From: an uncultured Rubritalea sp.
GTDB lineage: Bacteria; Verrucomicrobiota; Verrucomicrobiia; Verrucomicrobiales; Akkermansiaceae
Reading direction: 5' to 3'
Length of the DNA stretch: 64,000 bases
Assembly: GCA_937923145.1 (NCBI GenBank)
Contig: CALAJT010000015.1
Span: 110,892-174,891 of the forward strand
Below the pieces are notes generated by a model, which saw only the letters and a list, made by a program, of their open reading frames with translations, made no database searches and had not been told where the DNA came from. Positions 1 to 64,000 of the stretch are shown one piece after another. Position numbers and translations under genes: made by a program. Position 1 is the first letter of the stretch; the number at the start of each line of letters is the position of its first letter.

Positions 1-443
1 TTTGCTATTTTTTCACGGCACCATTGTATTATAAATTCGTCTGATTCATCTTCAAACTGATCCATCTGAATAGCCGGATACCAGATGATTTTAGTCTGCG
101 CGAACGGGTAGCCGAAGCGATCTGTGATCTGCCCGCGAGGAGCTGGAATAGCTAGCGACATAGTGCGCGCGTCTCTACGAGTGTGAATACTTGCTTCGTC
201 GTAATCTAGGAAATTATCTTCTTCAGCCTTGTCTGCTTCCGCAAGTTTTTCAAGATCTGCTTTCTCCAGATGCTCCTTATTCTCTTTATCAGTAATCTCA
301 TTTTTCACCGTTGAGGTCTGAGCGAGTGACGAAATACTCATAGCTGCAACTGTGATGAGACTGCAAGATTTAGTTAACAGCTTAATTGATGACCGCTTTA
401 TAGTCGGGATTGATGTGAGAGAATATGACGAGAGTGGTTTCAT
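1..443 (-). CDS. Penicillin-binding protein 2-like transpeptidase, N-terminal part
   Basis: The gene runs off the left edge, so only about 147 N-terminal residues are visible. A hydrophobic segment at about residues 21-42 would anchor the protein in the inner membrane. A charged stretch follows, then the motif RGQITDRFGYPFAQ at about 103-116, which matches the start of the PBP dimerisation domain (R-G-x-I-x-D-R-x-G) of class B penicillin-binding proteins such as PBP2/MrdA. These enzymes cross-link peptidoglycan from the periplasmic side. The catalytic domain is outside the window, so the exact class is inferred. The start is the ATG at 443; no earlier in-frame start gives a better signal segment. 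Confidence 0.7.
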   Translation of the reverse strand, partial: MKPLSSYSLTSIPTIKRSSIKLLTKSCSLITVAAMSISSLAQTSTVKNEITDKENKEHLEKADLEKLAEADKAEEDNFLDYDEASIHTRRDARTMSLAIPAPRGQITDRFGYPFAQTKIIWYPAIQMDQFEDESDEFIIQWCREKIA

Positions 444-598
444 AAGCTACAAGTAGATACGAGTATTCTAAGCCAATATTATCACAAGTCGATAGAAACT
501 AGGCGATTTTTCATATTACGAAGTAATCTACCCCTTATCTAAATGTTCCTTAGAAAAATCTGTTGTAGCTATTAAAGATCGTGCTTATATTAATACTA

Positions 599-1894
599 AT
601 GTTTGAAGTAAGAGATAGGCCAGAAATGGTAGAGAGAGCACTGCTGGTTCGCATTTCCTTTAATAAGAGAAATGTAGACGAAGATATTAGCCTTTTGGAA
701 GAACTCGAAGAACTGGTGAATACACTAGGCATCGGTATCGCTGAGACCCAACTCGCTCACTCTCGCTCCATGCATAGAAAGTATCTTTGTGGAACTGGTA
801 AGGCTGAAGAGGTCGTAGAATACGCTAGAGCACATGAATGCGATTGCATCGTTTTTGATAATGAACTTGCCCCTTCACAGCAACGCGAGTGGGAGGAATT
901 AGCTCAGATTTGTGTGATAGATAGAGAAGAAGTCATTCTCGATATTTTCGCCCAACGCGCACAGACTAAAGAAGCTACCCTTCAAGTAGACCTGGCAAGA
1001 ATGCAGTACGCCCTACCGAGACTTTCTAGAATGTGGGGACATTTAGACCGTGAAGGCGGAAGTGGAGCAGGCGGCGGTGGTGGTGGTGCTTCCAGAGGTA
1101 TGGGAGAGCAGCAGGTAGAGGTAGATCGAAGACTCGCACGTCAAAGAATAGACAGAACAAAGCGTGAACTTGAAGCTGTCCGCACTCAGAGAGCTACCAG
1201 ACGTAAAGAGCGTGAGAAATTTGATACTGCACACGCTGCCATTGTTGGTTACACTAATGCCGGTAAGTCTACTTTGTTAAACAAGATCTCTGGCTCAGAT
1301 ATCATGGCGAAAGATATGCTCTTCGCTACTCTAGATACTACCACTCGTAGTATCGAATTACCTGACGGACAGACATTACTACTCACTGATACTGTAGGAT
1401 TTGTAAGGAATCTACCGCACCGTCTAGTTGAAGCTTTTAAGGCTACTCTAGAGGAAGCTGTATTGGCGGATTTTTTGATACATGTACTAGATACTGGATC
1501 TCCTGAGGCTATCACATTTTTTGAAACTACAATGCATGTTCTCGGTGAACTTGGGGCAGCAGAAAAGCCGATGATAACCGTGCTAAATAAAATCGATAAA
1601 GTAGAAGATAAAAGTATTATCGCTAGTTTGCAGGATAGATTTCCCAATGTCGTTTTAGTCTCTGCTCATACTGGAGAAGGTATAGATGAACTACTCCAGG
1701 AATGCTGTGTCATGCTCGGCGATAGAGTTCGTAAAAGAACATACCGAATCCCTCAGTCTGAAGGTCAGCTCGTAAACCAGCTACATGATGATGCGAAGGT
1801 AATTTCTACAGATTATGAAGGTAACGACATTATTATCACTGCCATCGTTCCAGCAGTAATTTCAGGTAGACTTGAGAAATATTTAGCAGAGTAA
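599..1894 (+). CDS. hflX: Ribosome-associated GTPase HflX
   Basis: HflX is a GTPase that binds the 50S subunit and splits stalled ribosomes. The N-terminal HflX domain is followed by a G domain with P-loop GYTNAGKST (about residue 216), DTVGF (about 263) and NKID (about 330). The total of about 431 residues fits the family. The conserved loop that usually reads GGIGTRGPGETQ is here expanded and glycine-rich (GGSGAGGGGGGASRGMGEQQ). A GTG at 581 gives six further residues and an ATG at 626 is also possible; I chose ATG 599. The gene reads divergently from the PBP2 gene. Confidence 0.93.
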   Translation: MFEVRDRPEMVERALLVRISFNKRNVDEDISLLEELEELVNTLGIGIAETQLAHSRSMHRKYLCGTGKAEEVVEYARAHECDCIVFDNELAPSQQREWEELAQICVIDREEVILDIFAQRAQTKEATLQVDLARMQYALPRLSRMWGHLDREGGSGAGGGGGGASRGMGEQQVEVDRRLARQRIDRTKRELEAVRTQRATRRKEREKFDTAHAAIVGYTNAGKSTLLNKISGSDIMAKDMLFATLDTTTRSIELPDGQTLLLTDTVGFVRNLPHRLVEAFKATLEEAVLADFLIHVLDTGSPEAITFFETTMHVLGELGAAEKPMITVLNKIDKVEDKSIIASLQDRFPNVVLVSAHTGEGIDELLQECCVMLGDRVRKRTYRIPQSEGQLVNQLHDDAKVISTDYEGNDIIITAIVPAVISGRLEKYLAE

Positions 1895-1951
1895 CATATA
1901 TGCATTATGAAGACCTCATCTAGTTGCTTTTTCGTAATATCTGCTGTATGT

Positions 1952-1957
1952 TATATT
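1952..1957 (+). promoter_or_regulatory. Possible -10 element just before the L,D-transpeptidase start
   Basis: TATATT lies 7 bases before the ATG at 1965, in a run of alternating A and T. No Shine-Dalgarno sequence fits between them. A -35 element is uncertain (TTCGTA at 1931 gives 15-bp spacing). If it is used, the mRNA would be leaderless or nearly so. Confidence 0.35.
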
Positions 1958-1964
1958 ATATATC

Positions 1965-3011
1965 ATGCGTCTTACTAACATCCTCCAGATCTTCACTCTC
2001 CTATGTTTAATCAAATCTTCTGTTTCTGCTAAATTACCAGAGAAGCAGCTAGAAAACATCCGTCTTCAAATTTATCTAGACCAGCAACACTTCGGACCAG
2101 GAGTAATCGACGGTAAATTCGGCACATATACTAAAATGGCTGTTGAAGCCTACAACCAAAAACATGAGCGAGAACTAGGTGATTGGGATGGTGTTAAATC
2201 TGATGCTATAAAAGAAGTTACACATTCATTCGCTCTAGCTACTGTCCCTGATGAAGCAACTAGTTTTGTGAACTCCGCACTACCTTATTCTAAGGACCGC
2301 GAGCTCCAAGCTAAAGAGAAGCAAATGTCCTACCGCTCTGTAGCGGAATTTATGGCTGAGCGATATCATACTACTCAAGATATTCTCATAGCCCTCAATG
2401 GCTCTAGTAAAATACGTAATCTAAAGCCCAGAGCTGCGATTAAAGTTCCGAATGTAACTCCATTCCTAATAGAAAATTTAGATGATGGTAAGAGCTATAA
2501 AGAGGACAAGAATTTGAGTAGGAGGTGGGTCGTAATAGATACAAAGAAGAAGCAACTACGTATTTTTGAAGCTGCTTTTGACTTATTAGAGAGAAATCCA
2601 GATGATGCGCCTTCTAAGGCAGTAATCGTTGACGAAGACTTTGTGCCCTATGACGAATCAAAAGCAAAGCTGATAGCAGCGTTTCCTATCACACCAGGTA
2701 AACCACAATTTATTCATTATGGTAAATGGGAGCTAAGAAATGCGATTGAATTTCCAACATGGCGCTATGATAAACAGCTGCTCGAAACTGGTGTGCGTAG
2801 TAGATCAGGGCTCGATATACCAGCTGGTCCTAACAATCCAGTGGGAGTTTTATGGCTCGGCCTTTCAAAGTCAGGCATAGGAATTCACGGTACAGATAAT
2901 CCGCAAACTATCGGAAGAGCTCGGTCATCTGGCTGTATCCGTATGGCGAACTGGGATGTAGTGCATGTTCCTAAATACGTCCGCCCTGGTGCTACTGTAA
3001 TGATTAAATAA
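1965..3011 (+). CDS. Secreted L,D-transpeptidase (YkuD family)
   Basis: The product would form or edit 3-3 cross-links in peptidoglycan, or attach proteins to it, outside the inner membrane. A signal peptide covers about residues 1-22. A peptidoglycan-binding-like segment follows (LDQQHFGPGVIDGKFGTYT, about 35-55), then a LysM-like stretch around 120-155. The C-terminal YkuD domain carries the catalytic signature GIHGTDNP followed by SSGCIRM, giving the His and Cys nucleophile of the family. It is 348 residues and stands alone on the plus strand, convergent with mnmG. Confidence 0.88.
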   Translation: MRLTNILQIFTLLCLIKSSVSAKLPEKQLENIRLQIYLDQQHFGPGVIDGKFGTYTKMAVEAYNQKHERELGDWDGVKSDAIKEVTHSFALATVPDEATSFVNSALPYSKDRELQAKEKQMSYRSVAEFMAERYHTTQDILIALNGSSKIRNLKPRAAIKVPNVTPFLIENLDDGKSYKEDKNLSRRWVVIDTKKKQLRIFEAAFDLLERNPDDAPSKAVIVDEDFVPYDESKAKLIAAFPITPGKPQFIHYGKWELRNAIEFPTWRYDKQLLETGVRSRSGLDIPAGPNNPVGVLWLGLSKSGIGIHGTDNPQTIGRARSSGCIRMANWDVVHVPKYVRPGATVMIK

Positions 3012-3024
3012 GCTATTTCTAAGC

Positions 3025-4875
3025 CTATTTCTCTATCCAAATTGAAAGCAACGCGAGATCTGCTGGAGTAATTCCTGAAATCCTTCCTGCCTGACCAATA
3101 GTAAGTGGTCGGATCTTTTCAAGTAACTGTCTCGCTTCGTTTTTTATACCATTAACTAGCTGATAATCAATCTCTTGAGGTATTTTTTTATGTTCCATCT
3201 TGGCAACACGTTCTACCTGTTTACGTTGACGCTGTAAGTGGCCCTCGTATTTAAAATCTGTTTCTATAATAGGCCAGAGCGCTTTGTCATACTTTTCAAT
3301 AATTTTGTCAGGTAAGTCTTCCCAGGAGTTTTCTGGTCGTCTAAACCAAAGATCCATTCGAGCTTGTTGATGAGTAGTCGCACGTACATATTCGGCTGCC
3401 TCTGCTAGCGTTTTGACTTTTTCCGCTGTGCGCTGAGCACGGTAATCCGTGACGATCCCCCGCTCTGCTGCATTAGCTGTCAGCCTTAAATCTGCGTTAT
3501 CTTGGCGTAATAATAATCTGTATTCTGCACGGCTAGTGAACATACGGTATGGCTCAGTACAACCTTTGGTAACCAAATCATCGATCATTACACCTATGTA
3601 TGCTTCATCTCTGGCTAAGATATAAGGAGCTTCTTCTTTTACTTTTAGCGCAGCATTTACTCCAGCCATAAGCCCTTGTGCTGCTGCTTCTTCATAGCCT
3701 GAAGTTCCATTAATCTGTCCTGCAAAATATAAATTCTCTACGCGCTTTGTTTCGAGTGTAGGCAATAACTGAGTGGGTGGACAATAATCATACTCCACCG
3801 CGTATCCAGGGCGAATGATTTCAGCGTTCTCAAGTCCTACTATAGAGCGAATAAAATCAAGCTGAACATCGTATGGAAGAGATGTAGACACGCCATTAAT
3901 GTAATACTCGTGAGTGTGTCGACCCTCAGGTTCTAGAAATACTTGGTGCCTTTCCTTCTCTGCAAACTTCACTACTTTATCTTCAATACTCGGACAATAG
4001 CGTGGTCCTACTCCAGCAATGTTACCAGAATACATGGCTGATTGATGAAGATTCTCACGAATGACATCATGAGTCTGTGGGTTAGTGTAAGTGATCCAGC
4101 ACGGCACTTGTTCCACGTGGAACTTTTCATCTCCCCATGGGTTTAGCGTGAAGATATCATTGGGCTCTTTGATGAGCGTATCATAGAGATACGAGAATTT
4201 CGGTATGGGTGAGTCACCTTCTTGTTTTTCGCATTTAGAGAAATCAATTGATCTACCATTTATACGACATGGTGTCCCTGTCTTGAATCGTTCAACTTCG
4301 AAACCGAGGTCTTTGAGGCTGTCACTAACAGTAGAAATAGCATCCCCCATTCTCCCACCTTTTTCATTTTTGAGACCTACATGCATAAGCCCTCTCATAA
4401 ATGTTCCAGCGGATAGGATCACCGTTTTTGCACCTATTTCCATCTGCAGGCTAGTTCTGATACCGCAGACCTTATCATTCTCGACAACTATCTCAGCAAC
4501 ATTCCCTTGGTGTAGATCTAGATTAGGAGTGCTTTCGATAAGGTGTTTCATTCTAAATTGATAGGCTTTCTTATCGCACTGAGCACGTGGCGCTCTCACT
4601 GAAGGACCTTTCTTTTGATTAAGCATTCTCCACTGAATAGCAGTCGCATCTGTGTTTAATGCCATAGCTCCACCAAGTGCATCTATCTCTCTAACCATGT
4701 GCCCTTTCGCTAGTCCACCAATAGCGGGATTACATGACATAGCACCGATGGTATCTAGATTTTGAGTAAGCATCGCTACAGAACAACCCATGCGCGCAGT
4801 AGCTAGGGCTGCTTCTACGCCTGCATGACCCGCCCCTATTACTAAGACATCGTAGTGTTTTGGATACTTAAACAT
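3025..4875 (-). CDS. mnmG: tRNA uridine-34 carboxymethylaminomethyl synthesis enzyme MnmG
   Basis: MnmG (GidA) works with MnmE to make the cmnm5U34 modification of tRNA wobble uridines, using FAD and folate. The FAD-binding motif [19 protein letters not shown] starts at about residue 12. The family block with the conserved Cys reads [11 protein letters not shown], and the C-terminal domain ends with the usual [17 protein letters not shown]-type sequence. The length of 616 residues is normal. The gene contains one parS-like palindrome (4110-4123) and has two more upstream. mnmG is often near the replication origin, which agrees with the other signs of an origin here. mnmE is not in the window. 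Confidence 0.96.
4110..4123. other. parS-like ParB-binding palindrome inside mnmG
   Basis: The sequence GTTCCACGTGGAAC is a perfect 14-bp palindrome matching the core of the widespread chromosomal parS site (TGTTNCACGTGNAACA). It lies within the mnmG coding region, as parS sites in genes near the origin often do. Its function is inferred from sequence; no parA or parB gene is in the window. Confidence 0.8.
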
Positions 4876-4936
4876 ATCTCTTTATTTAGCTCTACTACTA
4901 AGCTAGGTCAATAGCCAACGACATCTATTAGTTATT

Positions 4937-4950
4937 GTTCCACGTGGAAC
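4937..4950. other. parS-like ParB-binding palindrome
   Basis: A second exact copy of GTTCCACGTGGAAC lies in the mnmG upstream region, 61 bp beyond the mnmG start codon. With the flanking T at 4936 it matches the left half of the 16-bp parS consensus fully. Confidence 0.85.
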
Positions 4951-4974
4951 TATTTATTGTATTTTTATCATAGA

Positions 4975-4988
4975 GTTCCACGTGGAAC
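4975..4988. other. parS-like ParB-binding palindrome
   Basis: A third exact copy of GTTCCACGTGGAAC lies 38 bp from the second, centre to centre. Three identical copies within 900 bp cannot easily be chance and form a compact centromere-like cluster. Confidence 0.85.
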
Positions 4989-5013
4989 TTTATGATAAGA
5001 GTAAGAATTATCT

Positions 5014-5042
5014 TTGCTAGAGTAACTATCTAGTCTTATTAT
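5014..5042 (+). promoter_or_regulatory. Sigma-70-type promoter, probably giving a leaderless mRNA
   Basis: TTGCTA (5014-5019) and TATTAT (5037-5042) are separated by 17 bp. The -10 box ends 7 bases before the ATG at 5050, so transcription would begin at or next to the start codon. Confidence 0.6.
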
Positions 5043-5049
5043 CTGTCAC

Positions 5050-5616
5050 ATGAACAGACCTTGGATAGCAGCCATCATCGTAGCCACGATACTAATCGTT
5101 TTCCGATTATTTACCGCTGGTAATTATGACTACGCAAACTTTGCCCCCGTAGCTGCACTGCTATTCTGTGGTGGAGCTTTCTGGAAGAATAATAAATGGA
5201 TGCTACCAACAGCCGCTCTTACATGGTTAATCTCATGGCCTCTCGTTAGTATGATTCAAGGTTACTCTCCGTTTCACATTTCTAATGTAGTAACATTAAT
5301 TGGCTTCGCAATAGTAGTAGCACTCGGACTAGCTTTCACGGGAAAATCTGCTGTTAAGCTAATTTTAGGTACATTACTTGGTGCAACAGCATTCTATTTT
5401 ATTACAAACACAGTAGCATTCTTCAGCGATCCTCTCTATGCTAAGACACTAGAAGGATACATCCAATGCATGTGGACTGGTTCACCCGTTTCTAAGATCC
5501 CAACATGGGCATTTTTCAGTAATAGTCTCATAGGAAATGTATTAGGTACTAGCCTCTTCTTGGCAACTATGAGCATACCGATCATCAAGCAGAAGACTGC
5601 TTTTCAAGTAGCATAA
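5050..5616 (+). CDS. DUF6580 family integral membrane protein
   Basis: This 188-residue protein has about five or six hydrophobic helices and no signal peptide apart from the first helix. The stretch NFAPVAALLFCGGAFW (about residues 30-45) resembles the N-terminal signature of the DUF6580 family, small multi-pass proteins of unknown function common in Bacteroidota and Verrucomicrobiota. It lies 25 bp upstream of pdhA on the same strand, but nothing in the sequence links it to pyruvate metabolism. Family assignment is from memory of the motif. Confidence 0.65.
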   Translation: MNRPWIAAIIVATILIVFRLFTAGNYDYANFAPVAALLFCGGAFWKNNKWMLPTAALTWLISWPLVSMIQGYSPFHISNVVTLIGFAIVVALGLAFTGKSAVKLILGTLLGATAFYFITNTVAFFSDPLYAKTLEGYIQCMWTGSPVSKIPTWAFFSNSLIGNVLGTSLFLATMSIPIIKQKTAFQVA

Positions 5617-5641
5617 ATTTTAAACGACAAATTAATACATT

Positions 5642-6715
5642 ATGGATATCACGACAACATCTCCAGATTACTCAAGTTACCCGATCAATAAGAATCTAAG
5701 CTCTGAGGAAAAAATCGACCTTTATCGCCTAGTCTGCCGCATGCGTAGATTTGAGCAAGGAACTCAAAAACCTTATAGCCAAGGAAAAATGGGTGGATTC
5801 CTTCACCTCTATATTGGACAGGAATCAGTAGCTGCTGGCACCATCTCACTCTGCGGTGAGAATGATCACGTCATCACAGCCTATCGCTGCCATGCTCATG
5901 CACTAGCTTGCGGTATGGAGATGAATGAGTGTATGGCAGAACTCTTCGGTAAATATTCAGGTTGCTCCAAGGGCAAGGGAGGCTCAATGCACTTCTTCGC
6001 TCCTGACAAAAACTTCTGGGGTGGTCACGGTATCGTTGCAGGGCAAACACCACTCGGTCTAGGCTTGGCATACGGAGTAAAATATAAGGGGCTTAAAGGC
6101 TGTTGTATTTGTTACCTCGGTGACGGTGCTATCAACCAAGGAGCATTTCATGAATCTCTCAACATCGCTGAACTACATAATATCCCAGTGATCTATGTCA
6201 TTGAGAATAATGGCTACTCTATGGGAACTAGTCAGAATAGATCTAGTGCTTATAAAAACTGCTTAGCGCAGAGAGCTGATGCATACGATATGCAGTGGGA
6301 TATAGTGAACGGCGAAGACCTCTATGAAGTCCGTGCTAAGACACAGATCGCTATCGACCGTGCTCATAACGAATGTAAGCCAACGATTTTAGAGATCACT
6401 ACCTACCGTTATTATGGCCACTCAGTAGCTGATGCGAATCATAAGAAATACAGAACTCCTGAGGAAATCACCAAATACAAAGAAGACCATGACCCAGTGA
6501 ATCTCTGGAAACAACGACTCATCGATGAAGGTATTCTCACAGAAGAATCTGCGAAACAGATCGATACTGAAGCTAAGCAGGAAGCTGCAGCTTCAGTTAA
6601 ATTTGCAGAAGAAGCTGAAAATCCAACTGTAGAATCAATCTTTGATGATGTATACTGGGAGGTCGATAACGACACTGAAGCAGGAAATACTGGCCGCCAC
6701 TTTTTTAACGATTAA
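5642..6715 (+). CDS. pdhA: Pyruvate dehydrogenase E1 component, alpha subunit
   Basis: With PdhB this thiamine-diphosphate enzyme decarboxylates pyruvate and passes the acetyl group to lipoyl-E2. The TPP motif begins GDGAINQGAFHESLNIAE at about residue 160 and ends with NN at 189-190. The phosphorylation-loop region typical of alpha subunits reads YRYYGHSVADANHKKYR. It has 357 residues, close to the family norm. pdhB follows 12 bp downstream, so the two are surely co-transcribed. The E2 and E3 genes are not in the window. Confidence 0.94.
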   Translation: MDITTTSPDYSSYPINKNLSSEEKIDLYRLVCRMRRFEQGTQKPYSQGKMGGFLHLYIGQESVAAGTISLCGENDHVITAYRCHAHALACGMEMNECMAELFGKYSGCSKGKGGSMHFFAPDKNFWGGHGIVAGQTPLGLGLAYGVKYKGLKGCCICYLGDGAINQGAFHESLNIAELHNIPVIYVIENNGYSMGTSQNRSSAYKNCLAQRADAYDMQWDIVNGEDLYEVRAKTQIAIDRAHNECKPTILEITTYRYYGHSVADANHKKYRTPEEITKYKEDHDPVNLWKQRLIDEGILTEESAKQIDTEAKQEAAASVKFAEEAENPTVESIFDDVYWEVDNDTEAGNTGRHFFND

Positions 6716-6727
6716 CTTTTTAAGACA

Positions 6728-7723
6728 ATGAGAGAAATAGAATACAGACACGCACTCCGCGAAGCGTTTGACGAAGAACTAGAGCGCGATGAAAACGTAG
6801 TAATCATGGGTGAAGAAGTCGCTCAGTACAATGGTGCCTATAAGGTAACTCAGGGACTCTGGGAGAAGTGGGGCGACAAGAGAATCGTTGACACACCGAT
6901 CTCAGAAGCAGGTTTTATCGGTATGGGAATCGGAGCATCAATGCTCGGTGTTCGTCCAGTGATGGAGCTCATGTTCTGGTCTTTCCACTCAGTGGCATTT
7001 GATCAGCTAGTGAACAATGCTGCCAACGTCCGCTACATGTCCGGTGGTAAATGTAACTGCCCGATCGTAGTGCGTGGTCCTGCTAACGGCGGAACCAATG
7101 TAGGTGCGACTCACTCACACACTCCAGAGGGTCTATTCTCAGCATTCCCTGGTCTTAAGGTTGTATCACCTGCCACTCCAGCAGATGCGAAAGGTTTGAT
7201 GAAATCAGCCATTCGAGATAACGATCCTGTCTACTTCATGGAAAGCACATTACTCTACGGAATGAAAGGTGATGTTCCAGATCCTGCAGATGGTGACTTC
7301 GTGATCCCACTGGGAGTAGCTGACATTAAGCGGGAAGGCACAGACGTAACTTTGGTAGCTCATGGTCAGTCAGTGATCAAAACTTTAGAAGCTGCAGAAA
7401 TTCTACAAAATGAACATGGAATTAGTGCTGAAGTAGTAGATCTTAGATCTATCCGTCCATTGGACCAAGATGCGATTATCAATTCCGTTAAGAAGACAAG
7501 CCGTGCAGTTATCGTAGATGAGAGTAAGCCATTCTGTGGTGTCTCAGCACAGTTGATCACCTTGATTCAAGAATACGCATTTGATTATCTTGACGCTCCT
7601 ATAAAGCGAGTAAATTCACTCGATGCACCGGCGATATACTCCCCTGCTATCGAGCACGAACAGCTACCATCCGCTAAGAAGATCATTGATAAAGTGCTCA
7701 GTATAATGCCTGCTAAGGCATAA
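6728..7723 (+). CDS. pdhB: Pyruvate dehydrogenase E1 component, beta subunit
   Basis: This is the second half of the alpha2-beta2 E1 enzyme. It begins with the typical beta-subunit start (REIEYRHALREAFDEEL) and contains the conserved MGEEVAQYNGAYKVTQGL block (about residues 27-44) that contacts TPP. The C-terminal transketolase domain includes LRSIRPLDQDAIINSVKKT. It has 331 residues. It ends the operon: a strong intrinsic terminator lies 16 bases after the stop codon. Confidence 0.94.
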   Translation: MREIEYRHALREAFDEELERDENVVIMGEEVAQYNGAYKVTQGLWEKWGDKRIVDTPISEAGFIGMGIGASMLGVRPVMELMFWSFHSVAFDQLVNNAANVRYMSGGKCNCPIVVRGPANGGTNVGATHSHTPEGLFSAFPGLKVVSPATPADAKGLMKSAIRDNDPVYFMESTLLYGMKGDVPDPADGDFVIPLGVADIKREGTDVTLVAHGQSVIKTLEAAEILQNEHGISAEVVDLRSIRPLDQDAIINSVKKTSRAVIVDESKPFCGVSAQLITLIQEYAFDYLDAPIKRVNSLDAPAIYSPAIEHEQLPSAKKIIDKVLSIMPAKA

Positions 7724-7739
7724 ATTAAATACTTTTTTA

Positions 7740-7777
7740 ATACTCTCGGCGTACAATTCGACGAGGGTATTTTTTTG
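7740..7777 (+). terminator. Intrinsic terminator of the pdhA-pdhB operon
   Basis: ATACTCTCG pairs with CGAGGGTAT (one G-T pair) around a 13-base loop region, and the stem runs into seven T residues at 7771-7777. Confidence 0.88.
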
Positions 7778-7799
7778 CAATCGATTAGCCTTATTGTAG

Positions 7800-9263
7800 C
7801 TAAAGACCTAGTTTTCCAGCGATGCTATCGCTCACCATCTTAGGGTTTGCTTTACCTCTTGAAACTTTCATCACTTGTCCTGTGAGCCAGTTTGCTAGAT
7901 TAGGATTACCGCCAGTTATCTCGGCGACTTTTTCAGGGTTGGCAGCGATTACTTCGTCGATAATGGCTTCGATAGCTGAGTTATCAGCAGGTTCGAATCC
8001 CATCGATTTAGCAATGTCAGCAGGCGCTTTTTCTGGTGATTCCCAGAGTGCTGTGAAGACGTCTTTGGCTTGATTGTTAGAGATGGTTCCAGCTTCTACT
8101 AGGTCTACCAGATCTCTAAGGGCTACAGCGGTGACTGGAGATTGATCGATGCTGAGGAAAGTTTCGTTGAGCTTTCCCAGGACTGTATTGATTAGCCAAT
8201 TGGCTACTTTTTTACTGTCCTTAGCGCCTGTAGCTGCGGCTTCATAGTAGTCCGCTAGGGCACGCTCAGAGGTGAGGACACCAGCATCATACTCTGAGAC
8301 TGTGAATTCCTTTACGAAGCGATCACGCTTGTGGTGTGGAAGCTCAGGGACGTGAGCTTTCATCTTCTCTACTAGCTCACCAGTCAGGACTGGGAGAAGG
8401 TCTGGCTCAGGGAAATAGCGATAGTCAGCAGAATCTTCTTTGATACGCATAACTACAGTTTCACCTATGGCATCATCCCAGCGGATAGTGGCTTGTTGCT
8501 GAGCAATACCTTTATCGTATTCGTCACATTGACGTTGAATTTCGAATTCAATCGACTTTCTAACAGCGGTGATGGAGTTGAGGTTCTTAACTTCTAGCTT
8601 GGTGCCTAGCTCAGTAGTTCCTACTGGTCTAACGGAAATATTTACATCACAGCGCATCTGACCTTTTTCCATGTCTGCGTCTGAAATCTTACCATAGATA
8701 AGGATCTGTTGAAGCGACTTTAGATAGGCGTATGCTTCATCTGCAGAATCTATGTCAGCTTCAGATACGATTTCCATAAGTGGCGTACCAGCACGGTTAA
8801 AGTCGATCGTAGAATGACTGTCGAAATGTGTTGATTTAGCAACGTCTTCTTCAAGGTGAATACGGTTCATTTTGACCACTTTACCAGGGTTAGGAATCTT
8901 ATTCTGTACGTCCTTAGGGTAGGCAAGGTCGTAGAGAGGGACTCCACCACCTATGCACAGAGGAATATCGAACTGAGTCAGCTGAAAGTTCTTAGGCATG
9001 TCAGGATAGAAGTAGTTTTTTCTGTCCCATTTAGAAATTTCTGGTGTGTGACAGTCGAGCAACATCCCAGCTAGAATTGTCTGCTCTATAGCATGCTTAT
9101 TCAGTACAGGTAATGCTCCAGGAAGCCCTAAGCATACTGGACAGACATTAGTGTTAGGCTCGTGACCATAGCCAGCACGGCAGCCGCAGAACATCTTGGA
9201 ATTCGAGGTGATTTGGCAATGAACTTCAAGTCCAACGGTAGCAATATAGTCTTCTCTAGGCAT
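7800..9263 (-). CDS. gatB: Aspartyl/glutamyl-tRNA(Asn/Gln) amidotransferase subunit B
   Basis: GatB is the kinase and tRNA-binding subunit of GatCAB, which converts Glu-tRNA(Gln) or Asp-tRNA(Asn) to the amidated forms. The protein opens with YIATVGLEVHCQI and has zinc-site cysteines (CGC near residue 27 and CPVC near 41). The DFNRAGTPLMEIVSE block follows, and the C-terminal YqeY-like tail ends LANWLTGQVMKVSRG. Its 487 residues are normal. gatA and gatC are not adjacent, so GatCAB genes are scattered in this organism. Confidence 0.96.
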   Translation of the reverse strand: MPREDYIATVGLEVHCQITSNSKMFCGCRAGYGHEPNTNVCPVCLGLPGALPVLNKHAIEQTILAGMLLDCHTPEISKWDRKNYFYPDMPKNFQLTQFDIPLCIGGGVPLYDLAYPKDVQNKIPNPGKVVKMNRIHLEEDVAKSTHFDSHSTIDFNRAGTPLMEIVSEADIDSADEAYAYLKSLQQILIYGKISDADMEKGQMRCDVNISVRPVGTTELGTKLEVKNLNSITAVRKSIEFEIQRQCDEYDKGIAQQQATIRWDDAIGETVVMRIKEDSADYRYFPEPDLLPVLTGELVEKMKAHVPELPHHKRDRFVKEFTVSEYDAGVLTSERALADYYEAAATGAKDSKKVANWLINTVLGKLNETFLSIDQSPVTAVALRDLVDLVEAGTISNNQAKDVFTALWESPEKAPADIAKSMGFEPADNSAIEAIIDEVIAANPEKVAEITGGNPNLANWLTGQVMKVSRGKANPKMVSDSIAGKLGL

Positions 9264-9393
9264 GGTAAATAAGGTGATCAGTTAACAATGATCTATGATC
9301 AGTGCAGGATATTTGATGCCTGAAAAGACCATGTTAGCAAGCGATTGTCAATCTAGCTACTAGTCTTTTTATTCCAATCTTAGAGGGTCTTAA

Positions 9394-10656
9394 TTAACTT
9401 TTCTTTATCAGTGAACTCAGCTCCTCAACAGACATATTCAGTAAGTCAGCTGCTCGTTGTACATTAGAAGGAATTTGTAGACCTTTTGTAATGGGAATGT
9501 CTTCAACAAGTAGTAAGTTAGTGTCAGCTAGAGCACAGGCTCTTGCCATCGTATTTTCTAGTTCACGTACATTGCCTTGCCAATATTGTTCTTGGAGTTT
9601 CTCCTTAGCTTCGCCAGAGAGGTTGATGGTTCCTAAGTTATTTTTCATAGTAATCTTCTTTAGGAAAAATTCTGCTAGCAGAGGTATGTCTTCTTTGCGC
9701 TCACGCAGTGGTGGTAGGTGAAGCTCTACTACATTTAGTCGATAGTAGAGATCCTCACGGAAACGCTCCTCAGCTACTTCGAGTGCAAGATTTTTATTTG
9801 TCGCAGCTATAATTCTTACATCACTACTGAGTGTTTCATTGCCACCAACTCGCGAGAAGGTGCCCTCTTGAAGCACACGTAGTAGTTTCACCTGAACAGA
9901 AAGTGGCATATCCCCTATTTCATCGAGAAATAATGTACTCTGATCACATTGCTCAAAACGCCCCGCTCGTCTAGCAGATGCACCAGTAAATGATCCCTTC
10001 TCGTGACCGAATAGCTCACTCTCTAGAAGATTTTCTGGTATAGCTCCACAGTTAATTGCTACGAGTTCATTTTTACGACGTGGTGAGTGTTCATGGATAG
10101 AGTTAGCTACTACTTCTTTTCCAGTACCACTCTCACCTGTGATCAGAATCGGAGCATCCGTTTTAGCAACTTTACCAACAATTTTAAACAGATCTTGAAA
10201 GACTTTTGACTCACCAATAATCGTGCTTTGAGGTCTCAGAATGACGGACTCTTCGTCCTTAGATTCTAAAGCGGACTTACGCTCATCAATAGTTTGCCAA
10301 GCCCTCTCAACTACGGATCTGAGTTCAAATGGAAGTGATTCCTTTTTAAGAATATCATGTGCGCCTGTCTGAGTAGCTTCGATGATTTGTGAGGCACTAG
10401 GAAAGGCAGCTGTTAGAATAAATAATGCAGTGTTATTAGCTGCTCGTAGCTGCTTAAGAAGTTCTAAGCCATCGATCGGCTTAAGATCATCTGAAGCGAT
10501 GATCAACTCTACGTCAGCTTTCTGAGTAATTATAAGAGCCTTTTGTGCGCTATCACATTTAAGGATTCTAATACCAGATTTAGGTGCCTCTAGATGCTTG
10601 GCTGCCCAGTTAAGATAGTCATGATCTGGATCTATAAGTAATAAATTTTTTTCCAT
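9394..10656 (-). CDS. Sigma-54-dependent response regulator (NtrC family)
   Basis: An N-terminal receiver domain (about 1-115) with likely phospho-acceptor Asp56 precedes an AAA+ domain with Walker A GESGTGKE (near 174), the sigma-54 contact loop GSFTGA and a Walker B-like LFLDEIGD. The C-terminal DNA-binding part is very short: AADLLNMSVEELSSLIKKS resembles a Fis-type helix-turn-helix trimmed to its minimum. The protein has 420 residues. No partner histidine kinase is in the window, so signal and target genes are unknown. uppS begins upstream with 12 bp between them. Confidence 0.9.
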   Translation of the reverse strand: MEKNLLLIDPDHDYLNWAAKHLEAPKSGIRILKCDSAQKALIITQKADVELIIASDDLKPIDGLELLKQLRAANNTALFILTAAFPSASQIIEATQTGAHDILKKESLPFELRSVVERAWQTIDERKSALESKDEESVILRPQSTIIGESKVFQDLFKIVGKVAKTDAPILITGESGTGKEVVANSIHEHSPRRKNELVAINCGAIPENLLESELFGHEKGSFTGASARRAGRFEQCDQSTLFLDEIGDMPLSVQVKLLRVLQEGTFSRVGGNETLSSDVRIIAATNKNLALEVAEERFREDLYYRLNVVELHLPPLRERKEDIPLLAEFFLKKITMKNNLGTINLSGEAKEKLQEQYWQGNVRELENTMARACALADTNLLLVEDIPITKGLQIPSNVQRAADLLNMSVEELSSLIKKS

Positions 10657-10668
10657 TATATAAGGGGA

Positions 10669-11427
10669 TTAGACTTTGCCGAAGCGTCTGTCGCGGAGCG
10701 AAAATTCCTGAAGTGAGGCCACTAATTGATCATGGCGAAAATCTGGCCAGAGTTTATCAGTAATGACGATTTCAGCGTAGCTAAGCTGCCATAGTAGGAA
10801 GTTAGAAAGTCTCAGCTCACCAGACGTTCTGATAAGTAAATCTGGGTCTGGTATGTCTGCTGTATAGAGGTGATCAGAGAGCATTTGGTTATCTATGTCT
10901 TCAATCTTAATGTCACCTGCTACTGCTTTAAGAGCAAGTTGTTTTGCTGCATCTACGATCTCTTCTCTACCACCATAAGATAGAGCTAGTATCATAGTAA
11001 CTGCAGTATTAGCAGCTGTCTTAGCGATAGCGTGATCAAGTTCATCACGAACGTTTTTAGGTAACATATCTAGTCTACCAATTGCCTTTAAACGGACATT
11101 GTCCTCTAACATTTCTGGAAGTCGTTCTTTTAGAAATTTTTCTAACAACCCCATAAGGGCCTCTACTTCTGACTCTGGACGATTCCAGTTCTCAGAAGAA
11201 AACGCATAGAGTGTCAGATACTTAATACCTAATTGATCACATGACTTTACGATGTGCTTTACGGAGTCAGCGCCTGTTCTATGTCCAGCGACTCTTGGAA
11301 GTCCACGCTTCTTAGCCCAGCGTCCATTCCCATCCATAATGACAGCAAGATGCTCAGGAACTTTGAGTGTGTCTAAGTTAACTGCTTTCTTCTTGAGCGA
11401 AAATTTCATCCAGAAAAGAATGAGCAA
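10669..11427 (-). CDS. uppS: Isoprenyl (undecaprenyl) diphosphate synthase
   Basis: This cis-prenyltransferase makes the C55 lipid carrier for cell-wall precursors from FPP and IPP at the membrane surface. The substrate motif VIMDGNGRWAKKRGLPR is near residues 29-45 and the C-terminal LRTSGELRLSNFLLWQ block contains conserved Arg and Ser residues. The open frame has 252 residues. The conserved region begins near LKVPEHLAVIMDGNG, so the true start may be the internal Met at residue 7. The response-regulator gene lies just downstream on the same strand. Confidence 0.94.
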   Translation of the reverse strand: MLILFWMKFSLKKKAVNLDTLKVPEHLAVIMDGNGRWAKKRGLPRVAGHRTGADSVKHIVKSCDQLGIKYLTLYAFSSENWNRPESEVEALMGLLEKFLKERLPEMLEDNVRLKAIGRLDMLPKNVRDELDHAIAKTAANTAVTMILALSYGGREEIVDAAKQLALKAVAGDIKIEDIDNQMLSDHLYTADIPDPDLLIRTSGELRLSNFLLWQLSYAEIVITDKLWPDFRHDQLVASLQEFSLRDRRFGKV

Positions 11428-11502
11428 TTTTCAGCGTTATGCAAGTGTCTAAATAAGGAATAGGGTATCTCTTTAACGATGCAAAATGGTAGGATTATGA
11501 AA

Positions 11503-12138
11503 CTATCTTCTACGTTTAGCTAATAGAGCTATTGAACCGAATGTTAAGAGTAATACTGATGAAGGTTCGGGAACTACATTACCTAATATCTGCACATTAC
11601 TCAATGAAATTTCTTCAGGTCCAGCATTTACTCTAACAGTAAAAGTGAGGCTATTAATTGCAGAATTATCAACACTCGTATCAAAAGCGAAATCAGATCC
11701 AAAGTTACTAGTTGGAAAAGTAGAGCCATTAGTAAAATCTGTGGCTGCTGTTGTTCCAGAAATTCCGTTACTATCAATGGTAACTCCAGAGCCTACAATA
11801 TGAATACCATCGCTAGCCGTAACAGCTCCACCTCCTGAAGCGTCCCACTCTAAAACACCTACTGTAGAGCCGTCAAAACCAAGGGTTATGTTTTCAAAAC
11901 CCAGTGTTGAAATAGAACCGTTTAGAGTAACTCTAATTTGTACACCCCCTGCGCTTCCACTTTTATCAGCAGTTATAGTACCCCCTGCGACTATAGAGTC
12001 ATTGTTTCCGCCAGTTTCAGTAAAGGTCTGGGTCCATATAGTATCATCAAAGTTCAACGTTGCAACAACTGCAGCTTTAGAGGTAATTAGTAATATTAAA
12101 GATACTATAAAGGAATAGGAGGTAATTTTTGTTTGCAT
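11503..12138 (-). CDS. Secreted PEP-CTERM protein
   Basis: The C-terminus shows the complete PEP-CTERM sorting signal: VPEPSSVLLL, a hydrophobic helix, then the basic tail AKRRR. This signal directs export and processing by an exosortase, usually with extracellular polysaccharide. The middle is rich in Gly, Thr, Ser and Asn with no recognised domain. I chose the ATG at 12138 because the peptide from there (MQTKITSYSFIVSLILL) is a signal peptide; the frame is open for a further 20 residues upstream without one. The exosortase gene is not in the window. Confidence 0.82.
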   Translation of the reverse strand: MQTKITSYSFIVSLILLITSKAAVVATLNFDDTIWTQTFTETGGNNDSIVAGGTITADKSGSAGGVQIRVTLNGSISTLGFENITLGFDGSTVGVLEWDASGGGAVTASDGIHIVGSGVTIDSNGISGTTAATDFTNGSTFPTSNFGSDFAFDTSVDNSAINSLTFTVRVNAGPEEISLSNVQILGNVVPEPSSVLLLTFGSIALLAKRRR

Positions 12139-12244
12139 AATTAATTTAAGTTTAGGCATTCGAACTTTAATAGTCCAAGTAAAATATGGTAATTTCACTA
12201 ACAGTTTTATAAGAGAAGAGACCTTATTCTAATGAATTAATTAC

Positions 12245-12430
12245 TGTGGACAACTAAGAACAAACCAGCGTCTGCCTGTGAATAAACTGTGGATTGAGAA
12301 CAACAGTGAATATCTTTAATGCTAAAAACTACTTTTCCTCACCGCCACAAAGAGCTTACCCGCACACTTTACACACGGTGGAACACTTATTCTATCAATG
12401 TGGAACAGCTAAATTAGACACTTATCCACA
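12245..12430. other. DnaA-box cluster, candidate replication origin (oriC)
   Basis: Two perfect DnaA boxes are present: TGTGAATAA at 12277-12285 (reverse orientation) and TTATCCACA at 12422-12430 (forward). Near matches lie at 12245-12253 (TGTGGACAA), 12288-12296 (TGTGGATTG), 12367-12375 (CTTTACACA) and 12399-12407 (TGTGGAACA). The cluster fills a 480-bp gene-free gap between divergent genes and lies 7-8 kb from the three parS sites. dnaA is not in the window. Origin function is inferred. Confidence 0.6.
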
Positions 12431-12445
12431 TGCATAAGAAGAAGA

Positions 12446-12590
12446 AATGTTTTCTAATTTTAAAAAGAAATATATTAACCTTGTTGGTAAGTTCCCTTAT
12501 TTAATGAGTATGTGATCATCTAATTTCAATTATTCTCTTTAAAATATTATAGAAATAAAAAGTCTCAATCAAAAGATAATTCAAGTTCAT
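12446..12590. other. AT-rich tract beside the DnaA boxes, possible DNA-unwinding element
   Basis: Directly after the perfect DnaA box the sequence becomes very AT-rich, with stretches such as TTTTAAAAAGAAATATATTAA and TTTAAAATATTATAGAAATAAAA. This is the usual layout of a DNA-unwinding element next to DnaA boxes. It could equally be the upstream promoter region of the gene at 12619. Confidence 0.4.
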
Positions 12591-12618
12591 CAAACAAACA
12601 CCAAGGAACCTAATCAAA

Positions 12619-13194
12619 ATGAAAAACAGAAATAACTTTAAAGCGATCGGTGCCAGCTTAATGCTCATTACAAGCTTGATTCCAAGCACAGTGCTAGCGC
12701 AGGCAACTCTAGAAGAAAGAAAGCAGAAAACAGCACAAGTAGCGAAGCTCTACAATATGGCAGAAAAAGCCTATAGAGATGGTGACGTAGACGTGGCTAG
12801 GGACACTCTACAAATCGTCCTTGCAGAGCAGCCAGGGCATCCTCATGCGATCGCTATGCTAAAAAGAATCAAACTCAATGGAAGCCAATTTGAGCTAGCT
12901 AAGAAAAAACGATTATTCAGTAGCGTGATCATTAAGGAGGTAGACTTCAAAGAAGTTAATCTAGCTCAAGCTCTTAAAATATTAAACCAACAAGTGATGA
13001 CTGCTTCTGGGAAGAAAGTGATTCCTAACTTTGTTATCACTGACCCGAAAGAGTATTTGGGAGATGAACGTATCGAATTACAGATGACAAACGTCCCAGC
13101 TGGAACGGTTTTAGATCATCTCATGAAAAAAACTAATACATCAGCAAAATTCGGCAAATATTCTATTACTGTTAGACCAAGATCTAGCCAATAG
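12619..13194 (+). CDS. Secreted protein with a TPR-like helix pair and a secretin/STN-like domain
   Basis: A signal peptide (cleavage after about residue 27, at VLAQ) is followed by a helical TPR-like segment (AKLYNMAEKAYRDGDVDVAR). A C-terminal domain then runs from about residue 100 with the pattern of STN/secretin N-domains (VDFKEVNLAQALKILNQQV... VPAGTVLDHLMKKTN). Such domains occur in outer-membrane secretion or pilus proteins, but the gene is short at 191 residues and has no secretin pore. An AAGGA motif 12 bases before the ATG is a plausible ribosome-binding site. The function is unknown. Confidence 0.65.
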   Translation: MKNRNNFKAIGASLMLITSLIPSTVLAQATLEERKQKTAQVAKLYNMAEKAYRDGDVDVARDTLQIVLAEQPGHPHAIAMLKRIKLNGSQFELAKKKRLFSSVIIKEVDFKEVNLAQALKILNQQVMTASGKKVIPNFVITDPKEYLGDERIELQMTNVPAGTVLDHLMKKTNTSAKFGKYSITVRPRSSQ

Positions 13195-13592
13195 TCGATA
13201 ACCAAAGGGTATAAATAATTCTATACATGGAGGCCCTGTCATTTTCTAGCATATCATTCTACAGAGAATTTATGACTGGTGTACTGTATAGTTTTTATCA
13301 ATTCCTCAGTTATGTCTAACAGTTAATAGAGCGAGCATCATCTGGATAATTTTAAGAGATAATAATTGCGAATGACAAGGATACCATGGAAATGAACCAC
13401 TTCAAAACTAAGAGTTTAGATGACCAGCAGCTGAGGGTGTGAGATTTAAATACTCTTATTTAAAAGCTCCTAGATATTTGGATCGAAAGCCTCATAGATA
13501 ACAAGAAATCTTGAAAGTATATGCTATGCTTAGTATTGCAGTTAAATAAAGAGAGAATATAGAAAGCTAAGTAGCTACTTTATTGACTATCT
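13195..13592. other. Gene-free stretch
   Basis: Nearly 400 bp lie between two convergent genes. I see no RNA gene, no convincing coding frame longer than about 20 codons, and no strong terminator hairpin. Confidence 0.5.
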
Positions 13593-15089
13593 CTAATACT
13601 TTTTCCAGAGCCTACGGCTGAACAATACCAGCACTGCAATGAACTCCAAACGACCTAGAACCATCAGTCCAGCTAGGACGATGAGTGATGGTGAGGATAG
13701 ACCAGAGTAGTTGCCACTGGGTCCTAGTTCGCCAAAGGCTGGACCGATGTTGCAAATGCAAGAGAGTACTGCTGATGAACATGCCATGGCGGTGAGGTCT
13801 GGCTCTAGTAGTGAGATTATGATGGAGCCTAATAGGAAGAAGAATACGGCTAAGGAGACGACTACAAAGACACTAGTGACTACTTCAGGATGTACTGCCT
13901 TGCCATTCATCTTGAGTTTAAGAACTACATTAGGGCGGAAGCCTATGATGATTTCGTTTTTCAGTGCCCTCATCCAGAGTAGGATCCGGGAGACTTTAAG
14001 ACCACCAGCAGTAGAGCCTGAGCAACCTCCTATGATCATGAGGAGCATGATGACCTGCTTACTAAGCACAGGCCATAGTTCGTAGTCTCCAGAGGCAAAT
14101 CCTGTAGTGGTTATGATAGTGACTACATTGAACGCAGAGTCTATTTCAGAAACATTAGTCCCATTAATGTAATGACCTATGATGAGTATTAAAGAAGAGA
14201 CTAATATGATTATGAGATAAACCCTAGTTTCTTCATGTCGCTTGATTATACTGACGGATTTCTTCTGCCACATAGCGATATATAATGGGAAGCTGATGCC
14301 GCAGAGCATCATGAAGAAGATAAGCCAGAGTTTGATATTATCTGAGAAGCTAGTAATACTATCATTCTCTGTTCCAAATCCACCTGTAGAGGTAGTGGTG
14401 AATGCATGATTGATCGCTTGGAAAAAGGTCATGTCCATAGCCCAGAGACCTAGCATACAGATGAGTGTGAGAAAGCTATACACTAGCCATAGTTTACGCA
14501 TGGCAGTACGCAAATCAGTACTAGATAGATCCGCACCGTGGATCGATGACTCAAAGCTAAGTAGTGTCTTGCCACGTGTCTCTCCACTGAAAATAAGTAA
14601 AAAAGCACCGAGTATACCCATACCACCCAGCCACTGCGTCATGGAGCGCCAAAGTAACTTAGTCTGAGATAGATTTTCGACAGATGGATAGATGCTAGAG
14701 CCGGTAGTAGTAAGACCTGAGCAGGACTCAAAAATAGCTTTGTCGTAGCTTACTCCATCAGCACCTAAACTATGAGGTAGAGCAGCGAATAGCGAGCAAA
14801 GTAACCAGCCTAAACCTACTACAGTAATCGCCTCTCTTCTAAGAATCCTTGGTTCTGCATTATCAACATTTTTACTCTTACCTTTCAGTTTATATTTACC
14901 AAAACCATACGCAGCTAGGCCAGTAAATACGGTAATCAGAATAGACATCCACCAGCCAATATAATCCACAGCTGATGCCCCTGGTCTATTCGAGATGAGA
15001 ATTTCACCAAGCACAAAACAGGCACCCATACTCACTCCGAGGAGCATTATGAGAATCCCTAAGGATCGTATGATGATACTAGAATTCAT
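13593..15089 (-). CDS. trkH: TrkH-family potassium uptake membrane subunit
   Basis: TrkH forms the ion-conducting part of Trk/Ktr potassium uptake systems. The four selectivity-filter loops can be read: SGLTTTGSS (about 124-132), STGGFG (about 234-239), TTTGFASG (about 325) and the last repeat around GPAFGELGPSGNYSG. GGCSGSTAGGLKVSRI is also typical. It has 498 residues and about 10-12 membrane helices. The gating subunit gene trkA is not adjacent. Confidence 0.9.
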   Translation of the reverse strand: MNSSIIIRSLGILIMLLGVSMGACFVLGEILISNRPGASAVDYIGWWMSILITVFTGLAAYGFGKYKLKGKSKNVDNAEPRILRREAITVVGLGWLLCSLFAALPHSLGADGVSYDKAIFESCSGLTTTGSSIYPSVENLSQTKLLWRSMTQWLGGMGILGAFLLIFSGETRGKTLLSFESSIHGADLSSTDLRTAMRKLWLVYSFLTLICMLGLWAMDMTFFQAINHAFTTTSTGGFGTENDSITSFSDNIKLWLIFFMMLCGISFPLYIAMWQKKSVSIIKRHEETRVYLIIILVSSLILIIGHYINGTNVSEIDSAFNVVTIITTTGFASGDYELWPVLSKQVIMLLMIIGGCSGSTAGGLKVSRILLWMRALKNEIIIGFRPNVVLKLKMNGKAVHPEVVTSVFVVVSLAVFFFLLGSIIISLLEPDLTAMACSSAVLSCICNIGPAFGELGPSGNYSGLSSPSLIVLAGLMVLGRLEFIAVLVLFSRRLWKKY

Positions 15090-15129
15090 GAATGTTCTCT
15101 AGAATGATATTCAGAGAAAAAGCTAGAAT

Positions 15130-16143
15130 TTAGCTAAAGCCTAGTTTAGCCAAAGCTTCTTCAATATGAGGATTCACCTCTTGCTCCAGAGCTTCCATCG
15201 CACCACGTATTGCATTCTGCATTGCTAATGAGGATGATCCACCGTGTGAAATGATCACTACCCCGTTGATACCCAGCAGTGGGCTTCCACCGTAATATTC
15301 ATAAGAACTACGTTTCTTAACAGCTTTGAAAGCACCCTGGGCCATTGCTGCACCCATCGTTCTGAGTGGGCTGCGTTTAAACTCTAGCTTCATCCACTTG
15401 GACATAGCCTTAGCAGTCGCCTCACATGTCTTAAGAATGATATTCCCGGTGAAGCCATCTGTGAGCACTACATCAAGTTTTGTCTCGAAGAGATCGCCAC
15501 CTTCTACATTTCCTTTAAAAGTAAACGGAGCCTCGTCCCAGTCCTTTAATAGCTCAAAAGTCTGCTTAGTAAATGCTGTCCCCTTTTCATCTTCCTCGCC
15601 ATTTGACATGAGCCCGACGATAGGGTTCTCGACACCGTAGACATGCTTAGCAAACATAGCACCCATGACCGCATAGACCACCAGATGCTCTGGTTTGGCT
15701 TCAGGGTTAGCACCAGCATCGAGTAGATTACAGATACCGTATTCATTTGGCATAGGAGAGGCGATACCTGCTCGCTCTACGCCCTTCAGAGTTCTCAGCT
15801 TCAGTGTCGCGGCAGCTACTGCTGCACCAGTATTACCAGCGCTTACTAGAGCGTCTGCTTTACCGTCTTTCACCAGACCAGCAGCTACGGAAATAGATGA
15901 ATCTCTTTTAGAGCGTAGTGTCTTAGCACCACTCTCATGCATTTCTACCACTTGAGAAGCATGTACGATGACAGCTCTCTTATCAGTAAGATTATTCTTC
16001 TCGCATTCAGTTTTTAGAGTTTCTTCATCTCCTACTAAGTAAATGGTCTGAATCTGCGGATAGAGCGCAAGAGCCTCGCGAGCTCCTTCTATATTCACTA
16101 AAGGGGCATTATCACCACCCATTGCATCCAATGCTATTTTCAT
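15130..16143 (-). CDS. plsX: Phosphate acyltransferase PlsX
   Basis: PlsX converts acyl-ACP to acyl-phosphate, the donor for PlsY in phospholipid synthesis, on the cytoplasmic side of the membrane. It starts KIALDAMGGDNAP and contains LLDAGANPEAKPEHL and the VLTDGFTGNIILKTCEATA block. It has 337 residues. It sits downstream of rpmF as in many bacteria (yceD-rpmF-plsX), but here an intrinsic terminator separates rpmF from plsX. fabH, the common next gene, is absent; trkH follows instead. Confidence 0.95.
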   Translation of the reverse strand: MKIALDAMGGDNAPLVNIEGAREALALYPQIQTIYLVGDEETLKTECEKNNLTDKRAVIVHASQVVEMHESGAKTLRSKRDSSISVAAGLVKDGKADALVSAGNTGAAVAAATLKLRTLKGVERAGIASPMPNEYGICNLLDAGANPEAKPEHLVVYAVMGAMFAKHVYGVENPIVGLMSNGEEDEKGTAFTKQTFELLKDWDEAPFTFKGNVEGGDLFETKLDVVLTDGFTGNIILKTCEATAKAMSKWMKLEFKRSPLRTMGAAMAQGAFKAVKKRSSYEYYGGSPLLGINGVVIISHGGSSSLAMQNAIRGAMEALEQEVNPHIEEALAKLGFS

Positions 16144-16213
16144 AAATCTATACTAACTTGATGGAAATTAAATCCTATTAAAAAATCTGTCTAAATAACT
16201 CTATTCCACTACA

Positions 16214-16254
16214 CAAAAAACGAGCGACGGACAAAATGCCATCGCTTCGTTTAT
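16214..16254 (-). terminator. Intrinsic terminator or attenuator between rpmF and plsX
   Basis: On the minus strand AACGAAGCGATGG pairs with CCGTCGCTCGTT (one bulge, one G-T pair), followed by a run of T. It lies 25 bases after the rpmF stop codon, so part of the transcription from yceD-rpmF should stop before plsX. Confidence 0.75.
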
Positions 16255-16278
16255 TAGAAAGAGGAAATAATTCGCTGA

Positions 16279-16461
16279 TTAGAGCGCATCAACGTCAAGA
16301 ATCTGACGCTCACGATAGTAGCCACATGATGGGCATGCAATGTGTCCAGGAATACGAGTATCGCACTCAGGACAAGTTTTAAGAAGTGGTGCTCTCCATC
16401 TGTTTGCGCCACGACGCATTTTTTGCTTCATTTTTGAGGTTCTACGCTTAGGTACTGCCAT
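16279..16461 (-). CDS. rpmF: 50S ribosomal protein L32
   Basis: The 60-residue protein starts MAVPKRRTSKMKQKMRRG as L32 does and has four zinc-ligand cysteines in two CxxC pairs (CPEC and CPSC). It follows yceD on the same strand with a 24-bp gap. Confidence 0.96.
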   Translation of the reverse strand: MAVPKRRTSKMKQKMRRGANRWRAPLLKTCPECDTRIPGHIACPSCGYYRERQILDVDAL

Positions 16462-16485
16462 AATAATTGTGCCGATATTCGGCGG

Positions 16486-16986
16486 TTAATTGTTGTCTTT
16501 AAATTGATTGAATCCGTCTAAAGCTGACCATCGGTCATCACTCTTGCTCGGGGGCGCATCTGTTACACTATCTTCGACTGGTTTGTCCAGTGCTAAATAG
16601 CGTTCATCAAGCTCACATTCTTCAGGATCGTCACCTTCATCGCATCTAGGATAGGCTGGGAAATTTATAAGTAGCTCTTCACGCAAGTGTTCCGTAGCGT
16701 TCACGCTCCCTCCCACGATTTCGATACCGATTCCGACTTCTTCTAAAATAATTGTTTTTTTAAAAAATTTATTTGTTCGCACACACTTAAAATTGAAGGG
16801 CGCTGCGAGATATCCACGTAAAATAAGCTCATCATCAAAGCGCTGAACATAAAGATCATACTCTAATCCACCCAGCGGTTTCGCATCATTATCAGGCAGG
16901 CCAAAGACCTTATGGTCTAGCTCTCCTGAGTATGCCTTCCCCTCTTCTGGCAGATATGCCAGCTCTATGATTAATTCTTCACTCAT
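16486..16986 (-). CDS. yceD: DUF177 / YceD family protein
   Basis: YceD proteins sit upstream of rpmF in most bacteria and are linked to large-subunit rRNA maturation or accumulation. The 166-residue protein shows the family pattern: an N-terminal beta-rich part, then a conserved acidic and Cys-containing region (FPAYPRCDEGDD) near residue 115. Location immediately before rpmF is the strongest evidence; sequence similarity in this family is low. Confidence 0.8.
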   Translation of the reverse strand: MSEELIIELAYLPEEGKAYSGELDHKVFGLPDNDAKPLGGLEYDLYVQRFDDELILRGYLAAPFNFKCVRTNKFFKKTIILEEVGIGIEIVGGSVNATEHLREELLINFPAYPRCDEGDDPEECELDERYLALDKPVEDSVTDAPPSKSDDRWSALDGFNQFKDNN

Positions 16987-17122
16987 GGCTTATACGTAAT
17001 TCCTATCGTAGGATTCGTCAAGTGTAGCGAATACTTAAATCAACTGTAACAAGTTTTTTATAAAGACTTAGCTTGAGGAAAAACCCGATAAGTCTACTAT
17101 AGGGCATCAATATATTAAACCC

Positions 17123-17956
17123 ATGAAAAAACTATTCACCACCCTTTCCATCTTCGCACTCTCAGTAATAAGCTCCAAAGCTGATATATTGACTACAGTT
17201 AAAATTCCAAACTGGCAATCCTACCATATGACTTCAAAAAGTAAAAACCATGGTATAGGAGTTCTCCAAGATGGATCAATAGAACTCTTTTTCCTAAAGC
17301 GCGGTGAGAAGCTCAATCTCAATAAACCTGTAGAGCTAAAGCTCAAGATAGAACGTAGGACAAAAAATGGCACAAAGTGGACCACAAAAAGCGTAAAGAA
17401 AGATGGCTTCACCAATGTCCAGAAGGCAGCAGAGAATCCTGAAAAGCTTAGCCTATTTGGTAAAATCACTGGAGGTATAGAGTTTAAAATTGACTACACA
17501 TTTACAGATAAAGGTGTAATGATGAAAGCAGGATTCGTGGGTGAGCCTTTAGATGCAAAAACCGCCGACTACCGAATCAGTGTAGTGAGTGATGTTGAAG
17601 AATTAGTCACCGTGAGCAAAGATGAAGAAAACGACATTAAAAAGATCAAAAGTAAAACACGTGGTAGCGATCTGCGCATAGAAACGCGTAGAGGTAAACC
17701 TACTAAGATAAGATTCTACGAACCCATAGAGGTAGAAACACTAGCCAAAGATGAAATCGTATCCATCGAACTTAAAGCTGATAAGATAGGACGTAAAAGT
17801 CTCGTCTGGAGCTTGGCTAACAGCAAGCTTGGCAGCTTGAAAATCGAACCAGATGCCGACAACAAAATGCCCTATGATGGCTTCAAAGTAAGCACCATTC
17901 TCCTAGACGAAACAGGGAATATTCAAAGTGAAGGTATTTTATTAGAATATAAATAG
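17123..17956 (+). CDS. Secreted protein of unknown function
   Basis: A clear signal peptide (residues 1-20, SSKA cleavage) precedes about 257 residues rich in Lys, Glu and beta-forming residues. No conserved domain is recognised. It lies between divergent yceD and convergent rph. A possible promoter is TTGAGG, then 16 bp, then TACTAT at 17095-17100, leaving a leader of about 20 bases. The length and absence of Cys suggest a soluble periplasmic or outer-membrane-associated beta-rich protein; this is only inference. Confidence 0.6.
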   Translation: MKKLFTTLSIFALSVISSKADILTTVKIPNWQSYHMTSKSKNHGIGVLQDGSIELFFLKRGEKLNLNKPVELKLKIERRTKNGTKWTTKSVKKDGFTNVQKAAENPEKLSLFGKITGGIEFKIDYTFTDKGVMMKAGFVGEPLDAKTADYRISVVSDVEELVTVSKDEENDIKKIKSKTRGSDLRIETRRGKPTKIRFYEPIEVETLAKDEIVSIELKADKIGRKSLVWSLANSKLGSLKIEPDADNKMPYDGFKVSTILLDETGNIQSEGILLEYK

Positions 17957-17960
17957 ATAT

Positions 17961-18743
17961 TTATTTCCCGCCGTACATCTTAGCTAGATCTAGCAGATCA
18001 GTTTTGTGGGGAACCTCTGCATCAGCAATTGCTTGCTTTTGTAATGTGGTTATCTCCTTGATACCAGCTTCAGAAAGATCGAGCATCGCGTTCATTTCAT
18101 CTCTGGAAAAAGTAGCTTCTTCTCCTGCCCCTTGGATCTCCACGAACTCTAGATCCTCAGTCATCACGACATTGAAGTCCACATCAGCATCTCTGTCTTC
18201 AGGATAGTTGAGGTCAAGCACAGGTGTCTTTTCATAGACGCCAGCGCTGACTGCAGCGATTAGCTTCTTCATTGGTGATTGTTTTATCTTACCAGAGGCT
18301 ATCAGCTTATTAAGCGCTATAGCCACCGCTACAGCACCACCAGTGATGGATGCAGTACGTGTGCCACCATCAGCCTGAAGCACATCACAATCGATCCAGA
18401 GCGTGCGGTGACCTAGCATCTTAAGATCTACCACAGCACGGAGCGAGCGACCTATGAGACGCTGAATCTCAGATGAGCGTCCATCTAGCTTACCTTGAGA
18501 AATATCACGGCGTTTTCTGTCTAGAGTGGAGTAAGGAAGCATAGAATACTCAGCAGTGAGCCAGCCACCCTTGATTTTCTGGTACTTCATCCACCCCGGG
18601 ATATTCTCCTCGATCGTGCAGGCACATATAACGCGTGTATTCCCAAAGGATACTAACACCGAGCCACTAGCATGTGGAGCTACGTTAGGAGTGAAAGAGA
18701 TAGGGCGGAGTTGATTGGTTTCGCGTTCGTCTGGTCTGGTCAT
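17961..18743 (-). CDS. rph: Ribonuclease PH
   Basis: RNase PH trims the 3' ends of tRNA precursors using phosphate. The sequence starts RPDERETNQLRPISF and has GRSSEIQRLIGRSLRAVVD, the DCDVLQADGGTRTASITG block (about residues 118-135) and DLNYPEDRDADVDFNVV with metal-site acids. It has 260 residues, standard length. It stands alone on the minus strand, downstream of the DUF1016 remnant. Confidence 0.96.
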   Translation of the reverse strand: MTRPDERETNQLRPISFTPNVAPHASGSVLVSFGNTRVICACTIEENIPGWMKYQKIKGGWLTAEYSMLPYSTLDRKRRDISQGKLDGRSSEIQRLIGRSLRAVVDLKMLGHRTLWIDCDVLQADGGTRTASITGGAVAVAIALNKLIASGKIKQSPMKKLIAAVSAGVYEKTPVLDLNYPEDRDADVDFNVVMTEDLEFVEIQGAGEEATFSRDEMNAMLDLSEAGIKEITTLQKQAIADAEVPHKTDLLDLAKMYGGK

Positions 18744-18777
18744 ATTGCTTAGTAAATTTGTTATTGAGTAAATTAGT

Positions 18778-19100
18778 TTCGTTCTAGTGCTAGCATGAAT
18801 TCATGCAGCTTTGCTTGTAATAGCTCTTTCTCAGGTAGCTGAGTTTTGTATTGAGAAATCATTGTGGGAGATAGTGAGCGTCCCATCGCATGCTCCACGA
18901 CTTCATCATCTTTCGTAGCACATAGCAATAGCCCAGTTCGCAGTCTCTACTTTGTCGCTAATGATCTTCCCGACCTGGCAATAGAGCTCAGTCAGCTCAG
19001 TATTCACTGCTTGGAGAGCACGTCCGTTACGCTCAGTGATTAACTCAGCAATTAAGCTGAATGTTGATTCATCTGGAATATGTTTGGGTAGTTCTGGCAC
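18778..19100 (-). pseudogene. Remnant of a DUF1016 (YhcG, PDDEXK) nuclease with an internal deletion
   Basis: The first part reads as the N-terminal domain of the family (ALQAVNTELTELYCQVGKII, then SDKVETANW). After about 18938 the frame shifts and the C-terminal end of the same family appears (GLLLCATKDDEVVEHAMG, then SPTMISQYKTQLPEKELLQ). Full-length members have about 340 residues; here only some 56 plus 55 remain. The junction lies at an ACTGGG that fits both halves (N-W-G on one side, T-G-L on the other), as expected from deletion at a short homology. The product cannot work as a nuclease because the catalytic core is gone. Confidence 0.8.
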
Positions 19101-19114
19101 AATAAATTTTCTTA

Positions 19115-20209
19115 CTAAACCCTCTCTAGCAGCACACCAGCCTCCGTGTGATGAGTGAATGGAAACTGATCGAACATCGCAAAGCGAGTGATTTTGTGCG
19201 TCTTGGTGAGGGTCTGTAGATTGTCTTTTAGTGAGTCTGGATTACAGGAAATGTAAACAATTCGATCATACGCTTGCACCATAGCAACTGACTTTTCATC
19301 CATACCCGCACGTGGTGGGTCTACGAAGATCGTCTTGAAATGGTATTCAGAGAGGTCGACTTCCTGTTGCCTTAATCTACTAAAACTACGCTCATCATTA
19401 ATAGCTTCGGTAATCTCTTCTGCAGATAAACGCGCTATCTTAAGATTTGGCACCTTATTCTCAGCGATATTAAACTGTGCAGAATCTACCGATGGCTTAG
19501 CAACTTCAGTAGCCAACACTTGGCGGAAGTTTGGCGCTAGAGCGATAGAGAAATTACCGTTGCCACAATACAGCTCTAGAAGATCTGAATCTTGAGAATT
19601 TAGAGTGCAGTCAATCGCCCACTCCAGCATCTTAGTCGCTACAGTGGCATTGGGCTGAGTAAAGGAATTTTCCACCTGCATATAGCGTATTTCCTTATCA
19701 TTCGGATAGAGTTTCTCGATCACATGCTCGTGATCTAGCACGATTTTCTGCTTACGTGCTCTTCCTATAACATGTAGATTAAAGCCGTCATCAATGAGTT
19801 CTTGCTTGAGTTCCCTAACCGCCTCAACCCACTCATCATCCAGCTGACGGTGATAGAGTAATGACACTAACATTTCTCCACTAAGTGTAGAAAGAAAATC
19901 AATCTGGAAAATACGTCTGCGTAAAACCTCAGAGTGCTTAACTTTTTCTATGAGTATAGGCATTAATCGATTAATCAGCTCAGAAGCCACGGGGAATTTC
20001 TCTACTTTGTAGCGTTCCTTCGTAGCTTGATCGAACATGATATAGTAAAGATCCTCCTCATCATGCCACACCCGAAACTCAGCTCGCATCCTATAATGCT
20101 CAGGTGGAGAGCGAAATACCTCTAGCTCTGGAAGCTCACCAAATGAGCTAAATAACTCCTGGAGAGATGCTGATTTTTGATCGAGTTGTGTTTGATAATC
20201 CTTGTTCAT
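19115..20209 (-). CDS. trmA: tRNA (uracil-54-C5)-methyltransferase TrmA
   Basis: TrmA uses S-adenosylmethionine to make ribothymidine in the T-loop of tRNA. SAM-binding motif [10 protein letters not shown] is near residue 217. The DPPRAGMD motif and the nucleophile region [13 protein letters not shown] are near 297-325, and FTQPN lies near 188. The length of 364 matches E. coli TrmA and the FeS-cluster cysteines of RlmCD-type enzymes are absent, so TrmA is preferred. It is followed by the DUF1016 remnant. Confidence 0.92.
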
Positions 20210-20297
20210 CTTAATAGTCTGAACGCTAAACAGATTACCGTAGAAATTACAGAAATTTATCGTTTAGTAGAATCTAGGAAAGTGTTATGTTCTAGCA

Positions 20298-20465
20298 ATG
20301 AATAAGGAAATAATTATGGCACTAGTTGCTGGCATCATTGTGGGAGTGGTATTCAAAGCTCTAAAGCTACCTCTTCCAGCCCCACCCGTCCTGGCTGGTA
20401 TAATGGGTATTCTAGGCATCTACCTAGGTGGTATGGGCTATGACTGGATGCTCACTAAATTTTAA
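20298..20465 (+). CDS. XapX-like small membrane protein
   Basis: A 55-residue frame encodes two hydrophobic helices joined by the conserved turn LPLPAPPVLAGIMGILG. This is the pattern of the XapX (DUF1427) family, whose namesake lies in the xanthosine-phosphorylase operon of E. coli. Here it sits 15 bp upstream of deoD, a purine nucleoside phosphorylase, so the pairing with nucleoside phosphorolysis recurs. Its job is unknown; a small channel or accessory role in nucleoside uptake is possible. It is short enough to be missed by gene callers. Confidence 0.75.
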   Translation: MNKEIIMALVAGIIVGVVFKALKLPLPAPPVLAGIMGILGIYLGGMGYDWMLTKF

Positions 20466-20480
20466 ACACATCTCAATAAT

Positions 20481-21188
20481 ATGACGCCTCATATCGAAGC
20501 GAAAGAAGGAGACTTTGCAGAAAGCATCCTACTCCCAGGGGATCCACTCAGGGCGAAATTCATCGCAGATAATTTCCTGACCGATGTAAGACAAATCAAT
20601 AGCGTGCGCAATATGCTCGGCTACACAGGCAACTATAATGGCAAGGAAGTTTCCGTCATGGGCACAGGCATGGGTATTCCATCCATGACCATTTATGTGA
20701 CCGAGTTAGTGAAATTCTACGGCGTTAAAAACCTCATTCGGGTAGGAAGCTGCGGTGCGGTGAGCGATGATGTTAAGGTGCGTGACTTAGTTTTAGCTGT
20801 AGGCGCCGCTACAGACTCTGGAGTTAATCGTGCGCGCTTCGGCGGTATGGATTTCTCCGCCACAGCAGACTTCGGACTACTCAGCAGTGCTGCAAATATT
20901 GCAGCTCAAAAGGGTCTAGAAATCAAGACTGGCAATATCTTCTCAGCCGATCTTTTCTACCATCCAGACGAGAAAATGCTAGAGACCCTCTCCACCATGA
21001 ATATCCTAGCAGTAGAAATGGAAGCCGCAGGACTCTACGGAATCGCCGCAGAATATCACAAACTAGGAGTCAAAGCCTTAGCCATCTGCACAGTCTCGGA
21101 TCATATCAAAACAGGGGAAGCACTACCGCCAGAAGAACGGCAGTCGTCATTTAGTGACATGATGGAAGTGGCTTTAGGGTGTATTTAA
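20481..21188 (+). CDS. deoD: Purine nucleoside phosphorylase, DeoD type
   Basis: DeoD splits purine (deoxy)nucleosides with phosphate to base and (deoxy)ribose-1-phosphate. The protein has the phosphate-site [10 protein letters not shown] (about residue 20), [13 protein letters not shown] (about 64), RVGSCGAV and the active-site [11 protein letters not shown] block. It has 235 residues, normal for the hexameric type. It is probably co-transcribed with the XapX-like gene 15 bp upstream. Confidence 0.96.
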
Positions 21189-21473
21189 ATCTTCAGATTC
21201 CTATGAGCCTCTTACTGTAGTTATTTGTCTCAATACGGTTAGAGTAGCATTTCACGATCGAGAATGGTGCTTATTTTTCGTTCCTAACCATGTCTCTGGA
21301 GTTGGTGTAATGGTAGCCTTTGTGGACTCCGTAATTGCCTTTATAGTTGTTGTCATTCATGTAGGCGACTACGTTTGGAAAACTAGTAATGAGGTATCCT
21401 ACAACATAAGCAGTACGAAAAACATTTATTTTTCAGTGGCTAGATTTAGAAAAATGAGTAAGTTTTTATAGTA

Positions 21474-22022
21474 ATGGGACTTGGTAATATTGTACGTTTT
21501 ATGAAGGACAGGTATGTGACACCTGAACGTGATTTTGTAGCAGAAGATTATCGTCATTCGGACTTTGGGCGGATGTATGGCTGGTGGGTGCTCCTAGATG
21601 GTATCCGTGTGGCTTCACTAGAGTATCGTTGCTATTTAGAAGAACCAGTGCACATGTATGCGGTGACTGCTTTACACGAGACATTTTTCCGTATAGATCT
21701 AGATCCTGAGAAATGGGCTAGCCCTAAGCTTTCTGTTCAGAGTCAGTATGCTATGGACTATAGCCAACAAGGTCTCCAAATGGCAGCGGTGGGTGATGAA
21801 CTAATCGTAGTACAGAATCTCTATGTCCCTGAAAATTATTATGCCCAAAAGCATCGCAGCGTGACTGATCTGCACGAGAAATTACTCGCAAAAGCAGAGA
21901 GGAATACCGATCGGGAGAATGATCAGCAAGTTAACCAAGTCTTGGAAGATTCAGACGAAATTAATAAAGCAGAACTTACTTCCGTAGCAGCTGAAAATTC
22001 TAAGGATAGGATATTAGGCTAG
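21474..22022 (+). CDS. Hypothetical protein
   Basis: A 182-residue soluble protein with no signal peptide. The first 125 residues are rich in Trp, Tyr and charged residues and look folded (FGRMYGWWVLLDGIRVASLE), while the last 55 are polar and probably disordered or coiled. I recognise no family. The genes on both sides are unrelated (deoD upstream, a convergent ABC operon downstream), so context gives no clue. The ATG at 21474 is the only start near the 5' end of the frame. Confidence 0.6.
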   Translation: MGLGNIVRFMKDRYVTPERDFVAEDYRHSDFGRMYGWWVLLDGIRVASLEYRCYLEEPVHMYAVTALHETFFRIDLDPEKWASPKLSVQSQYAMDYSQQGLQMAAVGDELIVVQNLYVPENYYAQKHRSVTDLHEKLLAKAERNTDRENDQQVNQVLEDSDEINKAELTSVAAENSKDRILG

Positions 22023-22245
22023 AAATTATATATTTACGAGCATTCACTAGAGGCTGATGTTTTCTAGCTATCTATTTATCATCTCTTCTCCACTATACTT
22101 GAGTAGGTAAGCTAATTTAGGTAATGACTGGAATAAGAAAGTTGATATGGATCAGTCGTACTAGCTGATGTGAAACCATCAAGGGTGGAAATTGTGAAAT
22201 GTAAGATCATGTTACCGATCATATTTGCTAGAGCTGACTAAATAA

Positions 22246-23946
22246 TTATAGCCTAAAGAGTCCGCCGCCTTTTCTACCTATGAGAACAAATGCACCTGCT
22301 ATCGCTACTGCTAAGAAGACCATCGCCCATACTCCGAGTGCGGCTGCTATTTCATGTCCATTTCTCAATGTGCTAAGTAGTGCATAGATTGCCTTAGTTA
22401 CTGGATAGTGATCCACTTGCTGGGCTAGGATGAGACTATCTGAGACTTCTAACATGGCAAAAGCGAATGCTAGGATAGCTCCTGCTGTAACACTGGCACC
22501 GATGAGTGGTAGAGCGATACGCTTGAAAGTCCTACGTGGGCTAGCACCCATAGATTGCGCAGCTTCTTCTAGCACAGGATCACTCTGTTGGAGTCCTGCA
22601 ACAGCCGCTCTCACAACGTAAGGTAATCTTCTCACGGCATAAGCTAAGATAAGAAGGAATAGTGGTCCTCCACCTCCCATTTCTACGATCCAGCTGAATG
22701 GACCACCGACGTCACTTAGAGCACGGTAACCAAATGCCAGAACGAGTCCAGGAACTGCTAGCGGAAGCATCATGAGAGCATCTATGACATTACGCCCCCA
22801 GATCTTACTGCGGACAATTACCCATGCGATGGCAACACCGAGAATCACATCTAGTAATGTAGCACCGAGTGAGTAGATGAGACTGTTTTTTATGCTGCTC
22901 ATCACCATTGGATGACCGAGTCCATCAGTATAGTGCTGACTGGTCATACTTTCTGGAAAAATAGTGCCATACCAATCTCCTGATACGGAAAGGAACAAAA
23001 CGCCGAAATGCGGAACCGCAGCGATCAGAAATACCATCATAAAGCCAGATGCCATCAGCCAGCCTTGCCATCCTGTTAGCGATTTCTGCGCATAACGAGC
23101 CTTAGGTCGCGGAGTGGATCCAAGATTGTTTTTGCCAAAGATCAGCTTACTGACACCGAACACCACAACAGAGATCAAGAGCATAACTGCAACAAGTGCA
23201 TAAGGTGTAGGGTTATTATTAAGGTCTTTAATACCATCATAGATCTGCACGGGGGCAACTTTATGATAATCGAATACTAACGGCACACCTAGCTCTGTAA
23301 ATGACCAGATAAATACGATAGATGCCCCTGCGAAGACACCTGGCATACAGAGTGGCAGAGTGATTTTCTTAAAGCGTTTCCATGGGGAGGCGCCAAGGTT
23401 CTGAGCGGCTTGCTCCATTGCAGGATCGAGTTTGTTTAGAGCGGCTAAGATATTGATAAATAGAATAGGATAAAGGTGCAGGGCATTCATTAGAACAACT
23501 CCCCAGAACTTACTCTGTCCCATCCAGTCAGTAGGATCTCCAGCATCCATGAAGCCGATATCAGTGAGAAAGGCATTCAGTGCACCTTCAACACCAAGGA
23601 TATGTTTCACACCCACAGCACCCACGAATGGAGGTAGCACGAGAGGTGCAAGAATCAGGATATTAAGCCATTTCTTACCAGGGAAAATCCAGCGGTATGA
23701 AGCGAGAGCTAGCGGCAGGGCGATGATGAAAGTAACGAACGTACTAGTAATCCCGAGACAGAAAGCATTCCACATACCTTCGAGATAATTCGGGTTCATA
23801 AAGATATTCAGCAAGTAGTCCCATGTGAATCCGCCATCCGCATCTTGGAAAGCTACTTTGAGGATCTCGAATACAGGGTAGACGAAGAAATAGCCAAAGA
23901 AGACTGTGACCAAGATGGTGATGATTGTCGCTTTTTTACTATTCAT
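22246..23946 (-). CDS. Fe3+-type ABC transporter, two-domain permease
   Basis: The permease has 566 residues and about 12 membrane helices arranged as two BPD_transp_1 halves. Each half has the EAA loop that contacts the ATPase: EQAAQNLGASPWKRF and EEAAQSMGASPRRTF. This double layout is typical of FbpB/SfuB/AfuB ferric-iron permeases. It is the last gene of a three-gene operon and overlaps the binding-protein gene by 8 bp. The substrate (ferric iron, or possibly a phosphonate or polyamine) is inferred from family architecture. Confidence 0.88.
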   Translation of the reverse strand: MNSKKATIITILVTVFFGYFFVYPVFEILKVAFQDADGGFTWDYLLNIFMNPNYLEGMWNAFCLGITSTFVTFIIALPLALASYRWIFPGKKWLNILILAPLVLPPFVGAVGVKHILGVEGALNAFLTDIGFMDAGDPTDWMGQSKFWGVVLMNALHLYPILFINILAALNKLDPAMEQAAQNLGASPWKRFKKITLPLCMPGVFAGASIVFIWSFTELGVPLVFDYHKVAPVQIYDGIKDLNNNPTPYALVAVMLLISVVVFGVSKLIFGKNNLGSTPRPKARYAQKSLTGWQGWLMASGFMMVFLIAAVPHFGVLFLSVSGDWYGTIFPESMTSQHYTDGLGHPMVMSSIKNSLIYSLGATLLDVILGVAIAWVIVRSKIWGRNVIDALMMLPLAVPGLVLAFGYRALSDVGGPFSWIVEMGGGGPLFLLILAYAVRRLPYVVRAAVAGLQQSDPVLEEAAQSMGASPRRTFKRIALPLIGASVTAGAILAFAFAMLEVSDSLILAQQVDHYPVTKAIYALLSTLRNGHEIAAALGVWAMVFLAVAIAGAFVLIGRKGGGLFRL

Positions 23947-25507
23947 TCTCTAAGTCTTTCTCTGCACGTTTAAGAGCATCCGAGTATTGTCTCCGGAAGA
24001 TGGCTGCTAGATCATTGAATCGATCTGCTGCGAAGAGTGTGCGCTTTTGGCGTTCCACATTAGAGCCCTTGCGTCTGTTATCTAGTAGTGACCTGAGTTC
24101 TTCAGTCTTCTTGTATGAGAAGAGGGCCACGTCATTGAACCGCTTCAGAGCATCTGGTTTCATACGGCCATTAGCATCCAAGTTCTCTATCAATGCTTGC
24201 CAAGCGTTAGTAAGCTCATCGTGGGTATCGATACACATCACTCGGATCTCCTCACGCATCGCCTCGAAGAGATCTCCAGTGATCGACTCATCATAGATCA
24301 GCCCATCCGTTCGTTCATAAGGATTCTGATCAGCATCAGTAAAGTCTTTTAAATTCTCTGAAGTATAGACATCTGGCCTGATTGGGAGTCTACGGAGTGC
24401 GCTATATTTAGGACCATTTTTTGTGCCTGGCTTCTTATTCCATAGTAACTGCGCCTCCTTAGTAAGCAGAAATTCTACAAATCCCTGAGCGACTTCAGGC
24501 TGGAGAGCACCACGAAATACAGCCACGGGATCTACTCCTGTGCTAGTGCCCCCTTTTGGAGAAATCCATACTAGCCTGCTAGTGCCATCCCCTTTCTTTA
24601 GCTTCTCATTATAAGTGCGTCCGTAGAAATCAATACACATCCCAGCCACCGCATCGCCCTGTGCGACATCGTGCGGAATCTTAGTAGCGCTGTCGGTAAA
24701 GTAACGTGCATTAGCAGATATTTTCTGTATCAGCTGCATCCCTTTTTTCCATCCCTCACGGATACAACGGTTACGAAGATCTTGCGCAGTCTCACCTGGC
24801 TGCCTATTAGAAACAGCGATTTCTATAGCGATTTTCTGCTGTATCAGCATTTCAAAAGCTCGTGCAGCACTCCCACTCTTTGTCGGGTCAGCTAGTGCTA
24901 ATTTACCAAAATATTTAGGATCAGCTAGATCATCCCAGCTAGTAGGAGTTTTTACTCCAATACGCTTAATACCGTCCGTATTATAGCAGATACCGAACTC
25001 GCTCATACAGACACCAATCCAGCGTTGATTATCGCCATAGCAGCGCTCCCCGCTGAATCTTTTCTGAATCCCGTTATCGCCAAACCATTCCTTGCGAGTC
25101 TCAAAGACATCTAACTTCACTAGCCGCTCCTTAGCCGCCAATTTCTTAAATAAATAATCTCCACCACCGAACATTACATCCACCCTTATGCCTTCTTCGC
25201 CTCTCTCCTCAGATCTCTTGAAGTCTCCTTCTAGAACCATACGTATCTCGCTCGTTCCACCTGGCGTGCGCCAGTCTACGAACACTTTCTTACTAGTCTT
25301 ATCCTGCCAATATTTAGAAAATGCTTCGCCGAATTCAGCACGGATCGTCGCATTATGCGGAGTCATCACGACTAATCTCATATCTTCATCACCCGATGCC
25401 ACCGACTCGCTTCGCTGCAATAGCAGGGGAGCTACAGCTACGAAGATCAGTGCTAGTATAAGCTGCACTTCCTTTTTCTTCAGATTATTGATGATAAATT
25501 CCTTCAT
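23939..25507 (-). CDS. ABC transporter substrate-binding protein, large iron type
   Basis: An N-terminal membrane segment (about 14-32) anchors or exports a periplasmic binding domain of the type-2 fold. The binding domain starts MRLVVMTPHNATIRAEF and includes DVMFGGGDYLFKKL and a GTSTGVDPVAVFRGA stretch. At 522 residues it is far longer than FbpA proteins (about 340): roughly 130 charged helical residues follow the usual end. It lies between ATPase and permease genes with overlaps of 1 and 8 bp, so all three are translationally coupled. Confidence 0.85.
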   Translation of the reverse strand: MKEFIINNLKKKEVQLILALIFVAVAPLLLQRSESVASGDEDMRLVVMTPHNATIRAEFGEAFSKYWQDKTSKKVFVDWRTPGGTSEIRMVLEGDFKRSEERGEEGIRVDVMFGGGDYLFKKLAAKERLVKLDVFETRKEWFGDNGIQKRFSGERCYGDNQRWIGVCMSEFGICYNTDGIKRIGVKTPTSWDDLADPKYFGKLALADPTKSGSAARAFEMLIQQKIAIEIAVSNRQPGETAQDLRNRCIREGWKKGMQLIQKISANARYFTDSATKIPHDVAQGDAVAGMCIDFYGRTYNEKLKKGDGTSRLVWISPKGGTSTGVDPVAVFRGALQPEVAQGFVEFLLTKEAQLLWNKKPGTKNGPKYSALRRLPIRPDVYTSENLKDFTDADQNPYERTDGLIYDESITGDLFEAMREEIRVMCIDTHDELTNAWQALIENLDANGRMKPDALKRFNDVALFSYKKTEELRSLLDNRRKGSNVERQKRTLFAADRFNDLAAIFRRQYSDALKRAEKDLENE

Positions 25508-26598
25508 TACGGCTTCAGGATCACTACGTCATTCTGGCGGGCGGTTAGATGGACTTGGGCGCCTGGATCAATCAGATTGCGTGGGTTCATCACAGTAACT
25601 TGGAGATAGATACCTTCTTGGCTTCGCACTAGATATTGGATTGTTGCACCTTGGTAAACACGTTCTAGAACCTTGCCACTGACCTGATTAATCACGTCAC
25701 CACTGTCATCGAATTTGACTACCTCTGGTCGCATTGATGCGATTACTTTATCACCGACAGTAGGTTTCCAGCTCTTGTCAGTCACCGTTCCCTGGAGGAT
25801 TTCTCCAGCCTTGGAAATAGCTCTAACCACGTAGCTTTCCTCAGTATCGCGCACGATCCAGTCCACCTTGCCACTGATCATATTCGTCTCACCCATGAAT
25901 GAAGCGACATGCTTCGACTGGGGCCATCTGTAAATATCTTCCGGTGTGCCGATCTGCTCGACCTTACCGTTATTCATCACTGCGATCTTATCTGCTACAC
26001 TGAGAGCTTCCTCCTGATCATGAGTAACATACACAGCAGTGAGTTTATACTCCTTAACAATTCTGCGGATTTCCCCACGCATCTCCATCCGGAGTTGGGC
26101 ATCAAGGTTAGAAAGCGGTTCGTCTAGAAGTAGACATTTAGGACGAACTACTAGCGCACGAGCCAGAGCCACTCGCTGTTGTTGACCTCCAGAAAGTTGG
26201 TCGATTCGTCTGTCTTCATAGCCTTCCAGTCGCACACCCTTTAGTGCCTCTATGGTTCTGTCAACGAGTTCGTCTCCATCAATACCACGTTCTTCTAAGC
26301 CGAATGCTACATTCTCAGCTACTGTCATATGCGGCCATAGAGCGTAGGACTGAAACATCATGGCCGCCTCACGCTTATGAGTTGGGACAGTAGTGACATT
26401 TCTCTCACCGAAATAGATACGCCCGCTATCAGGTTTTTCCAAACCAGCGATCATTCGTAGAAGAGTAGTCTTACCGCAACCACTAGCGCCGAGGAGGAAA
26501 AATAAATCACCTTCAGGCACAGTCAGGCTCACCTCATTGAGCGCCACGACATCTTTACCGAAGCTCTTATTTACCTTATCTATACGAATCGCATCCAT
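25507..26598 (-). CDS. Fe3+-type ABC transporter, ATP-binding subunit
   Basis: This ATPase drives the import complex from the cytoplasmic side. Walker A GASGCGKTT (about residue 37), signature LSGGQQQRVALARAL (about 136) and Walker B CLLLDEPLSNLD (about 156) are intact, and a C-terminal TOBE domain follows. The 363-residue length and TOBE domain match FbpC/PotA-like subunits. It is the first gene of the operon; its stop codon overlaps the start of the binding-protein gene. Confidence 0.93.
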   Translation of the reverse strand: MDAIRIDKVNKSFGKDVVALNEVSLTVPEGDLFFLLGASGCGKTTLLRMIAGLEKPDSGRIYFGERNVTTVPTHKREAAMMFQSYALWPHMTVAENVAFGLEERGIDGDELVDRTIEALKGVRLEGYEDRRIDQLSGGQQQRVALARALVVRPKCLLLDEPLSNLDAQLRMEMRGEIRRIVKEYKLTAVYVTHDQEEALSVADKIAVMNNGKVEQIGTPEDIYRWPQSKHVASFMGETNMISGKVDWIVRDTEESYVVRAISKAGEILQGTVTDKSWKPTVGDKVIASMRPEVVKFDDSGDVINQVSGKVLERVYQGATIQYLVRSQEGIYLQVTVMNPRNLIDPGAQVHLTARQNDVVILKP

Positions 26599-26793
26599 GT
26601 AAAAGAGTTATAGGCACAATCGTAAAAAAGAATCAACCCCTCTACGTGAACAAATGGAAATAAGGATGCTTAAGAGACAGGTAAAAGTCCTCATCTGGAA
26701 TGATAGATGTAAATATTGATAGCCTTGCTAACTAGGGTTTCTAGCACTGAGTTCTCATCTTATCTCAGATTTAAGATAGGGGTAAAACCAAAA

Positions 26794-26821
26794 GACCGCC
26801 AAGTCGTAAGACATGGCGGTC
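26794..26821 (-). terminator. Intrinsic terminator after tRNA-Pro
   Basis: On the minus strand GACCGCCA and TGGCGGTC form an 8-bp GC-rich stem around 12 bases, followed by TTTTGGTTTT. It begins 7 bases beyond the encoded CCA end of the tRNA. Confidence 0.8.
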
Positions 26822-26823
26822 AA

Positions 26824-26904
<81 letters not shown>

Positions 26905-27028
26905 ATCTAGTCGGTAAGATGAATCTCGTATTGAGAGTCACCTTCTTGGTGCGGGCGGAGACTCATACAAAGTGACGAATTAATCAAGCTATCTTTTTAA
27001 AATAATGCACTTTTCTTTAAGATAGTTC

Positions 27029-27895
27029 CTAATGAACCAAATTTTCCAGCATTTGGCCATATTTGACATAGCTTTGGTAGCACTGTTCCCAGTCTACTTC
27101 GTCCGCTTTCGCATGGAAGACAGTTGCGACGTGAGGCTCGATAGCGATGAAGCCAGTGTAGTTGTCCTTCTTCAGCTCAGAGATGATTGCTTGCACATGG
27201 CTCTGACCTTCTCCAGGATAGGTGTAAACTGGCTCTACGTCTGCTGTTACAGGATTGATACAATCTTTCACATGCACATGTATGACATTCTCTTTCACAG
27301 CATTGAAGAACTCTAAGCTATCTTGCCAAGGGAATGTCCCGTCACTACTTGGCTTAGAGCGGTCGTGTTGGAAAGTTGGGTTGCCAGTGTCGAAGATGAG
27401 CTTCATATCAGGGACTTCCTCAATGAGACGAAGTGTGTGCTCTGCTGAGAAGCCACCCCAATTCATACAGTTCTCGTGCGCAGTGATGAGCCCGGCATCA
27501 GTGAATCTCTGAGTGATCTCTCTAAGTCTGCGAAAGCGTTCTTGCTCTTGCTGGTCTTGTCCCCATGGCTCTTGTGCATAGGACATGACACGGACGATCT
27601 CTGTGCCGAGGCGCTTCATCCTAGGAATGCTTCGCTCTACTTCGGCTAGGGTGATATCAAAATCAGTGGTAATAGACTTTGCCCAAGTTCCGATCAGTGA
27701 TCCAAACTCTGCGATGCGAATTCCCGCATCCTTTAGCTGTGCTTCAGCGGTATCAAAAGCTTCATCACTAAGGTCGTGAATGTTCTTACCATCAATTCCG
27801 CGAGCGGAAATGTAGTCCCAGCCGAGTTCTTGGGTGGCTTTGATCTGTGTGGCTAGGTCAGCCCCAGCTTCGTCTGCGAATCCTGTTAGTATCAT
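27029..27895 (-). CDS. Sugar phosphate isomerase/epimerase-type TIM-barrel protein
   Basis: The 288-residue protein has the AP-endonuclease-2/xylose-isomerase-like TIM barrel. Likely metal ligands can be seen in HENCMNWGG, LIFDTGNP, HVHVKDC and IAIEPH. The beginning (MILTGFADEAGADLATQI) fits a start at 27895. Members act on sugars or inositols and are often paired with Gfo/Idh/MocA oxidoreductases, as here (18-bp gap). It is the last gene of a minus-strand sugar-acid cluster. The substrate is unknown. Confidence 0.85.
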   Translation of the reverse strand: MILTGFADEAGADLATQIKATQELGWDYISARGIDGKNIHDLSDEAFDTAEAQLKDAGIRIAEFGSLIGTWAKSITTDFDITLAEVERSIPRMKRLGTEIVRVMSYAQEPWGQDQQEQERFRRLREITQRFTDAGLITAHENCMNWGGFSAEHTLRLIEEVPDMKLIFDTGNPTFQHDRSKPSSDGTFPWQDSLEFFNAVKENVIHVHVKDCINPVTADVEPVYTYPGEGQSHVQAIISELKKDNYTGFIAIEPHVATVFHAKADEVDWEQCYQSYVKYGQMLENLVH

Positions 27896-27912
27896 GGTTT
27901 AGAAAGTTTATT

Positions 27913-28962
27913 TTATTTTACATCTACCCACTTGCCGTCGTTCTTAGCGCTTTCATAGATAGCGGTGATGACTGCTACTGCTTTTCTGGCTTCGAGACAG
28001 TCTACAGATGGTCGGCGACCTTCTTTGATGGCGCTGACTACTTCTTCAAAGTTTCTCTGGTGACCAGTGAAGTTGATGGCGTTTGGATCGTTGGCTCCTA
28101 GACCTACTGCGTCATCGCTAGCCATTAGGTTAGCATGGACGTATTTGTCTTCTGGGGCTGGATTCTTGAAGTCCCAGACTTTAAAGTGTTCGTCTGCTAG
28201 GAAGGCGCTGCCCTCACTACCGCAGATGTTTACTTCTGCTGGATGACCAGTGGATGACCAGCATGAAGTAGAGCCCTGGACGATGCCTTTGGCGCCATTT
28301 TCAAACTCTAATAGGGCTACGGCTGTGTCCTCTACTTCAATGTTCTCGTGAGTGAGTAGTCCCATAGATGCAGTGACTCTTTTCACTGGTCCGACTGTGT
28401 GGACGAGTTGGTCAATGATGTGGATGGACTGGTTCATTAATGCGCCGCCTCCATCGAGAGCCCATGTGCCTCTCCAGCCAGCAGAGTCGTAGTATTCTTG
28501 GGTGCGATACCATTTGATAGATGCTTCTACGAGTGTGAGTGTGCCGAAGCGTCCCTTGTCCACAGCGTCCTTGAGGACTACTACAGATTCGTTGAATCTA
28601 CGGTTGAGAATAGCGGCAAGAGTTACTTTATTACTGTCAGCTGCTTCGATCATCGGATCGATTTTCTCTATTGTGACCTCTAGTGGCTTTTCACAGATGA
28701 CGTGCTTACCAGCATTGATACCAGCGAGAGCAGGTTCCATGTGTGTGCCAGATGGAGTGCCAATGGTGATGATCTCTAGCTCAGGATCAGCTAGGAACTC
28801 TTCTATTGTGTCATATGTTTTAATACCATTTTCCTTGGCAAACTCATTGGATCGTTCTGAGTTTCTGTCGTAGCATGAATGTAGTGAACTACCTTCCATT
28901 GCTTCGATCGCCTTTGCGTGAAAGTTAGCGATCATTCCTGTTCCTACTATTCCGAATTTCAT
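27913..28962 (-). CDS. Gfo/Idh/MocA family oxidoreductase
   Basis: An NAD(P)-dependent sugar or inositol dehydrogenase. The Rossmann motif GIVGTGMIANFHAKA is at residues 4-18 and the active-site Lys lies in CEKPLEVT near residue 95. The C-terminal domain contains GGGALMNQSIHIIDQL with the usual His. It has 349 residues. It is flanked by the isomerase and the Nramp-like transporter, so it probably acts on the imported sugar acid or its derivative. Confidence 0.9.
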   Translation of the reverse strand: MKFGIVGTGMIANFHAKAIEAMEGSSLHSCYDRNSERSNEFAKENGIKTYDTIEEFLADPELEIITIGTPSGTHMEPALAGINAGKHVICEKPLEVTIEKIDPMIEAADSNKVTLAAILNRRFNESVVVLKDAVDKGRFGTLTLVEASIKWYRTQEYYDSAGWRGTWALDGGGALMNQSIHIIDQLVHTVGPVKRVTASMGLLTHENIEVEDTAVALLEFENGAKGIVQGSTSCWSSTGHPAEVNICGSEGSAFLADEHFKVWDFKNPAPEDKYVHANLMASDDAVGLGANDPNAINFTGHQRNFEEVVSAIKEGRRPSVDCLEARKAVAVITAIYESAKNDGKWVDVK

Positions 28963-28987
28963 AATTATTTGTGTTAGAGATTGTTAA

Positions 28988-30607
28988 TTAGGCGATTTTA
29001 TTACGCTTCATGAACCCTGAGATACCTATGACTGCTAGCGCGGCTAGACCTATCATTCCTATGATTCCTGGAGTTCCTTTTGAGTTGAGTGCCCAGATAG
29101 ATGCAAATGTAGCCACACCAGCTGAGGTGAACATGAGTGCATTGATGAGACCTCTGCGTTTAGGAAGTTGGTCGCCAAGTGCTGATCTAGAGTTCATTAA
29201 TAATAAGAAGCCTAGGTAAGCTATCGGTAGCAATGTGGTAGCGATAATTGAGGCAGGGATCTGCATCGCAGCCTTAGCGTCTCCGCTCCATAGATAAGGT
29301 GAGAAGAAGCCTGCTACGGCTGGCATCATAGCACCGAGGATGAAGTATTTCGCATTTCCGACCTTATTGAATGCTTCACTAATTGCGTAGCCATTCATCA
29401 TCATGTGGACAAGTAGTGTAGAGATAGCCATGGCTAGAACTCCTATTCCGAAGATCTTCTGTGAGTTTTCTCCGAGGAATGGCTCTAGAGAAGCTGCTAA
29501 GTTTTTAGCCCCTCTGTTAGAGAGCATCGCTGCGAGTTGTTTTTCTTCTAATGGGAGAGCTTCTCTGAGTTGACCTTTAGCTGCGCCATCTAGTGTTGCG
29601 AAGTCTTTGTTAGAGGAAGAAAGTTTGGTGTCTACGACTTTATAATAAGCGTTTTCCATACCTGGGAGTGGCTTGCCATCAGCGGAGATCATATCCGCAT
29701 GTTTAGCGTGGAATGATGCTGCAGAGGCGATCACTAGTGCAGAAGCTCCGAGGATAAATGGAACGAAGAGTCCGAGTAGTAGATCATATCGTGAGAGTTC
29801 ACGGTGTGGCTTACCCCAGCCTTTTTTCTTGAGTGAATAAGGGAGTAGGAAAGTCATGTTGATACCCACCGCTGTTCCGAAGGCAGCAATGATTTTTCCA
29901 CGTTGTTCACCTGTGACGTATTCTGTCCAGTAACTAGCGTTATCACCTGTAGTGGCGATGGCAGCTGCGATCTGATCCGTAGGTCTAAATAGAGCTGTGA
30001 AGTCTGGGATGAGTCCTGAGAAAAGGCTGCTCCACTGAACAGCTCCCTTTGAGATGAGGATGACCACTACAGCCATGAAACAGATGACGATGATTCCTAC
30101 AAGAACCTTGAGGATGTTGTCGATCAGAGCTGCCGCTCTTGTATTCTTCTGTGAAATACAGATAAGCGCCATTGCTATAATAAAGAGTGATCCTGTGATG
30201 ACGTAAGGTCCAGGAGTGAAGCCGAGATTATCCTCAATAGCACCTCGGCCGAGTGAGAACTGGGCGGCACAGAAGACCGTGTCAGCAATTACTGTGGCAA
30301 TGAGCCATCCCCAAGCCAGAGTGGGTGAAACTTTCTTCTCCATCACACGGAATGGGCGTTCTTCACATGAGAGTGTCACGTAAGAGATGGCTGCTAGCAT
30401 GATGATACCACAGAGCATGGCGAGTGGCTGCAGCCAGAGGAATTCATATCCACCGATAACACCGAGGTAGAGTGCACCAACGAGTGAACCACCTCCCAGA
30501 GTTACTGCTGCCTGAACCCAACCAGGACCTGACATTTTCCCATAGATTCCGAGCTTTGTGAGTAAGCCACCATTTCGGGCTTTTTCGAGTTGTGAGTGAT
30601 TATTCAT
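28988..30607 (-). CDS. Nramp-fold transporter lacking the metal-binding motifs
   Basis: The protein has 539 residues and about 11-12 membrane helices with the Nramp layout (GPG, helix 1, then GGYEFLW). In metal transporters helix 1 carries DPGN and helix 6 MPH. Here the positions read GGGS (residues 38-41) and LPY (about 255-257), so the Asp, Asn, Met and His ligands are missing. A soluble insert of about 90 residues (near 300-390) accounts for the extra length. Its place between sugar-acid genes suggests an organic substrate rather than a divalent metal; that is inference. Confidence 0.75.
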   Translation of the reverse strand: MNNHSQLEKARNGGLLTKLGIYGKMSGPGWVQAAVTLGGGSLVGALYLGVIGGYEFLWLQPLAMLCGIIMLAAISYVTLSCEERPFRVMEKKVSPTLAWGWLIATVIADTVFCAAQFSLGRGAIEDNLGFTPGPYVITGSLFIIAMALICISQKNTRAAALIDNILKVLVGIIVICFMAVVVILISKGAVQWSSLFSGLIPDFTALFRPTDQIAAAIATTGDNASYWTEYVTGEQRGKIIAAFGTAVGINMTFLLPYSLKKKGWGKPHRELSRYDLLLGLFVPFILGASALVIASAASFHAKHADMISADGKPLPGMENAYYKVVDTKLSSSNKDFATLDGAAKGQLREALPLEEKQLAAMLSNRGAKNLAASLEPFLGENSQKIFGIGVLAMAISTLLVHMMMNGYAISEAFNKVGNAKYFILGAMMPAVAGFFSPYLWSGDAKAAMQIPASIIATTLLPIAYLGFLLLMNSRSALGDQLPKRRGLINALMFTSAGVATFASIWALNSKGTPGIIGMIGLAALAVIGISGFMKRNKIA

Positions 30608-30680
30608 AAATTTTATTTTTGTTAAAGTTTCGTCGTCTCAGACCAATGACTATTGACCTGTGATTATTGACAGCTACGGG

Positions 30681-31451
30681 CTATATACTCATTGAGTTGA
30701 ATCCACCGTCTACGATCATTTCATGACCGGTGATGAATCCACCTGCTGTGCTAGATGCTAGTAAGATTGTTGCGCCGATGAGTTCATCTGGGTTACCAAA
30801 ACGATCCATTGGTGTGTGGCCCATGATGGTCGCTATACGGGATTCATCAAGCACGCTTTTATTTTGTTCAGCAGGGAAGAATCCTGGGACGAGTGTGTTG
30901 ACGCGGATCTTCTGGTTTGCCCACTCACGTGCAAGGTTTTTGCTGAGGTTATGGACGGCGGCTTTAGAAGCAGAGTAGGAAAAGACGCGGGAGAGAGGAT
31001 TTAGTCCAGAAATAGATCCTAGGTTAATAATACTGCCTTCAGCATCCTTTTCCAGCCAGTATTTAGCGAAGACCTGACAAGCGACAAGTGTAGCTGTTAG
31101 ATTGACGTTGATAATATTATTAAACTCTTCAGTGCTTATATCCAGTACTGGAGTTGGTGAGTTAATTCCAGCTCCGTTTACTAAGATATCGACCTTGCCA
31201 AATTCCTTTAAAACATCAGCGAGTAACTTGTCTATAGATTCACGTGTGCTGATGTCAGCTGCTATGAAGTGGGCATTACCCCCTATCTGGTCGATACGAG
31301 TTTGTGCCTTTTCAGCATTTCTACCAACGAGCACGACAGTAGCACCTGCCTTAGCAAGTCCGCCCGCCATGTGGCTACAGAGTTCTCCTGTGCCACCGAT
31401 GACGACTGCTACTTTGTTTTCAAGTGAGAATAATTTTTCTAGATAATGCAT
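30681..31451 (-). CDS. Short-chain dehydrogenase, probable D-mannonate oxidoreductase type
   Basis: The NAD-binding motif is degenerate ([12 protein letters not shown], residues 18-29). The catalytic Ser, Tyr and Lys are in [19 protein letters not shown] (about 147-165). Its 256 residues are normal for SDRs. The TGELC sequence and [11 protein letters not shown] resemble the YjmF/UxuB-like dehydrogenases that interconvert fructuronate and mannonate. The nearby uxaC gene supports this role, but 2-keto-3-deoxygluconate 5-dehydrogenase is an alternative. Confidence 0.75.
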
Positions 31452-31463
31452 AATTTTAGAGAG

Positions 31464-32381
31464 TTAGTTTTTAGTTTCTACGAGCCAGACATTTCTGAAA
31501 ACTGTAGGATTGCCGTGGTCTTGGAAATTGATGATTCCCTTGGCTAGCTGCTTTTTCTCTGCGCCAGCGCCTGTTCCAGTTTTAAGTTCTACATCGTCAT
31601 GAATTTTCACTCCGTTGTGTAGGACAGTAAGTCGACCGTTCACCACTTTTTTATCTCCTTCAAATACAGGAGCTGTAAAGTCGATGTCATAGGTTTGCCA
31701 AGTAAGAGGAGGCAGCGCCATGTTCAGATCTGCCTGCTTCATTTTGTAGAGACATCCACACCACTGAGTCTTGAGTGACTCTAGTTTAATAGGATACTCT
31801 TCAGTGGAATAGTCTAGTGCGAAGGTGTCTAACACCTGGATTTCGTAGTTGTTATAAATGTATATTCCGCTGTTACCCTTGTCCTGGTTACTCGGATTAC
31901 GTGTAGGCTTGAATGGAAGTCTGAACTCTAAATGCATTTTAAATGAACCCACTTCTTTAGCTGTGGTACCGCCAGCAGGTAAAATCCCATCATTTACCTT
32001 TGTAAAGCCAGTAGGCATTGTGAGTGTAGCATTTTCAGGTGCTTTTGCTCCCATTGTAGGGCTTACGTAGTGGGCTTTCTGAGCTGTTTTAAGAAGGGCA
32101 TCGAGATCTGTTTGGCAGATTTTTTTTGAAATCGCTGGAGACTTATCCCAGCCTCTTCCAGGAAGCCCACCTTTATATGTAGTGACGAGATAGTCCTTGG
32201 TTTTTAGAACTGAGACTTGAAAAAATACATTCTTATCATCTGTGCTGTATTCACCGATATATTGGAACTGTGTATTTTCTTTAATAGCTAGCAGAGGGTT
32301 AGTCCATGTTGGGACTTCTTCTGTTTCTTTAGCAAGAGTGCTGAGCTGTGTGGATAGTAATAGTAGAGCGAGTAGTTTCAT
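31464..32381 (-). CDS. Secreted DUF1080 (3-keto-disaccharide hydrolase) protein
   Basis: A signal peptide (residues 1-17) precedes a concanavalin-like DUF1080 domain with typical pieces such as FKMHLEFRLPFKPT, SGIYIYNNYEIQVLDTF and NGRLTVLHNGVKI. The domain occurs in large numbers in Verrucomicrobiota and Planctomycetota; characterised members hydrolyse 3-keto-glycosides. The protein has 305 residues. It is 5 bp downstream of uxaC, within the sugar-acid cluster, and would act outside the inner membrane. Confidence 0.85.
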   Translation of the reverse strand: MKLLALLLLSTQLSTLAKETEEVPTWTNPLLAIKENTQFQYIGEYSTDDKNVFFQVSVLKTKDYLVTTYKGGLPGRGWDKSPAISKKICQTDLDALLKTAQKAHYVSPTMGAKAPENATLTMPTGFTKVNDGILPAGGTTAKEVGSFKMHLEFRLPFKPTRNPSNQDKGNSGIYIYNNYEIQVLDTFALDYSTEEYPIKLESLKTQWCGCLYKMKQADLNMALPPLTWQTYDIDFTAPVFEGDKKVVNGRLTVLHNGVKIHDDVELKTGTGAGAEKKQLAKGIINFQDHGNPTVFRNVWLVETKN

Positions 32382-32386
32382 AATGG

Positions 32387-33643
32387 TTACCAGTTAAAAT
32401 AGTTCTTAGGGTTGTTGTAGCAGATATCTGCGATGAGTTGGTCCAGTGCTTCTGGTTCGTTTGGCATTTCGCCTGCTTCCGCGGCATCACCGAGGTATTG
32501 GCAGAGGAGACGGCGGTAGTATTCGTGGCGAACGTAGGAGGTGAAGGATCTTGAATCAGTAAGCATACCTACAGAGGTGCCAATAGCTCCGAGCGATGTC
32601 AGAATATCCATCTGCTCACGGATGCCACGAACATTATCAAGATGCCACCAAGCCGGTCCGTATTGGACGAGGCCTTTGGCTTGCTCGTTCTGGAAATTTT
32701 GTAGTGCGCAGCAGATCGGCTCTGATTCTACTGATGAGAGATTATAGACGATTGTCTTGCCAAGATTACCTGCTTCGTTAAGTGCGTTAAGTCCTGCTAT
32801 CAGGGGAGCAGTTTGTTGGCAAGATCCCATAGTGTCGAAGCCGCTGTCTGGGCCTGTGATGGCGGTCATTGCTTCATTGACTCGGCGTTGTGGTCCTAGG
32901 TGAAGCTGCATTGTCCAGCCACGAGCTTTATTCCATTTTGCAATATGATTAAGAGTGTCAAAAGCGGCACTACCTACTGCTGGAACATGAGGCATTCCGT
33001 GGTCTGAGAGTCGGCATCCATTTGCATGGAAGTGATCATGTTGCTGCTTGAGAAGAACGAGGTCGTGTGTGTCGGTGTCTTTTACGAAGTCGACTCGGAA
33101 GGTGGGTAATACCTTAGTCTTGATGTCAGACTCTGCGATATCGTTATGAGTTGTTAGAGCAGAATCTGGAGCGTCTGTAGTGCACACTAGTTCGACGTTG
33201 AAGCTCTCTAGTAGACCTTGCACTGAGAGATCGTCTCGCTCAGAAAGTTGTTTATTAGCTTCGTCCCAGATTGCTTTAGCGTTACCAGCATTGAGAATAA
33301 GATCGATACCGAAGACACGCTTTAGTTCTAGGTGCGCCCAGTGATGAACAGGATTGCCCGGAGCTAGTGGCATGATGCTAGCGAAGGCTTCGAACTTTTC
33401 CCAAGGGCTGGCATTTCCTGTGATGCGTTCTTCATTTATCCCACATCCACGCATCAGTCTCCACTTGTAATGGTCGTGTTTAAGCCATAGTTCCCAGAGA
33501 TTTTCGAAACGATGATCATTAAGAATTTCGCCTTGGGGAAGGTGGGTATGGAAGTCAATGATCGGCAAATTTTTTGCCACATCGTGATACAGCCGTTGAG
33601 CAGTAGCAGTGGTGAGAAAGACGTTGTCGTGCAAATATTCCAT
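32387..33643 (-). CDS. uxaC: Glucuronate/uronate isomerase
   Basis: UxaC converts D-glucuronate to D-fructuronate (and galacturonate to tagaturonate), the entry step of hexuronate breakdown. The amidohydrolase-like metal motif is PIIDFHTHLPQGE near residue 30. The middle has VCTTDAPDSALTTH and the end TDSRSFTSYVRHEYYRRLL. I take the ATG at 33643 (MEYLHDNVFLTTATAQRLYH) because family members start there; the frame is open 19 codons further up, but that part overlaps the upstream gene. It then has 418 residues. Confidence 0.93.
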   Translation of the reverse strand: MEYLHDNVFLTTATAQRLYHDVAKNLPIIDFHTHLPQGEILNDHRFENLWELWLKHDHYKWRLMRGCGINEERITGNASPWEKFEAFASIMPLAPGNPVHHWAHLELKRVFGIDLILNAGNAKAIWDEANKQLSERDDLSVQGLLESFNVELVCTTDAPDSALTTHNDIAESDIKTKVLPTFRVDFVKDTDTHDLVLLKQQHDHFHANGCRLSDHGMPHVPAVGSAAFDTLNHIAKWNKARGWTMQLHLGPQRRVNEAMTAITGPDSGFDTMGSCQQTAPLIAGLNALNEAGNLGKTIVYNLSSVESEPICCALQNFQNEQAKGLVQYGPAWWHLDNVRGIREQMDILTSLGAIGTSVGMLTDSRSFTSYVRHEYYRRLLCQYLGDAAEAGEMPNEPEALDQLIADICYNNPKNYFNW

Positions 33644-33650
33644 GAGTTTG

Positions 33651-34724
33651 TTAAATAGTTTTAGTTGGGGTGATTGTGTCGCGTCCGAGTTCTTTAGCAA
33701 TGTCGTTTAGTTCAGCTAGCTCAGCGTCACTGAAGAGTAGGCCACCAGCAGCCTCTGATCTCTTAGCTGCTTCAGCCTCGAAGTATCCAGGAAGAATCGC
33801 TTTCTCGTTACCTTCAGTTAAAATGTTACCGAGCACTTCTTTGATGTTCTCAGATTGTGTTCTGCCTTGAGCGAAATCTCTTCCTGAAAGTGCATCTGGA
33901 TGGATGATCTGGAAGAAGAATGAGGTCGTGTTTTTTTCGTCATCACTAGGGACTTTACGCCCACGGTGTAGTGGGAGTGAGCCTCCAATGTAGGCGGCTG
34001 TGATCTCATTGATCAGAGAAAGCCCGTAGCCCTTGTGCGCTCCGAATGGGAGTAGTGATTTTACTTTATGCGGGTCTTGTGTAGGGTTTCCATCTTCGTC
34101 CACGGCGGCAAGTGGTGGGAGAGTTCCGCCCTCACGCTTGAGCTGCTGGACGCGTCCCATAGCTACAGTAGAAGTAGCCCAGTCGATGCAGATAGGGAAG
34201 CCTACGGAGTCTACAGTAGGGAATCCCCAGCTGTGTGGATTAGTGCCGAGAGTTGGCGTCTTTCCTAGGAAAGGAACTACCTCAGCGAGAGTAGATGTGC
34301 AGTTAGTGTAGGCGATGTAGCCACGCTTTGCTGCCTCAATGACGTAACCTGCTCCCCAGAGATAGTGGAATGCATTGTCCACAGAGACGATACCGATACC
34401 GTGGATTTCAGCGAGTTTGATCGCCCGGTCAAAAGCACGTTTAGCGACTGCTTGGCCTAGCTTCTTATTCGCATTCCAGACTTCCGTAGCGGAGAATCTA
34501 GATGGTAAAACTTCGACTTCAGCACCAGGAACACATCCGCCAGCTGCTGAGCCGAATAGCTCGTCTAGGTGGAGTGCCTTGAGGGCGTTGTGGGTGTTGT
34601 TACCGTGCCATGTAGCAGCTACTGCCATGTCGGCAGCTTCTTGTGCTTCGTCTTGGGCGAACCCACGAGCCATGAAGGCTGCGATGACGAGGGCGTTGTG
34701 ATCTTTAATTGATACGACGTTCAT
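33651..34724 (-). CDS. Malate/L-lactate dehydrogenase family (Ldh_2) oxidoreductase
   Basis: This NAD(P)H-dependent family reduces 2-oxoacids such as 2,3-diketogulonate, ureidoglycolate or malate and differs from Rossmann-fold dehydrogenases. The signature GAHKGYGLSLINEI lies near residue 230, IDWATSTVAMGRV near 170, and the catalytic His lies in the MAVAATWHGNNTH region near residue 38. It has 357 residues. It shares the ATGA overlap with the gluconokinase gene upstream. Within this cluster it probably reduces a keto-sugar acid; the substrate is unknown. Confidence 0.85.
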   Translation of the reverse strand: MNVVSIKDHNALVIAAFMARGFAQDEAQEAADMAVAATWHGNNTHNALKALHLDELFGSAAGGCVPGAEVEVLPSRFSATEVWNANKKLGQAVAKRAFDRAIKLAEIHGIGIVSVDNAFHYLWGAGYVIEAAKRGYIAYTNCTSTLAEVVPFLGKTPTLGTNPHSWGFPTVDSVGFPICIDWATSTVAMGRVQQLKREGGTLPPLAAVDEDGNPTQDPHKVKSLLPFGAHKGYGLSLINEITAAYIGGSLPLHRGRKVPSDDEKNTTSFFFQIIHPDALSGRDFAQGRTQSENIKEVLGNILTEGNEKAILPGYFEAEAAKRSEAAGGLLFSDAELAELNDIAKELGRDTITPTKTI

Positions 34725-35215
34725 GATAATTTAGAAATGATGTTGGTGATAATTTGCTCTGGTGAATCTTTGATAGAAATGGTGATTATGTTAGATTCCT
34801 CGGATGGATCTTCTAGTGTGTTTAGTTGAGAATCAAGCAGGCTAGATGGCATAAAATGATCTGTGCTGTTAGAACGCTCTATTAGGCGCTCTAGCAATGT
34901 TTCCTTGGAGCCATGAAGATAGATGAAGGTGACGTTACCAGCAGTGCTGAGGGTGTCACGGTAAGTTTTCTTTAATGCAGAACAGGCTGTAACTGAGCCT
35001 GCTGCAGTATCCTTCATAACACACGCTAATTTTTCTAACCAAGGCTTGCGGTCGTCGTCATTGAGAGCAGTACCGCTAGCCATTTTGTCTACGTTGGCTT
35101 GTGGGTGATAGTCATCACCATCGTAGAAAGCGACTCCAAGACTATTAGCCAGTGTCTGACCAATGGTAGATTTACCACAGCCTGAGACCCCCATTACAAT
35201 GATGTGTTTTGACAT
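34721..35215 (-). CDS. gntK: Gluconokinase, small shikimate-kinase-like type
   Basis: GntK phosphorylates gluconate to 6-phosphogluconate with ATP. The P-loop GVSGCGKSTIGQTLA begins at residue 8. DGDDYHPQANVDKMASG (about 32-48) is the substrate-binding hallmark of this family, followed by CSALKKTYRD and FIYLHGSKE. It has 164 residues. It overlaps the Ldh_2 gene by 4 bp (ATGA), showing translational coupling, and so belongs to the sugar-acid operon. Confidence 0.92.
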   Translation of the reverse strand: MSKHIIVMGVSGCGKSTIGQTLANSLGVAFYDGDDYHPQANVDKMASGTALNDDDRKPWLEKLACVMKDTAAGSVTACSALKKTYRDTLSTAGNVTFIYLHGSKETLLERLIERSNSTDHFMPSSLLDSQLNTLEDPSEESNIITISIKDSPEQIITNIISKLS

Positions 35216-35227
35216 ATTTACCTGTAA

Positions 35228-36211
35228 TTAGCGGTTAACGATGTTCTCACATGCATCAGGTCCCTGCTCTAGAATGGTGATAATATTCTTAGCAGCAGTT
35301 GATGCCATGGCGGCATTAGACTCTGCAGTGTTAGAGCCTACGTGTGGTGTCATGAGAATGTTGTCTAGTGAGCGGAGATCTTTCGCGGCATCTTGTGGTT
35401 GGTATGGCTCGGCTTCGAATACATCGAGAGCTGCACCTGCGATCTCTCCGCTGCTGAGAGCATCATAGAGATCGTTTTCACAAACTAGTGCTCCACGAGC
35501 TGAGTTTACTAGGATACCTGTGGACTTCATTTTCTTAAGGAATTCTGAATTTACGATGTGCTTAGTAGCGGGAACAACTGCCATGAGGAGGACGATATAG
35601 TCTGCCTCTGCAATAGCGGCATCACGATCCTGAGTGTATTTTGTAAATCCGATCTCAGCTTGTTGGTCTGCGAATACGCTTTCATCAACGATGTCCACCC
35701 CTGTGACTTCCATTCCGAAGCCGAAGGAAAGCTTGCGGCAGAGATTCTGACCGATTCTACCGAATCCTAGGATAGCGACTTTGCGGCCTCTTAGCTCAAC
35801 TCCCGGTATAGGGTTCCAGTTTTTAGCTTTGGTATCAGGGTGAAGTGAGTGAAGGTGACGAGCGGTATTACCGATCATCCAGCATGCATGCTCAGCTACT
35901 GCATTATCTAGAACGCCTGGTGTGTTCGCTACATGAAGTCCGTTTGCGGTGGCTTTTTGCTTATCCACACTATCGTGACCTACTCCGTAACGAGCGATGA
36001 CTCCGCCTTTAGGTAGTGCAGTATATAGCTCATTGGTGTAGGGATAAATATCTGCGATGAATGCTTTGGCATTGTTCGCCTTGATCGCCTCAGCGAGTAG
36101 TGATTCGCTCTCATCTGTAGGTTGGAAAACGTAGCCAGTCTCTTGCTGAAGTTTTTCAAATGTCGACTGGGCTTTTTTATAGGAAATTTCTGAAACTAAA
36201 ATGGTGCTCAT
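35228..36211 (-). CDS. D-isomer-specific 2-hydroxyacid dehydrogenase
   Basis: A phosphoglycerate-dehydrogenase-like enzyme of 327 residues from the ATG at 36211 (MSTILVSEISYKKAQ); an upstream ATG at 36247 adds 12 residues of unlikely sequence. NAD-binding motif ILGFGRIGQNLCRKL, the NSARGALVCENDL block and catalytic TPHVGSNTAES are present. It lacks the ACT domain of serine-pathway SerA, so it probably reduces a 2-keto acid from sugar-acid breakdown. It is the first gene of the cluster and its start lies about 120 bp from the divergent carboxypeptidase gene. Confidence 0.85.
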   Translation of the reverse strand: MSTILVSEISYKKAQSTFEKLQQETGYVFQPTDESESLLAEAIKANNAKAFIADIYPYTNELYTALPKGGVIARYGVGHDSVDKQKATANGLHVANTPGVLDNAVAEHACWMIGNTARHLHSLHPDTKAKNWNPIPGVELRGRKVAILGFGRIGQNLCRKLSFGFGMEVTGVDIVDESVFADQQAEIGFTKYTQDRDAAIAEADYIVLLMAVVPATKHIVNSEFLKKMKSTGILVNSARGALVCENDLYDALSSGEIAGAALDVFEAEPYQPQDAAKDLRSLDNILMTPHVGSNTAESNAAMASTAAKNIITILEQGPDACENIVNR

Positions 36212-36331
36212 CCCTTTATCTAAGCGAAATGTTTGATCTATAGCCATATCGCTCAGCGGATGACAACTTTACGTTTCACGACGTGTAATATTGGCGTTGC
36301 CCGTGGTTTGAATCTAGTGCTTATTGATTCT

Positions 36332-37816
36332 ATGAATAAAGCGTATCAAGAAATAATCAAACTCTGTGAAGAAGTTTCATTACTAGAAGGCACAGCCTCT
36401 GCATTAGATTGGGATCAGGAAACCTACATGCCTTCGAAAAGTCTAGCATTTAGAGCGAAGCAGCTATCTTATCTTTCAGGAAAAATCCATGAGTTGAGCA
36501 CAGGTGATGGCTTTAAGAAAAAGCTCGAAGCCGCAGAAGCTGCATCAAGGGGAGGAGATGGCCTCACTGTAAAAGCGAACCTCCTTGAGTGGAGACATGG
36601 CTTTGATAAATCTAATAAGCTTTCTCAGGAGCTAGTGGAGCGCTCGTCTAAGATTACTACGCTAGCGAAGAATGCGTGGGCTGATGCTCGTGAGAAAAAT
36701 GAGTTCACTCTATTCGCTCCACACTTAGAGCAGCTATTAGCAATAGCCAAAGAAAAGGCGGAGCTCTGGGGCTATGATGACGAGCCTTATGATGCATTGC
36801 TAGGTTGTTATGAGCGTGGTGCTAAGACTGCTGATATCGCTAAAATATTCGGCGAGTTTCAGCCGGAAGTAACCGTGCTAGCACGTAAGGCTGTCGAGAG
36901 GTCAACAGCCAACCCAGCGAGAAAACTCACAGGTGATTTCCCGATTGAGAAGCAGCAAATACTTAACCAAGAAGTAGCGGAGTCAATCGGTTTCGACTTT
37001 GAGGCGGGGCGTATTGATGCCACCACGCACCCATTCTGTACGACACTAGGACCACAGGATGTGCGTCTAACAACTCGTTACTACGCGCATGATTTTACAG
37101 CTAGTCTCTTCGGCGTAATGCATGAGGCTGGACACGGATTATACGAGCAAGGAATCCCAGCAGATCAATTCGGATTACCGAGCGGAAGTGCAGTTTCATT
37201 AGGCATCCATGAGTCACAATCACTACTCTGGGAAGCACATGTAGGTCGTTCCCGTGGGTTCTGGAATAAGTGGTTCAGCCGTGTTCAGGAGCTTTTTTCG
37301 CAGATGCAAGATTGGTCAGTGGGGGAATTTTTACAGACCATCAATCAGGCAAAATATTCACAAATCCGAGTGGATGCAGACGAGGCAACTTACGATCTAC
37401 ACATCATGCTACGCTTCAACATAGAGCGCGAAATTCTCAACGGAGACATAGCGGTAGCTGATATACCAGCAGCTTGGAATGAACGCTTCGAGAAGATGTT
37501 CGGAATGAAGCCAGAGAACGATACAAAGGGATGCTTACAAGACATTCACTGGTCGATGGGAGGGTTAGGCTATTTCCCTACTTACTCATTAGGCAACCTA
37601 AACGCATCCCAACTTTTCCACAAAGCATGCGAAGACACCTCTGTAAGAACAGCATTCGATAACGCTGACTACTCACCATTACTAAACTGGATGCGCACTA
37701 ACATCCACGCTCACGGATCTACTTATTTACCACAAGATCTCATGAAGAAAGCCACTGGAGAAGGAACTAATCCAAAGTATCATCTAGCTCACTTGGAGCG
37801 CAGATTCTTGGCTTAG
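36332..37816 (+). CDS. Carboxypeptidase Taq family (M32) metallocarboxypeptidase
   Basis: M32 carboxypeptidases remove C-terminal residues from peptides in the cytoplasm using a metal bound by HEXXH. Here the motif is VMHEAGHGLYEQG, with the downstream Glu in GIHESQSLLWE. The family start (YQEIIKLCEEVSLLEGTASALDWDQETYMP) shows that the ATG at 36332 is the true start. The frame is open 33 codons further, but that stretch has no family similarity and overlaps the divergent gene. It has 494 residues, the normal length. Confidence 0.94.
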   Translation: MNKAYQEIIKLCEEVSLLEGTASALDWDQETYMPSKSLAFRAKQLSYLSGKIHELSTGDGFKKKLEAAEAASRGGDGLTVKANLLEWRHGFDKSNKLSQELVERSSKITTLAKNAWADAREKNEFTLFAPHLEQLLAIAKEKAELWGYDDEPYDALLGCYERGAKTADIAKIFGEFQPEVTVLARKAVERSTANPARKLTGDFPIEKQQILNQEVAESIGFDFEAGRIDATTHPFCTTLGPQDVRLTTRYYAHDFTASLFGVMHEAGHGLYEQGIPADQFGLPSGSAVSLGIHESQSLLWEAHVGRSRGFWNKWFSRVQELFSQMQDWSVGEFLQTINQAKYSQIRVDADEATYDLHIMLRFNIEREILNGDIAVADIPAAWNERFEKMFGMKPENDTKGCLQDIHWSMGGLGYFPTYSLGNLNASQLFHKACEDTSVRTAFDNADYSPLLNWMRTNIHAHGSTYLPQDLMKKATGEGTNPKYHLAHLERRFLA

Positions 37817-37871
37817 TCATAGTCATAGTGCATAGCTACAGGTCTCATAAGACCTATGCCGAAGCACTGAT

Positions 37872-38234
37872 TTAAAACTGAGCCCCAGTGACTCTCACAA
37901 AATACTCAACAGGTAGTTCAGCAAGAGGTTCTTTTAGCTTAGCGAGCTCCTCAGCAGGTCCGTGGACTTCTACTCGGATCATATCGGACATTTCACCCGA
38001 TACCTCAAGATGTGCGCTGACATTCTCAATGTGCGCTAGCAGAGCACCCGCGTCCACATAGGCTTCGCGGCAGAAAGCTACGTCGCCATTGAGACTAAAG
38101 TCATAGTAAAGACAAGTCTTCTCAGTCTGTGTGCTCTCGATGAATTCTGCCATGAGGCTCTTGAAATCATTAACACGACCTTCATTGATTTTAAAATAGG
38201 GGTGAATGCTTACTGCTTTGGATAGTTGACTCAT
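37872..38234 (-). CDS. Antibiotic-biosynthesis-monooxygenase (ABM) domain protein, quinol monooxygenase-like
   Basis: About 120 residues with the ferredoxin-like ABM fold: a start with beta strand and IHPYFKINEGRVNDFKSLMAEF, then TCLYYDFSLNGDVAFCREAYVDAGALLAHIENV. Small enzymes of this family, such as YgiN, oxidise quinols, but many have no known substrate. The ATG at 38234 fits the family start; one at 38246 adds four residues. It is convergent with the carboxypeptidase gene. Confidence 0.7.
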   Translation of the reverse strand: MSQLSKAVSIHPYFKINEGRVNDFKSLMAEFIESTQTEKTCLYYDFSLNGDVAFCREAYVDAGALLAHIENVSAHLEVSGEMSDMIRVEVHGPAEELAKLKEPLAELPVEYFVRVTGAQF

Positions 38235-38296
38235 AGTAGCTAACAATTACGTAATGACCATCGACCGTCAACAAGTAAGATTTTCAGAATCACTAT

Positions 38297-38326
38297 TTGC
38301 ACGAAGCGAAAAAGTTTGCATAATAT
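38297..38326 (+). promoter_or_regulatory. Promoter of the M48 peptidase gene, probably leaderless
   Basis: TTGCAC (38297-38302) and TAATAT (38321-38326) are 18 bp apart. The -10 box ends only 5 bases before the ATG at 38332, leaving no room for a ribosome-binding site. Confidence 0.55.
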
Positions 38327-38331
38327 AGCTC

Positions 38332-39138
38332 ATGAAAAAAATCTTTCTCGCTCCAATAGCTGCCTCACTCACAGCCTCCACCATGCTTTTCTCATCCTGT
38401 GCGCCAGTGTCTGGTCCTGTGGTAGGAAATGATGGAACAGTCAGCGTAGTGCGCCCCTCAAACACTCTCATGCAGCAGGGACTTAAGGAGTTCGCTACGA
38501 TTAAAAGTAAAAAAAGAATTTCTAGTAACTCAACCTATAATGCCCAGCTACAACGCGTGGCATCAAAGTTAAAAAAGGTGATCCAGATGCCAGGTGCGCG
38601 ATGGGAATTTGTAGTGTTCGAAGACTCTACCCCGAACGCATTCGCCTTACCTGGAGGTAAAGTAGGTGTCCACACAGGACTATTTAAAATCACTCAGAAT
38701 GACGCAGGTCTAGCTGCAGTGGTAGGTCACGAGATCGCACACGTTACTCGTAACCATGCAGGCGGCAGACAGAAGCAAGCCTTAGGTATTGGAGCTGCTG
38801 GTCTGATTCTTGATCAAATTGCTAAAAGTAGAGGAGCTAGCAGTGCAGACCGTGTTAAGCTCGGAGCTCTCTACGGTGGTGCAGCTACTGTAGGTGTAGC
38901 ACTCCCACACTCGCGTAGAGCTGAGCTAGAGGCAGATAAGATAGGAGCTATCTTCATGGCAAAAGCAGGTTACAATCCTAATGAAGCCGTTTCAATGTGG
39001 CAGAGATTTGCCGCCTATAAGAATAAGAGCGGAAGCCGTCAGCCAGAGTTTCTCAGTACTCACCCACTAGACAGCACACGTATCAATGCTCTTAAAGCAT
39101 TTATGCCAACTGCTATGAAAGAATATAATCGTCGCTAA
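38332..39138 (+). CDS. M48-family periplasmic metalloprotease, lipoprotein
   Basis: The N-terminus is a lipoprotein signal (hydrophobic stretch, then FSSCAPVSG, lipobox Cys near residue 23). The zinc motif VVGHEIAHVTRNHAGG lies near residue 130 and a third ligand Glu in AELEADKIGAIFMAKAGY near 200. The end carries SRQPEFLSTHPLDSTRINAL, typical of the BepA/LoiP/YcaL group that cleaves misfolded outer-membrane proteins. It has 268 residues. msrA follows 44 bp downstream, which suggests a shared role in envelope protein quality. Confidence 0.9.
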   Translation: MKKIFLAPIAASLTASTMLFSSCAPVSGPVVGNDGTVSVVRPSNTLMQQGLKEFATIKSKKRISSNSTYNAQLQRVASKLKKVIQMPGARWEFVVFEDSTPNAFALPGGKVGVHTGLFKITQNDAGLAAVVGHEIAHVTRNHAGGRQKQALGIGAAGLILDQIAKSRGASSADRVKLGALYGGAATVGVALPHSRRAELEADKIGAIFMAKAGYNPNEAVSMWQRFAAYKNKSGSRQPEFLSTHPLDSTRINALKAFMPTAMKEYNRR

Positions 39139-39182
39139 ATGATCTTAGCTTAAGTGTTAATGTTAGCGTTAACTTTAGTGTT

Positions 39183-39761
39183 ATGTCAGATGAATTAAAC
39201 AAGCCTGCTGCTATGCCAATAGTAGCAGAAGGTAACGAAGAAATAACCCTCGGAGCTGGCTGTTTCTGGTGCATAGAGGCAGTCTATAGTCGGCTCGACG
39301 GTGTTATTTCATCAACTTCTGGCTACATGGGCGGCACTCGTGAGAACCCAAAATACGAAGACGTAATACAGAGAAACACTGGAGAAGTAGAAGTGGTAAA
39401 AGTAGTCTTCGACCCAGAAAGAATCTCTCTTGAAGATATACTCAACTGGTTCTGGCAACTTCACAATCCTACTCAGGTAGACGGTCAAGGTGCCGATAGA
39501 GGACCACAATATTTATCCACTATCTTCTACCATTCTGCGGAGCAGAAACTAGTAGTTGAGAACTCAAAGTCTGAAGCACAACTCCAATTTGAAATCCCAA
39601 TAGCCACCCAACTGAAGAAGGGCTTAAGCTTCTACCCAGCAGAGATCGGACATCAAGATTACTACCGGCTCAATAAAAATAAAAATCCCTATTGCCAAGC
39701 AGTCATCACTCCTAAATTAGAGAAGCTGAAGCTAGAGGATAAGCCTAATGTGGTGGCTTAG
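39183..39761 (+). CDS. msrA: Peptide methionine sulfoxide reductase MsrA
   Basis: MsrA reduces methionine-S-sulfoxide in proteins. The active-site motif GAGCFWCIEAVYSRLDGV begins near residue 23, with the catalytic Cys in GCFWC. HNPTQVDGQGADRGPQY and the EIGHQDYY block near the C-terminus are also diagnostic. It has 192 residues and no signal peptide, so it works in the cytoplasm. It lies downstream of the M48 protease on the same strand. Confidence 0.96.
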   Translation: MSDELNKPAAMPIVAEGNEEITLGAGCFWCIEAVYSRLDGVISSTSGYMGGTRENPKYEDVIQRNTGEVEVVKVVFDPERISLEDILNWFWQLHNPTQVDGQGADRGPQYLSTIFYHSAEQKLVVENSKSEAQLQFEIPIATQLKKGLSFYPAEIGHQDYYRLNKNKNPYCQAVITPKLEKLKLEDKPNVVA

Positions 39762-39784
39762 AGTATTAGAATATTGGAGAAAAA

Positions 39785-40453
39785 CTACTCCCAGAGTCTA
39801 AACCCACCTTTAAAGGCGGCTGAGTTATCTACTCTGCGAGCAAATTCGGGAAATGGCTCTAGTATCTTAGCATTACCACCGCCGATGACTACATCACCGG
39901 CAACAGTAGCGTCACGGAGTATTTTTATGATCCGATTAGTATGTTTAACCCATTTATCATGACCTAATTTCGCATATCCCTCTTTACCTGTATAGTCTTC
40001 AAAACTAAAATCCTTGCGATAAGGGAGATGCCCGCCTTCTAAAGGAATGATCACATTATCAGCAATGAGCGTGGTGCCGAGACCGGTGCCGAGACCGAGG
40101 AAAAGCATTTTGCCTCCTTCATAACTGCCATAAGCTTGCATCGCTGCATCATTGATAAGTTTGACAGGCTTACCAAAGGCTTTTGCGAAGTCGAAGCCGA
40201 TCCAGCCATCCCCTAGATTGACTGGATTTATTAAGATTTCTCCATTTTGGATAGCACATGGACAACCTATTGAAATAACTTCGTAATCCCATTCTTCTGT
40301 AGCTTTTATCACTTCGTCTACTACATCCTGCGGAGTCATATCTGCGTGTGAAGGGATTTTGATACGTTTCTCCTCACCAGTGGCGATAATCTTAATATTA
40401 GAACCGCCCACATCAATGACGAGGATAGTTTTCTTTACTGATTTAGCTACCAT
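39785..40453 (-). CDS. ROK-family sugar kinase, polyphosphate-glucokinase-like
   Basis: The ATP/polyphosphate-site motif IDVGGSNIKII lies near residue 13, and FLGLGTGLGTTLI and EGGHLPY (substrate-site Glu and His) follow in ROK order. It has 222 residues, compact like the polyphosphate glucokinases (PpgK) and lacking the cysteine-rich zinc motif of many ROK proteins. It probably phosphorylates glucose; the phosphate donor cannot be read from sequence alone. It stands alone, convergent with msrA. Confidence 0.8.
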   Translation of the reverse strand: MVAKSVKKTILVIDVGGSNIKIIATGEEKRIKIPSHADMTPQDVVDEVIKATEEWDYEVISIGCPCAIQNGEILINPVNLGDGWIGFDFAKAFGKPVKLINDAAMQAYGSYEGGKMLFLGLGTGLGTTLIADNVIIPLEGGHLPYRKDFSFEDYTGKEGYAKLGHDKWVKHTNRIIKILRDATVAGDVVIGGGNAKILEPFPEFARRVDNSAAFKGGFRLWE

Positions 40454-40590
40454 AAATTGGATTTTAATGTGAATATAGGATTACTGCAATGGATTTTATT
40501 TGAGAGCTATAAAGGCTGTGAATATTTCACTCTTTACTTTCCAGTGGTAGAAGGATTTATTCGGTTGAACTTACCCCTCTTCCATTTCTG

Positions 40591-41694
40591 ATGAAACAAT
40601 CTATTTTACTTACTTTCTTATCTTTAAGCCTGCTAGCGAATGCTCAGGTAACGCCGCCACTAGCTCCAGCTGAACCTGTAGAGCCTTCTGTGCCTGCTGT
40701 CGAAGAGCCTAAAGTAGAAGTTCCTGGTGACTCTGCAGAAGAAGAGCAGAAAGAAATCCCGAAAGCTATTCCTGTAGAAGAAGAGCCATTTATTCCATTG
40801 GGTGGAATGGCTCAACTCACTGAGCAGGCTGACATCGACCTATTCACTAAAGGTAAGAATATAGGCCACGTGCAGAATAACCCAAAACTAAAATTCCGCA
40901 GATTAGTGCAGCGCACGATCATGCCTACTGAGCCATTTTCTAAAGCAGGAGCTGTGCTTACTTTTGATGACCAGCTCGTATCAGATTCTTCTAAGATGAG
41001 TAGCGCTATAGAGATAGGCAAAGACCTCGCTCCACTGAATGCACGTGCGATATTCTTTGCAAATGTCAACGGCGTATCTGGCACGAATGTCTATCACATT
41101 CTTAGAAAGAAAATTTCTAATGATGCGAAGAAGAAGCTAGTCAAAGACTTATTCGCCGAGAAGAAAGAAGAATTCGTCTCCACGATGCGTTCACTGATCA
41201 AAATTCAAGGACCAGCGGATGCAGACGGAAATCGCGAATACATCTGTGAGGTTTTCAATCACACCGCCTTCCACCAAGACATGAGCACACTAAAGAAAGG
41301 GACGATACGCTATGATGTCTGCATCATGGGCATCGACTTTATCGAGGTCTGTATAGATGAAGCATACGCCGCCGAACGTCCAGGCTGGGAGCGTGCCAGA
41401 TACTTTCGTTTTCCATTCCTCCACACTCCTAAGGATAGCGCTACTAAGGCTGATCTAAATAAGAAATTTACCGAACTAGGGCTCATCTCAGTAGGTGAAA
41501 CTCAAGACTCAAAGGACTTCATAAACTACAGCGCAAACACTGCCTATAAATCATTAGCTGCAGCTAAAAGACATAAGCGCTATACGCCGAAATATGGTGT
41601 CTACGGTGTTGCGGATAAGCCAGTGGCACTCTTCCATATCAAAACCTGGAAAAAGATTAAATCAGGCGTCATTAAGGCGATCAAAGAAAAATAA
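40591..41694 (+). CDS. Secreted protein of unknown function with Pro/Glu-rich N-terminal region
   Basis: A signal peptide (1-18, LLANA) is followed by about 50 residues dense in Pro, Glu and Val (about 20-70), then a folded domain of some 290 residues. The folded part contains two Trp-rich charged stretches and a basic C-terminus (HIKTWKKIKSGVIKAIKEK). I recognise no family. A small lipoprotein gene starts 6 bp downstream, so the two may form an operon. The Pro/Glu-rich part probably acts as a spacer from the membrane. Confidence 0.6.
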   Translation: MKQSILLTFLSLSLLANAQVTPPLAPAEPVEPSVPAVEEPKVEVPGDSAEEEQKEIPKAIPVEEEPFIPLGGMAQLTEQADIDLFTKGKNIGHVQNNPKLKFRRLVQRTIMPTEPFSKAGAVLTFDDQLVSDSSKMSSAIEIGKDLAPLNARAIFFANVNGVSGTNVYHILRKKISNDAKKKLVKDLFAEKKEEFVSTMRSLIKIQGPADADGNREYICEVFNHTAFHQDMSTLKKGTIRYDVCIMGIDFIEVCIDEAYAAERPGWERARYFRFPFLHTPKDSATKADLNKKFTELGLISVGETQDSKDFINYSANTAYKSLAAAKRHKRYTPKYGVYGVADKPVALFHIKTWKKIKSGVIKAIKEK

Positions 41695-41700
41695 ACTATC

Positions 41701-41886
41701 ATGAAAAAACTAACTATCACACTTCTCTCCCTCGCATTCATAGGATTACTGAACTCATGCGCTGTCGTCACAGTACCACTCAAGGTCGCAGGTAAAGCAG
41801 CCACTACAACTGTAGGAGTAGCAGGTAAAGTAGCAGGTGCAGGACTAGGAGCAGTGACTCCTAACCGAGGTCATTCTGGCGAATAA
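41701..41886 (+). CDS. Small lipoprotein
   Basis: The 61-residue product has a lipoprotein signal (FIGLLNSCAVV, Cys at about residue 20) followed by a Gly/Ala/Val-rich stretch with GKA-type repeats (VAGKAATTTVGVAGKVAGAG). This is typical of small glycine-zipper-like envelope lipoproteins. It starts 6 bp after the preceding secreted-protein gene. The function is unknown. Confidence 0.6.
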   Translation: MKKLTITLLSLAFIGLLNSCAVVTVPLKVAGKAATTTVGVAGKVAGAGLGAVTPNRGHSGE

Positions 41887-42060
41887 TGATACTCTGATTT
41901 TAGGATGTATTTGCAGTCTAATCGGAATTATCACTCCGTTTTTGAGTGGATTTCTTGTTGTATCTCAAAAGCGGACAAAATAAAAAATCAGGCATTTAAA
42001 ATGATCTGTATCTGAGATTGTCAGAGAGCAATTTCTGGCTAAGGTAGAGGCACACCTACC

Positions 42061-45000
42061 ATGTCTGATTCATTTGTTCATCTCCACGTTCACACAGAAT
42101 ATTCTGTAAAAGATTCTATCGTAAGGATCGGCGATCTTGTGAAGAAAGCTGCAGGACTAAATATGCCTGCAGTCGCGATGACGGATCATGGAAATCTCTT
42201 CGGTACGGTAAATTTTTACCAGAAGATGACGAAGGCTGGAGTCAAGCCGATCTTGGGATCCGAAATCTACCTTGCGCCTTCTGATCTGAATCAGAAAAAA
42301 GACTTTCCAGGGCGTAAACGCTCTACCCACCTTACCTTGTTGGCGAAAGATACTACTGGCTGGAATAACCTTACTAAACTGATTTCAGTGGGTCATCTAG
42401 ATGGGGAATATTTAGGCGAGCCTCGTGTCGATAGGGAAGCTCTCCGTAGATTTTCTGAAGGCGTTATCTGTCTTAGTGGCTGTAGCAATGGCCCCATCCA
42501 TGAGTGGCTAGAAATAGGTGATCTGGATAAAGCCAGAGAAGAAGTTGCCTTGCTAAAAGACATCTATGGAGGGGAAGATTTCTACATTGAGCTGATGGAT
42601 CACAGCCTAGAATCCCAAGATGAAACTATACCGATTCTGCGCGGATTTGCAGAAGAGTTTGGGCTAAAGGTAGTGGCTACCAATGACGTTCATTTCCTAG
42701 AGCAACAAGATCATGAAGCACTAGACGCTTTGATCTGTATTGGTGAAGGTTGTCTACTGTTAGATGAAAATCGTAAGTCATATTCTAACCAAGTTTACTT
42801 TAAGACTGCAGAGCAGATGCGGGAGCTTTTCAAGGACATCCCAGACGCCTGCGATAACACGCTAGAGATCGCCGCAAAATGTAATGTAGAGCTGATCCTG
42901 GACCCGACATCCACAGATAAATACCCTCAATACGACTCCCCAGATGGTAGCCCACGTGAGGAATATCTACGTAAGGTTTGCTACGATGGTCTCAAGACGC
43001 GTTACCCCGAAAAGAAAATTCTCCAGCTGACTGAAACTTATAGTACGGATGAAGACGGAGTATGGAAAATTTTGCATGACCGTCTCGACTACGAGATCGG
43101 AATTATCAACTCTCTAGGCTTCGCATCCTACTTCCTTATTACCGCTGACTTCATTAACTGGGGTCGTGAGCAGGGGATACCAGTAGGTCCTGGACGTGGC
43201 TCGGCGGCTGGTTCGCTAGTGGCATACACCATGGCGATAACCGATATCTGCCCGATGTATTTCGGACTTCTTTTCGAGCGATTCCTTAACCCTGAGCGTG
43301 TCTCACCGCCTGATGTGGATATTGATTTCTGTCAGAACAGACGCCCAGAGGTGATTCAGTATGTGCGTGAGAAATACGGCGAACGCTGTGTCTCTCACAT
43401 CATCACCTACGGGACTTTAGGAGCTAAATCAGTGATACGTGATGTCGCCCGAGTGCTCGGTGTTTCCTACGGAGATGCGGACACCCTTGCCAAGTTGATC
43501 GAGGCAGTGCCTGGCGTCACACTCCAGTCTGAGTGGGATGCCAAGGAAGAACTCCGCAACACTGTGAACGCTTCCTCTAGCTTCACCGAACTCTGGGGAC
43601 TAGCTACCAAGCTGGAAGGTCTCACTAGAAACACCGGAGTCCATGCAGCTGGGGTCGTTATCGGTAGTGGTGATCTTGATGAGCACGTGCCACTTGCGCG
43701 TGCGAAAGAAGGTGAAGTGGTCACCCAAGCGGACATGAACGCGATCACCGAGATAGGTTTGTTGAAAATGGATTTCCTAGGACTGAAGAATCTCACAGTG
43801 ATTCAGGATGCCATTTTCCACATCCACAAGCACACTCCAGACTTTGATATCTACGAAATAGAGCTAGATGATAAACCTGCTCTAGACCTCCTCAACCGTG
43901 GTGAAACCATGGGAGTCTTCCAGCTGGAATCCGGCGGTATGGTCGAGACTTGTAAGAAATATGGGATCGATAAAATAGAAGATATCATTGACCTACTAGC
44001 TCTCTATCGCCCTGGTGCGATGCAGTACATCGACCAGATGATCGACGTCAAAAAAGGAGTTACTAAGGTCGAGTATGAACACCCTTTGTTAGAAGAAATC
44101 TGTGGTGATACCTATGGCGTCATGATCTATCAGGAGCAGGTGCAAAATGCTGCGAAACTGCTAGCTGGATACACACTAGGTGGTGCGGATATTCTGCGCC
44201 GAGCGATGGGTAAAAAGAAGCCGTCTGAGATGGCTAAGCAGCGAGAAATATTCGTCAAGGGTGCAGCTGAGACTAATCAAATCCCAGCATCAAATGCGAA
44301 CAAGATCTTCGATAAGATCGCTGGATTCGCTGGATACGGTTTCAATAAATCTCACTCAGCTTGTTACGGTCATATCTCTTATTGGACAGCTTATCTAAAG
44401 GCAAACTTCCCTGTAGAGTTTCTCGCTGGATTACTTTCTAACGAGCTTAATAATACTGATAAAATAGCAGTATTTATTTCCGAATGCCACCGCATGGGCA
44501 TTGAGGTGCTACCACCAGATCTCAACAAATCATTCTCAAGATTCACTCCTGAAAAGACCCCTTCTGGAAAAATGGCGATCCGCTACGGACTAGCTGCTGT
44601 CAAGAACGTGGGCGAAGCAGCGATGCTCACAGCCATTGCTGACAGAGAGCAAAATGGTGCATTCGAGAGTATGGAAGACCTCTCTAACAGACTCGATACA
44701 AAAGTAGTCAACAAGCGTATTTTAGAGAACCTCATTAAAGCTGGAGCAATGGATTTCACTGGCACCAACAGAGCCACTTTGGATTCTAAGCTGGCGCAAG
44801 TCATGGCATCGGCATCATCTGCTCACAAGGACAGAGCATCTGGGCAAGGCAGCATGTTTGACTCCATGGACTTCGGTAGCCCAGAGCCAACAGCTGATTC
44901 ACCATCTTACCTTAAGGAATGGACTAAAGATGAGCGCCTTGATAACGAGAAAGAACTTCTAGGCTACTACACCTCTGGTCACCCGTTAGACGCTATCAGA

Positions 45001-45567
45001 AGCGTTCTGAATGATGACCGATACACTAAGATCACTACCATAGACGATGTAGATATCAGCGACCGTAAGATCCGCCGTCAGATCGCAGGAATGATCAAAA
45101 CCGTAGAGCACCGTACTACTAAAGCAGGTAAGCCATTCGGGATCATCACCATTGAGGATCTAACAGGAGTCCGTGAAGTCCTATCATGGTCAGAGAGCTA
45201 CACCCCAGCACGGGATGAGGGATTACTAGAATCTGGTAGCGTGGTGAAGATGAACGTCAATATCCAAGAAGACGATCGTAATGACGGTAGAAGAGTCAGC
45301 GGTAGTCAGATCAAAGAGATAAGAACCAAAAGGGGAGGAGAAGATAAAGACACTCTCAACATCAATCTTTGGACTACCCGACATAGCCAATCGGATCTGA
45401 ATTACATCATGGCTGTCCTTAAAAAATATCCAGGTAAAGTTGATGTAAAAGTTACGATCCAGAATACACTAGGTCAGCGTGTTCAATTAATACTCCCAGA
45501 CCACCTAAAGATTCGCACCAAAACGAATCCAGATCTTAATAGGGAGCTAGAGAGATTCTTAGGGTAG
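42061..45567 (+). CDS. dnaE: DNA polymerase III alpha subunit
   Basis: DnaE is the replicative polymerase. The 1168-residue chain begins with a PHP domain (HLHVHTEYSVKDS, residues 6-18). The polymerase core has its catalytic Asp pair in PPDVDIDFCQNRR near residue 420, then QADMNAITEIGLLKMDFLGL and GYGFNKSHSACYG. The C-terminal part contains helix-hairpin-helix, OB-fold (IRRQIAGMIKTVEHR) and tau-binding regions. It is a complete single-polypeptide DnaE1 type. It stands alone in its neighbourhood. Confidence 0.97.
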   Translation: MSDSFVHLHVHTEYSVKDSIVRIGDLVKKAAGLNMPAVAMTDHGNLFGTVNFYQKMTKAGVKPILGSEIYLAPSDLNQKKDFPGRKRSTHLTLLAKDTTGWNNLTKLISVGHLDGEYLGEPRVDREALRRFSEGVICLSGCSNGPIHEWLEIGDLDKAREEVALLKDIYGGEDFYIELMDHSLESQDETIPILRGFAEEFGLKVVATNDVHFLEQQDHEALDALICIGEGCLLLDENRKSYSNQVYFKTAEQMRELFKDIPDACDNTLEIAAKCNVELILDPTSTDKYPQYDSPDGSPREEYLRKVCYDGLKTRYPEKKILQLTETYSTDEDGVWKILHDRLDYEIGIINSLGFASYFLITADFINWGREQGIPVGPGRGSAAGSLVAYTMAITDICPMYFGLLFERFLNPERVSPPDVDIDFCQNRRPEVIQYVREKYGERCVSHIITYGTLGAKSVIRDVARVLGVSYGDADTLAKLIEAVPGVTLQSEWDAKEELRNTVNASSSFTELWGLATKLEGLTRNTGVHAAGVVIGSGDLDEHVPLARAKEGEVVTQADMNAITEIGLLKMDFLGLKNLTVIQDAIFHIHKHTPDFDIYEIELDDKPALDLLNRGETMGVFQLESGGMVETCKKYGIDKIEDIIDLLALYRPGAMQYIDQMIDVKKGVTKVEYEHPLLEEICGDTYGVMIYQEQVQNAAKLLAGYTLGGADILRRAMGKKKPSEMAKQREIFVKGAAETNQIPASNANKIFDKIAGFAGYGFNKSHSACYGHISYWTAYLKANFPVEFLAGLLSNELNNTDKIAVFISECHRMGIEVLPPDLNKSFSRFTPEKTPSGKMAIRYGLAAVKNVGEAAMLTAIADREQNGAFESMEDLSNRLDTKVVNKRILENLIKAGAMDFTGTNRATLDSKLAQVMASASSAHKDRASGQGSMFDSMDFGSPEPTADSPSYLKEWTKDERLDNEKELLGYYTSGHPLDAIRSVLNDDRYTKITTIDDVDISDRKIRRQIAGMIKTVEHRTTKAGKPFGIITIEDLTGVREVLSWSESYTPARDEGLLESGSVVKMNVNIQEDDRNDGRRVSGSQIKEIRTKRGGEDKDTLNINLWTTRHSQSDLNYIMAVLKKYPGKVDVKVTIQNTLGQRVQLILPDHLKIRTKTNPDLNRELERFLG

Positions 45568-45676
45568 ATGCACACATGGATACGACGTTTTTCTCCATTC
45601 TCTAAGCTGGTATGAGATAAGCATTTATCCCATAGAACAGGATGGTGCGTATGATAACATCGTAGAAGCTAATGCT

Positions 45677-47038
45677 CTAAAATTGCTCGGCAGCAAACGT
45701 TTCGAATTTCTTGAAAAATTCTAAGATATCAGATTTTTGCAGACGGGAATTCACAGTCACAAATCGCACGAATTTATCATCTTTAAAAGAGCCAAAGCCG
45801 ACCATTAGTTTGCCGTGGTTAGCTAGTGCATTGCAGATAGAGTCAGCAGGCACGTCCTTGTAGTTGAAGCAAACTGCTGTGGATTCTTCGTGACTGTAGA
45901 GTGTGTAGTCAGGGTGATTATTTACATAATCTCTAGCTATATCGGCAAGATTGTATAGCTGATCAATGATGGCTTCGAGTCCCTTAGTCCCGACAGATTT
46001 CCACAGTGCCCAAAACTTGAATGCGTCATTACGTCTACCGCACTGTATCGATGTTTTGCCGAGATTGTAGTCATCGCTATCGCCTTGATAAAGGTAGCTG
46101 GCATCTTGTGAGAATGAAGAAACAAGCTGTTGTTTGTGCTTAGTAAGGAATACTGAGCAGGAGAGGGGCGTGCCGAGAGCTTTGTGCGGATTGATGGTAA
46201 AAGAATCACATTTCTCAAGCCCCTTGATGAGGTGCTTATGCTTTTCGCTAAAGATTACACAGCCGCCATAGGCTCCATCCACATGGAACCAGACATTCTG
46301 ACGTTTAGCGATATCACCGATGGTATCAATATCATCAAATGTTGCTAAAACTGTGGTGCCTGCGGTCGCATTAATCAGAAAAGGATGCAGTCCATTTTCT
46401 CTATCTGCGATGATCATTCTTTCTAGAGCATCTGTGTCTAGCTTGCCATTTTCTTTTGCCGCGATATAACGAACATTTTCTCTACCTACTCCTGAGAATG
46501 AAGCATTTTTAGCGATAGAATAATGCGCTTCATCAGAGGTGTAGATGATCATCTTCTTACTCACTCCAGCCTGCTGAGCATCTGAGTCAGCGGCGTCTCG
46601 CGCCATGATGACGGACATGAAATTGCTCATAGATCCACCAGGGGCAAATGTGCCGCCACTGGTCTCAGGATCGAAGCCTATAAGTGTGCATACCTGAGCG
46701 ATAACTTCCTTTTCAATCCCAACATGCGGACCGCCTACCTTATAGGTATACATACTAATATTTAGCATCACGGAGAGTAGCTCACCGAGAGTGGCTGCAC
46801 CGAGCCTACCACCGAAAAGTTGGTTAAAAAATGATCGGCTAGCGGTGCGCGGTGTGTTGAGGACTACTTTCTCTATGAGAGCAGAAAAGTCGGCGTCCGA
46901 CATAGGATCATTCTGCACGGAGAGATCAAAATTCTCCACCATATCCTCTGGCGCACCGAGCTTGACCACTGGATCTAGCTCTTCCATAGCGAGTAGGGAG
47001 TCTACAATCTTGTTAAATATTTCTAATTCTTTTTTCAT
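45677..47038 (-). CDS. Pyridoxal-phosphate group II amino acid decarboxylase
   Basis: The PLP-binding lysine lies in FTINPHKALGTPLSC near residue 286 and the cofactor-site Asp in WFHVDGAYGG near 253. SGGTFAPGGSMSNFM near 129 is the usual phosphate-binding region. At 453 residues it matches glutamate/cysteine-sulfinate/aspartate decarboxylases. The substrate cannot be chosen from sequence by eye; acidic amino acids are most likely. It lies upstream of nothing obviously related (trpS follows upstream on the same strand). Confidence 0.85.
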   Translation of the reverse strand: MKKELEIFNKIVDSLLAMEELDPVVKLGAPEDMVENFDLSVQNDPMSDADFSALIEKVVLNTPRTASRSFFNQLFGGRLGAATLGELLSVMLNISMYTYKVGGPHVGIEKEVIAQVCTLIGFDPETSGGTFAPGGSMSNFMSVIMARDAADSDAQQAGVSKKMIIYTSDEAHYSIAKNASFSGVGRENVRYIAAKENGKLDTDALERMIIADRENGLHPFLINATAGTTVLATFDDIDTIGDIAKRQNVWFHVDGAYGGCVIFSEKHKHLIKGLEKCDSFTINPHKALGTPLSCSVFLTKHKQQLVSSFSQDASYLYQGDSDDYNLGKTSIQCGRRNDAFKFWALWKSVGTKGLEAIIDQLYNLADIARDYVNNHPDYTLYSHEESTAVCFNYKDVPADSICNALANHGKLMVGFGSFKDDKFVRFVTVNSRLQKSDILEFFKKFETFAAEQF

Positions 47039-47089
47039 CGAGAGGTTTAGTAATATAGAGGCATTGGAGAGAAGGTTATTCCAGATACT

Positions 47090-48064
47090 TTAGCGTAGTC
47101 CGACAGCCTTTTTAACTCTTTCAAGGACTTTAGAAGATTCCTCACGAGCCTTCTCTGCTCCTTTAGAAATGACTTGCTGAATGTAATCTAAATTGTTTTC
47201 TAACTCCTCGCGCTTCGCTCTAACAGACTCAAATTTTTCCCAATAAGCGTCGAATAACTGTTGTTTAAAATGACCGTAACCCATGCCTTGCTCACCTGAG
47301 AGACCGTGCTCATCGATCATGGTCTGCACCGCAGTTTCATCTGCGAAAAGTTTATACAGAGCGATCACAGTAGACCCATCAGTAGGCTTAGCTTCCACCA
47401 CCTCATGTGATGAAGTCACGATCTTCATGATCTGCTTACGGATTGCTTTCTTACCACCTGTTAGAGGAATAGTATTATCATAGCTCTTGCTCATCTTCTG
47501 CCCATCTAGACCAGGCACAACTGCGGTGGAATCTTTGATCTGCGCTTCTGGCATGACAACCGTGCCTTCACCGAATTTATCATTGATCTTACCTGCTAGA
47601 TCACGCGTGACTTCGAGGTGCTGTTTCTGGTCTTTTCCTACAGGAACAAGGTTAGCATCATAAAGTAAAATATCTGCTGCCATAAGCGCAGGGTAAGCGA
47701 AGAGAGCGTGGTTTGCATCGAGTCCGCGGTCGACTTTATCCTTATAAGAATGGCAGCGCTGGAGTAGTCCCATGGGGCAGACTGTAGAGAGTATCCATGC
47801 TAGCTCATTGACTTCTGGAATGTCACTTTGGCGGAATATTGTCGCCTTTTCAGGGTCGAGTCCACATGCTAGAAAGTCGATTGCGAGATCTTGCACATTA
47901 TTCTTCAAAGTAGCGGCATCGGTCATCGAAGTCATCGCATGATAGTCTGCTATGAAGTAAAATGCTTCGCCTTGATCCTGAAGTTTGACAGCAGGATCCA
48001 TCGCTCCAAAATAATTGCCTATATGTAGCTTACCGCTAGGCTGTAGTCCTGTAAGAATGCGCAT
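47090..48064 (-). CDS. trpS: Tryptophanyl-tRNA synthetase
   Basis: A class I synthetase that loads tRNA-Trp. The HIGH-type motif reads GKLHIGNYFGA (about residues 11-21) and the KMSKS loop GQKMSKSYDN lies near 194. It has 324 residues, the bacterial norm, and a charged helical C-terminus. A GTP- or tryptophan-responsive leader is not evident in the 130 bases upstream; that space holds the terminator of the preceding gene. Confidence 0.96.
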   Translation of the reverse strand: MRILTGLQPSGKLHIGNYFGAMDPAVKLQDQGEAFYFIADYHAMTSMTDAATLKNNVQDLAIDFLACGLDPEKATIFRQSDIPEVNELAWILSTVCPMGLLQRCHSYKDKVDRGLDANHALFAYPALMAADILLYDANLVPVGKDQKQHLEVTRDLAGKINDKFGEGTVVMPEAQIKDSTAVVPGLDGQKMSKSYDNTIPLTGGKKAIRKQIMKIVTSSHEVVEAKPTDGSTVIALYKLFADETAVQTMIDEHGLSGEQGMGYGHFKQQLFDAYWEKFESVRAKREELENNLDYIQQVISKGAEKAREESSKVLERVKKAVGLR

Positions 48065-48137
48065 GTCAGTGGTCTACCCCAACCAGCCTTATAATGCAAC
48101 TACGAGCAGTCTAACAGATGTGTTTTTCCTGACTCAT

Positions 48138-48172
48138 AAAAAAGCGCCCATCTGAGTAGATGCACGCTTTTG
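48138..48172 (-). terminator. Intrinsic terminator after the glycine-rich membrane protein gene
   Basis: On the minus strand AAAAGCGTGCATCT folds with AGATGGGCGCTTTT, and the stem runs into TTTTTT. It is 30 bases beyond the stop codon at 48202 and separates that gene from trpS. Confidence 0.85.
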
Positions 48173-48201
48173 GAAGATTGATGATGTAAAATATAAAAAG
48201 T

Positions 48202-48483
48202 CTACTTCTTAAGAATCATATTCTTGATGAAGCCGATAACAGTGAAGAGTATGCCACCACCAGCTGCGCCAGCCGCTGCCACGTCACCAGTAGGATCACC
48301 TGTTAGACCGCCAAGTATACCGTCAAGCCCTGGGATGCTTCCCATCTGACCAAGTCCACCCAGTAGTCCACCGAGTCCACCGGTAAGGAGGTTGCCTAAT
48401 TTCCCCATGCTAAGTCTTTTGACTGCTCCACCGATTCCGCCGCCACTAAGTAGCCCTGTAATAATACTAATAATTAAGTCCAT
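48202..48483 (-). CDS. Small glycine-rich membrane protein
   Basis: The 93-residue product has hydrophobic ends (LIISIITGLLSGGGIGG and GGGILFTVIGFIKNMIL) around a Gly/Leu-rich middle (LLTGGLGGLLGGLGQMG). This layout is shared by a widespread family of small bacterial proteins without known function, which resemble glycine-zipper membrane proteins. It is monocistronic, with its own terminator. Assignment is by general pattern. Confidence 0.65.
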   Translation of the reverse strand: MDLIISIITGLLSGGGIGGAVKRLSMGKLGNLLTGGLGGLLGGLGQMGSIPGLDGILGGLTGDPTGDVAAAGAAGGGILFTVIGFIKNMILKK

Positions 48484-48607
48484 TTCATAATGATCCTTGG
48501 CAGATTGCTCTGATTTGTCAATTTAACTTACCGTAGTCAATTTAAGGTTTCTTAAATTTAAATCACTTTTGCTTTCCCACATCAACTCAGGTGTGTTTAT
48601 CTAGATC

Positions 48608-49870
48608 ATGAGAGAAGATTTATTGAGGCACCCAGTATTTAAGATGGCTGCAGAGCAGTTTGATCGGTCTGCAGATTTCCTGAAATTAACCGAAGACGTC
48701 CGTGAGCGCTGTAAATGGCCGAAGCGCCTGATCACAGTGACTATACCGATCAAGCGCGATAGTGGAAAAACGGAAGTCCTCTTCGGCTATCGAGTGCAGC
48801 ACCACCTCAGCCGTGGTCCAGTCAAAGGAGGATTACGCTTCCACCCGAATGTCGACTTAGGCGAAGTAGCCGCTCTGGCTATGTGGATGAACTGGAAATG
48901 CGCGCTCATGGGGCTACCCTTCGGTGGCGGAAAAGGTGGAGTAGCGTGTGATCCTAGGACGATGAGTAATCATGAATTAGAAAATGTAACGCGTAGATAC
49001 ACCTCCGAAATCCTCCCATTCATAGGACCAGAAACAGACGTCATGGCTCCAGACATGGGTACCAATGAGCAGACTATGGCATGGATCACAGACGTCTACG
49101 CCACACATGCAGGACATCTAGTGCCTAGCATAGTTACAGGCAAACCAGTCATTTTACAAGGCTCAGAAGGTAGAACAGAAGCCACTGGACATGGCGTAGC
49201 ATTCCTAGCAGCTAGAGCCCTAAAGCGCCTAAATAGTAAAGTGAAAGAACCTACAGCGATCGTCCAAGGATTCGGTAACGTAGGCTCACATGCAGCACGT
49301 ACTCTAGAATCATACGGGATAAAAGTAATCGCAGTTTCAGATGTGACAGGTGCTATCCATGCTGCCGATGGGCTCTCTATTTCCGACCTGATGGACCATG
49401 TAGCGAAGACAGGATCTGTCAAAGACTTCCCAGGATCAGAAGTAGTAAATCCTGATGCTATGCTTACAATGAAATGCTCTATTCTAATCCCAGCAGCACT
49501 CGAACGCGTGATCGACGAGAGCAATGCAGCTGATCTGCAGTGCGTAATTCTAGCAGAGGGAGCCAATGGACCTACTACCACAAAAGCAGATGCAATCATC
49601 GAGAAGCGAGGCGACATATTCCTCATCCCAGACATCCTCTGTAATGCTGGTGGTGTGACCTGTTCCTACTTCGAGTGGGTGCAGAATCTCCAGCGTTTCC
49701 AATGGTCTAAACAAGAGGTGCTGAGTAAACTGGACACCATGATGGCACAGGCATTTGACCGTGTAGTATCCTTTGCAGAACGAAACGAAATCCCTATTCG
49801 TGTGGCGGCACTATCACTAGGAATAAAAGAAGTCGCAGACGTGAAATCTCAGCGCGGTCTCTACCCATAA
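48608..49870 (+). CDS. gdhA: Glutamate dehydrogenase (Glu/Leu/Phe/Val family)
   Basis: The enzyme interconverts glutamate and 2-oxoglutarate plus ammonium with NAD(P). The catalytic Lys lies in MGLPFGGGKGGVACDP near residue 100, the upstream K in GPVKGGLRFHP, and the nucleotide-binding motif is VQGFGNVGSHAA near 224. The 420-residue length matches the small hexameric class of Thermotoga or Bacillus RocG type. Amino-acid specificity is inferred; a leucine or valine dehydrogenase would be shorter. Confidence 0.9.
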   Translation: MREDLLRHPVFKMAAEQFDRSADFLKLTEDVRERCKWPKRLITVTIPIKRDSGKTEVLFGYRVQHHLSRGPVKGGLRFHPNVDLGEVAALAMWMNWKCALMGLPFGGGKGGVACDPRTMSNHELENVTRRYTSEILPFIGPETDVMAPDMGTNEQTMAWITDVYATHAGHLVPSIVTGKPVILQGSEGRTEATGHGVAFLAARALKRLNSKVKEPTAIVQGFGNVGSHAARTLESYGIKVIAVSDVTGAIHAADGLSISDLMDHVAKTGSVKDFPGSEVVNPDAMLTMKCSILIPAALERVIDESNAADLQCVILAEGANGPTTTKADAIIEKRGDIFLIPDILCNAGGVTCSYFEWVQNLQRFQWSKQEVLSKLDTMMAQAFDRVVSFAERNEIPIRVAALSLGIKEVADVKSQRGLYP

Positions 49871-49871
49871 G

Positions 49872-51080
49872 CTAGACTGTCTTCTCGTAGAGCAAAAGCG
49901 GATCTGCTGGCTGATAGGCGCCGGCAGTTCTCTCAACGAGCCTTTCCCAGACTTCTTCACCACTCAAGATGTCTACCTCGATTCGTAGGAAATACACATC
50001 CACGTCCAGCTCTGTGGGCCTAGGAAAGCGTACTGCATCCTTCTCGGTAGTTACGATGATATCCGTATCGCGTCGCATACAGCGGTTCATGAATTTATCG
50101 ATATCCTTCTGAGTGAATTGATAGTGATCTGAGAAGGTACGGTGGAATAAAACATCAGCACCGAGGTCAGTGAGCTTCTCCTCGAAACTCATAGGCACAG
50201 CAATCCCACTGATCGCAGCCACAAACTTTCCTTTGAGAAATGTGAGCGGCTTAATCTCACCAGTGAAGACATTCTCCAGCTGCACAGGACCGTGTGTGCA
50301 CTCGATTATTTCAGCTACTTTATTATGCTTTCTAATCTTTTTTATCAGAGCTTTATTACCAGCGTGATAACATTTAGTGATGAAAATATAGTCCGCACGG
50401 CAGAGACTCCTAGGCGGTTCACGAAGCGTTCCCCGTGGAATCATAGCTCCCGTTCCCCAGGGGCTGTTAGAGTCTACCAATACCACATCAATACTATGAG
50501 AGAGTTTCAGAAATTGCATCCCATCATCAATTAGCAAGATATCACAATTTAGCTCATTAATCGCGAATTTTCCGGCTTTGACACGATCTCTATCTACGAC
50601 TACAGCCACCTCATCTAAGTTCTTAGCTAGCATGTAAGGCTCATCACCAGCGTACTGCACATCTAGGTCTAGGCCTGTCCCGGCACTAACCACTTTTGGC
50701 ATATCTTCTGGATCGATATTCTCGCCAGTATGCTGGCTGACCCACTCCTGTTTTTTTTCTAAATCTTTACTCTTATAGCCACGGCTTAAAATAGCCACTT
50801 TCTTGCCGCGGTCACGTAGCGTCTTAGCAAATAGCTCTACTACTGGTGTCTTACCTGTGCCTCCCATCGTAATATTACCTATACTGATGACCATGGTCCC
50901 CAGATGAGCTTGTTGTTTATAGCCTTTACGAAATAGCCTTAGCCGCACCATTACCAGACCTCTGAAGAGCCATGAAAATCCCCTTAGGAGGATTCGCATC
51001 AGAGTAGCTCGGAAGCCTTTGGCTCTGCCAAAAATAACATCTTCTCCCCACTTTTCGAATTCTTTTTGCTGCTCACTCAT
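49872..51080 (-). CDS. lpxK: Tetraacyldisaccharide 4'-kinase
   Basis: LpxK phosphorylates the lipid A precursor at the inner membrane, which implies a lipopolysaccharide-bearing outer membrane. The P-loop is [16 protein letters not shown] near residue 87, the Walker B region [13 protein letters not shown] near 200, and the end contains [11 protein letters not shown]. Its 402 residues are longer than E. coli LpxK (328) because of an N-terminal extension of about 60 basic and hydrophobic residues. It is convergent with gdhA with a 1-bp gap. Confidence 0.93.
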
Positions 51081-51194
51081 GCGCTGAAGACATAAACTAC
51101 TTTTTGCAGATCAGAAAAGCGAGCGTAATTAAATCCTCATACAAGAGTTTAACATACTTTACATATCTCAATAGTGGAGTAAATTAGAAATGCT

Positions 51195-51434
51195 ATGAAT
51201 AAACAACTTTTCCTACTAGCGACCATGCCCATTCTATCCTGCTCCTTAATGTCTTGCGGCACTATTGGAGGAGTCGGTAAGGATCTCCAAGTGCTAGGCT
51301 CATCTATGGAGAAGGCAGAACATAAGCGACTATTTTCAAAAAATAAACCAGCAACTCAAAATGGAGCTATAGACCCAGCGACACTGAATCCTGATATTAT
51401 GAATCAGGCTTACCCTGACTATCCAGCTCAATAA
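51195..51434 (+). CDS. Entericidin-like small lipoprotein
   Basis: The 79-residue product has a lipoprotein signal ending LMSCGTIGG (lipobox Cys near residue 21). This is followed by the pattern GVGKDLQVLGSSMEKA, which resembles the C-G-T-x-G-x-G-x-D-x-x-x-x-G motif of entericidin A/B lipoproteins. Entericidins are small cell-envelope toxins or antidotes in E. coli. Here a polar tail extends it beyond the usual 45-50 residues. The family link is tentative. Confidence 0.55.
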   Translation: MNKQLFLLATMPILSCSLMSCGTIGGVGKDLQVLGSSMEKAEHKRLFSKNKPATQNGAIDPATLNPDIMNQAYPDYPAQ

Positions 51435-51443
51435 TATTCAGCT

Positions 51444-53003
51444 TTATGGATTCAAAAACAAATGAATCTTTTCTGCTGTGCTTGGACCAATTCCCTTAAT
51501 TTTTCTTAGATCAGCCATACTAGCAGTTTTAATTTTAGCAACCGTCCCAAACTCAGTAAGCAGGATCTGTTTACGTCCTTGGGTCATTCCTGGGCAGTCA
51601 TCTAACAGACTCTCTTTCATGCGTTTACTGAGAAGTAATTCATTGTAGAGATTTGCATAGCGGTGAGCCTCATCACGCATTCGCTGCATCAATTTTAAAG
51701 CACCATCGCCGTGGTCTATTCTTAGTGATTCGCTCTTACCAGGGAAGAATATCTCCTCGTGCTGCTTCGCTAATCCTATAATCGGTAGATCGTGCAACTT
51801 TAAAGCAGTCAGCTCATTATGCGAAGCCGAGAGCTGACCTTTACCACCATCTACGATCACCAGATCAGGTAGAAATAATGGGCTTTTTCCTTTATCCCGT
51901 AGATCATATAGTAGCTCAGTTAACTCTAGTTGCGAATGCTCAGCCTCCTGCGGATTAGCACGTAAGTTTTCCGCAATAATCCTAGAATACCTTCTCCGAA
52001 CCACCTCAGCCATAGAGGCAAAATCATCTTGCCCTTCCACTGTCTTAATCCGATATCTACGGTAATTAGCATTATCTGGCACACCGTCTAGAAATCTAAC
52101 CATAGAGGCTACGATATGAGTAGTAGATACATTTGAAATATCGAAACACTCCATTACCGAAGGCGGCTTGCCGAGACCTAAATACTCGCCTAGAGCAATC
52201 ATATCCTCTTTAGGCACTACCGTTGTAGGCATAGACTTTCCATACGCAAACTGCCTTGCAGGGCTAGTCGTCTTCTCTAGATTTTCAATGATATCTCTCA
52301 GCTCCGCAGCCTTCTCAAACTCCATATCAACAGACGCTTGACTCATCTGTATCTTCAGATTTTTAAGCTTATCACGGCGACCTTTACCCCCTAGCAAAGC
52401 ACAGGCATCTTGGATGCGTATCCGATAATCTGCCGCAGAAACATCACCTACAAACTGCTCCCCATGATGCCTATTGAGTACCTCGCTCACCTCGTGAAAT
52501 CCAATCTCGCCTTCCTGCTTAGGCGCCTGCTTCCAAAGCCCGAACTCCTGCCTCAACCATTCTAAAGTAATCTTCAGTGCCCTGGAGTGCACGAAAGGAC
52601 CAAAATACTTATAGTGATCATTCTTCTTAATCCTCGTAAGCTCGAAAATAGGATATTCATCTGCCAGATTGATCCTCACCATGAAATACCGTTTATCATC
52701 TTTCAGGGCGATATTATATCGAGGTCGGTATTCCTTAATCAACTTCGATTCTAAGATTAGCGCCTCCTTCTCATTCCTCACCACATGAGTCTCAAAATCC
52801 CAAATAGAATCAATCAATGCCCGTGTCTTTAAATCAACCCGATTCTTCCTAGAAGGCATAAAATAAGAGCTTAGCCGCTTTCGTAAAATCTTCGCCTTAC
52901 CCACATAAATCACATGCCCCAGACGATCCCGCATGATGTAGACCCCAGGCTGCAATGGCACCGTATGCATCCGCGCTCTAAGCTCTGGTAATTTAATAGA
53001 CAT
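51444..53003 (-). CDS. uvrC: Excinuclease ABC subunit C
   Basis: UvrC makes both incisions in nucleotide excision repair. The N-terminal GIY-YIG nuclease reads GVYIMRDRLGHVIYVGKAK (about 20-38) and a UVR motif lies near 215-245. The RNase H-like domain begins ECFDISN near 286, with VDGGKGQL near 379, and a tandem helix-hairpin-helix ends the protein (KIKGIGPSTAEKI). The 519 residues are short of E. coli's 610, with the missing part in the linkers, while catalytic blocks are intact. Confidence 0.95.
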   Translation of the reverse strand: MSIKLPELRARMHTVPLQPGVYIMRDRLGHVIYVGKAKILRKRLSSYFMPSRKNRVDLKTRALIDSIWDFETHVVRNEKEALILESKLIKEYRPRYNIALKDDKRYFMVRINLADEYPIFELTRIKKNDHYKYFGPFVHSRALKITLEWLRQEFGLWKQAPKQEGEIGFHEVSEVLNRHHGEQFVGDVSAADYRIRIQDACALLGGKGRRDKLKNLKIQMSQASVDMEFEKAAELRDIIENLEKTTSPARQFAYGKSMPTTVVPKEDMIALGEYLGLGKPPSVMECFDISNVSTTHIVASMVRFLDGVPDNANYRRYRIKTVEGQDDFASMAEVVRRRYSRIIAENLRANPQEAEHSQLELTELLYDLRDKGKSPLFLPDLVIVDGGKGQLSASHNELTALKLHDLPIIGLAKQHEEIFFPGKSESLRIDHGDGALKLMQRMRDEAHRYANLYNELLLSKRMKESLLDDCPGMTQGRKQILLTEFGTVAKIKTASMADLRKIKGIGPSTAEKIHLFLNP

Positions 53004-53084
53004 GGTTCATCAAAACTAGATTTGCAATGCAAGCACCTCAACTACTAATTTACAAATTTACCCAATTACTAAGCAACGAGTAAG

Positions 53085-53543
53085 CTACCCACGGTTAAAC
53101 TTAGAAACCTCACGCAGAGCTTCACGCATCTCCACCTTATCTCTAAGAGCATGGCGTTTATCCGCATGAGTTTTACCCTTAGCTAAGCCGATCTCTACTT
53201 TGACCTTCTTACCCTTCCAATACATCCGCAGACACACCAGCGTCTCACCGCTTTGAGCAGTAAGTTGATCTATCTTCAGAATTTCTGCCTTGTGAGCTAA
53301 AAGTCTACGTGGACGACGAGTCAAATGCTGAAAATACTCACCAGCGGTCTCCCAGGGCTGAATACTACAACCATGAAGAATAAGTTGTCCCTTATCCACA
53401 CGGGCAAATGCATCGGAGATATTAACCGCCCCAGCTCGGATAGATTTCACCTCAGTTCCCTTAAGCTCTATCCCACACTCGTAAGTATCTAGGATCAGAT
53501 ATTCATGACGCGCTTTCCTGTTTTTAGAAATATCTGCACTCAT
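53085..53543 (-). CDS. smpB: SsrA-binding protein SmpB
   Basis: SmpB binds tmRNA and brings it to stalled ribosomes. The 152-residue protein starts with NRKARHEYLILDTYECGIELKG (about 7-28), has DAFARV and a conserved basic C-terminus (KGKTHADKRHALRDK). The tmRNA gene ssrA is not recognised in the window. It lies between uvrC and rpoZ, all on the minus strand. Confidence 0.96.
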   Translation of the reverse strand: MSADISKNRKARHEYLILDTYECGIELKGTEVKSIRAGAVNISDAFARVDKGQLILHGCSIQPWETAGEYFQHLTRRPRRLLAHKAEILKIDQLTAQSGETLVCLRMYWKGKKVKVEIGLAKGKTHADKRHALRDKVEMREALREVSKFNRG

Positions 53544-53600
53544 GATTTAGGGGAGGTAATTTAGCTCAATAACTCTAGGAGTGTGAGCTAATAAAATTGA

Positions 53601-53900
53601 TTACTCAGCAGGTGTGTCAAGCTCTACTAGCTTTAATTTACCCTCAATGATTTCAGTAAGAGCTATATCAGCTACTCCCATAGATGGCATAGCATCAATG
53701 AGTGGTGACCTGCCAGAATTTAGCTGGCGGACGCGCTGTGAAACGAGATTGATAAGAACTTGTGGATCTTTAATGATCTCTGCTGCTTCGTCGACGAGTG
53801 CGCTTTTCATAGGTGTAATGGGAAATCTGCTAGATGGCCTAGGTTGTCCAAACGGAACAATGTTATCAACATCAGATTCGTTTGATCGGTTTTTAGCCAC
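53601..53900 (-). CDS. rpoZ: RNA polymerase omega subunit
   Basis: The small omega subunit helps assemble RNA polymerase. The central part LINLVSQRVRQLNSGRSPLI (about 50-69) and ADIALTEIIEGKL (about 77-89) match the omega core. At 99 residues it has an N-terminal extension of about 30 polar residues compared with E. coli's region order. It is transcribed toward smpB. Confidence 0.88.
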   Translation of the reverse strand: MAKNRSNESDVDNIVPFGQPRPSSRFPITPMKSALVDEAAEIIKDPQVLINLVSQRVRQLNSGRSPLIDAMPSMGVADIALTEIIEGKLKLVELDTPAE

Positions 53901-54105
53901 AGTAAGAGTAAATTATATATAGTTGGTGGTTATAGAACAAGAGATTCTACAGCCAGACGGATTCGTCATAAAACACACAACTTGCACAATTTCAAGTCTA
54001 ATATGAAAAATTAATTGAATCTATCAAGAAAAAGGATTGCAACCCCCGCATTAGCTGTCTAGCTTCGCCATCGATTCAACGTAATCGTGATCAACTAAAA
54101 TACAC

Positions 54106-54195
54106 GGACAGGTGTCAGAGTGGTCGAATGAGCTCGCCTGGAAAGCGGGTGTGCTAGTAATAGTACCGTGGGTTCGAATCCCACCCTGTCTGCCA
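54106..54195 (+). tRNA. tRNA-Ser (anticodon GGA)
   Basis: A 90-base class II tRNA: acceptor GGACAGG with CCTGTCT, anticodon stem CTCGC with GCGGG around CTGGAAA, a long variable arm (TGCTAGTAATAGTA) and T arm GTGGGTTCGAATCCCAC. The encoded end is GCCA. It reads serine codons UCC and UCU. Confidence 0.95.
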
Positions 54196-54230
54196 TCACC
54201 CCAGTTCTGTAATGCAGAGCTGGGGTGATG
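54194..54230 (+). terminator. Hairpin terminator of tRNA-Ser
   Basis: CATCACCCCAGTTCTG pairs with CAGAGCTGGGGTGATG along 16 bp with one G-T pair and a short loop. It overlaps the tRNA's CCA end. It is followed by only three T residues, so it may act mainly as a processing or stability hairpin. Confidence 0.7.
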
Positions 54231-54304
54231 GTGTTTGATGGAGTGATGAGAACGCAGGAATTCATTAACTTTCTAGCTTGTTACTGCATTTAGCTTCTGT
54301 AGAT

Positions 54305-54310
54305 TATAAT
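54305..54310 (+). promoter_or_regulatory. Perfect -10 box 5 bases before the lipoprotein start codon
   Basis: TATAAT ends at 54310 and the ATG is at 54316. A weak -35 (TTACTG at 54281-54286) lies 18 bp upstream. Transcription would start at the start codon. Confidence 0.55.
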
Positions 54311-54315
54311 CTGTT

Positions 54316-54783
54316 ATGAAAAACTTATTTTTAATCCTCCCTCTCTACTTATTCTTCTTAGTTTCCTGCGATAGTGGTTCGTCTGACTCGTTGTCCAGTA
54401 GCATTGGTAACTCTGAGGTAGATCCTAGATTACAGGTTTATCTTGATGAATTCCTTACGGAGGCGGACCGAAGGGGGGTGACCGTGAATGGAAATCGCTT
54501 GAGCACATTGAGTATTCAATTCGGGGAGTTGGAGTCTGGGACACTAGGGATCTGTTCTTCAAGTAGCAGGGAGAATGTGATTACGGTTAGCACTGAAGCT
54601 ACCGAAGATCAATTCAGATGGGTAGTCGTCCATGAGCTTGGCCATTGTATTCTGAGAATGGAACATAGAGATAATACACTCAGTGCAATGAACTCAGCAC
54701 TGAGTCTGAGGAGGCTTGATAGTCTTGGTGAGGAAGCCGTTTATAATGAATTTTTCCAAGAGAGATTTTTTGAGGCCTATTAG
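54316..54783 (+). CDS. Lipoprotein with a metzincin-like zinc-protease motif
   Basis: A lipoprotein signal ends FFLVSCDSGSS (Cys at about residue 18). The domain contains HELGHCILRMEH, an HExxH motif with a further His at spacing x6 instead of the metzincin x5, followed by SAMNSAL resembling a Met-turn. Similar HELGHC-x-L-x-R-x-H lipoproteins are common in Bacteroidota. It has 155 residues. It probably is a zinc-binding envelope protein, but protease activity and substrate are unknown. It stands alone after tRNA-Ser. Confidence 0.65.
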   Translation: MKNLFLILPLYLFFLVSCDSGSSDSLSSSIGNSEVDPRLQVYLDEFLTEADRRGVTVNGNRLSTLSIQFGELESGTLGICSSSSRENVITVSTEATEDQFRWVVVHELGHCILRMEHRDNTLSAMNSALSLRRLDSLGEEAVYNEFFQERFFEAY

Positions 54784-54846
54784 TATTTGAGTGAGAGTAT
54801 AGAAACTGAGTTTGACATACTCCTGATCAGTTACAGGTTATTAATT

Positions 54847-55452
54847 ATGAAAAGACTATTGATTCCCGCTTGGCTTTTGATCTCTCTAGGAACATTGAAT
54901 GCCTTACCTGATATTGATAAGGCTAATATTGAGAAGCAGGCGCCTAAATATATTGCAGAAGCTCCGTTGCCCAAAGGTTGGCCAGCACCGGGATCATTTT
55001 ATAAGGTCACTGAAAAGAAATTTCCAGCTTACAGAGCCGCTTATACCAAAGGCTCATTCCAAGGTTTTGCCTTTATGCGCCTTTTCAAGCACATCCAACG
55101 GAACAAAATCCCGATGACTTCTCCAGTAGAAATGGATATGAATAAGAAGGAAAATAGCCTCAATATGGAAGCTATGGGATTTCTCTATCAAAATACAGAA
55201 GTGGGGAAAACAGGTATGGATGGCAAAAAAATCGAGGTGCGTGATATCCCTGCGATGCAGACACTCAGCTATACTTGGCAGGGGAAGAATAACTCTAAGA
55301 ATCTCGATATGGCTAGATCTGCTCTAGAATTAGAACTACAGAAGCATGGCAAGAAGACTGACGACTTCCGCGTTCTAGGTTACAATGGTCCAGGAGTTTC
55401 TAATGATAAAAAGACTTGGGAAATGTTAGCGGTATTACCCACTAAGAAGTAA
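54847..55452 (+). CDS. SOUL-family heme-binding-like secreted protein
   Basis: The 201-residue protein has a signal peptide (1-18, LNALPD) and the SOUL/HBP pattern: FPAYRAAYTKGSFQGFAFMR, the HIQRNKIPMTSPVEMDM strand-turn (about 88-104, with the T-S-P-V motif) and a final LQKHGKKTDDFRVLGYNGP. SOUL proteins bind heme or related tetrapyrroles. I place the start at ATG 54847, which begins the signal peptide; a TTG 60 bp upstream adds an unlikely leader. Confidence 0.85.
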   Translation: MKRLLIPAWLLISLGTLNALPDIDKANIEKQAPKYIAEAPLPKGWPAPGSFYKVTEKKFPAYRAAYTKGSFQGFAFMRLFKHIQRNKIPMTSPVEMDMNKKENSLNMEAMGFLYQNTEVGKTGMDGKKIEVRDIPAMQTLSYTWQGKNNSKNLDMARSALELELQKHGKKTDDFRVLGYNGPGVSNDKKTWEMLAVLPTKK

Positions 55453-55594
55453 TACGTGTTAGCTGTTCTAGTAATCTGTGCTTGAACGATCTTGAATATT
55501 TTAAAATCTTAACTTATTACTGTTTATTGAAGAGCTTATAATCTATTGAACTTCGATTCTAGAGAGCTCTTCTACATCCCCAACTAACAAAACT

Positions 55595-56179
55595 ATGAAG
55601 AATGCATTTATCGCTCTAGCTTCTATGGCATCTCTAGCCTTACAGGCTCAAGCCTAAAACTTAATCACAAATGGAAGTTTCGAAACGAACGACTACGTAG
55701 TAACAGCATCTGGTTATGGTCGATCTAAGACTCTACTGGGTTGGCAGACCACTGCGTCCTCTGGGCTTTACGCGCTGATCACAGGATTAGGTAGAGCATC
55801 TTAAGGAACTTATTTCATAGAGTTAGCAGATGGTTCTGGATCTCTTGTAGCTCCTGCGAACTATTCTCAGACTGTCATTTCCGTTGCAGCCGGTTTTTAT
55901 GAATTGTCTTTCGATTATAAAGAGACAAATGGTATGGGTCTTAATTTAGAAGGTCGAAAAATAGATAGTTACAATAATACTTCGAGAACTTGGACAACTG
56001 CGAGACATGTATTCAAGCATAATGGGGGAGATATTAATTTTGAACTCATAGCAGATGGATCTAATAACCACGGATTTGTGGATAATGTGGCTCTTGTCGC
56101 TACTAAGGTTCCCGAGCCATCAAGCACTGCGCTTCTAGGTCTTGGTGCTCTTGGGTTGTTCATACGTCGTAAGAGATAA
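55595..56179 (+). pseudogene. PEP-CTERM protein gene broken by two in-frame TAA codons
   Basis: A single frame of 195 codons runs from a signal peptide (MKNAFIALASMASLALQAQA) to a complete PEP-CTERM signal (VPEPSSTALLGL, then RRKR). It is interrupted only by TAA at codon 21 (55655) and codon 70 (55802). Between them and after them the reading frame is intact (NLITNGSFETND, then GTYFIELADGSG and FVDNVALVATKVPEP). The body has the look of PEP-CTERM carbohydrate-binding proteins. Both stops can derive from CAA or GAA by one base change, so decay is recent. Confidence 0.7.
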
Positions 56180-56194
56180 GATAGATAATTTAAA

Positions 56195-56410
56195 TTACTT
56201 CTTATACTTCTGACTAAGCCGGATAGCACAGTTTACCTGCTCTTTTGATTCTAGGCGGCACTGTCTTTTCGAGCGTATCCAGTCTACTGGGTTCATACCC
56301 TTTGGGATGAATCCAGCATTGGAGTGACATGCAGCGATGCTAAAATCCTTAGACATTTCGTTGTCTCTCATCAGGCGATCATCAGTGTATACGCTGACTC
56401 GGAATCCCAT
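56195..56410 (-). CDS. Small hypothetical protein
   Basis: An open frame of 71 codons lies convergent to the broken PEP-CTERM gene with an ATG start. The product is basic, with three Cys and no signal peptide (VDWIRSKRQCRLESKEQV). It is soluble by composition. Nothing shown here is homology, so it may not be a real gene. Confidence 0.3.
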   Translation of the reverse strand: MGFRVSVYTDDRLMRDNEMSKDFSIAACHSNAGFIPKGMNPVDWIRSKRQCRLESKEQVNCAIRLSQKYKK

Positions 56411-56480
56411 CTAAACCTTAGTCTAAGTGCTCATGGAGAAGGATCCTTTGTAGTCTCTTAAAATCCTCTACATACTAAGT

Positions 56481-56508
56481 TTGACATGCAGACAGACGCA
56501 CCTATACA
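56481..56508 (+). promoter_or_regulatory. Strong sigma-70-type promoter for a leaderless mRNA
   Basis: Perfect TTGACA (56481-56486) and TATACA (56503-56508) are 16 bp apart. The -10 box ends 7 bases before the ATG at 56516, so that ATG is the likely transcription and translation start. Confidence 0.7.
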
Positions 56509-56515
56509 GACTCTC

Positions 56516-56812
56516 ATGTCAGAAGAAACAAATAATATAAAATCAACTTTCGGATTCCCTAAATCAACTCCGAAGAAGCTTCAAGAGGAGATCGTACAAT
56601 TGATTCCAGCTGAGTTTCACGAGCAGGCAATCGTAATTTTACGCGATAATGCAAAACAAAGTCTCCGTGATGCCCTCTCAGCCAATCCTTATAAACTCAC
56701 TCCAAGCATGATCGCTATGCTGTTGAAAAACTATTACTCACATGGATGCGACACCACTGCTATCCTAGACAAAGCTAAGCAATTAGCTGAGCTCATGAGC
56801 AAGCCGAAGTAA
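56516..56812 (+). CDS. Hypothetical helical cytoplasmic protein
   Basis: The 98-residue product is all-helical by composition, with no signal peptide (PSMIAMLLKNYYSHGCDTTA). The reading frame also has an ATG at 56486, but that lies within the -35 to -10 region of the promoter, so I use the ATG at 56516. No family is recognised. The next gene follows on the same strand after 66 bp. Confidence 0.6.
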   Translation: MSEETNNIKSTFGFPKSTPKKLQEEIVQLIPAEFHEQAIVILRDNAKQSLRDALSANPYKLTPSMIAMLLKNYYSHGCDTTAILDKAKQLAELMSKPK

Positions 56813-56878
56813 GATTTTACCAGTAACTAAATCCTCCCAACTTAGTTAAAATCTAATTTATCCATATTTTCATTGAGC

Positions 56879-57280
56879 ATGGCTAAACCTGTAAAACCTA
56901 AGAGATACACTCCTATTGATTTCAATATCCATGAAGCACTCGAATGGGAACGTAATAATATCATTCTAGTGCTCGATATAATCCGTAAGAAATTCTGCGA
57001 AACGCAAGATCTCTCACGTCATGGTCTAAGTGCTCACATAATGCCGCGCGAGCATCCTGAGAAAGCGGGCGAACTCCATCCAGCCATGGGACTAGTCATC
57101 CCTACCTCGAAACACTTTGGTCACTTTGACACAGATTCCATCATCTCACTCTTCGATGCCTGGAGGCGTAGCCATGAAGTAAGCGAACTACTAGAGGAAG
57201 CCTCTGGAATAGGCGTCCCATCATGGGAGCAGCTCCTCAAGCAAGAGACTTTTCCTATAGACCCTCGCACGCTTTATTAG
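56879..57280 (+). CDS. Hypothetical protein
   Basis: A 133-residue soluble protein with no signal peptide or membrane segment. The ATG at 56879 is used; an upstream TTG adds two residues. It contains Trp- and His-rich stretches (HFGHFDTDSIISLFDAWRRS) and ends PIDPRTLY. I recognise no family. It follows the small helical protein on the same strand, so both may be co-transcribed. Confidence 0.55.
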   Translation: MAKPVKPKRYTPIDFNIHEALEWERNNIILVLDIIRKKFCETQDLSRHGLSAHIMPREHPEKAGELHPAMGLVIPTSKHFGHFDTDSIISLFDAWRRSHEVSELLEEASGIGVPSWEQLLKQETFPIDPRTLY

Positions 57281-57303
57281 AAGAACAGTTCACCCTAACA
57301 GGA

Positions 57304-57762
57304 CTAGCTTACTTCCTGTCCTAATCCGTGGATGAATTTACGCAATACCTGCTCAGGGCATTCGGCATAATTACGCTGACCTTCCTTGCGGAAAAATGAG
57401 CCTAGCTCAGATTTTGAAACGGTAAAATTTGCGTTCTTGAAAACGCCCATCATCCCTTCATCACGAAGCGCGAGGGCGATTCGGAGTTTCTTCAGAATCT
57501 CGTTTCTGGAAAGAACTTCCAGGGGTTTCGGGGCAGGGTTACCGGGACGAGCACCACGCTTTTCTATTATGAGACCATCTAGAAACTTACATAGATTTCT
57601 ATCAGAAAGTGGCTGACTAAATTCATCAGCCTCCTGATTAATCCAGCTCCTTACATTAGTCGTGGTAATCTTCTCATCTACGCGAGCTATGACCTTAGCC
57701 ACATGAGAATTATTATAATTAAAGGCATAGCGGAGGCGTCGGAGAATGTCGTTATTAGTCAT
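57304..57762 (-). CDS. yehS: DUF1456 (YehS) family protein
   Basis: The 152-residue protein consists of two related helical halves: MTNNDILRRLRYAFNYNN (start) and SRNEILKKLRIALALRDE (about 84-101). Each is followed by a Phe-x-x-x-E-G-type motif. This duplicated layout matches YehS of E. coli. The function of the family is unknown. The start ATG overlaps the stop codon of the dehydrogenase remnant upstream (ATGA), so in the ancestor the two were translationally coupled. Confidence 0.85.
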   Translation of the reverse strand: MTNNDILRRLRYAFNYNNSHVAKVIARVDEKITTTNVRSWINQEADEFSQPLSDRNLCKFLDGLIIEKRGARPGNPAPKPLEVLSRNEILKKLRIALALRDEGMMGVFKNANFTVSKSELGSFFRKEGQRNYAECPEQVLRKFIHGLGQEVS

Positions 57763-57940
57763 GAATGATGGGCTTGGTAACCTGACTTCTTATCAACCAC
57801 ATTCAAGCTGGGTTCACCAGCACCAAAACGACGTAGATTTTCTAAGAGAACACCAGAATATCGTTGATAGGAAACTGCTGAGCTAGTTGCAACGTGGGGT
57901 ATGATAGTCACGTTAGCTTGTTTCCATAAAGTTAGACCTT
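57759..57940 (-). pseudogene. C-terminal remnant of a D-isomer-specific 2-hydroxyacid dehydrogenase
   Basis: On the minus strand about 60 codons read LTLWKQANVTIIPHVATSS and then GVLLENLRRFGAGEPSLNVV with a final VDKKSGYQAHHS before the stop. This is the end of a hydroxypyruvate-reductase-like dehydrogenase: the catalytic-domain PHVA motif and the LNVVD tail. The remaining 250 or so residues are absent upstream and there is no start codon. Its TGA stop lies inside the ATGA that starts yehS. Confidence 0.75.
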
Positions 57941-58268
57941 TAGGCTTGCATACTTTTATAATATAGTTTGTCGATGAACGATTACATTAATCGCAAAGAT
58001 ATTACGAGGCCTCGCGATAGCAGACCCGATATCAGCGAGTCCTATTACATACATTATTATTCTCTATAGAGCTACAGATCTAATCCCACTTTCGCTACTG
58101 ATACATATCGCATATCGCTGATTTTAGGTGTAGTAGTTTATATAGTTGTATGTCAGAAAGATTAGAATAGATATAAAAGTAGTGTGAAAACTATTTTTTC
58201 TAATTTGACAGAGAAAGGGGTAGGTATACCCTATGAGGCAATCTTAACTCTGACTCTAACAATACTTT
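57941..58268. other. Gene-free stretch
   Basis: About 330 bp between the dehydrogenase remnant and the next gene. I see no RNA gene or convincing coding frame. The last 100 bases are AT-rich and probably hold the promoter of the gene at 58269, but no single -35/-10 pair stands out. Confidence 0.4.
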
Positions 58269-58838
58269 ATGAAAACACTAACATTACTACTATCAACTAT
58301 ACTTCTTTCAGCCTCAGCCTCAGCCTCAGCCTCAGCCTCAGCAATTGCAGATATAAAAGAAGATTATAAAGAAATCAAAAAGCAGGAAAAGACGGCTACT
58401 AAGGCATATAATGACATTCGCTATGGACCAGAATTCGATAAAGAAGGTGAGTATGCAAAGGCTGATGCAGAATATATGAAAGCTGCTAAGAACTGGAAAA
58501 AAGTTCGTGAAGAACACCCAGTGTTAAAGAAATTTGCCGAAGATGAAAAGCGCTATATTGAAGAAATGGCAAAACTCAAACGCGGAAGCGAAGAATTTAA
58601 TAAGCTGGAAAAAGAATACAGAGCGCACTGGGCGGCTCTCAGTAAAGCAAGTGCACAACTCCCAGAGCTTCAGCTGGCAAGAAAAAACATGGATGCCACG
58701 GCTCTAGAGTTGAAAGCTGTAGAGAAGCGTCTATTAGAAGCAAATCCTGCAGCGATGGAGGCATTGAAAAAAAAGAAGGAAATAATTAAAAAGCGCAAAG
58801 AACTCAGAAAAAAAATCAAAGCCCACGGTAAATCTTAA
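58269..58838 (+). CDS. Secreted lysine/glutamate-rich coiled-coil protein
   Basis: After a signal peptide whose end is a Ser-Ala repeat (six SA dipeptides, about residues 14-25) the 189-residue protein is almost entirely charged helix: Lys, Glu and Ala rich, with heptad-like spacing (AKADAEYMKAAKNWKKVREE). A coiled coil is likely. The C-terminus is basic (KKKKEIIKKRKELRKKIK). No enzyme motif is seen. The hexanucleotide repeat that codes for the SA run is listed separately. The function is unknown. Confidence 0.7.
   Translation: MKTLTLLLSTILLSASASASASASAIADIKEDYKEIKKQEKTATKAYNDIRYGPEFDKEGEYAKADAEYMKAAKNWKKVREEHPVLKKFAEDEKRYIEEMAKLKRGSEEFNKLEKEYRAHWAALSKASAQLPELQLARKNMDATALELKAVEKRLLEANPAAMEALKKKKEIIKKRKELRKKIKAHGKS
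58308..58343 (+). repeat. TCAGCC hexanucleotide repeat within a signal peptide
   Basis: Five exact tandem copies of TCAGCC followed by one TCAGCA encode (Ser-Ala)6. Slippage would change the length in steps of two residues without breaking the frame. Confidence 0.9.
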
Positions 58839-59077
58839 GTTAAGTATTTCAGTATACAGTACTAATCTATAACTCACTATTTTTTAACTAAAACTTGAAA
58901 TATTAGAGACTGGATTTGTCTATTTCTTTTCATTAAGTAGATTATCATACAGCTATCTAGTATTCGAATATCAGTGATATAGTATGTGGCAGTAATAGAT
59001 AGATCTGGTTTTGCATTTTCGGTGCTTTTATAATTTACAAGATATACTTATAGATTCAATGTAGTTTTCTAAACATT

Positions 59078-59566
59078 ATGAAAACTATATATATACCATT
59101 AGCTCTATCAGTCCCATTTTTACTTACTCAATGTGGAGGCAACTCTCCTTCTACAGGTAATACTGCTACTGTTAGTAATATCTCTACAGAGCAGACAGCG
59201 CGTGAAAAAGCCTTGGCGTCAGAAATATTTACTGCTTTAAATAATTACCGCACTAGCCAAGGAAAAGCTGCTATTGGTCGTTCAAGTAAATTAGATTCTA
59301 TAGCAAATGCTAAAAGTTCATTGATGGTTTTGAATAATAAACTTATTTCAGAAACTCAGGCACCAGCTTTAGGAGAAGCAGTGATTGCACAGGCGGTGGC
59401 AGCCTTTGGCGACCGTGATAATACAGCGGCTAAATTTATCAACTATTGGAACAGCAAAAGTAATAGTAACTTGCTGCTAGGAGACTGGTCTAGAATCGGT
59501 GTAGGTGTGAAAATCAACAGCGAAGGTCTCGCCTACAGTACTCTTTCTCTTAAAGGAACGAACTAG
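59078..59566 (+). CDS. Lipoprotein with a CAP/SCP-like domain
   Basis: A lipoprotein signal ends LLTQCGGNSPS (Cys near residue 19). The folded part begins EIFTALNNYRTSQGKAAI and continues SKLDSIANAKSSLMVLNNK, the first helix pattern of CAP (SCP, YkwD-like) domains, and ends with SRIGVGVKINSEGLAYSTL, the last strand pattern. The conserved His of the first helix (usually A-x-x-H-S) is replaced, so metal binding may be lost. It has 162 residues. A hairpin follows 21 bases downstream. Confidence 0.7.
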   Translation: MKTIYIPLALSVPFLLTQCGGNSPSTGNTATVSNISTEQTAREKALASEIFTALNNYRTSQGKAAIGRSSKLDSIANAKSSLMVLNNKLISETQAPALGEAVIAQAVAAFGDRDNTAAKFINYWNSKSNSNLLLGDWSRIGVGVKINSEGLAYSTLSLKGTN

Positions 59567-59587
59567 CAGATTTTCAGAGATATTGGC

Positions 59588-59630
59588 TCAAAAGTCCCTT
59601 CGTATAAAAATCATACAGTGGGGCTTTTGA
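59588..59630 (+). terminator. Hairpin terminator after the CAP-like lipoprotein
   Basis: TCAAAAGTCCC pairs with GGGGCTTTTGA (one G-T pair), around a 21-base loop. There is no T run directly after it, so strength is uncertain. Confidence 0.55.
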
Positions 59631-59771
59631 TAGGGAGATAATTTCTTTTCAGATTTGTTTACTTATTTTGCTGTGTCACAGTTTGAACGCCCAATACAAA
59701 GGTAAGACGGGCCTGTAATACACAATGTGTGGAGCTAAAATAAACTATCTAATAATATTGTAACTTAATCT

Positions 59772-60167
59772 ATGAATAACTACTTATCTCAAATCTTCGT
59801 CGTCTTCACCGTATTCCTCGCGGTAGCGACATCAGCATTCGGTCAAGAAACATGTAAGCCAGCTGAGAAGATTATGGCTGAACTGGAAAAGCCTTCACTG
59901 ACGTTCTATTATTTCGATCAATGACCCATGTGCAACAAGATTAAGGTCATCGTGAATGATCTGAAGAAGACACAAGGAAAGGAAGTTACTTTTAAAAATA
60001 TCGCCGTATCAGCAGATACTAACGAGGAAATTAAAAAGGCAAAACTACAAGGTCACGGAATCATCGCTAAAGACAAAGAGGGGAAAATAGTTCAGATATT
60101 GAGCGGTCATAGCTATGACGCAAAAGCAGTCAAAGCAATCGTGACCAAGCTACTTGAGGAAGAGTAG
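59772..60167 (+). CDS. Secreted thioredoxin-like protein, candidate selenoprotein (in-frame TGA)
   Basis: One frame of 131 residues runs from a signal peptide (1-25, ATSAFGQ) through TGA at codon 51 (59922-59924) to the stop at 60167. The TGA is followed by CCC ATG TGC, so if read as selenocysteine the motif is U-P-M-C, which would replace the first Cys of a thioredoxin CxxC after the strand LTFYYFDQ. The rest (CNKIKVIVNDLKK, then a strand and SGHSYDAKAVKAIV) fits a thioredoxin fold. The TGA is followed by C, the weakest stop context. A hairpin downstream is listed separately. If translation stopped at the TGA the product would be a non-functional 50-mer. No sel genes are in the window. Confidence 0.65.
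59944..59962 (+). promoter_or_regulatory. SECIS-like hairpin downstream of the in-frame TGA
   Basis: AGGTCAT (59944-59950) and ATGATCT (59956-59962) form a 7-bp stem (one G-T pair) with loop CGTGA. The loop starts 26 bases after the TGA and has G as its second base, within the 16-37 base spacing and loop rule of bacterial SECIS elements. An 'A' opposite 'G' below the stem and two further A-T pairs extend it. Confidence 0.5.
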
Positions 60168-60247
60168 TCTATGCAGGAACCCGTTTCAGTATCATTTATC
60201 TTCTAAAGCCGATGCTTTTTTCATACTCAAATTTTGATATCATAAAA

Positions 60248-60279
60248 AAATCCCAAGCTGCGATAGCAACTTGGGATTA
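60248..60279 (-). terminator. Intrinsic terminator of the Lys-rich secreted protein gene
   Basis: On the minus strand ATCCCAAG and CTTGGGAT with an inner GC pair set form a hairpin followed by TTTTTT. It lies about 60 bases beyond the stop codon at 60341. It could also weakly serve the plus-strand gene ending at 60167. Confidence 0.8.
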
Positions 60280-60340
60280 AATGATGTGCAATTTGCTGCG
60301 TTTACTATGCATTAGTATGTTGCATCGCACAGATAGAGAG

Positions 60341-60910
60341 TTATTTCTTTGACTTGAAGTGTTTTACGATAGCGGAAAACTTCTTTTGGCCAATGCCTGT
60401 AACATTTCCAAGGTCTGTAACATCTTTGTAAGGACGAGCCTTTTTGATCAGAGCAATTGTTTTTTCACCAAGTCCAGGGACTTTGATTAAATCAGCGCTT
60501 GTGCCTTTATTGAATGTGTTGAGCATTGATTTCCTTTGCGATGAAGAGAGAGTTGCAGCAGATTTTTTATTTGCAGCTGCAGTTTTTGGATCAGCTACTG
60601 TAATTCCCTTAGTAGTGGTAGTTTTTTGATTAGTAGAGTTAGGAGTTGTTTTCTTAACTTCCTTTTTAGCTGTAGTAGGAGTAGTTTTTTTAACTTCTTT
60701 CTTAGCTTTAGTAGGAGCAGTTTTCTTAACTACTTTCTTAGCTTTAGTAGGAGTTGTTTTCTTAACTACTTTCTTAGCTTTGGTAGGAGTCGTCTTCTTA
60801 ACCACTTTCTTAGTTTTAGTAGGAGTTGCTTTTTTGTTTTCCTTTGCCTGTAGTGGTAATAATGTGAAAGACAGTACGATAATAGCTGATAATGTTTTGG
60901 TAATACTCAT
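60341..60910 (-). CDS. Secreted Lys-rich repeat protein with ComEA-like helix-hairpin-helix end
   Basis: A signal peptide (1-22, LLPLQAKE) is followed by about five or six 12-residue repeats of the type KKVVKKTTPTKA (about residues 35-100), a histone-H1-like Lys/Thr/Pro-rich tail. The last 65 residues form a tandem helix-hairpin-helix domain (KVPGLGEKTIALIKKARPY and NVTGIGQKKFSAIVKHF) like ComEA, the periplasmic DNA receptor for transformation. Both halves would bind DNA outside the inner membrane. It stands alone; the comEC gene is not here. It could alternatively coat extracellular DNA. Confidence 0.75.
   Translation of the reverse strand: MSITKTLSAIIVLSFTLLPLQAKENKKATPTKTKKVVKKTTPTKAKKVVKKTTPTKAKKVVKKTAPTKAKKEVKKTTPTTAKKEVKKTTPNSTNQKTTTTKGITVADPKTAAANKKSAATLSSSQRKSMLNTFNKGTSADLIKVPGLGEKTIALIKKARPYKDVTDLGNVTGIGQKKFSAIVKHFKSKK
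60645..60840 (-). repeat. Tandem 36-bp repeats coding for Lys-rich protein repeats
   Basis: Five or six imperfect copies of a 36-bp unit (on the plus strand TTCTTAACTACTTTCTTAGC, then TTTAGTAGGAGTTGTT) encode the repeated protein motif. Several copies are nearly identical, so the number can change by recombination. Confidence 0.8.
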
Positions 60911-61152
60911 ACAGTAATAGATGTAGGAGGCGCCTCATAAAGTCACATTTTTATAACTCAATATCTGGAAGAGGATTAAGCTCATCCGCTTTTATCAAAT
61001 ATTAGGTTCTTTCCCGTTGCTTTCTGCACAGAGCTAATGGTCGAGTAGTCCTATGTCAATCGAGTCAGTAATCGCTTTATAATTATTGAAAGTAGTATAG
61101 GTGGCATCTTTCTTGAATCTAAAATTATTAGATCAAGCAGGGAAATAACTTA

Positions 61153-61473
61153 CTAGTCGGCTCCGATGATTTTGAAGATCATGCCGTCTAGGTTGTCTTC
61201 TAGCATGATCTGGCAGGCTAGCCTACTCTGTGGCACGGTGCTCACACCTTGTAGGGTTTTAAGTTCACCATCGGACATATCTTCGATATGATTGACTCCT
61301 TGCACGATGGCTCCATGACAAGTTCCGCACCATGCCTTGCCTTTACAAGCGCCGATATCTTCGTAGAGCTCGTGCACGATAAATTCCATCAGGTTACGAT
61401 AAGAATAGGGAACAAAATCTAAAGTTTTGCTAGTGCCTTTGATATCAATGATGGTGATGGAAAGTTTTTTCAA
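61153..61473 (-). CDS. 2Fe-2S ferredoxin, adrenodoxin/ISC type
   Basis: The 106-residue protein carries the cluster motif C-x5-C-x2-C (CKGKAWCGTC, about residues 43-52) with the fourth Cys in SRLACQI near 88. This is the spacing of vertebrate-type and IscFdx ferredoxins, which donate electrons for Fe-S assembly or oxygenases. The MSDGELKTL stretch between them fits this group. The conserved acidic patch is present. It stands alone; no partner reductase or isc genes are in the window. Confidence 0.88.
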   Translation of the reverse strand: MKKLSITIIDIKGTSKTLDFVPYSYRNLMEFIVHELYEDIGACKGKAWCGTCHGAIVQGVNHIEDMSDGELKTLQGVSTVPQSRLACQIMLEDNLDGMIFKIIGAD

Positions 61474-61761
61474 CGTGTTGCAGATGTTAAGATTCGGTCT
61501 TTGGAATAATTTGAGCTCGCATATGAATAGACTTTAACAGGATACTGATAGTGAAAAGTCTGTCTAGCAGATTTAGTTACATCGATGGTAAACGGTTTAA
61601 TATAGATAATATAGGATATCTAAGATTAAGGGATGAGCCAGTTTATTTTCTCTGTCGAGTTATCAAGATACTCTTAGTCTTTTTTAGAATTAGTGATACA
61701 CTTCTGTAGTAAGTATTTACCTAAAATATCAAAACTATATAATCAATAACACAAAAAATCG

Positions 61762-62100
61762 ATGGAAGAATTAGTGATTTTAGCACAAGTAGCTGTAGCC
61801 TTAGCTGTAGCGTTCGTTTGGATTTTTAGATTCCATAATGTACGTAAAGAATTTAATCAGTTTGGGCTCAGCCTTACCACTCGGAGCTTCGTAGGTGCAG
61901 CTAAAGTATCATTAGCAACCTTACTTGTGGTTGGTATCTGGCACCCATCATTGGTCTTGATTCCTGCTATTCTCATGGGAGCATTCATGATCGGTGCTCA
62001 GTATTTTCACTTTAAAGCTAGTAACCCTTTTAGCCAAAGGTTTCCTTCTCTAGTTTTACTAGCTCTGTGTGGATTTATAGCTATCAGCTCAATTTTGTAA
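61762..62100 (+). CDS. DoxX-like small membrane protein
   Basis: The 112-residue product has four hydrophobic helices, the last two separated by a basic loop, and the DoxX-family pattern FNQFGLSLTTRSFVGAAKVS. DoxX-like proteins are small four-helix membrane proteins of mostly unknown function. A related gene starts 6 bp downstream and aligns along its length, so this looks like a tandem duplication forming one operon. Confidence 0.7.
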   Translation: MEELVILAQVAVALAVAFVWIFRFHNVRKEFNQFGLSLTTRSFVGAAKVSLATLLVVGIWHPSLVLIPAILMGAFMIGAQYFHFKASNPFSQRFPSLVLLALCGFIAISSIL

Positions 62101-62106
62101 TCAGAC

Positions 62107-62445
62107 ATGAATATTTTAGAAATATGCATTTGGGTTTCTAGTTTATCTTTTTTGGGCTATGTCGCTTCCTATTTTACTTCACCTCATATGAAAAGTGAGT
62201 TCGTAAGGTTTGGGCTAGAGAAATTTGGTTTATTAACTATCCTATTACAAATCGCTGGATCTGTAGGATTACTTATCGGGCTCATATACAATCCCATTTT
62301 AGTGATCTCATCTCTAGGTCTTGCATTACTTATGCTTCTGGGATTTATAGTAAGAATAAAAATAAAGGACAGTGTGTTGGCTTCGTCTCCAGCTTTGTTT
62401 TACATGATACTCAATGCTTTTATATTTTTGGAATCAGTAAAATAG
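62107..62445 (+). CDS. DoxX-like small membrane protein, paralogue
   Basis: Also 112 residues and four helices: FVRFGLEKFGLLTILLQIAG aligns with FNQFGLSLTTRSFVGAAKVS of the upstream gene, and spacing of helices is the same. Identity is low, so the duplication is old or the pair was inherited together. A hetero-oligomer is plausible. It is co-directional with a 6-bp gap from its paralogue. Confidence 0.7.
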   Translation: MNILEICIWVSSLSFLGYVASYFTSPHMKSEFVRFGLEKFGLLTILLQIAGSVGLLIGLIYNPILVISSLGLALLMLLGFIVRIKIKDSVLASSPALFYMILNAFIFLESVK

Positions 62446-62520
62446 TAGATCTACCTCTACTGCATCATCATAGTGATTAGCTAGGCTTGAATTTGAAAGT
62501 AAGATATTAAATGTTTCTTT

Positions 62521-62661
62521 CTGTGTGCTAAGCCAGATGACGGTTTTAAAATGCTCTTTAACGGGGAAGATGTTGATGGTTGGTATAGCAAATTAAAGGA
62601 CGCGATGTTGCATTAAGGGAGTGTATTCCAGATCGGAGACGGCATGGTGTATGTCTGGTGA
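62521..62661 (+). pseudogene. Short remnant of a DUF1080 gene
   Basis: One frame reads AKPDDGFKMLFNGEDVDGWY, then SKLKDAMLH, a TAA stop, then GSVFQIGDGMVYVW and TGA. This matches the start of the DUF1080 domain (D-G-F-x-x-L-F-N-G-K-D-x-x-G-W, then V-F-x-V-x-D-G-M-I). About 45 codons remain of a domain of around 200. No signal peptide is left upstream. The IS66 left end lies 59 bases further on. Confidence 0.65.
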
Positions 62662-62780
62662 GGGCTAGCCAGCGAAGGTTTTACAAAGTAGTTTTATCGT
62701 TGTGTAGATGTTAAAATCTGTAAGCGTCTTTAAATTAGCCATCTAGGCAAATTCAGAAATCAGCATAGACTTCGCACTCT

Positions 62781-63803
62781 ATGATTGATTTATCTTCATC
62801 CGTATTAAAAATCCGAGTCATCCTTCCTCACTACCGCCATTCTCAGCGATTCTTCAGAGAGCAAACTGTAGAACTCAGCCGCAAAACCATCAACGGATGG
62901 GTGCATCAAATAGCCCAACATCTAGCACCTATAGCAGAAGCGATAGGCGCAGAACTACGCGGCTCAGACCTCCTCCAGATAGACGAAACACCCATGCACT
63001 ACCTCATTCCCGGATCAGGAAAAGCACACACAGGATACCTCTGGGTCATGCGAGATCCACAGACCGGAGCAGTCTATTACCAATGGCAAAAAGGTCGTTC
63101 AGCCCGAGACCTCATGGAGACATTAGGCTACGATGAAAAAACCAAACAACTAGCCTTTAAAGGCACCATCCAGTGCGACGGCTACATCTGCTACCAAACT
63201 ATAATGAATGCCTACGAAGGTATCGTCCTTGGAGCCTGTCTCGCCCACATTCGGCGCAAATTTATAGATGATAAAAGCCTACGGCAGATCCCCTGGGTAG
63301 CCTATTTACTACGATCGATCAAAGTCCTCTATCGGATAGAACGGCGACTGCGAAACACTTCAGCGCCACCAGACCTATGTCAGAGAAAAAGGCGATCCTA
63401 CGCCAAACCCATCATAGAAAAACTGCACAGGAACCTAACCAAAGAACTACCTCAGCATCGTCCATCGAGCAGCTGTGGTAAGGCGGTCAAGTATGCACTT
63501 AATCAATGGTCGCAATTTATCCTCTACCTAGAAGATGGTCGCCTGCCGATAGATAACAACGGAGCAGAAAACGCCATTCGTCCCTGTAAACTAGGCCTGA
63601 AGAACTATATGTTCTTTGGCAGCCTAGAAGCAGGAGCAAACAACGCCATCCTCTACACACTTATTGAGAACTGCAAAGCAGCTGGGCTCAATCCCCGAGC
63701 CTACTTAGAACATATACTCGAAAATCTTGGCCGCCAGCCAGCAGAGGACTTAACCCCAGGGAAAGTCGCCAAGCTCTGGAAAAAATCAGAAGAAGCTGCT
63801 TAG
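62781..63803 (+). pseudogene. IS66-type transposase (TnpC), N-terminally truncated
   Basis: The frame encodes 340 residues covering the DDE domain: LQIDETPMHYLIPGSG has the first Asp, QCDGYICYQTI the second and NNGAENAIRPCKLG the Glu. HTGYLWVMRDPQTGAVYYQW and ACLAHIRRKF are further IS66 landmarks. Full TnpC has about 500 residues; the N-terminal leucine-zipper and zinc regions are missing, and the first 10-15 residues have no similarity. It is unlikely to transpose alone but the catalytic residues are intact. It is framed by inverted repeats. Confidence 0.85.
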
Positions 63804-63823
63804 GCCAATTTTAAGACGCTTAC
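63803..63823 (-). repeat. Second IS66-type right-end repeat
   Basis: Immediately after the transposase stop codon, the reverse complement reads GTAAGCGTCTTAAAATTGGC, another copy of the element's terminal repeat with one change. The outer right end lies 71 bp further. This gives two alternative right ends. Confidence 0.75.
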
Positions 63824-63921
63824 AATTAATCATAGACCGCAAAGCCTATTCTGATTTCAGAACCTGACTAGGTGGCCAATTTAAAGACGCTTACCTTGCT
63901 TACGTTTCTTTAGACAAAAAA

Positions 63922-63953
63922 ATCCCGCACACCAGTATATCAGTGAGCGGGAT
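63922..63953 (-). terminator. Intrinsic terminator of a minus-strand gene beyond the window
   Basis: On the minus strand ATCCCGC and GCGGGAT flank a loop, followed by seven T residues. Just upstream the minus strand reads codons ending V-P-G-Q-stop (stop at 63986-63988), which may be the end of a gene that enters the window from the right; that gene is too short here to identify. Confidence 0.75.
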
Positions 63954-64000
63954 CTGAGATTATTAGAGCTGTTTGCTACTAATGCTTACTGACCTGGTAC

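Follow-up and report, generated by a model that had tools for sequence, protein, structure and literature searches.

The 64-kb window, the whole stretch of DNA analysed here, encodes a small helix-hairpin-helix (HhH) protein that we read as a variant of the ComEA-type exported DNA binders, DNA binding being the part that we infer from sequence. The protein is probably an exported DNA binder. The overall explanation that we favour, tentatively, is of an exported binder without sequence specificity, most likely retaining pilus-imported DNA for ComEC; a specific role in DNA uptake, taken by itself, is possible, if somewhat doubtful. The joining of a signal peptide and Lys-rich repeats to tandem HhH motifs, which the original prediction had called unusual, is not confined to this protein: a family with members across the Verrucomicrobiales usually takes this form. 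That family is patchy and apparently undescribed, and our search of the full-text literature found no description of it.

The 189-codon ORF begins with ATG and has exactly the coordinates given in the original prediction (Table 1). The 13-pair intrinsic terminator that follows makes this the last gene of its transcription unit, which converges on the adjacent gene. An Rfam scan over the gene region gave zero matches above threshold. The host genome is 2.7 Mb in size and 92% complete, with the window on contig 15; the named records closest to the HhH protein are two MAGs labelled Akkermansiaceae, so that the host probably belongs to this family of the Verrucomicrobiales or is closely related to it. 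An IS66-family transposase lies close to the contig end (window 62781-63803). Elsewhere in the window, a TCAGCC six-base repeat (5.8 copies, 100% identical, 58308-58342) falls within the signal peptide of the ORF at 58269-58838, where it encodes SASASASASA, possibly a signal peptide of variable length.

Table 1. Features of the HhH gene and its protein, in window coordinates.
Feature	Position	Strand	Basis
Gene, 189-aa exported HhH protein	60341..60910	-	ORF list; relatives with matching layout
Signal peptide, residues 1-22 (MSITKTLSAIIVLSFTLLPLQA)	60845..60910	-	By-eye reading; recurs among relatives
Lys-rich, probably disordered tail, residues 23-110, net charge ~+28, computed pI ~10.7	60581..60844	-	Composition
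36-bp tandem repeat array, unit AKKVVKKTTPTK, 5.4 copies	60640..60833	-	Tandem Repeats Finder and unit-by-unit reading
Extra helix N-terminal to HhH pair (LSSSQRKSMLNTFNKG), residues 121-136	60503..60550	-	Family alignment, model, KIF22 alignment
First HhH motif, hairpin PGLGEKTIALIKK, residues 139-158	60437..60496	-	Pfam HHH/HHH_3; G-h-G conserved
Second HhH motif, hairpin VTGIGQKKFSAIVKHF, residues 165-185	60356..60418	-	Pfam HHH_3; G-h-G in 24/24
Intrinsic terminator directly 3' of gene: 13-pair stem, 4-nt loop, T run	60249..60278	-	1 found against 0.7 expected in shuffles

Just downstream of the HhH gene, on the plus strand at 59773-60167, lies an ORF for an exported thioredoxin-like protein with an in-frame TGA at 59922-59924, which replaces the first Cys of the CxxC motif (U-P-M-C). 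Ten matches were found in 98 genomes, the window's included, each with one in-frame TGA, and the seven that were aligned (the window's and six others) have a common U-P-[ML]-C site. A near-invariant hairpin, GGTCAT-cgtga-ATGATC, stands about 20 nt 3' of the TGA and is supported by conservation, not covariation; the genome also encodes SelB (285 bits, cut-off 242). This looks, from its sequence features, like a genuine conserved selenoprotein family, whose gene ordinary gene callers would split at the TGA.

The HhH protein begins with a signal peptide that we read by eye as MSITKTLSAIIVLSFTLLPLQA with the cut before KE, signal peptides having been called throughout by reading, without a trained predictor. 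Signal-peptide-like starts of very different sequence, with a basic start, a hydrophobic core and an A-x-A-like cut site, are found in nearly all relatives, which bears out the predicted signal peptide. Such starts, in the protein and its relatives, would supply the extracytoplasmic placement by secretion signal or anchor that is expected of a ComEA.

The tandem HhH likewise stood up to examination: the protein matches Pfam HHH_3 at 29.1 bits (cut-off 27) with G-h-G intact in both hairpins, and these glycines are near-invariant across the family (22-24 of 24 members). The family profile aligns with the solved ComEA structures (2duy, E=1.4e-13; 8dss, 1.9e-12; 8dfk, 1.6e-8), lending support at the level of fold to the ComEA-like domain that had been proposed, and with human KIF22 (2edu, E=3.2e-10), in the latter case over positions 11-72 with the pre-HhH helix included. 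Structure prediction, for which three sequences were the input, gave one confident model of five; in that model (mean pLDDT 85) a loop without a connector helix joins the two HhH motifs, as in ComEA. Foldseek ranked KIF22 and TEFM as the nearest folds, then Thermus ComEA, with PsbU lower, none of them reaching E=0.001. The scores of the protein fall far below the cut-offs of the curated ComEA models (TIGR01259, 24.7 bits against 152; TIGR00426, 17.7 against 53). ComEA has a conserved DNA-contact lysine following its first hairpin (K164 in B. subtilis), which is essential for DNA binding (PMC9747964); K or R occupies this position in 18 of 24 family members, and Thr replaces it in the window protein and four close relatives, the Thermus ComEA-related protein also lacking this lysine.

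We found a family member in at least 28 of 98 Verrucomicrobiales genomes, nearly all with a signal peptide; 27 of these genomes came from a single-sequence search of the 98 relatives and reading of the matches, and one more was read later. The family consensus is xAxAKxxAxxLTxxQxxxLLxxLNxGxxAxLxxxPGIGExxAxAIxKARPxxxVxDLxxVxGIGExTFxxIV. In a 388-genome sample of the phylum, full-length matches to the 78-column domain model (E ~1e-30) occurred only within the Verrucomicrobiales, while outside the order essentially just the HhH half was matched, in larger proteins; the number of candidates scored in each genome was limited, so that rare distant members may have escaped this search. A plasmid collection searched by protein yielded no match. 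One member from a different family of Verrucomicrobiales (L076/L008 in genome G077) nests within the window's clade on the tree, with a contig G+C of 55% against 41%, pointing to horizontal transfer or to an error in contig assignment.

The comEC and pilus genes for which the original prediction had recommended a search are present. The genome has genes for a ComEC-like protein (61.8 bits to ComEC_N-term, cut-off 36.5; 94 to the ComEC_Rec2 equivalog, under its cut-off of 190), PilT/PilU-type ATPases (two of them about 4 kb from comEC), PilB, PilC, two Amuc_1098-type secretins and DprA, so that the type IV pilus, ComEC and DprA that accompany a ComEA occur together. Among the HHH_3 matches that were read in this genome the HhH protein is the sole stand-alone ComEA-like candidate, the others being Tex and an exported nuclease whose HhH is degenerate; a looser search (E<=0.01) gave five matches, two of them weak and outside those read. 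The nuclease is staphylococcal-nuclease-like (G000 contig C36:47734-47904; L003, L108) with the degenerate HhH at its C-terminus, and an exported nuclease-HhH layout with good HhH domains recurs in relatives (L030, L032, L120). Because pilus genes, ComEC and DprA are present and no other stand-alone ComEA-like candidate was found among the matches read, a ComEA-like, DNA-retaining role in the periplasm is plausible.

Linkage gives no such indication. ComEC is on contig C17 and the HhH gene on C15 with no com gene nearby, and all-against-all BLASTP across 22 loci revealed no conserved neighbour shared in place, one ATPase-like cluster recurring at scattered distances. In the window genome's own family the gene occurs in only 6 of 60 genomes, whereas ComEC is found in 93 of the 98 of the whole set, and in three genomes (G072, G079 and G085) a family member coexists with a membrane-anchored ComEA-like protein. 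The earlier proposal that the protein gathers DNA in the periplasm or at the cell surface is therefore sustained in part: export and a DNA-binding fold are supported, but the absence of com linkage, the Thr in place of the key lysine, the rarity relative to ComEC and the separate anchored proteins make DNA uptake just one of several readings. Together with the low curated scores, the same observations are the reason that we do not claim membership of ComEA.

The patchy distribution, uncoupled from ComEC, would also suit an exported DNA binder that acts outside transformation, coating or bundling extracellular DNA at the surface or in a biofilm, or concentrating DNA as a nutrient. The anchored ComEA-like proteins alongside it in those three genomes are in keeping with this, as are the exported nuclease with its HhH-like end in the same genome and the nuclease-HhH proteins of relatives. 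We nevertheless consider it rather unlikely, since we saw no sign of passage through the outer membrane, found no linked biofilm or adhesion genes and read no other stand-alone ComEA candidate in the protein's own genome.

In the window protein the tail precedes the domain. Its repeat array (period 36, 87% matches) scores 281 in Tandem Repeats Finder, the second-best array in the window scoring only 70, and each unit is 12 amino acids of Lys/Thr character. At the protein level the array reads as one degenerate unit followed by TKKVVKKTTPTK, AKKVVKKTTPTK, AKKVVKKTAPTK, AKKEVKKTTPTT and AKKEVKKTTPNS; of the five or six near-identical repeats first described, five clear units thus remain, the 36-bp units being 87% alike, and six near-identical ones do not. 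The polybasic character that had been noted is supported by composition: the tail of about 90 residues is 32% Lys with a net charge near +28, and the most basic 90-residue stretch (net +27, 30 Lys) among 106 ORFs, drawn from the window and seven further stretches of the same genome, lies in this protein.

The tail sequence turns over fast and is replaced between closest relatives: the repeat unit is absent from the closest relative (G010), which has KTTTTPK-type sequence instead and a domain 87.5% identical to that of the window protein. Basic character is kept in almost every member read. In the window's clade the basic tail is N-terminal only (net +14 to +36), with a domain charge of +10 in the window protein and of +6 to +8 in the remaining members; in the other families basic segments mostly flank the domain on both sides and are weaker, and the domain is neutral or acidic in many members. 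The members in G068 and G092 lack a Lys tail, which makes it a typical but not a universal feature.

Another exported protein of the genome, an RlpA-like lipoprotein named by eye (L106:17276-17806, minus strand), has its signal peptide followed by a Lys/Ser/Pro-rich linker, and the tail of the HhH protein may accordingly serve in envelope binding. On this reading the tail would bind envelope polyanions or peptidoglycan and the HhH would be a protein-protein module with no DNA role, as in PsbU, an exported HhH domain with another function; the weak PsbU matches and the missing ComEA lysine fit it. It is improbable, however, for the ComEA and KIF22 profile matches (1e-13 and 3e-10) are far stronger than that to PsbU (about 5e-3), the hairpins retain their glycines and, in the window's clade, the domain is very basic. 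A cytoplasmic histone-like nucleoid protein whose N-terminus merely resembles a signal peptide is very improbable indeed, despite a composition reminiscent of histone H1 tails and of the Lys-rich nucleoid proteins of bacteria, given the signal-peptide-like starts of differing sequence in nearly all relatives and given that no histone-like family in Pfam, Hc1/Hc2 included, was matched.

If the protein is the exported DNA binder that we favour, it would be delivered to the periplasm by Sec through its signal peptide, cut after LQA, and the tandem HhH domain would grip the DNA backbone through hairpin contacts. As a flexible polycation, the long Lys/Thr tail would add affinity and bridge or partly condense the DNA, and DNA pulled through the outer membrane by type IV pili could be held and kept from slipping back until ComEC takes over. 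The analogy is with the diffusible ComEA of Gram-negative bacteria, the tail contributing retention or condensation, for which B. subtilis ComEA has its oligomerization domain; a lone HhH domain could naturally acquire retention or bridging from a flexible polycationic tail whose length changes. A bolder form of the idea, which we regard as unlikely, is a lineage-specific 'periplasmic histone' whose fast-evolving polycationic tail condenses extracytoplasmic DNA, replacing the oligomerization domain, beside an ordinary ComEA.

Natural transformation seems little studied in the Verrucomicrobiota, and a full-text literature search found nothing on ComEA of this phylum. Periplasmic DNA binding by the protein, if true, would open a way into the study of DNA uptake in a group that is large and of ecological importance, and would mean that DNA can be retained or condensed by a disordered polycation in place of an oligomerization domain. 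ComEA-driven DNA condensation reportedly powers uptake, and natural ComEA-type variants with different tails would make a useful test of condensation-driven uptake.

Among known systems, an Hc1/Hc2-type histone H1-like nucleoid protein was considered and rejected, there being no Pfam match and a signal peptide being present. PsbU, the 12-kDa extrinsic protein of photosystem II, is also an exported HhH domain without other parts, but it has no Lys tail, serves in photosystem II and is matched only weakly (Pfam score 14.4 bits, below the cut-off of 24.5), so we do not place the protein there. The C-terminal HhH of chromokinesin KIF22 (2edu) and the N-terminal domain of TEFM (5ol9) share the pre-HhH helix and the LLxxLNxGsxxDL pattern, although they are eukaryotic, intracellular and parts of larger proteins. 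The membrane-anchored ComEA-like proteins of relatives (G072, G076, G079, G085 and G097) have the ComEA-type tandem HhH and presumably face the periplasm; they differ in having a transmembrane anchor and neither Lys tail nor pre-HhH helix. Gram-negative ComEA consists of a signal peptide and a lone HhH domain and acts as a ratchet in the periplasm (PMC9747964, PMC3879209). Like ComEA/ComE of V. cholerae and N. gonorrhoeae, the window protein is small and presumably diffusible, with a signal peptide and tandem HhH and with type IV pilus genes and ComEC in its genome; it differs in its extra 90-residue Lys-rich tail and pre-HhH helix, in lacking the key lysine, in scoring far under the curated cut-offs and in being unlinked to com genes. 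Geobacillus ComEA reversibly condenses DNA and the length of its disordered linker tunes this behaviour (PMC13168374). Compared with the B. subtilis and Geobacillus proteins (8dss, 8dfk), the window protein lacks both a transmembrane anchor and an oligomerization domain; it has in common with them the HhH domain (profile E=1.9e-12) and a disordered segment ahead of it, which here is polybasic.
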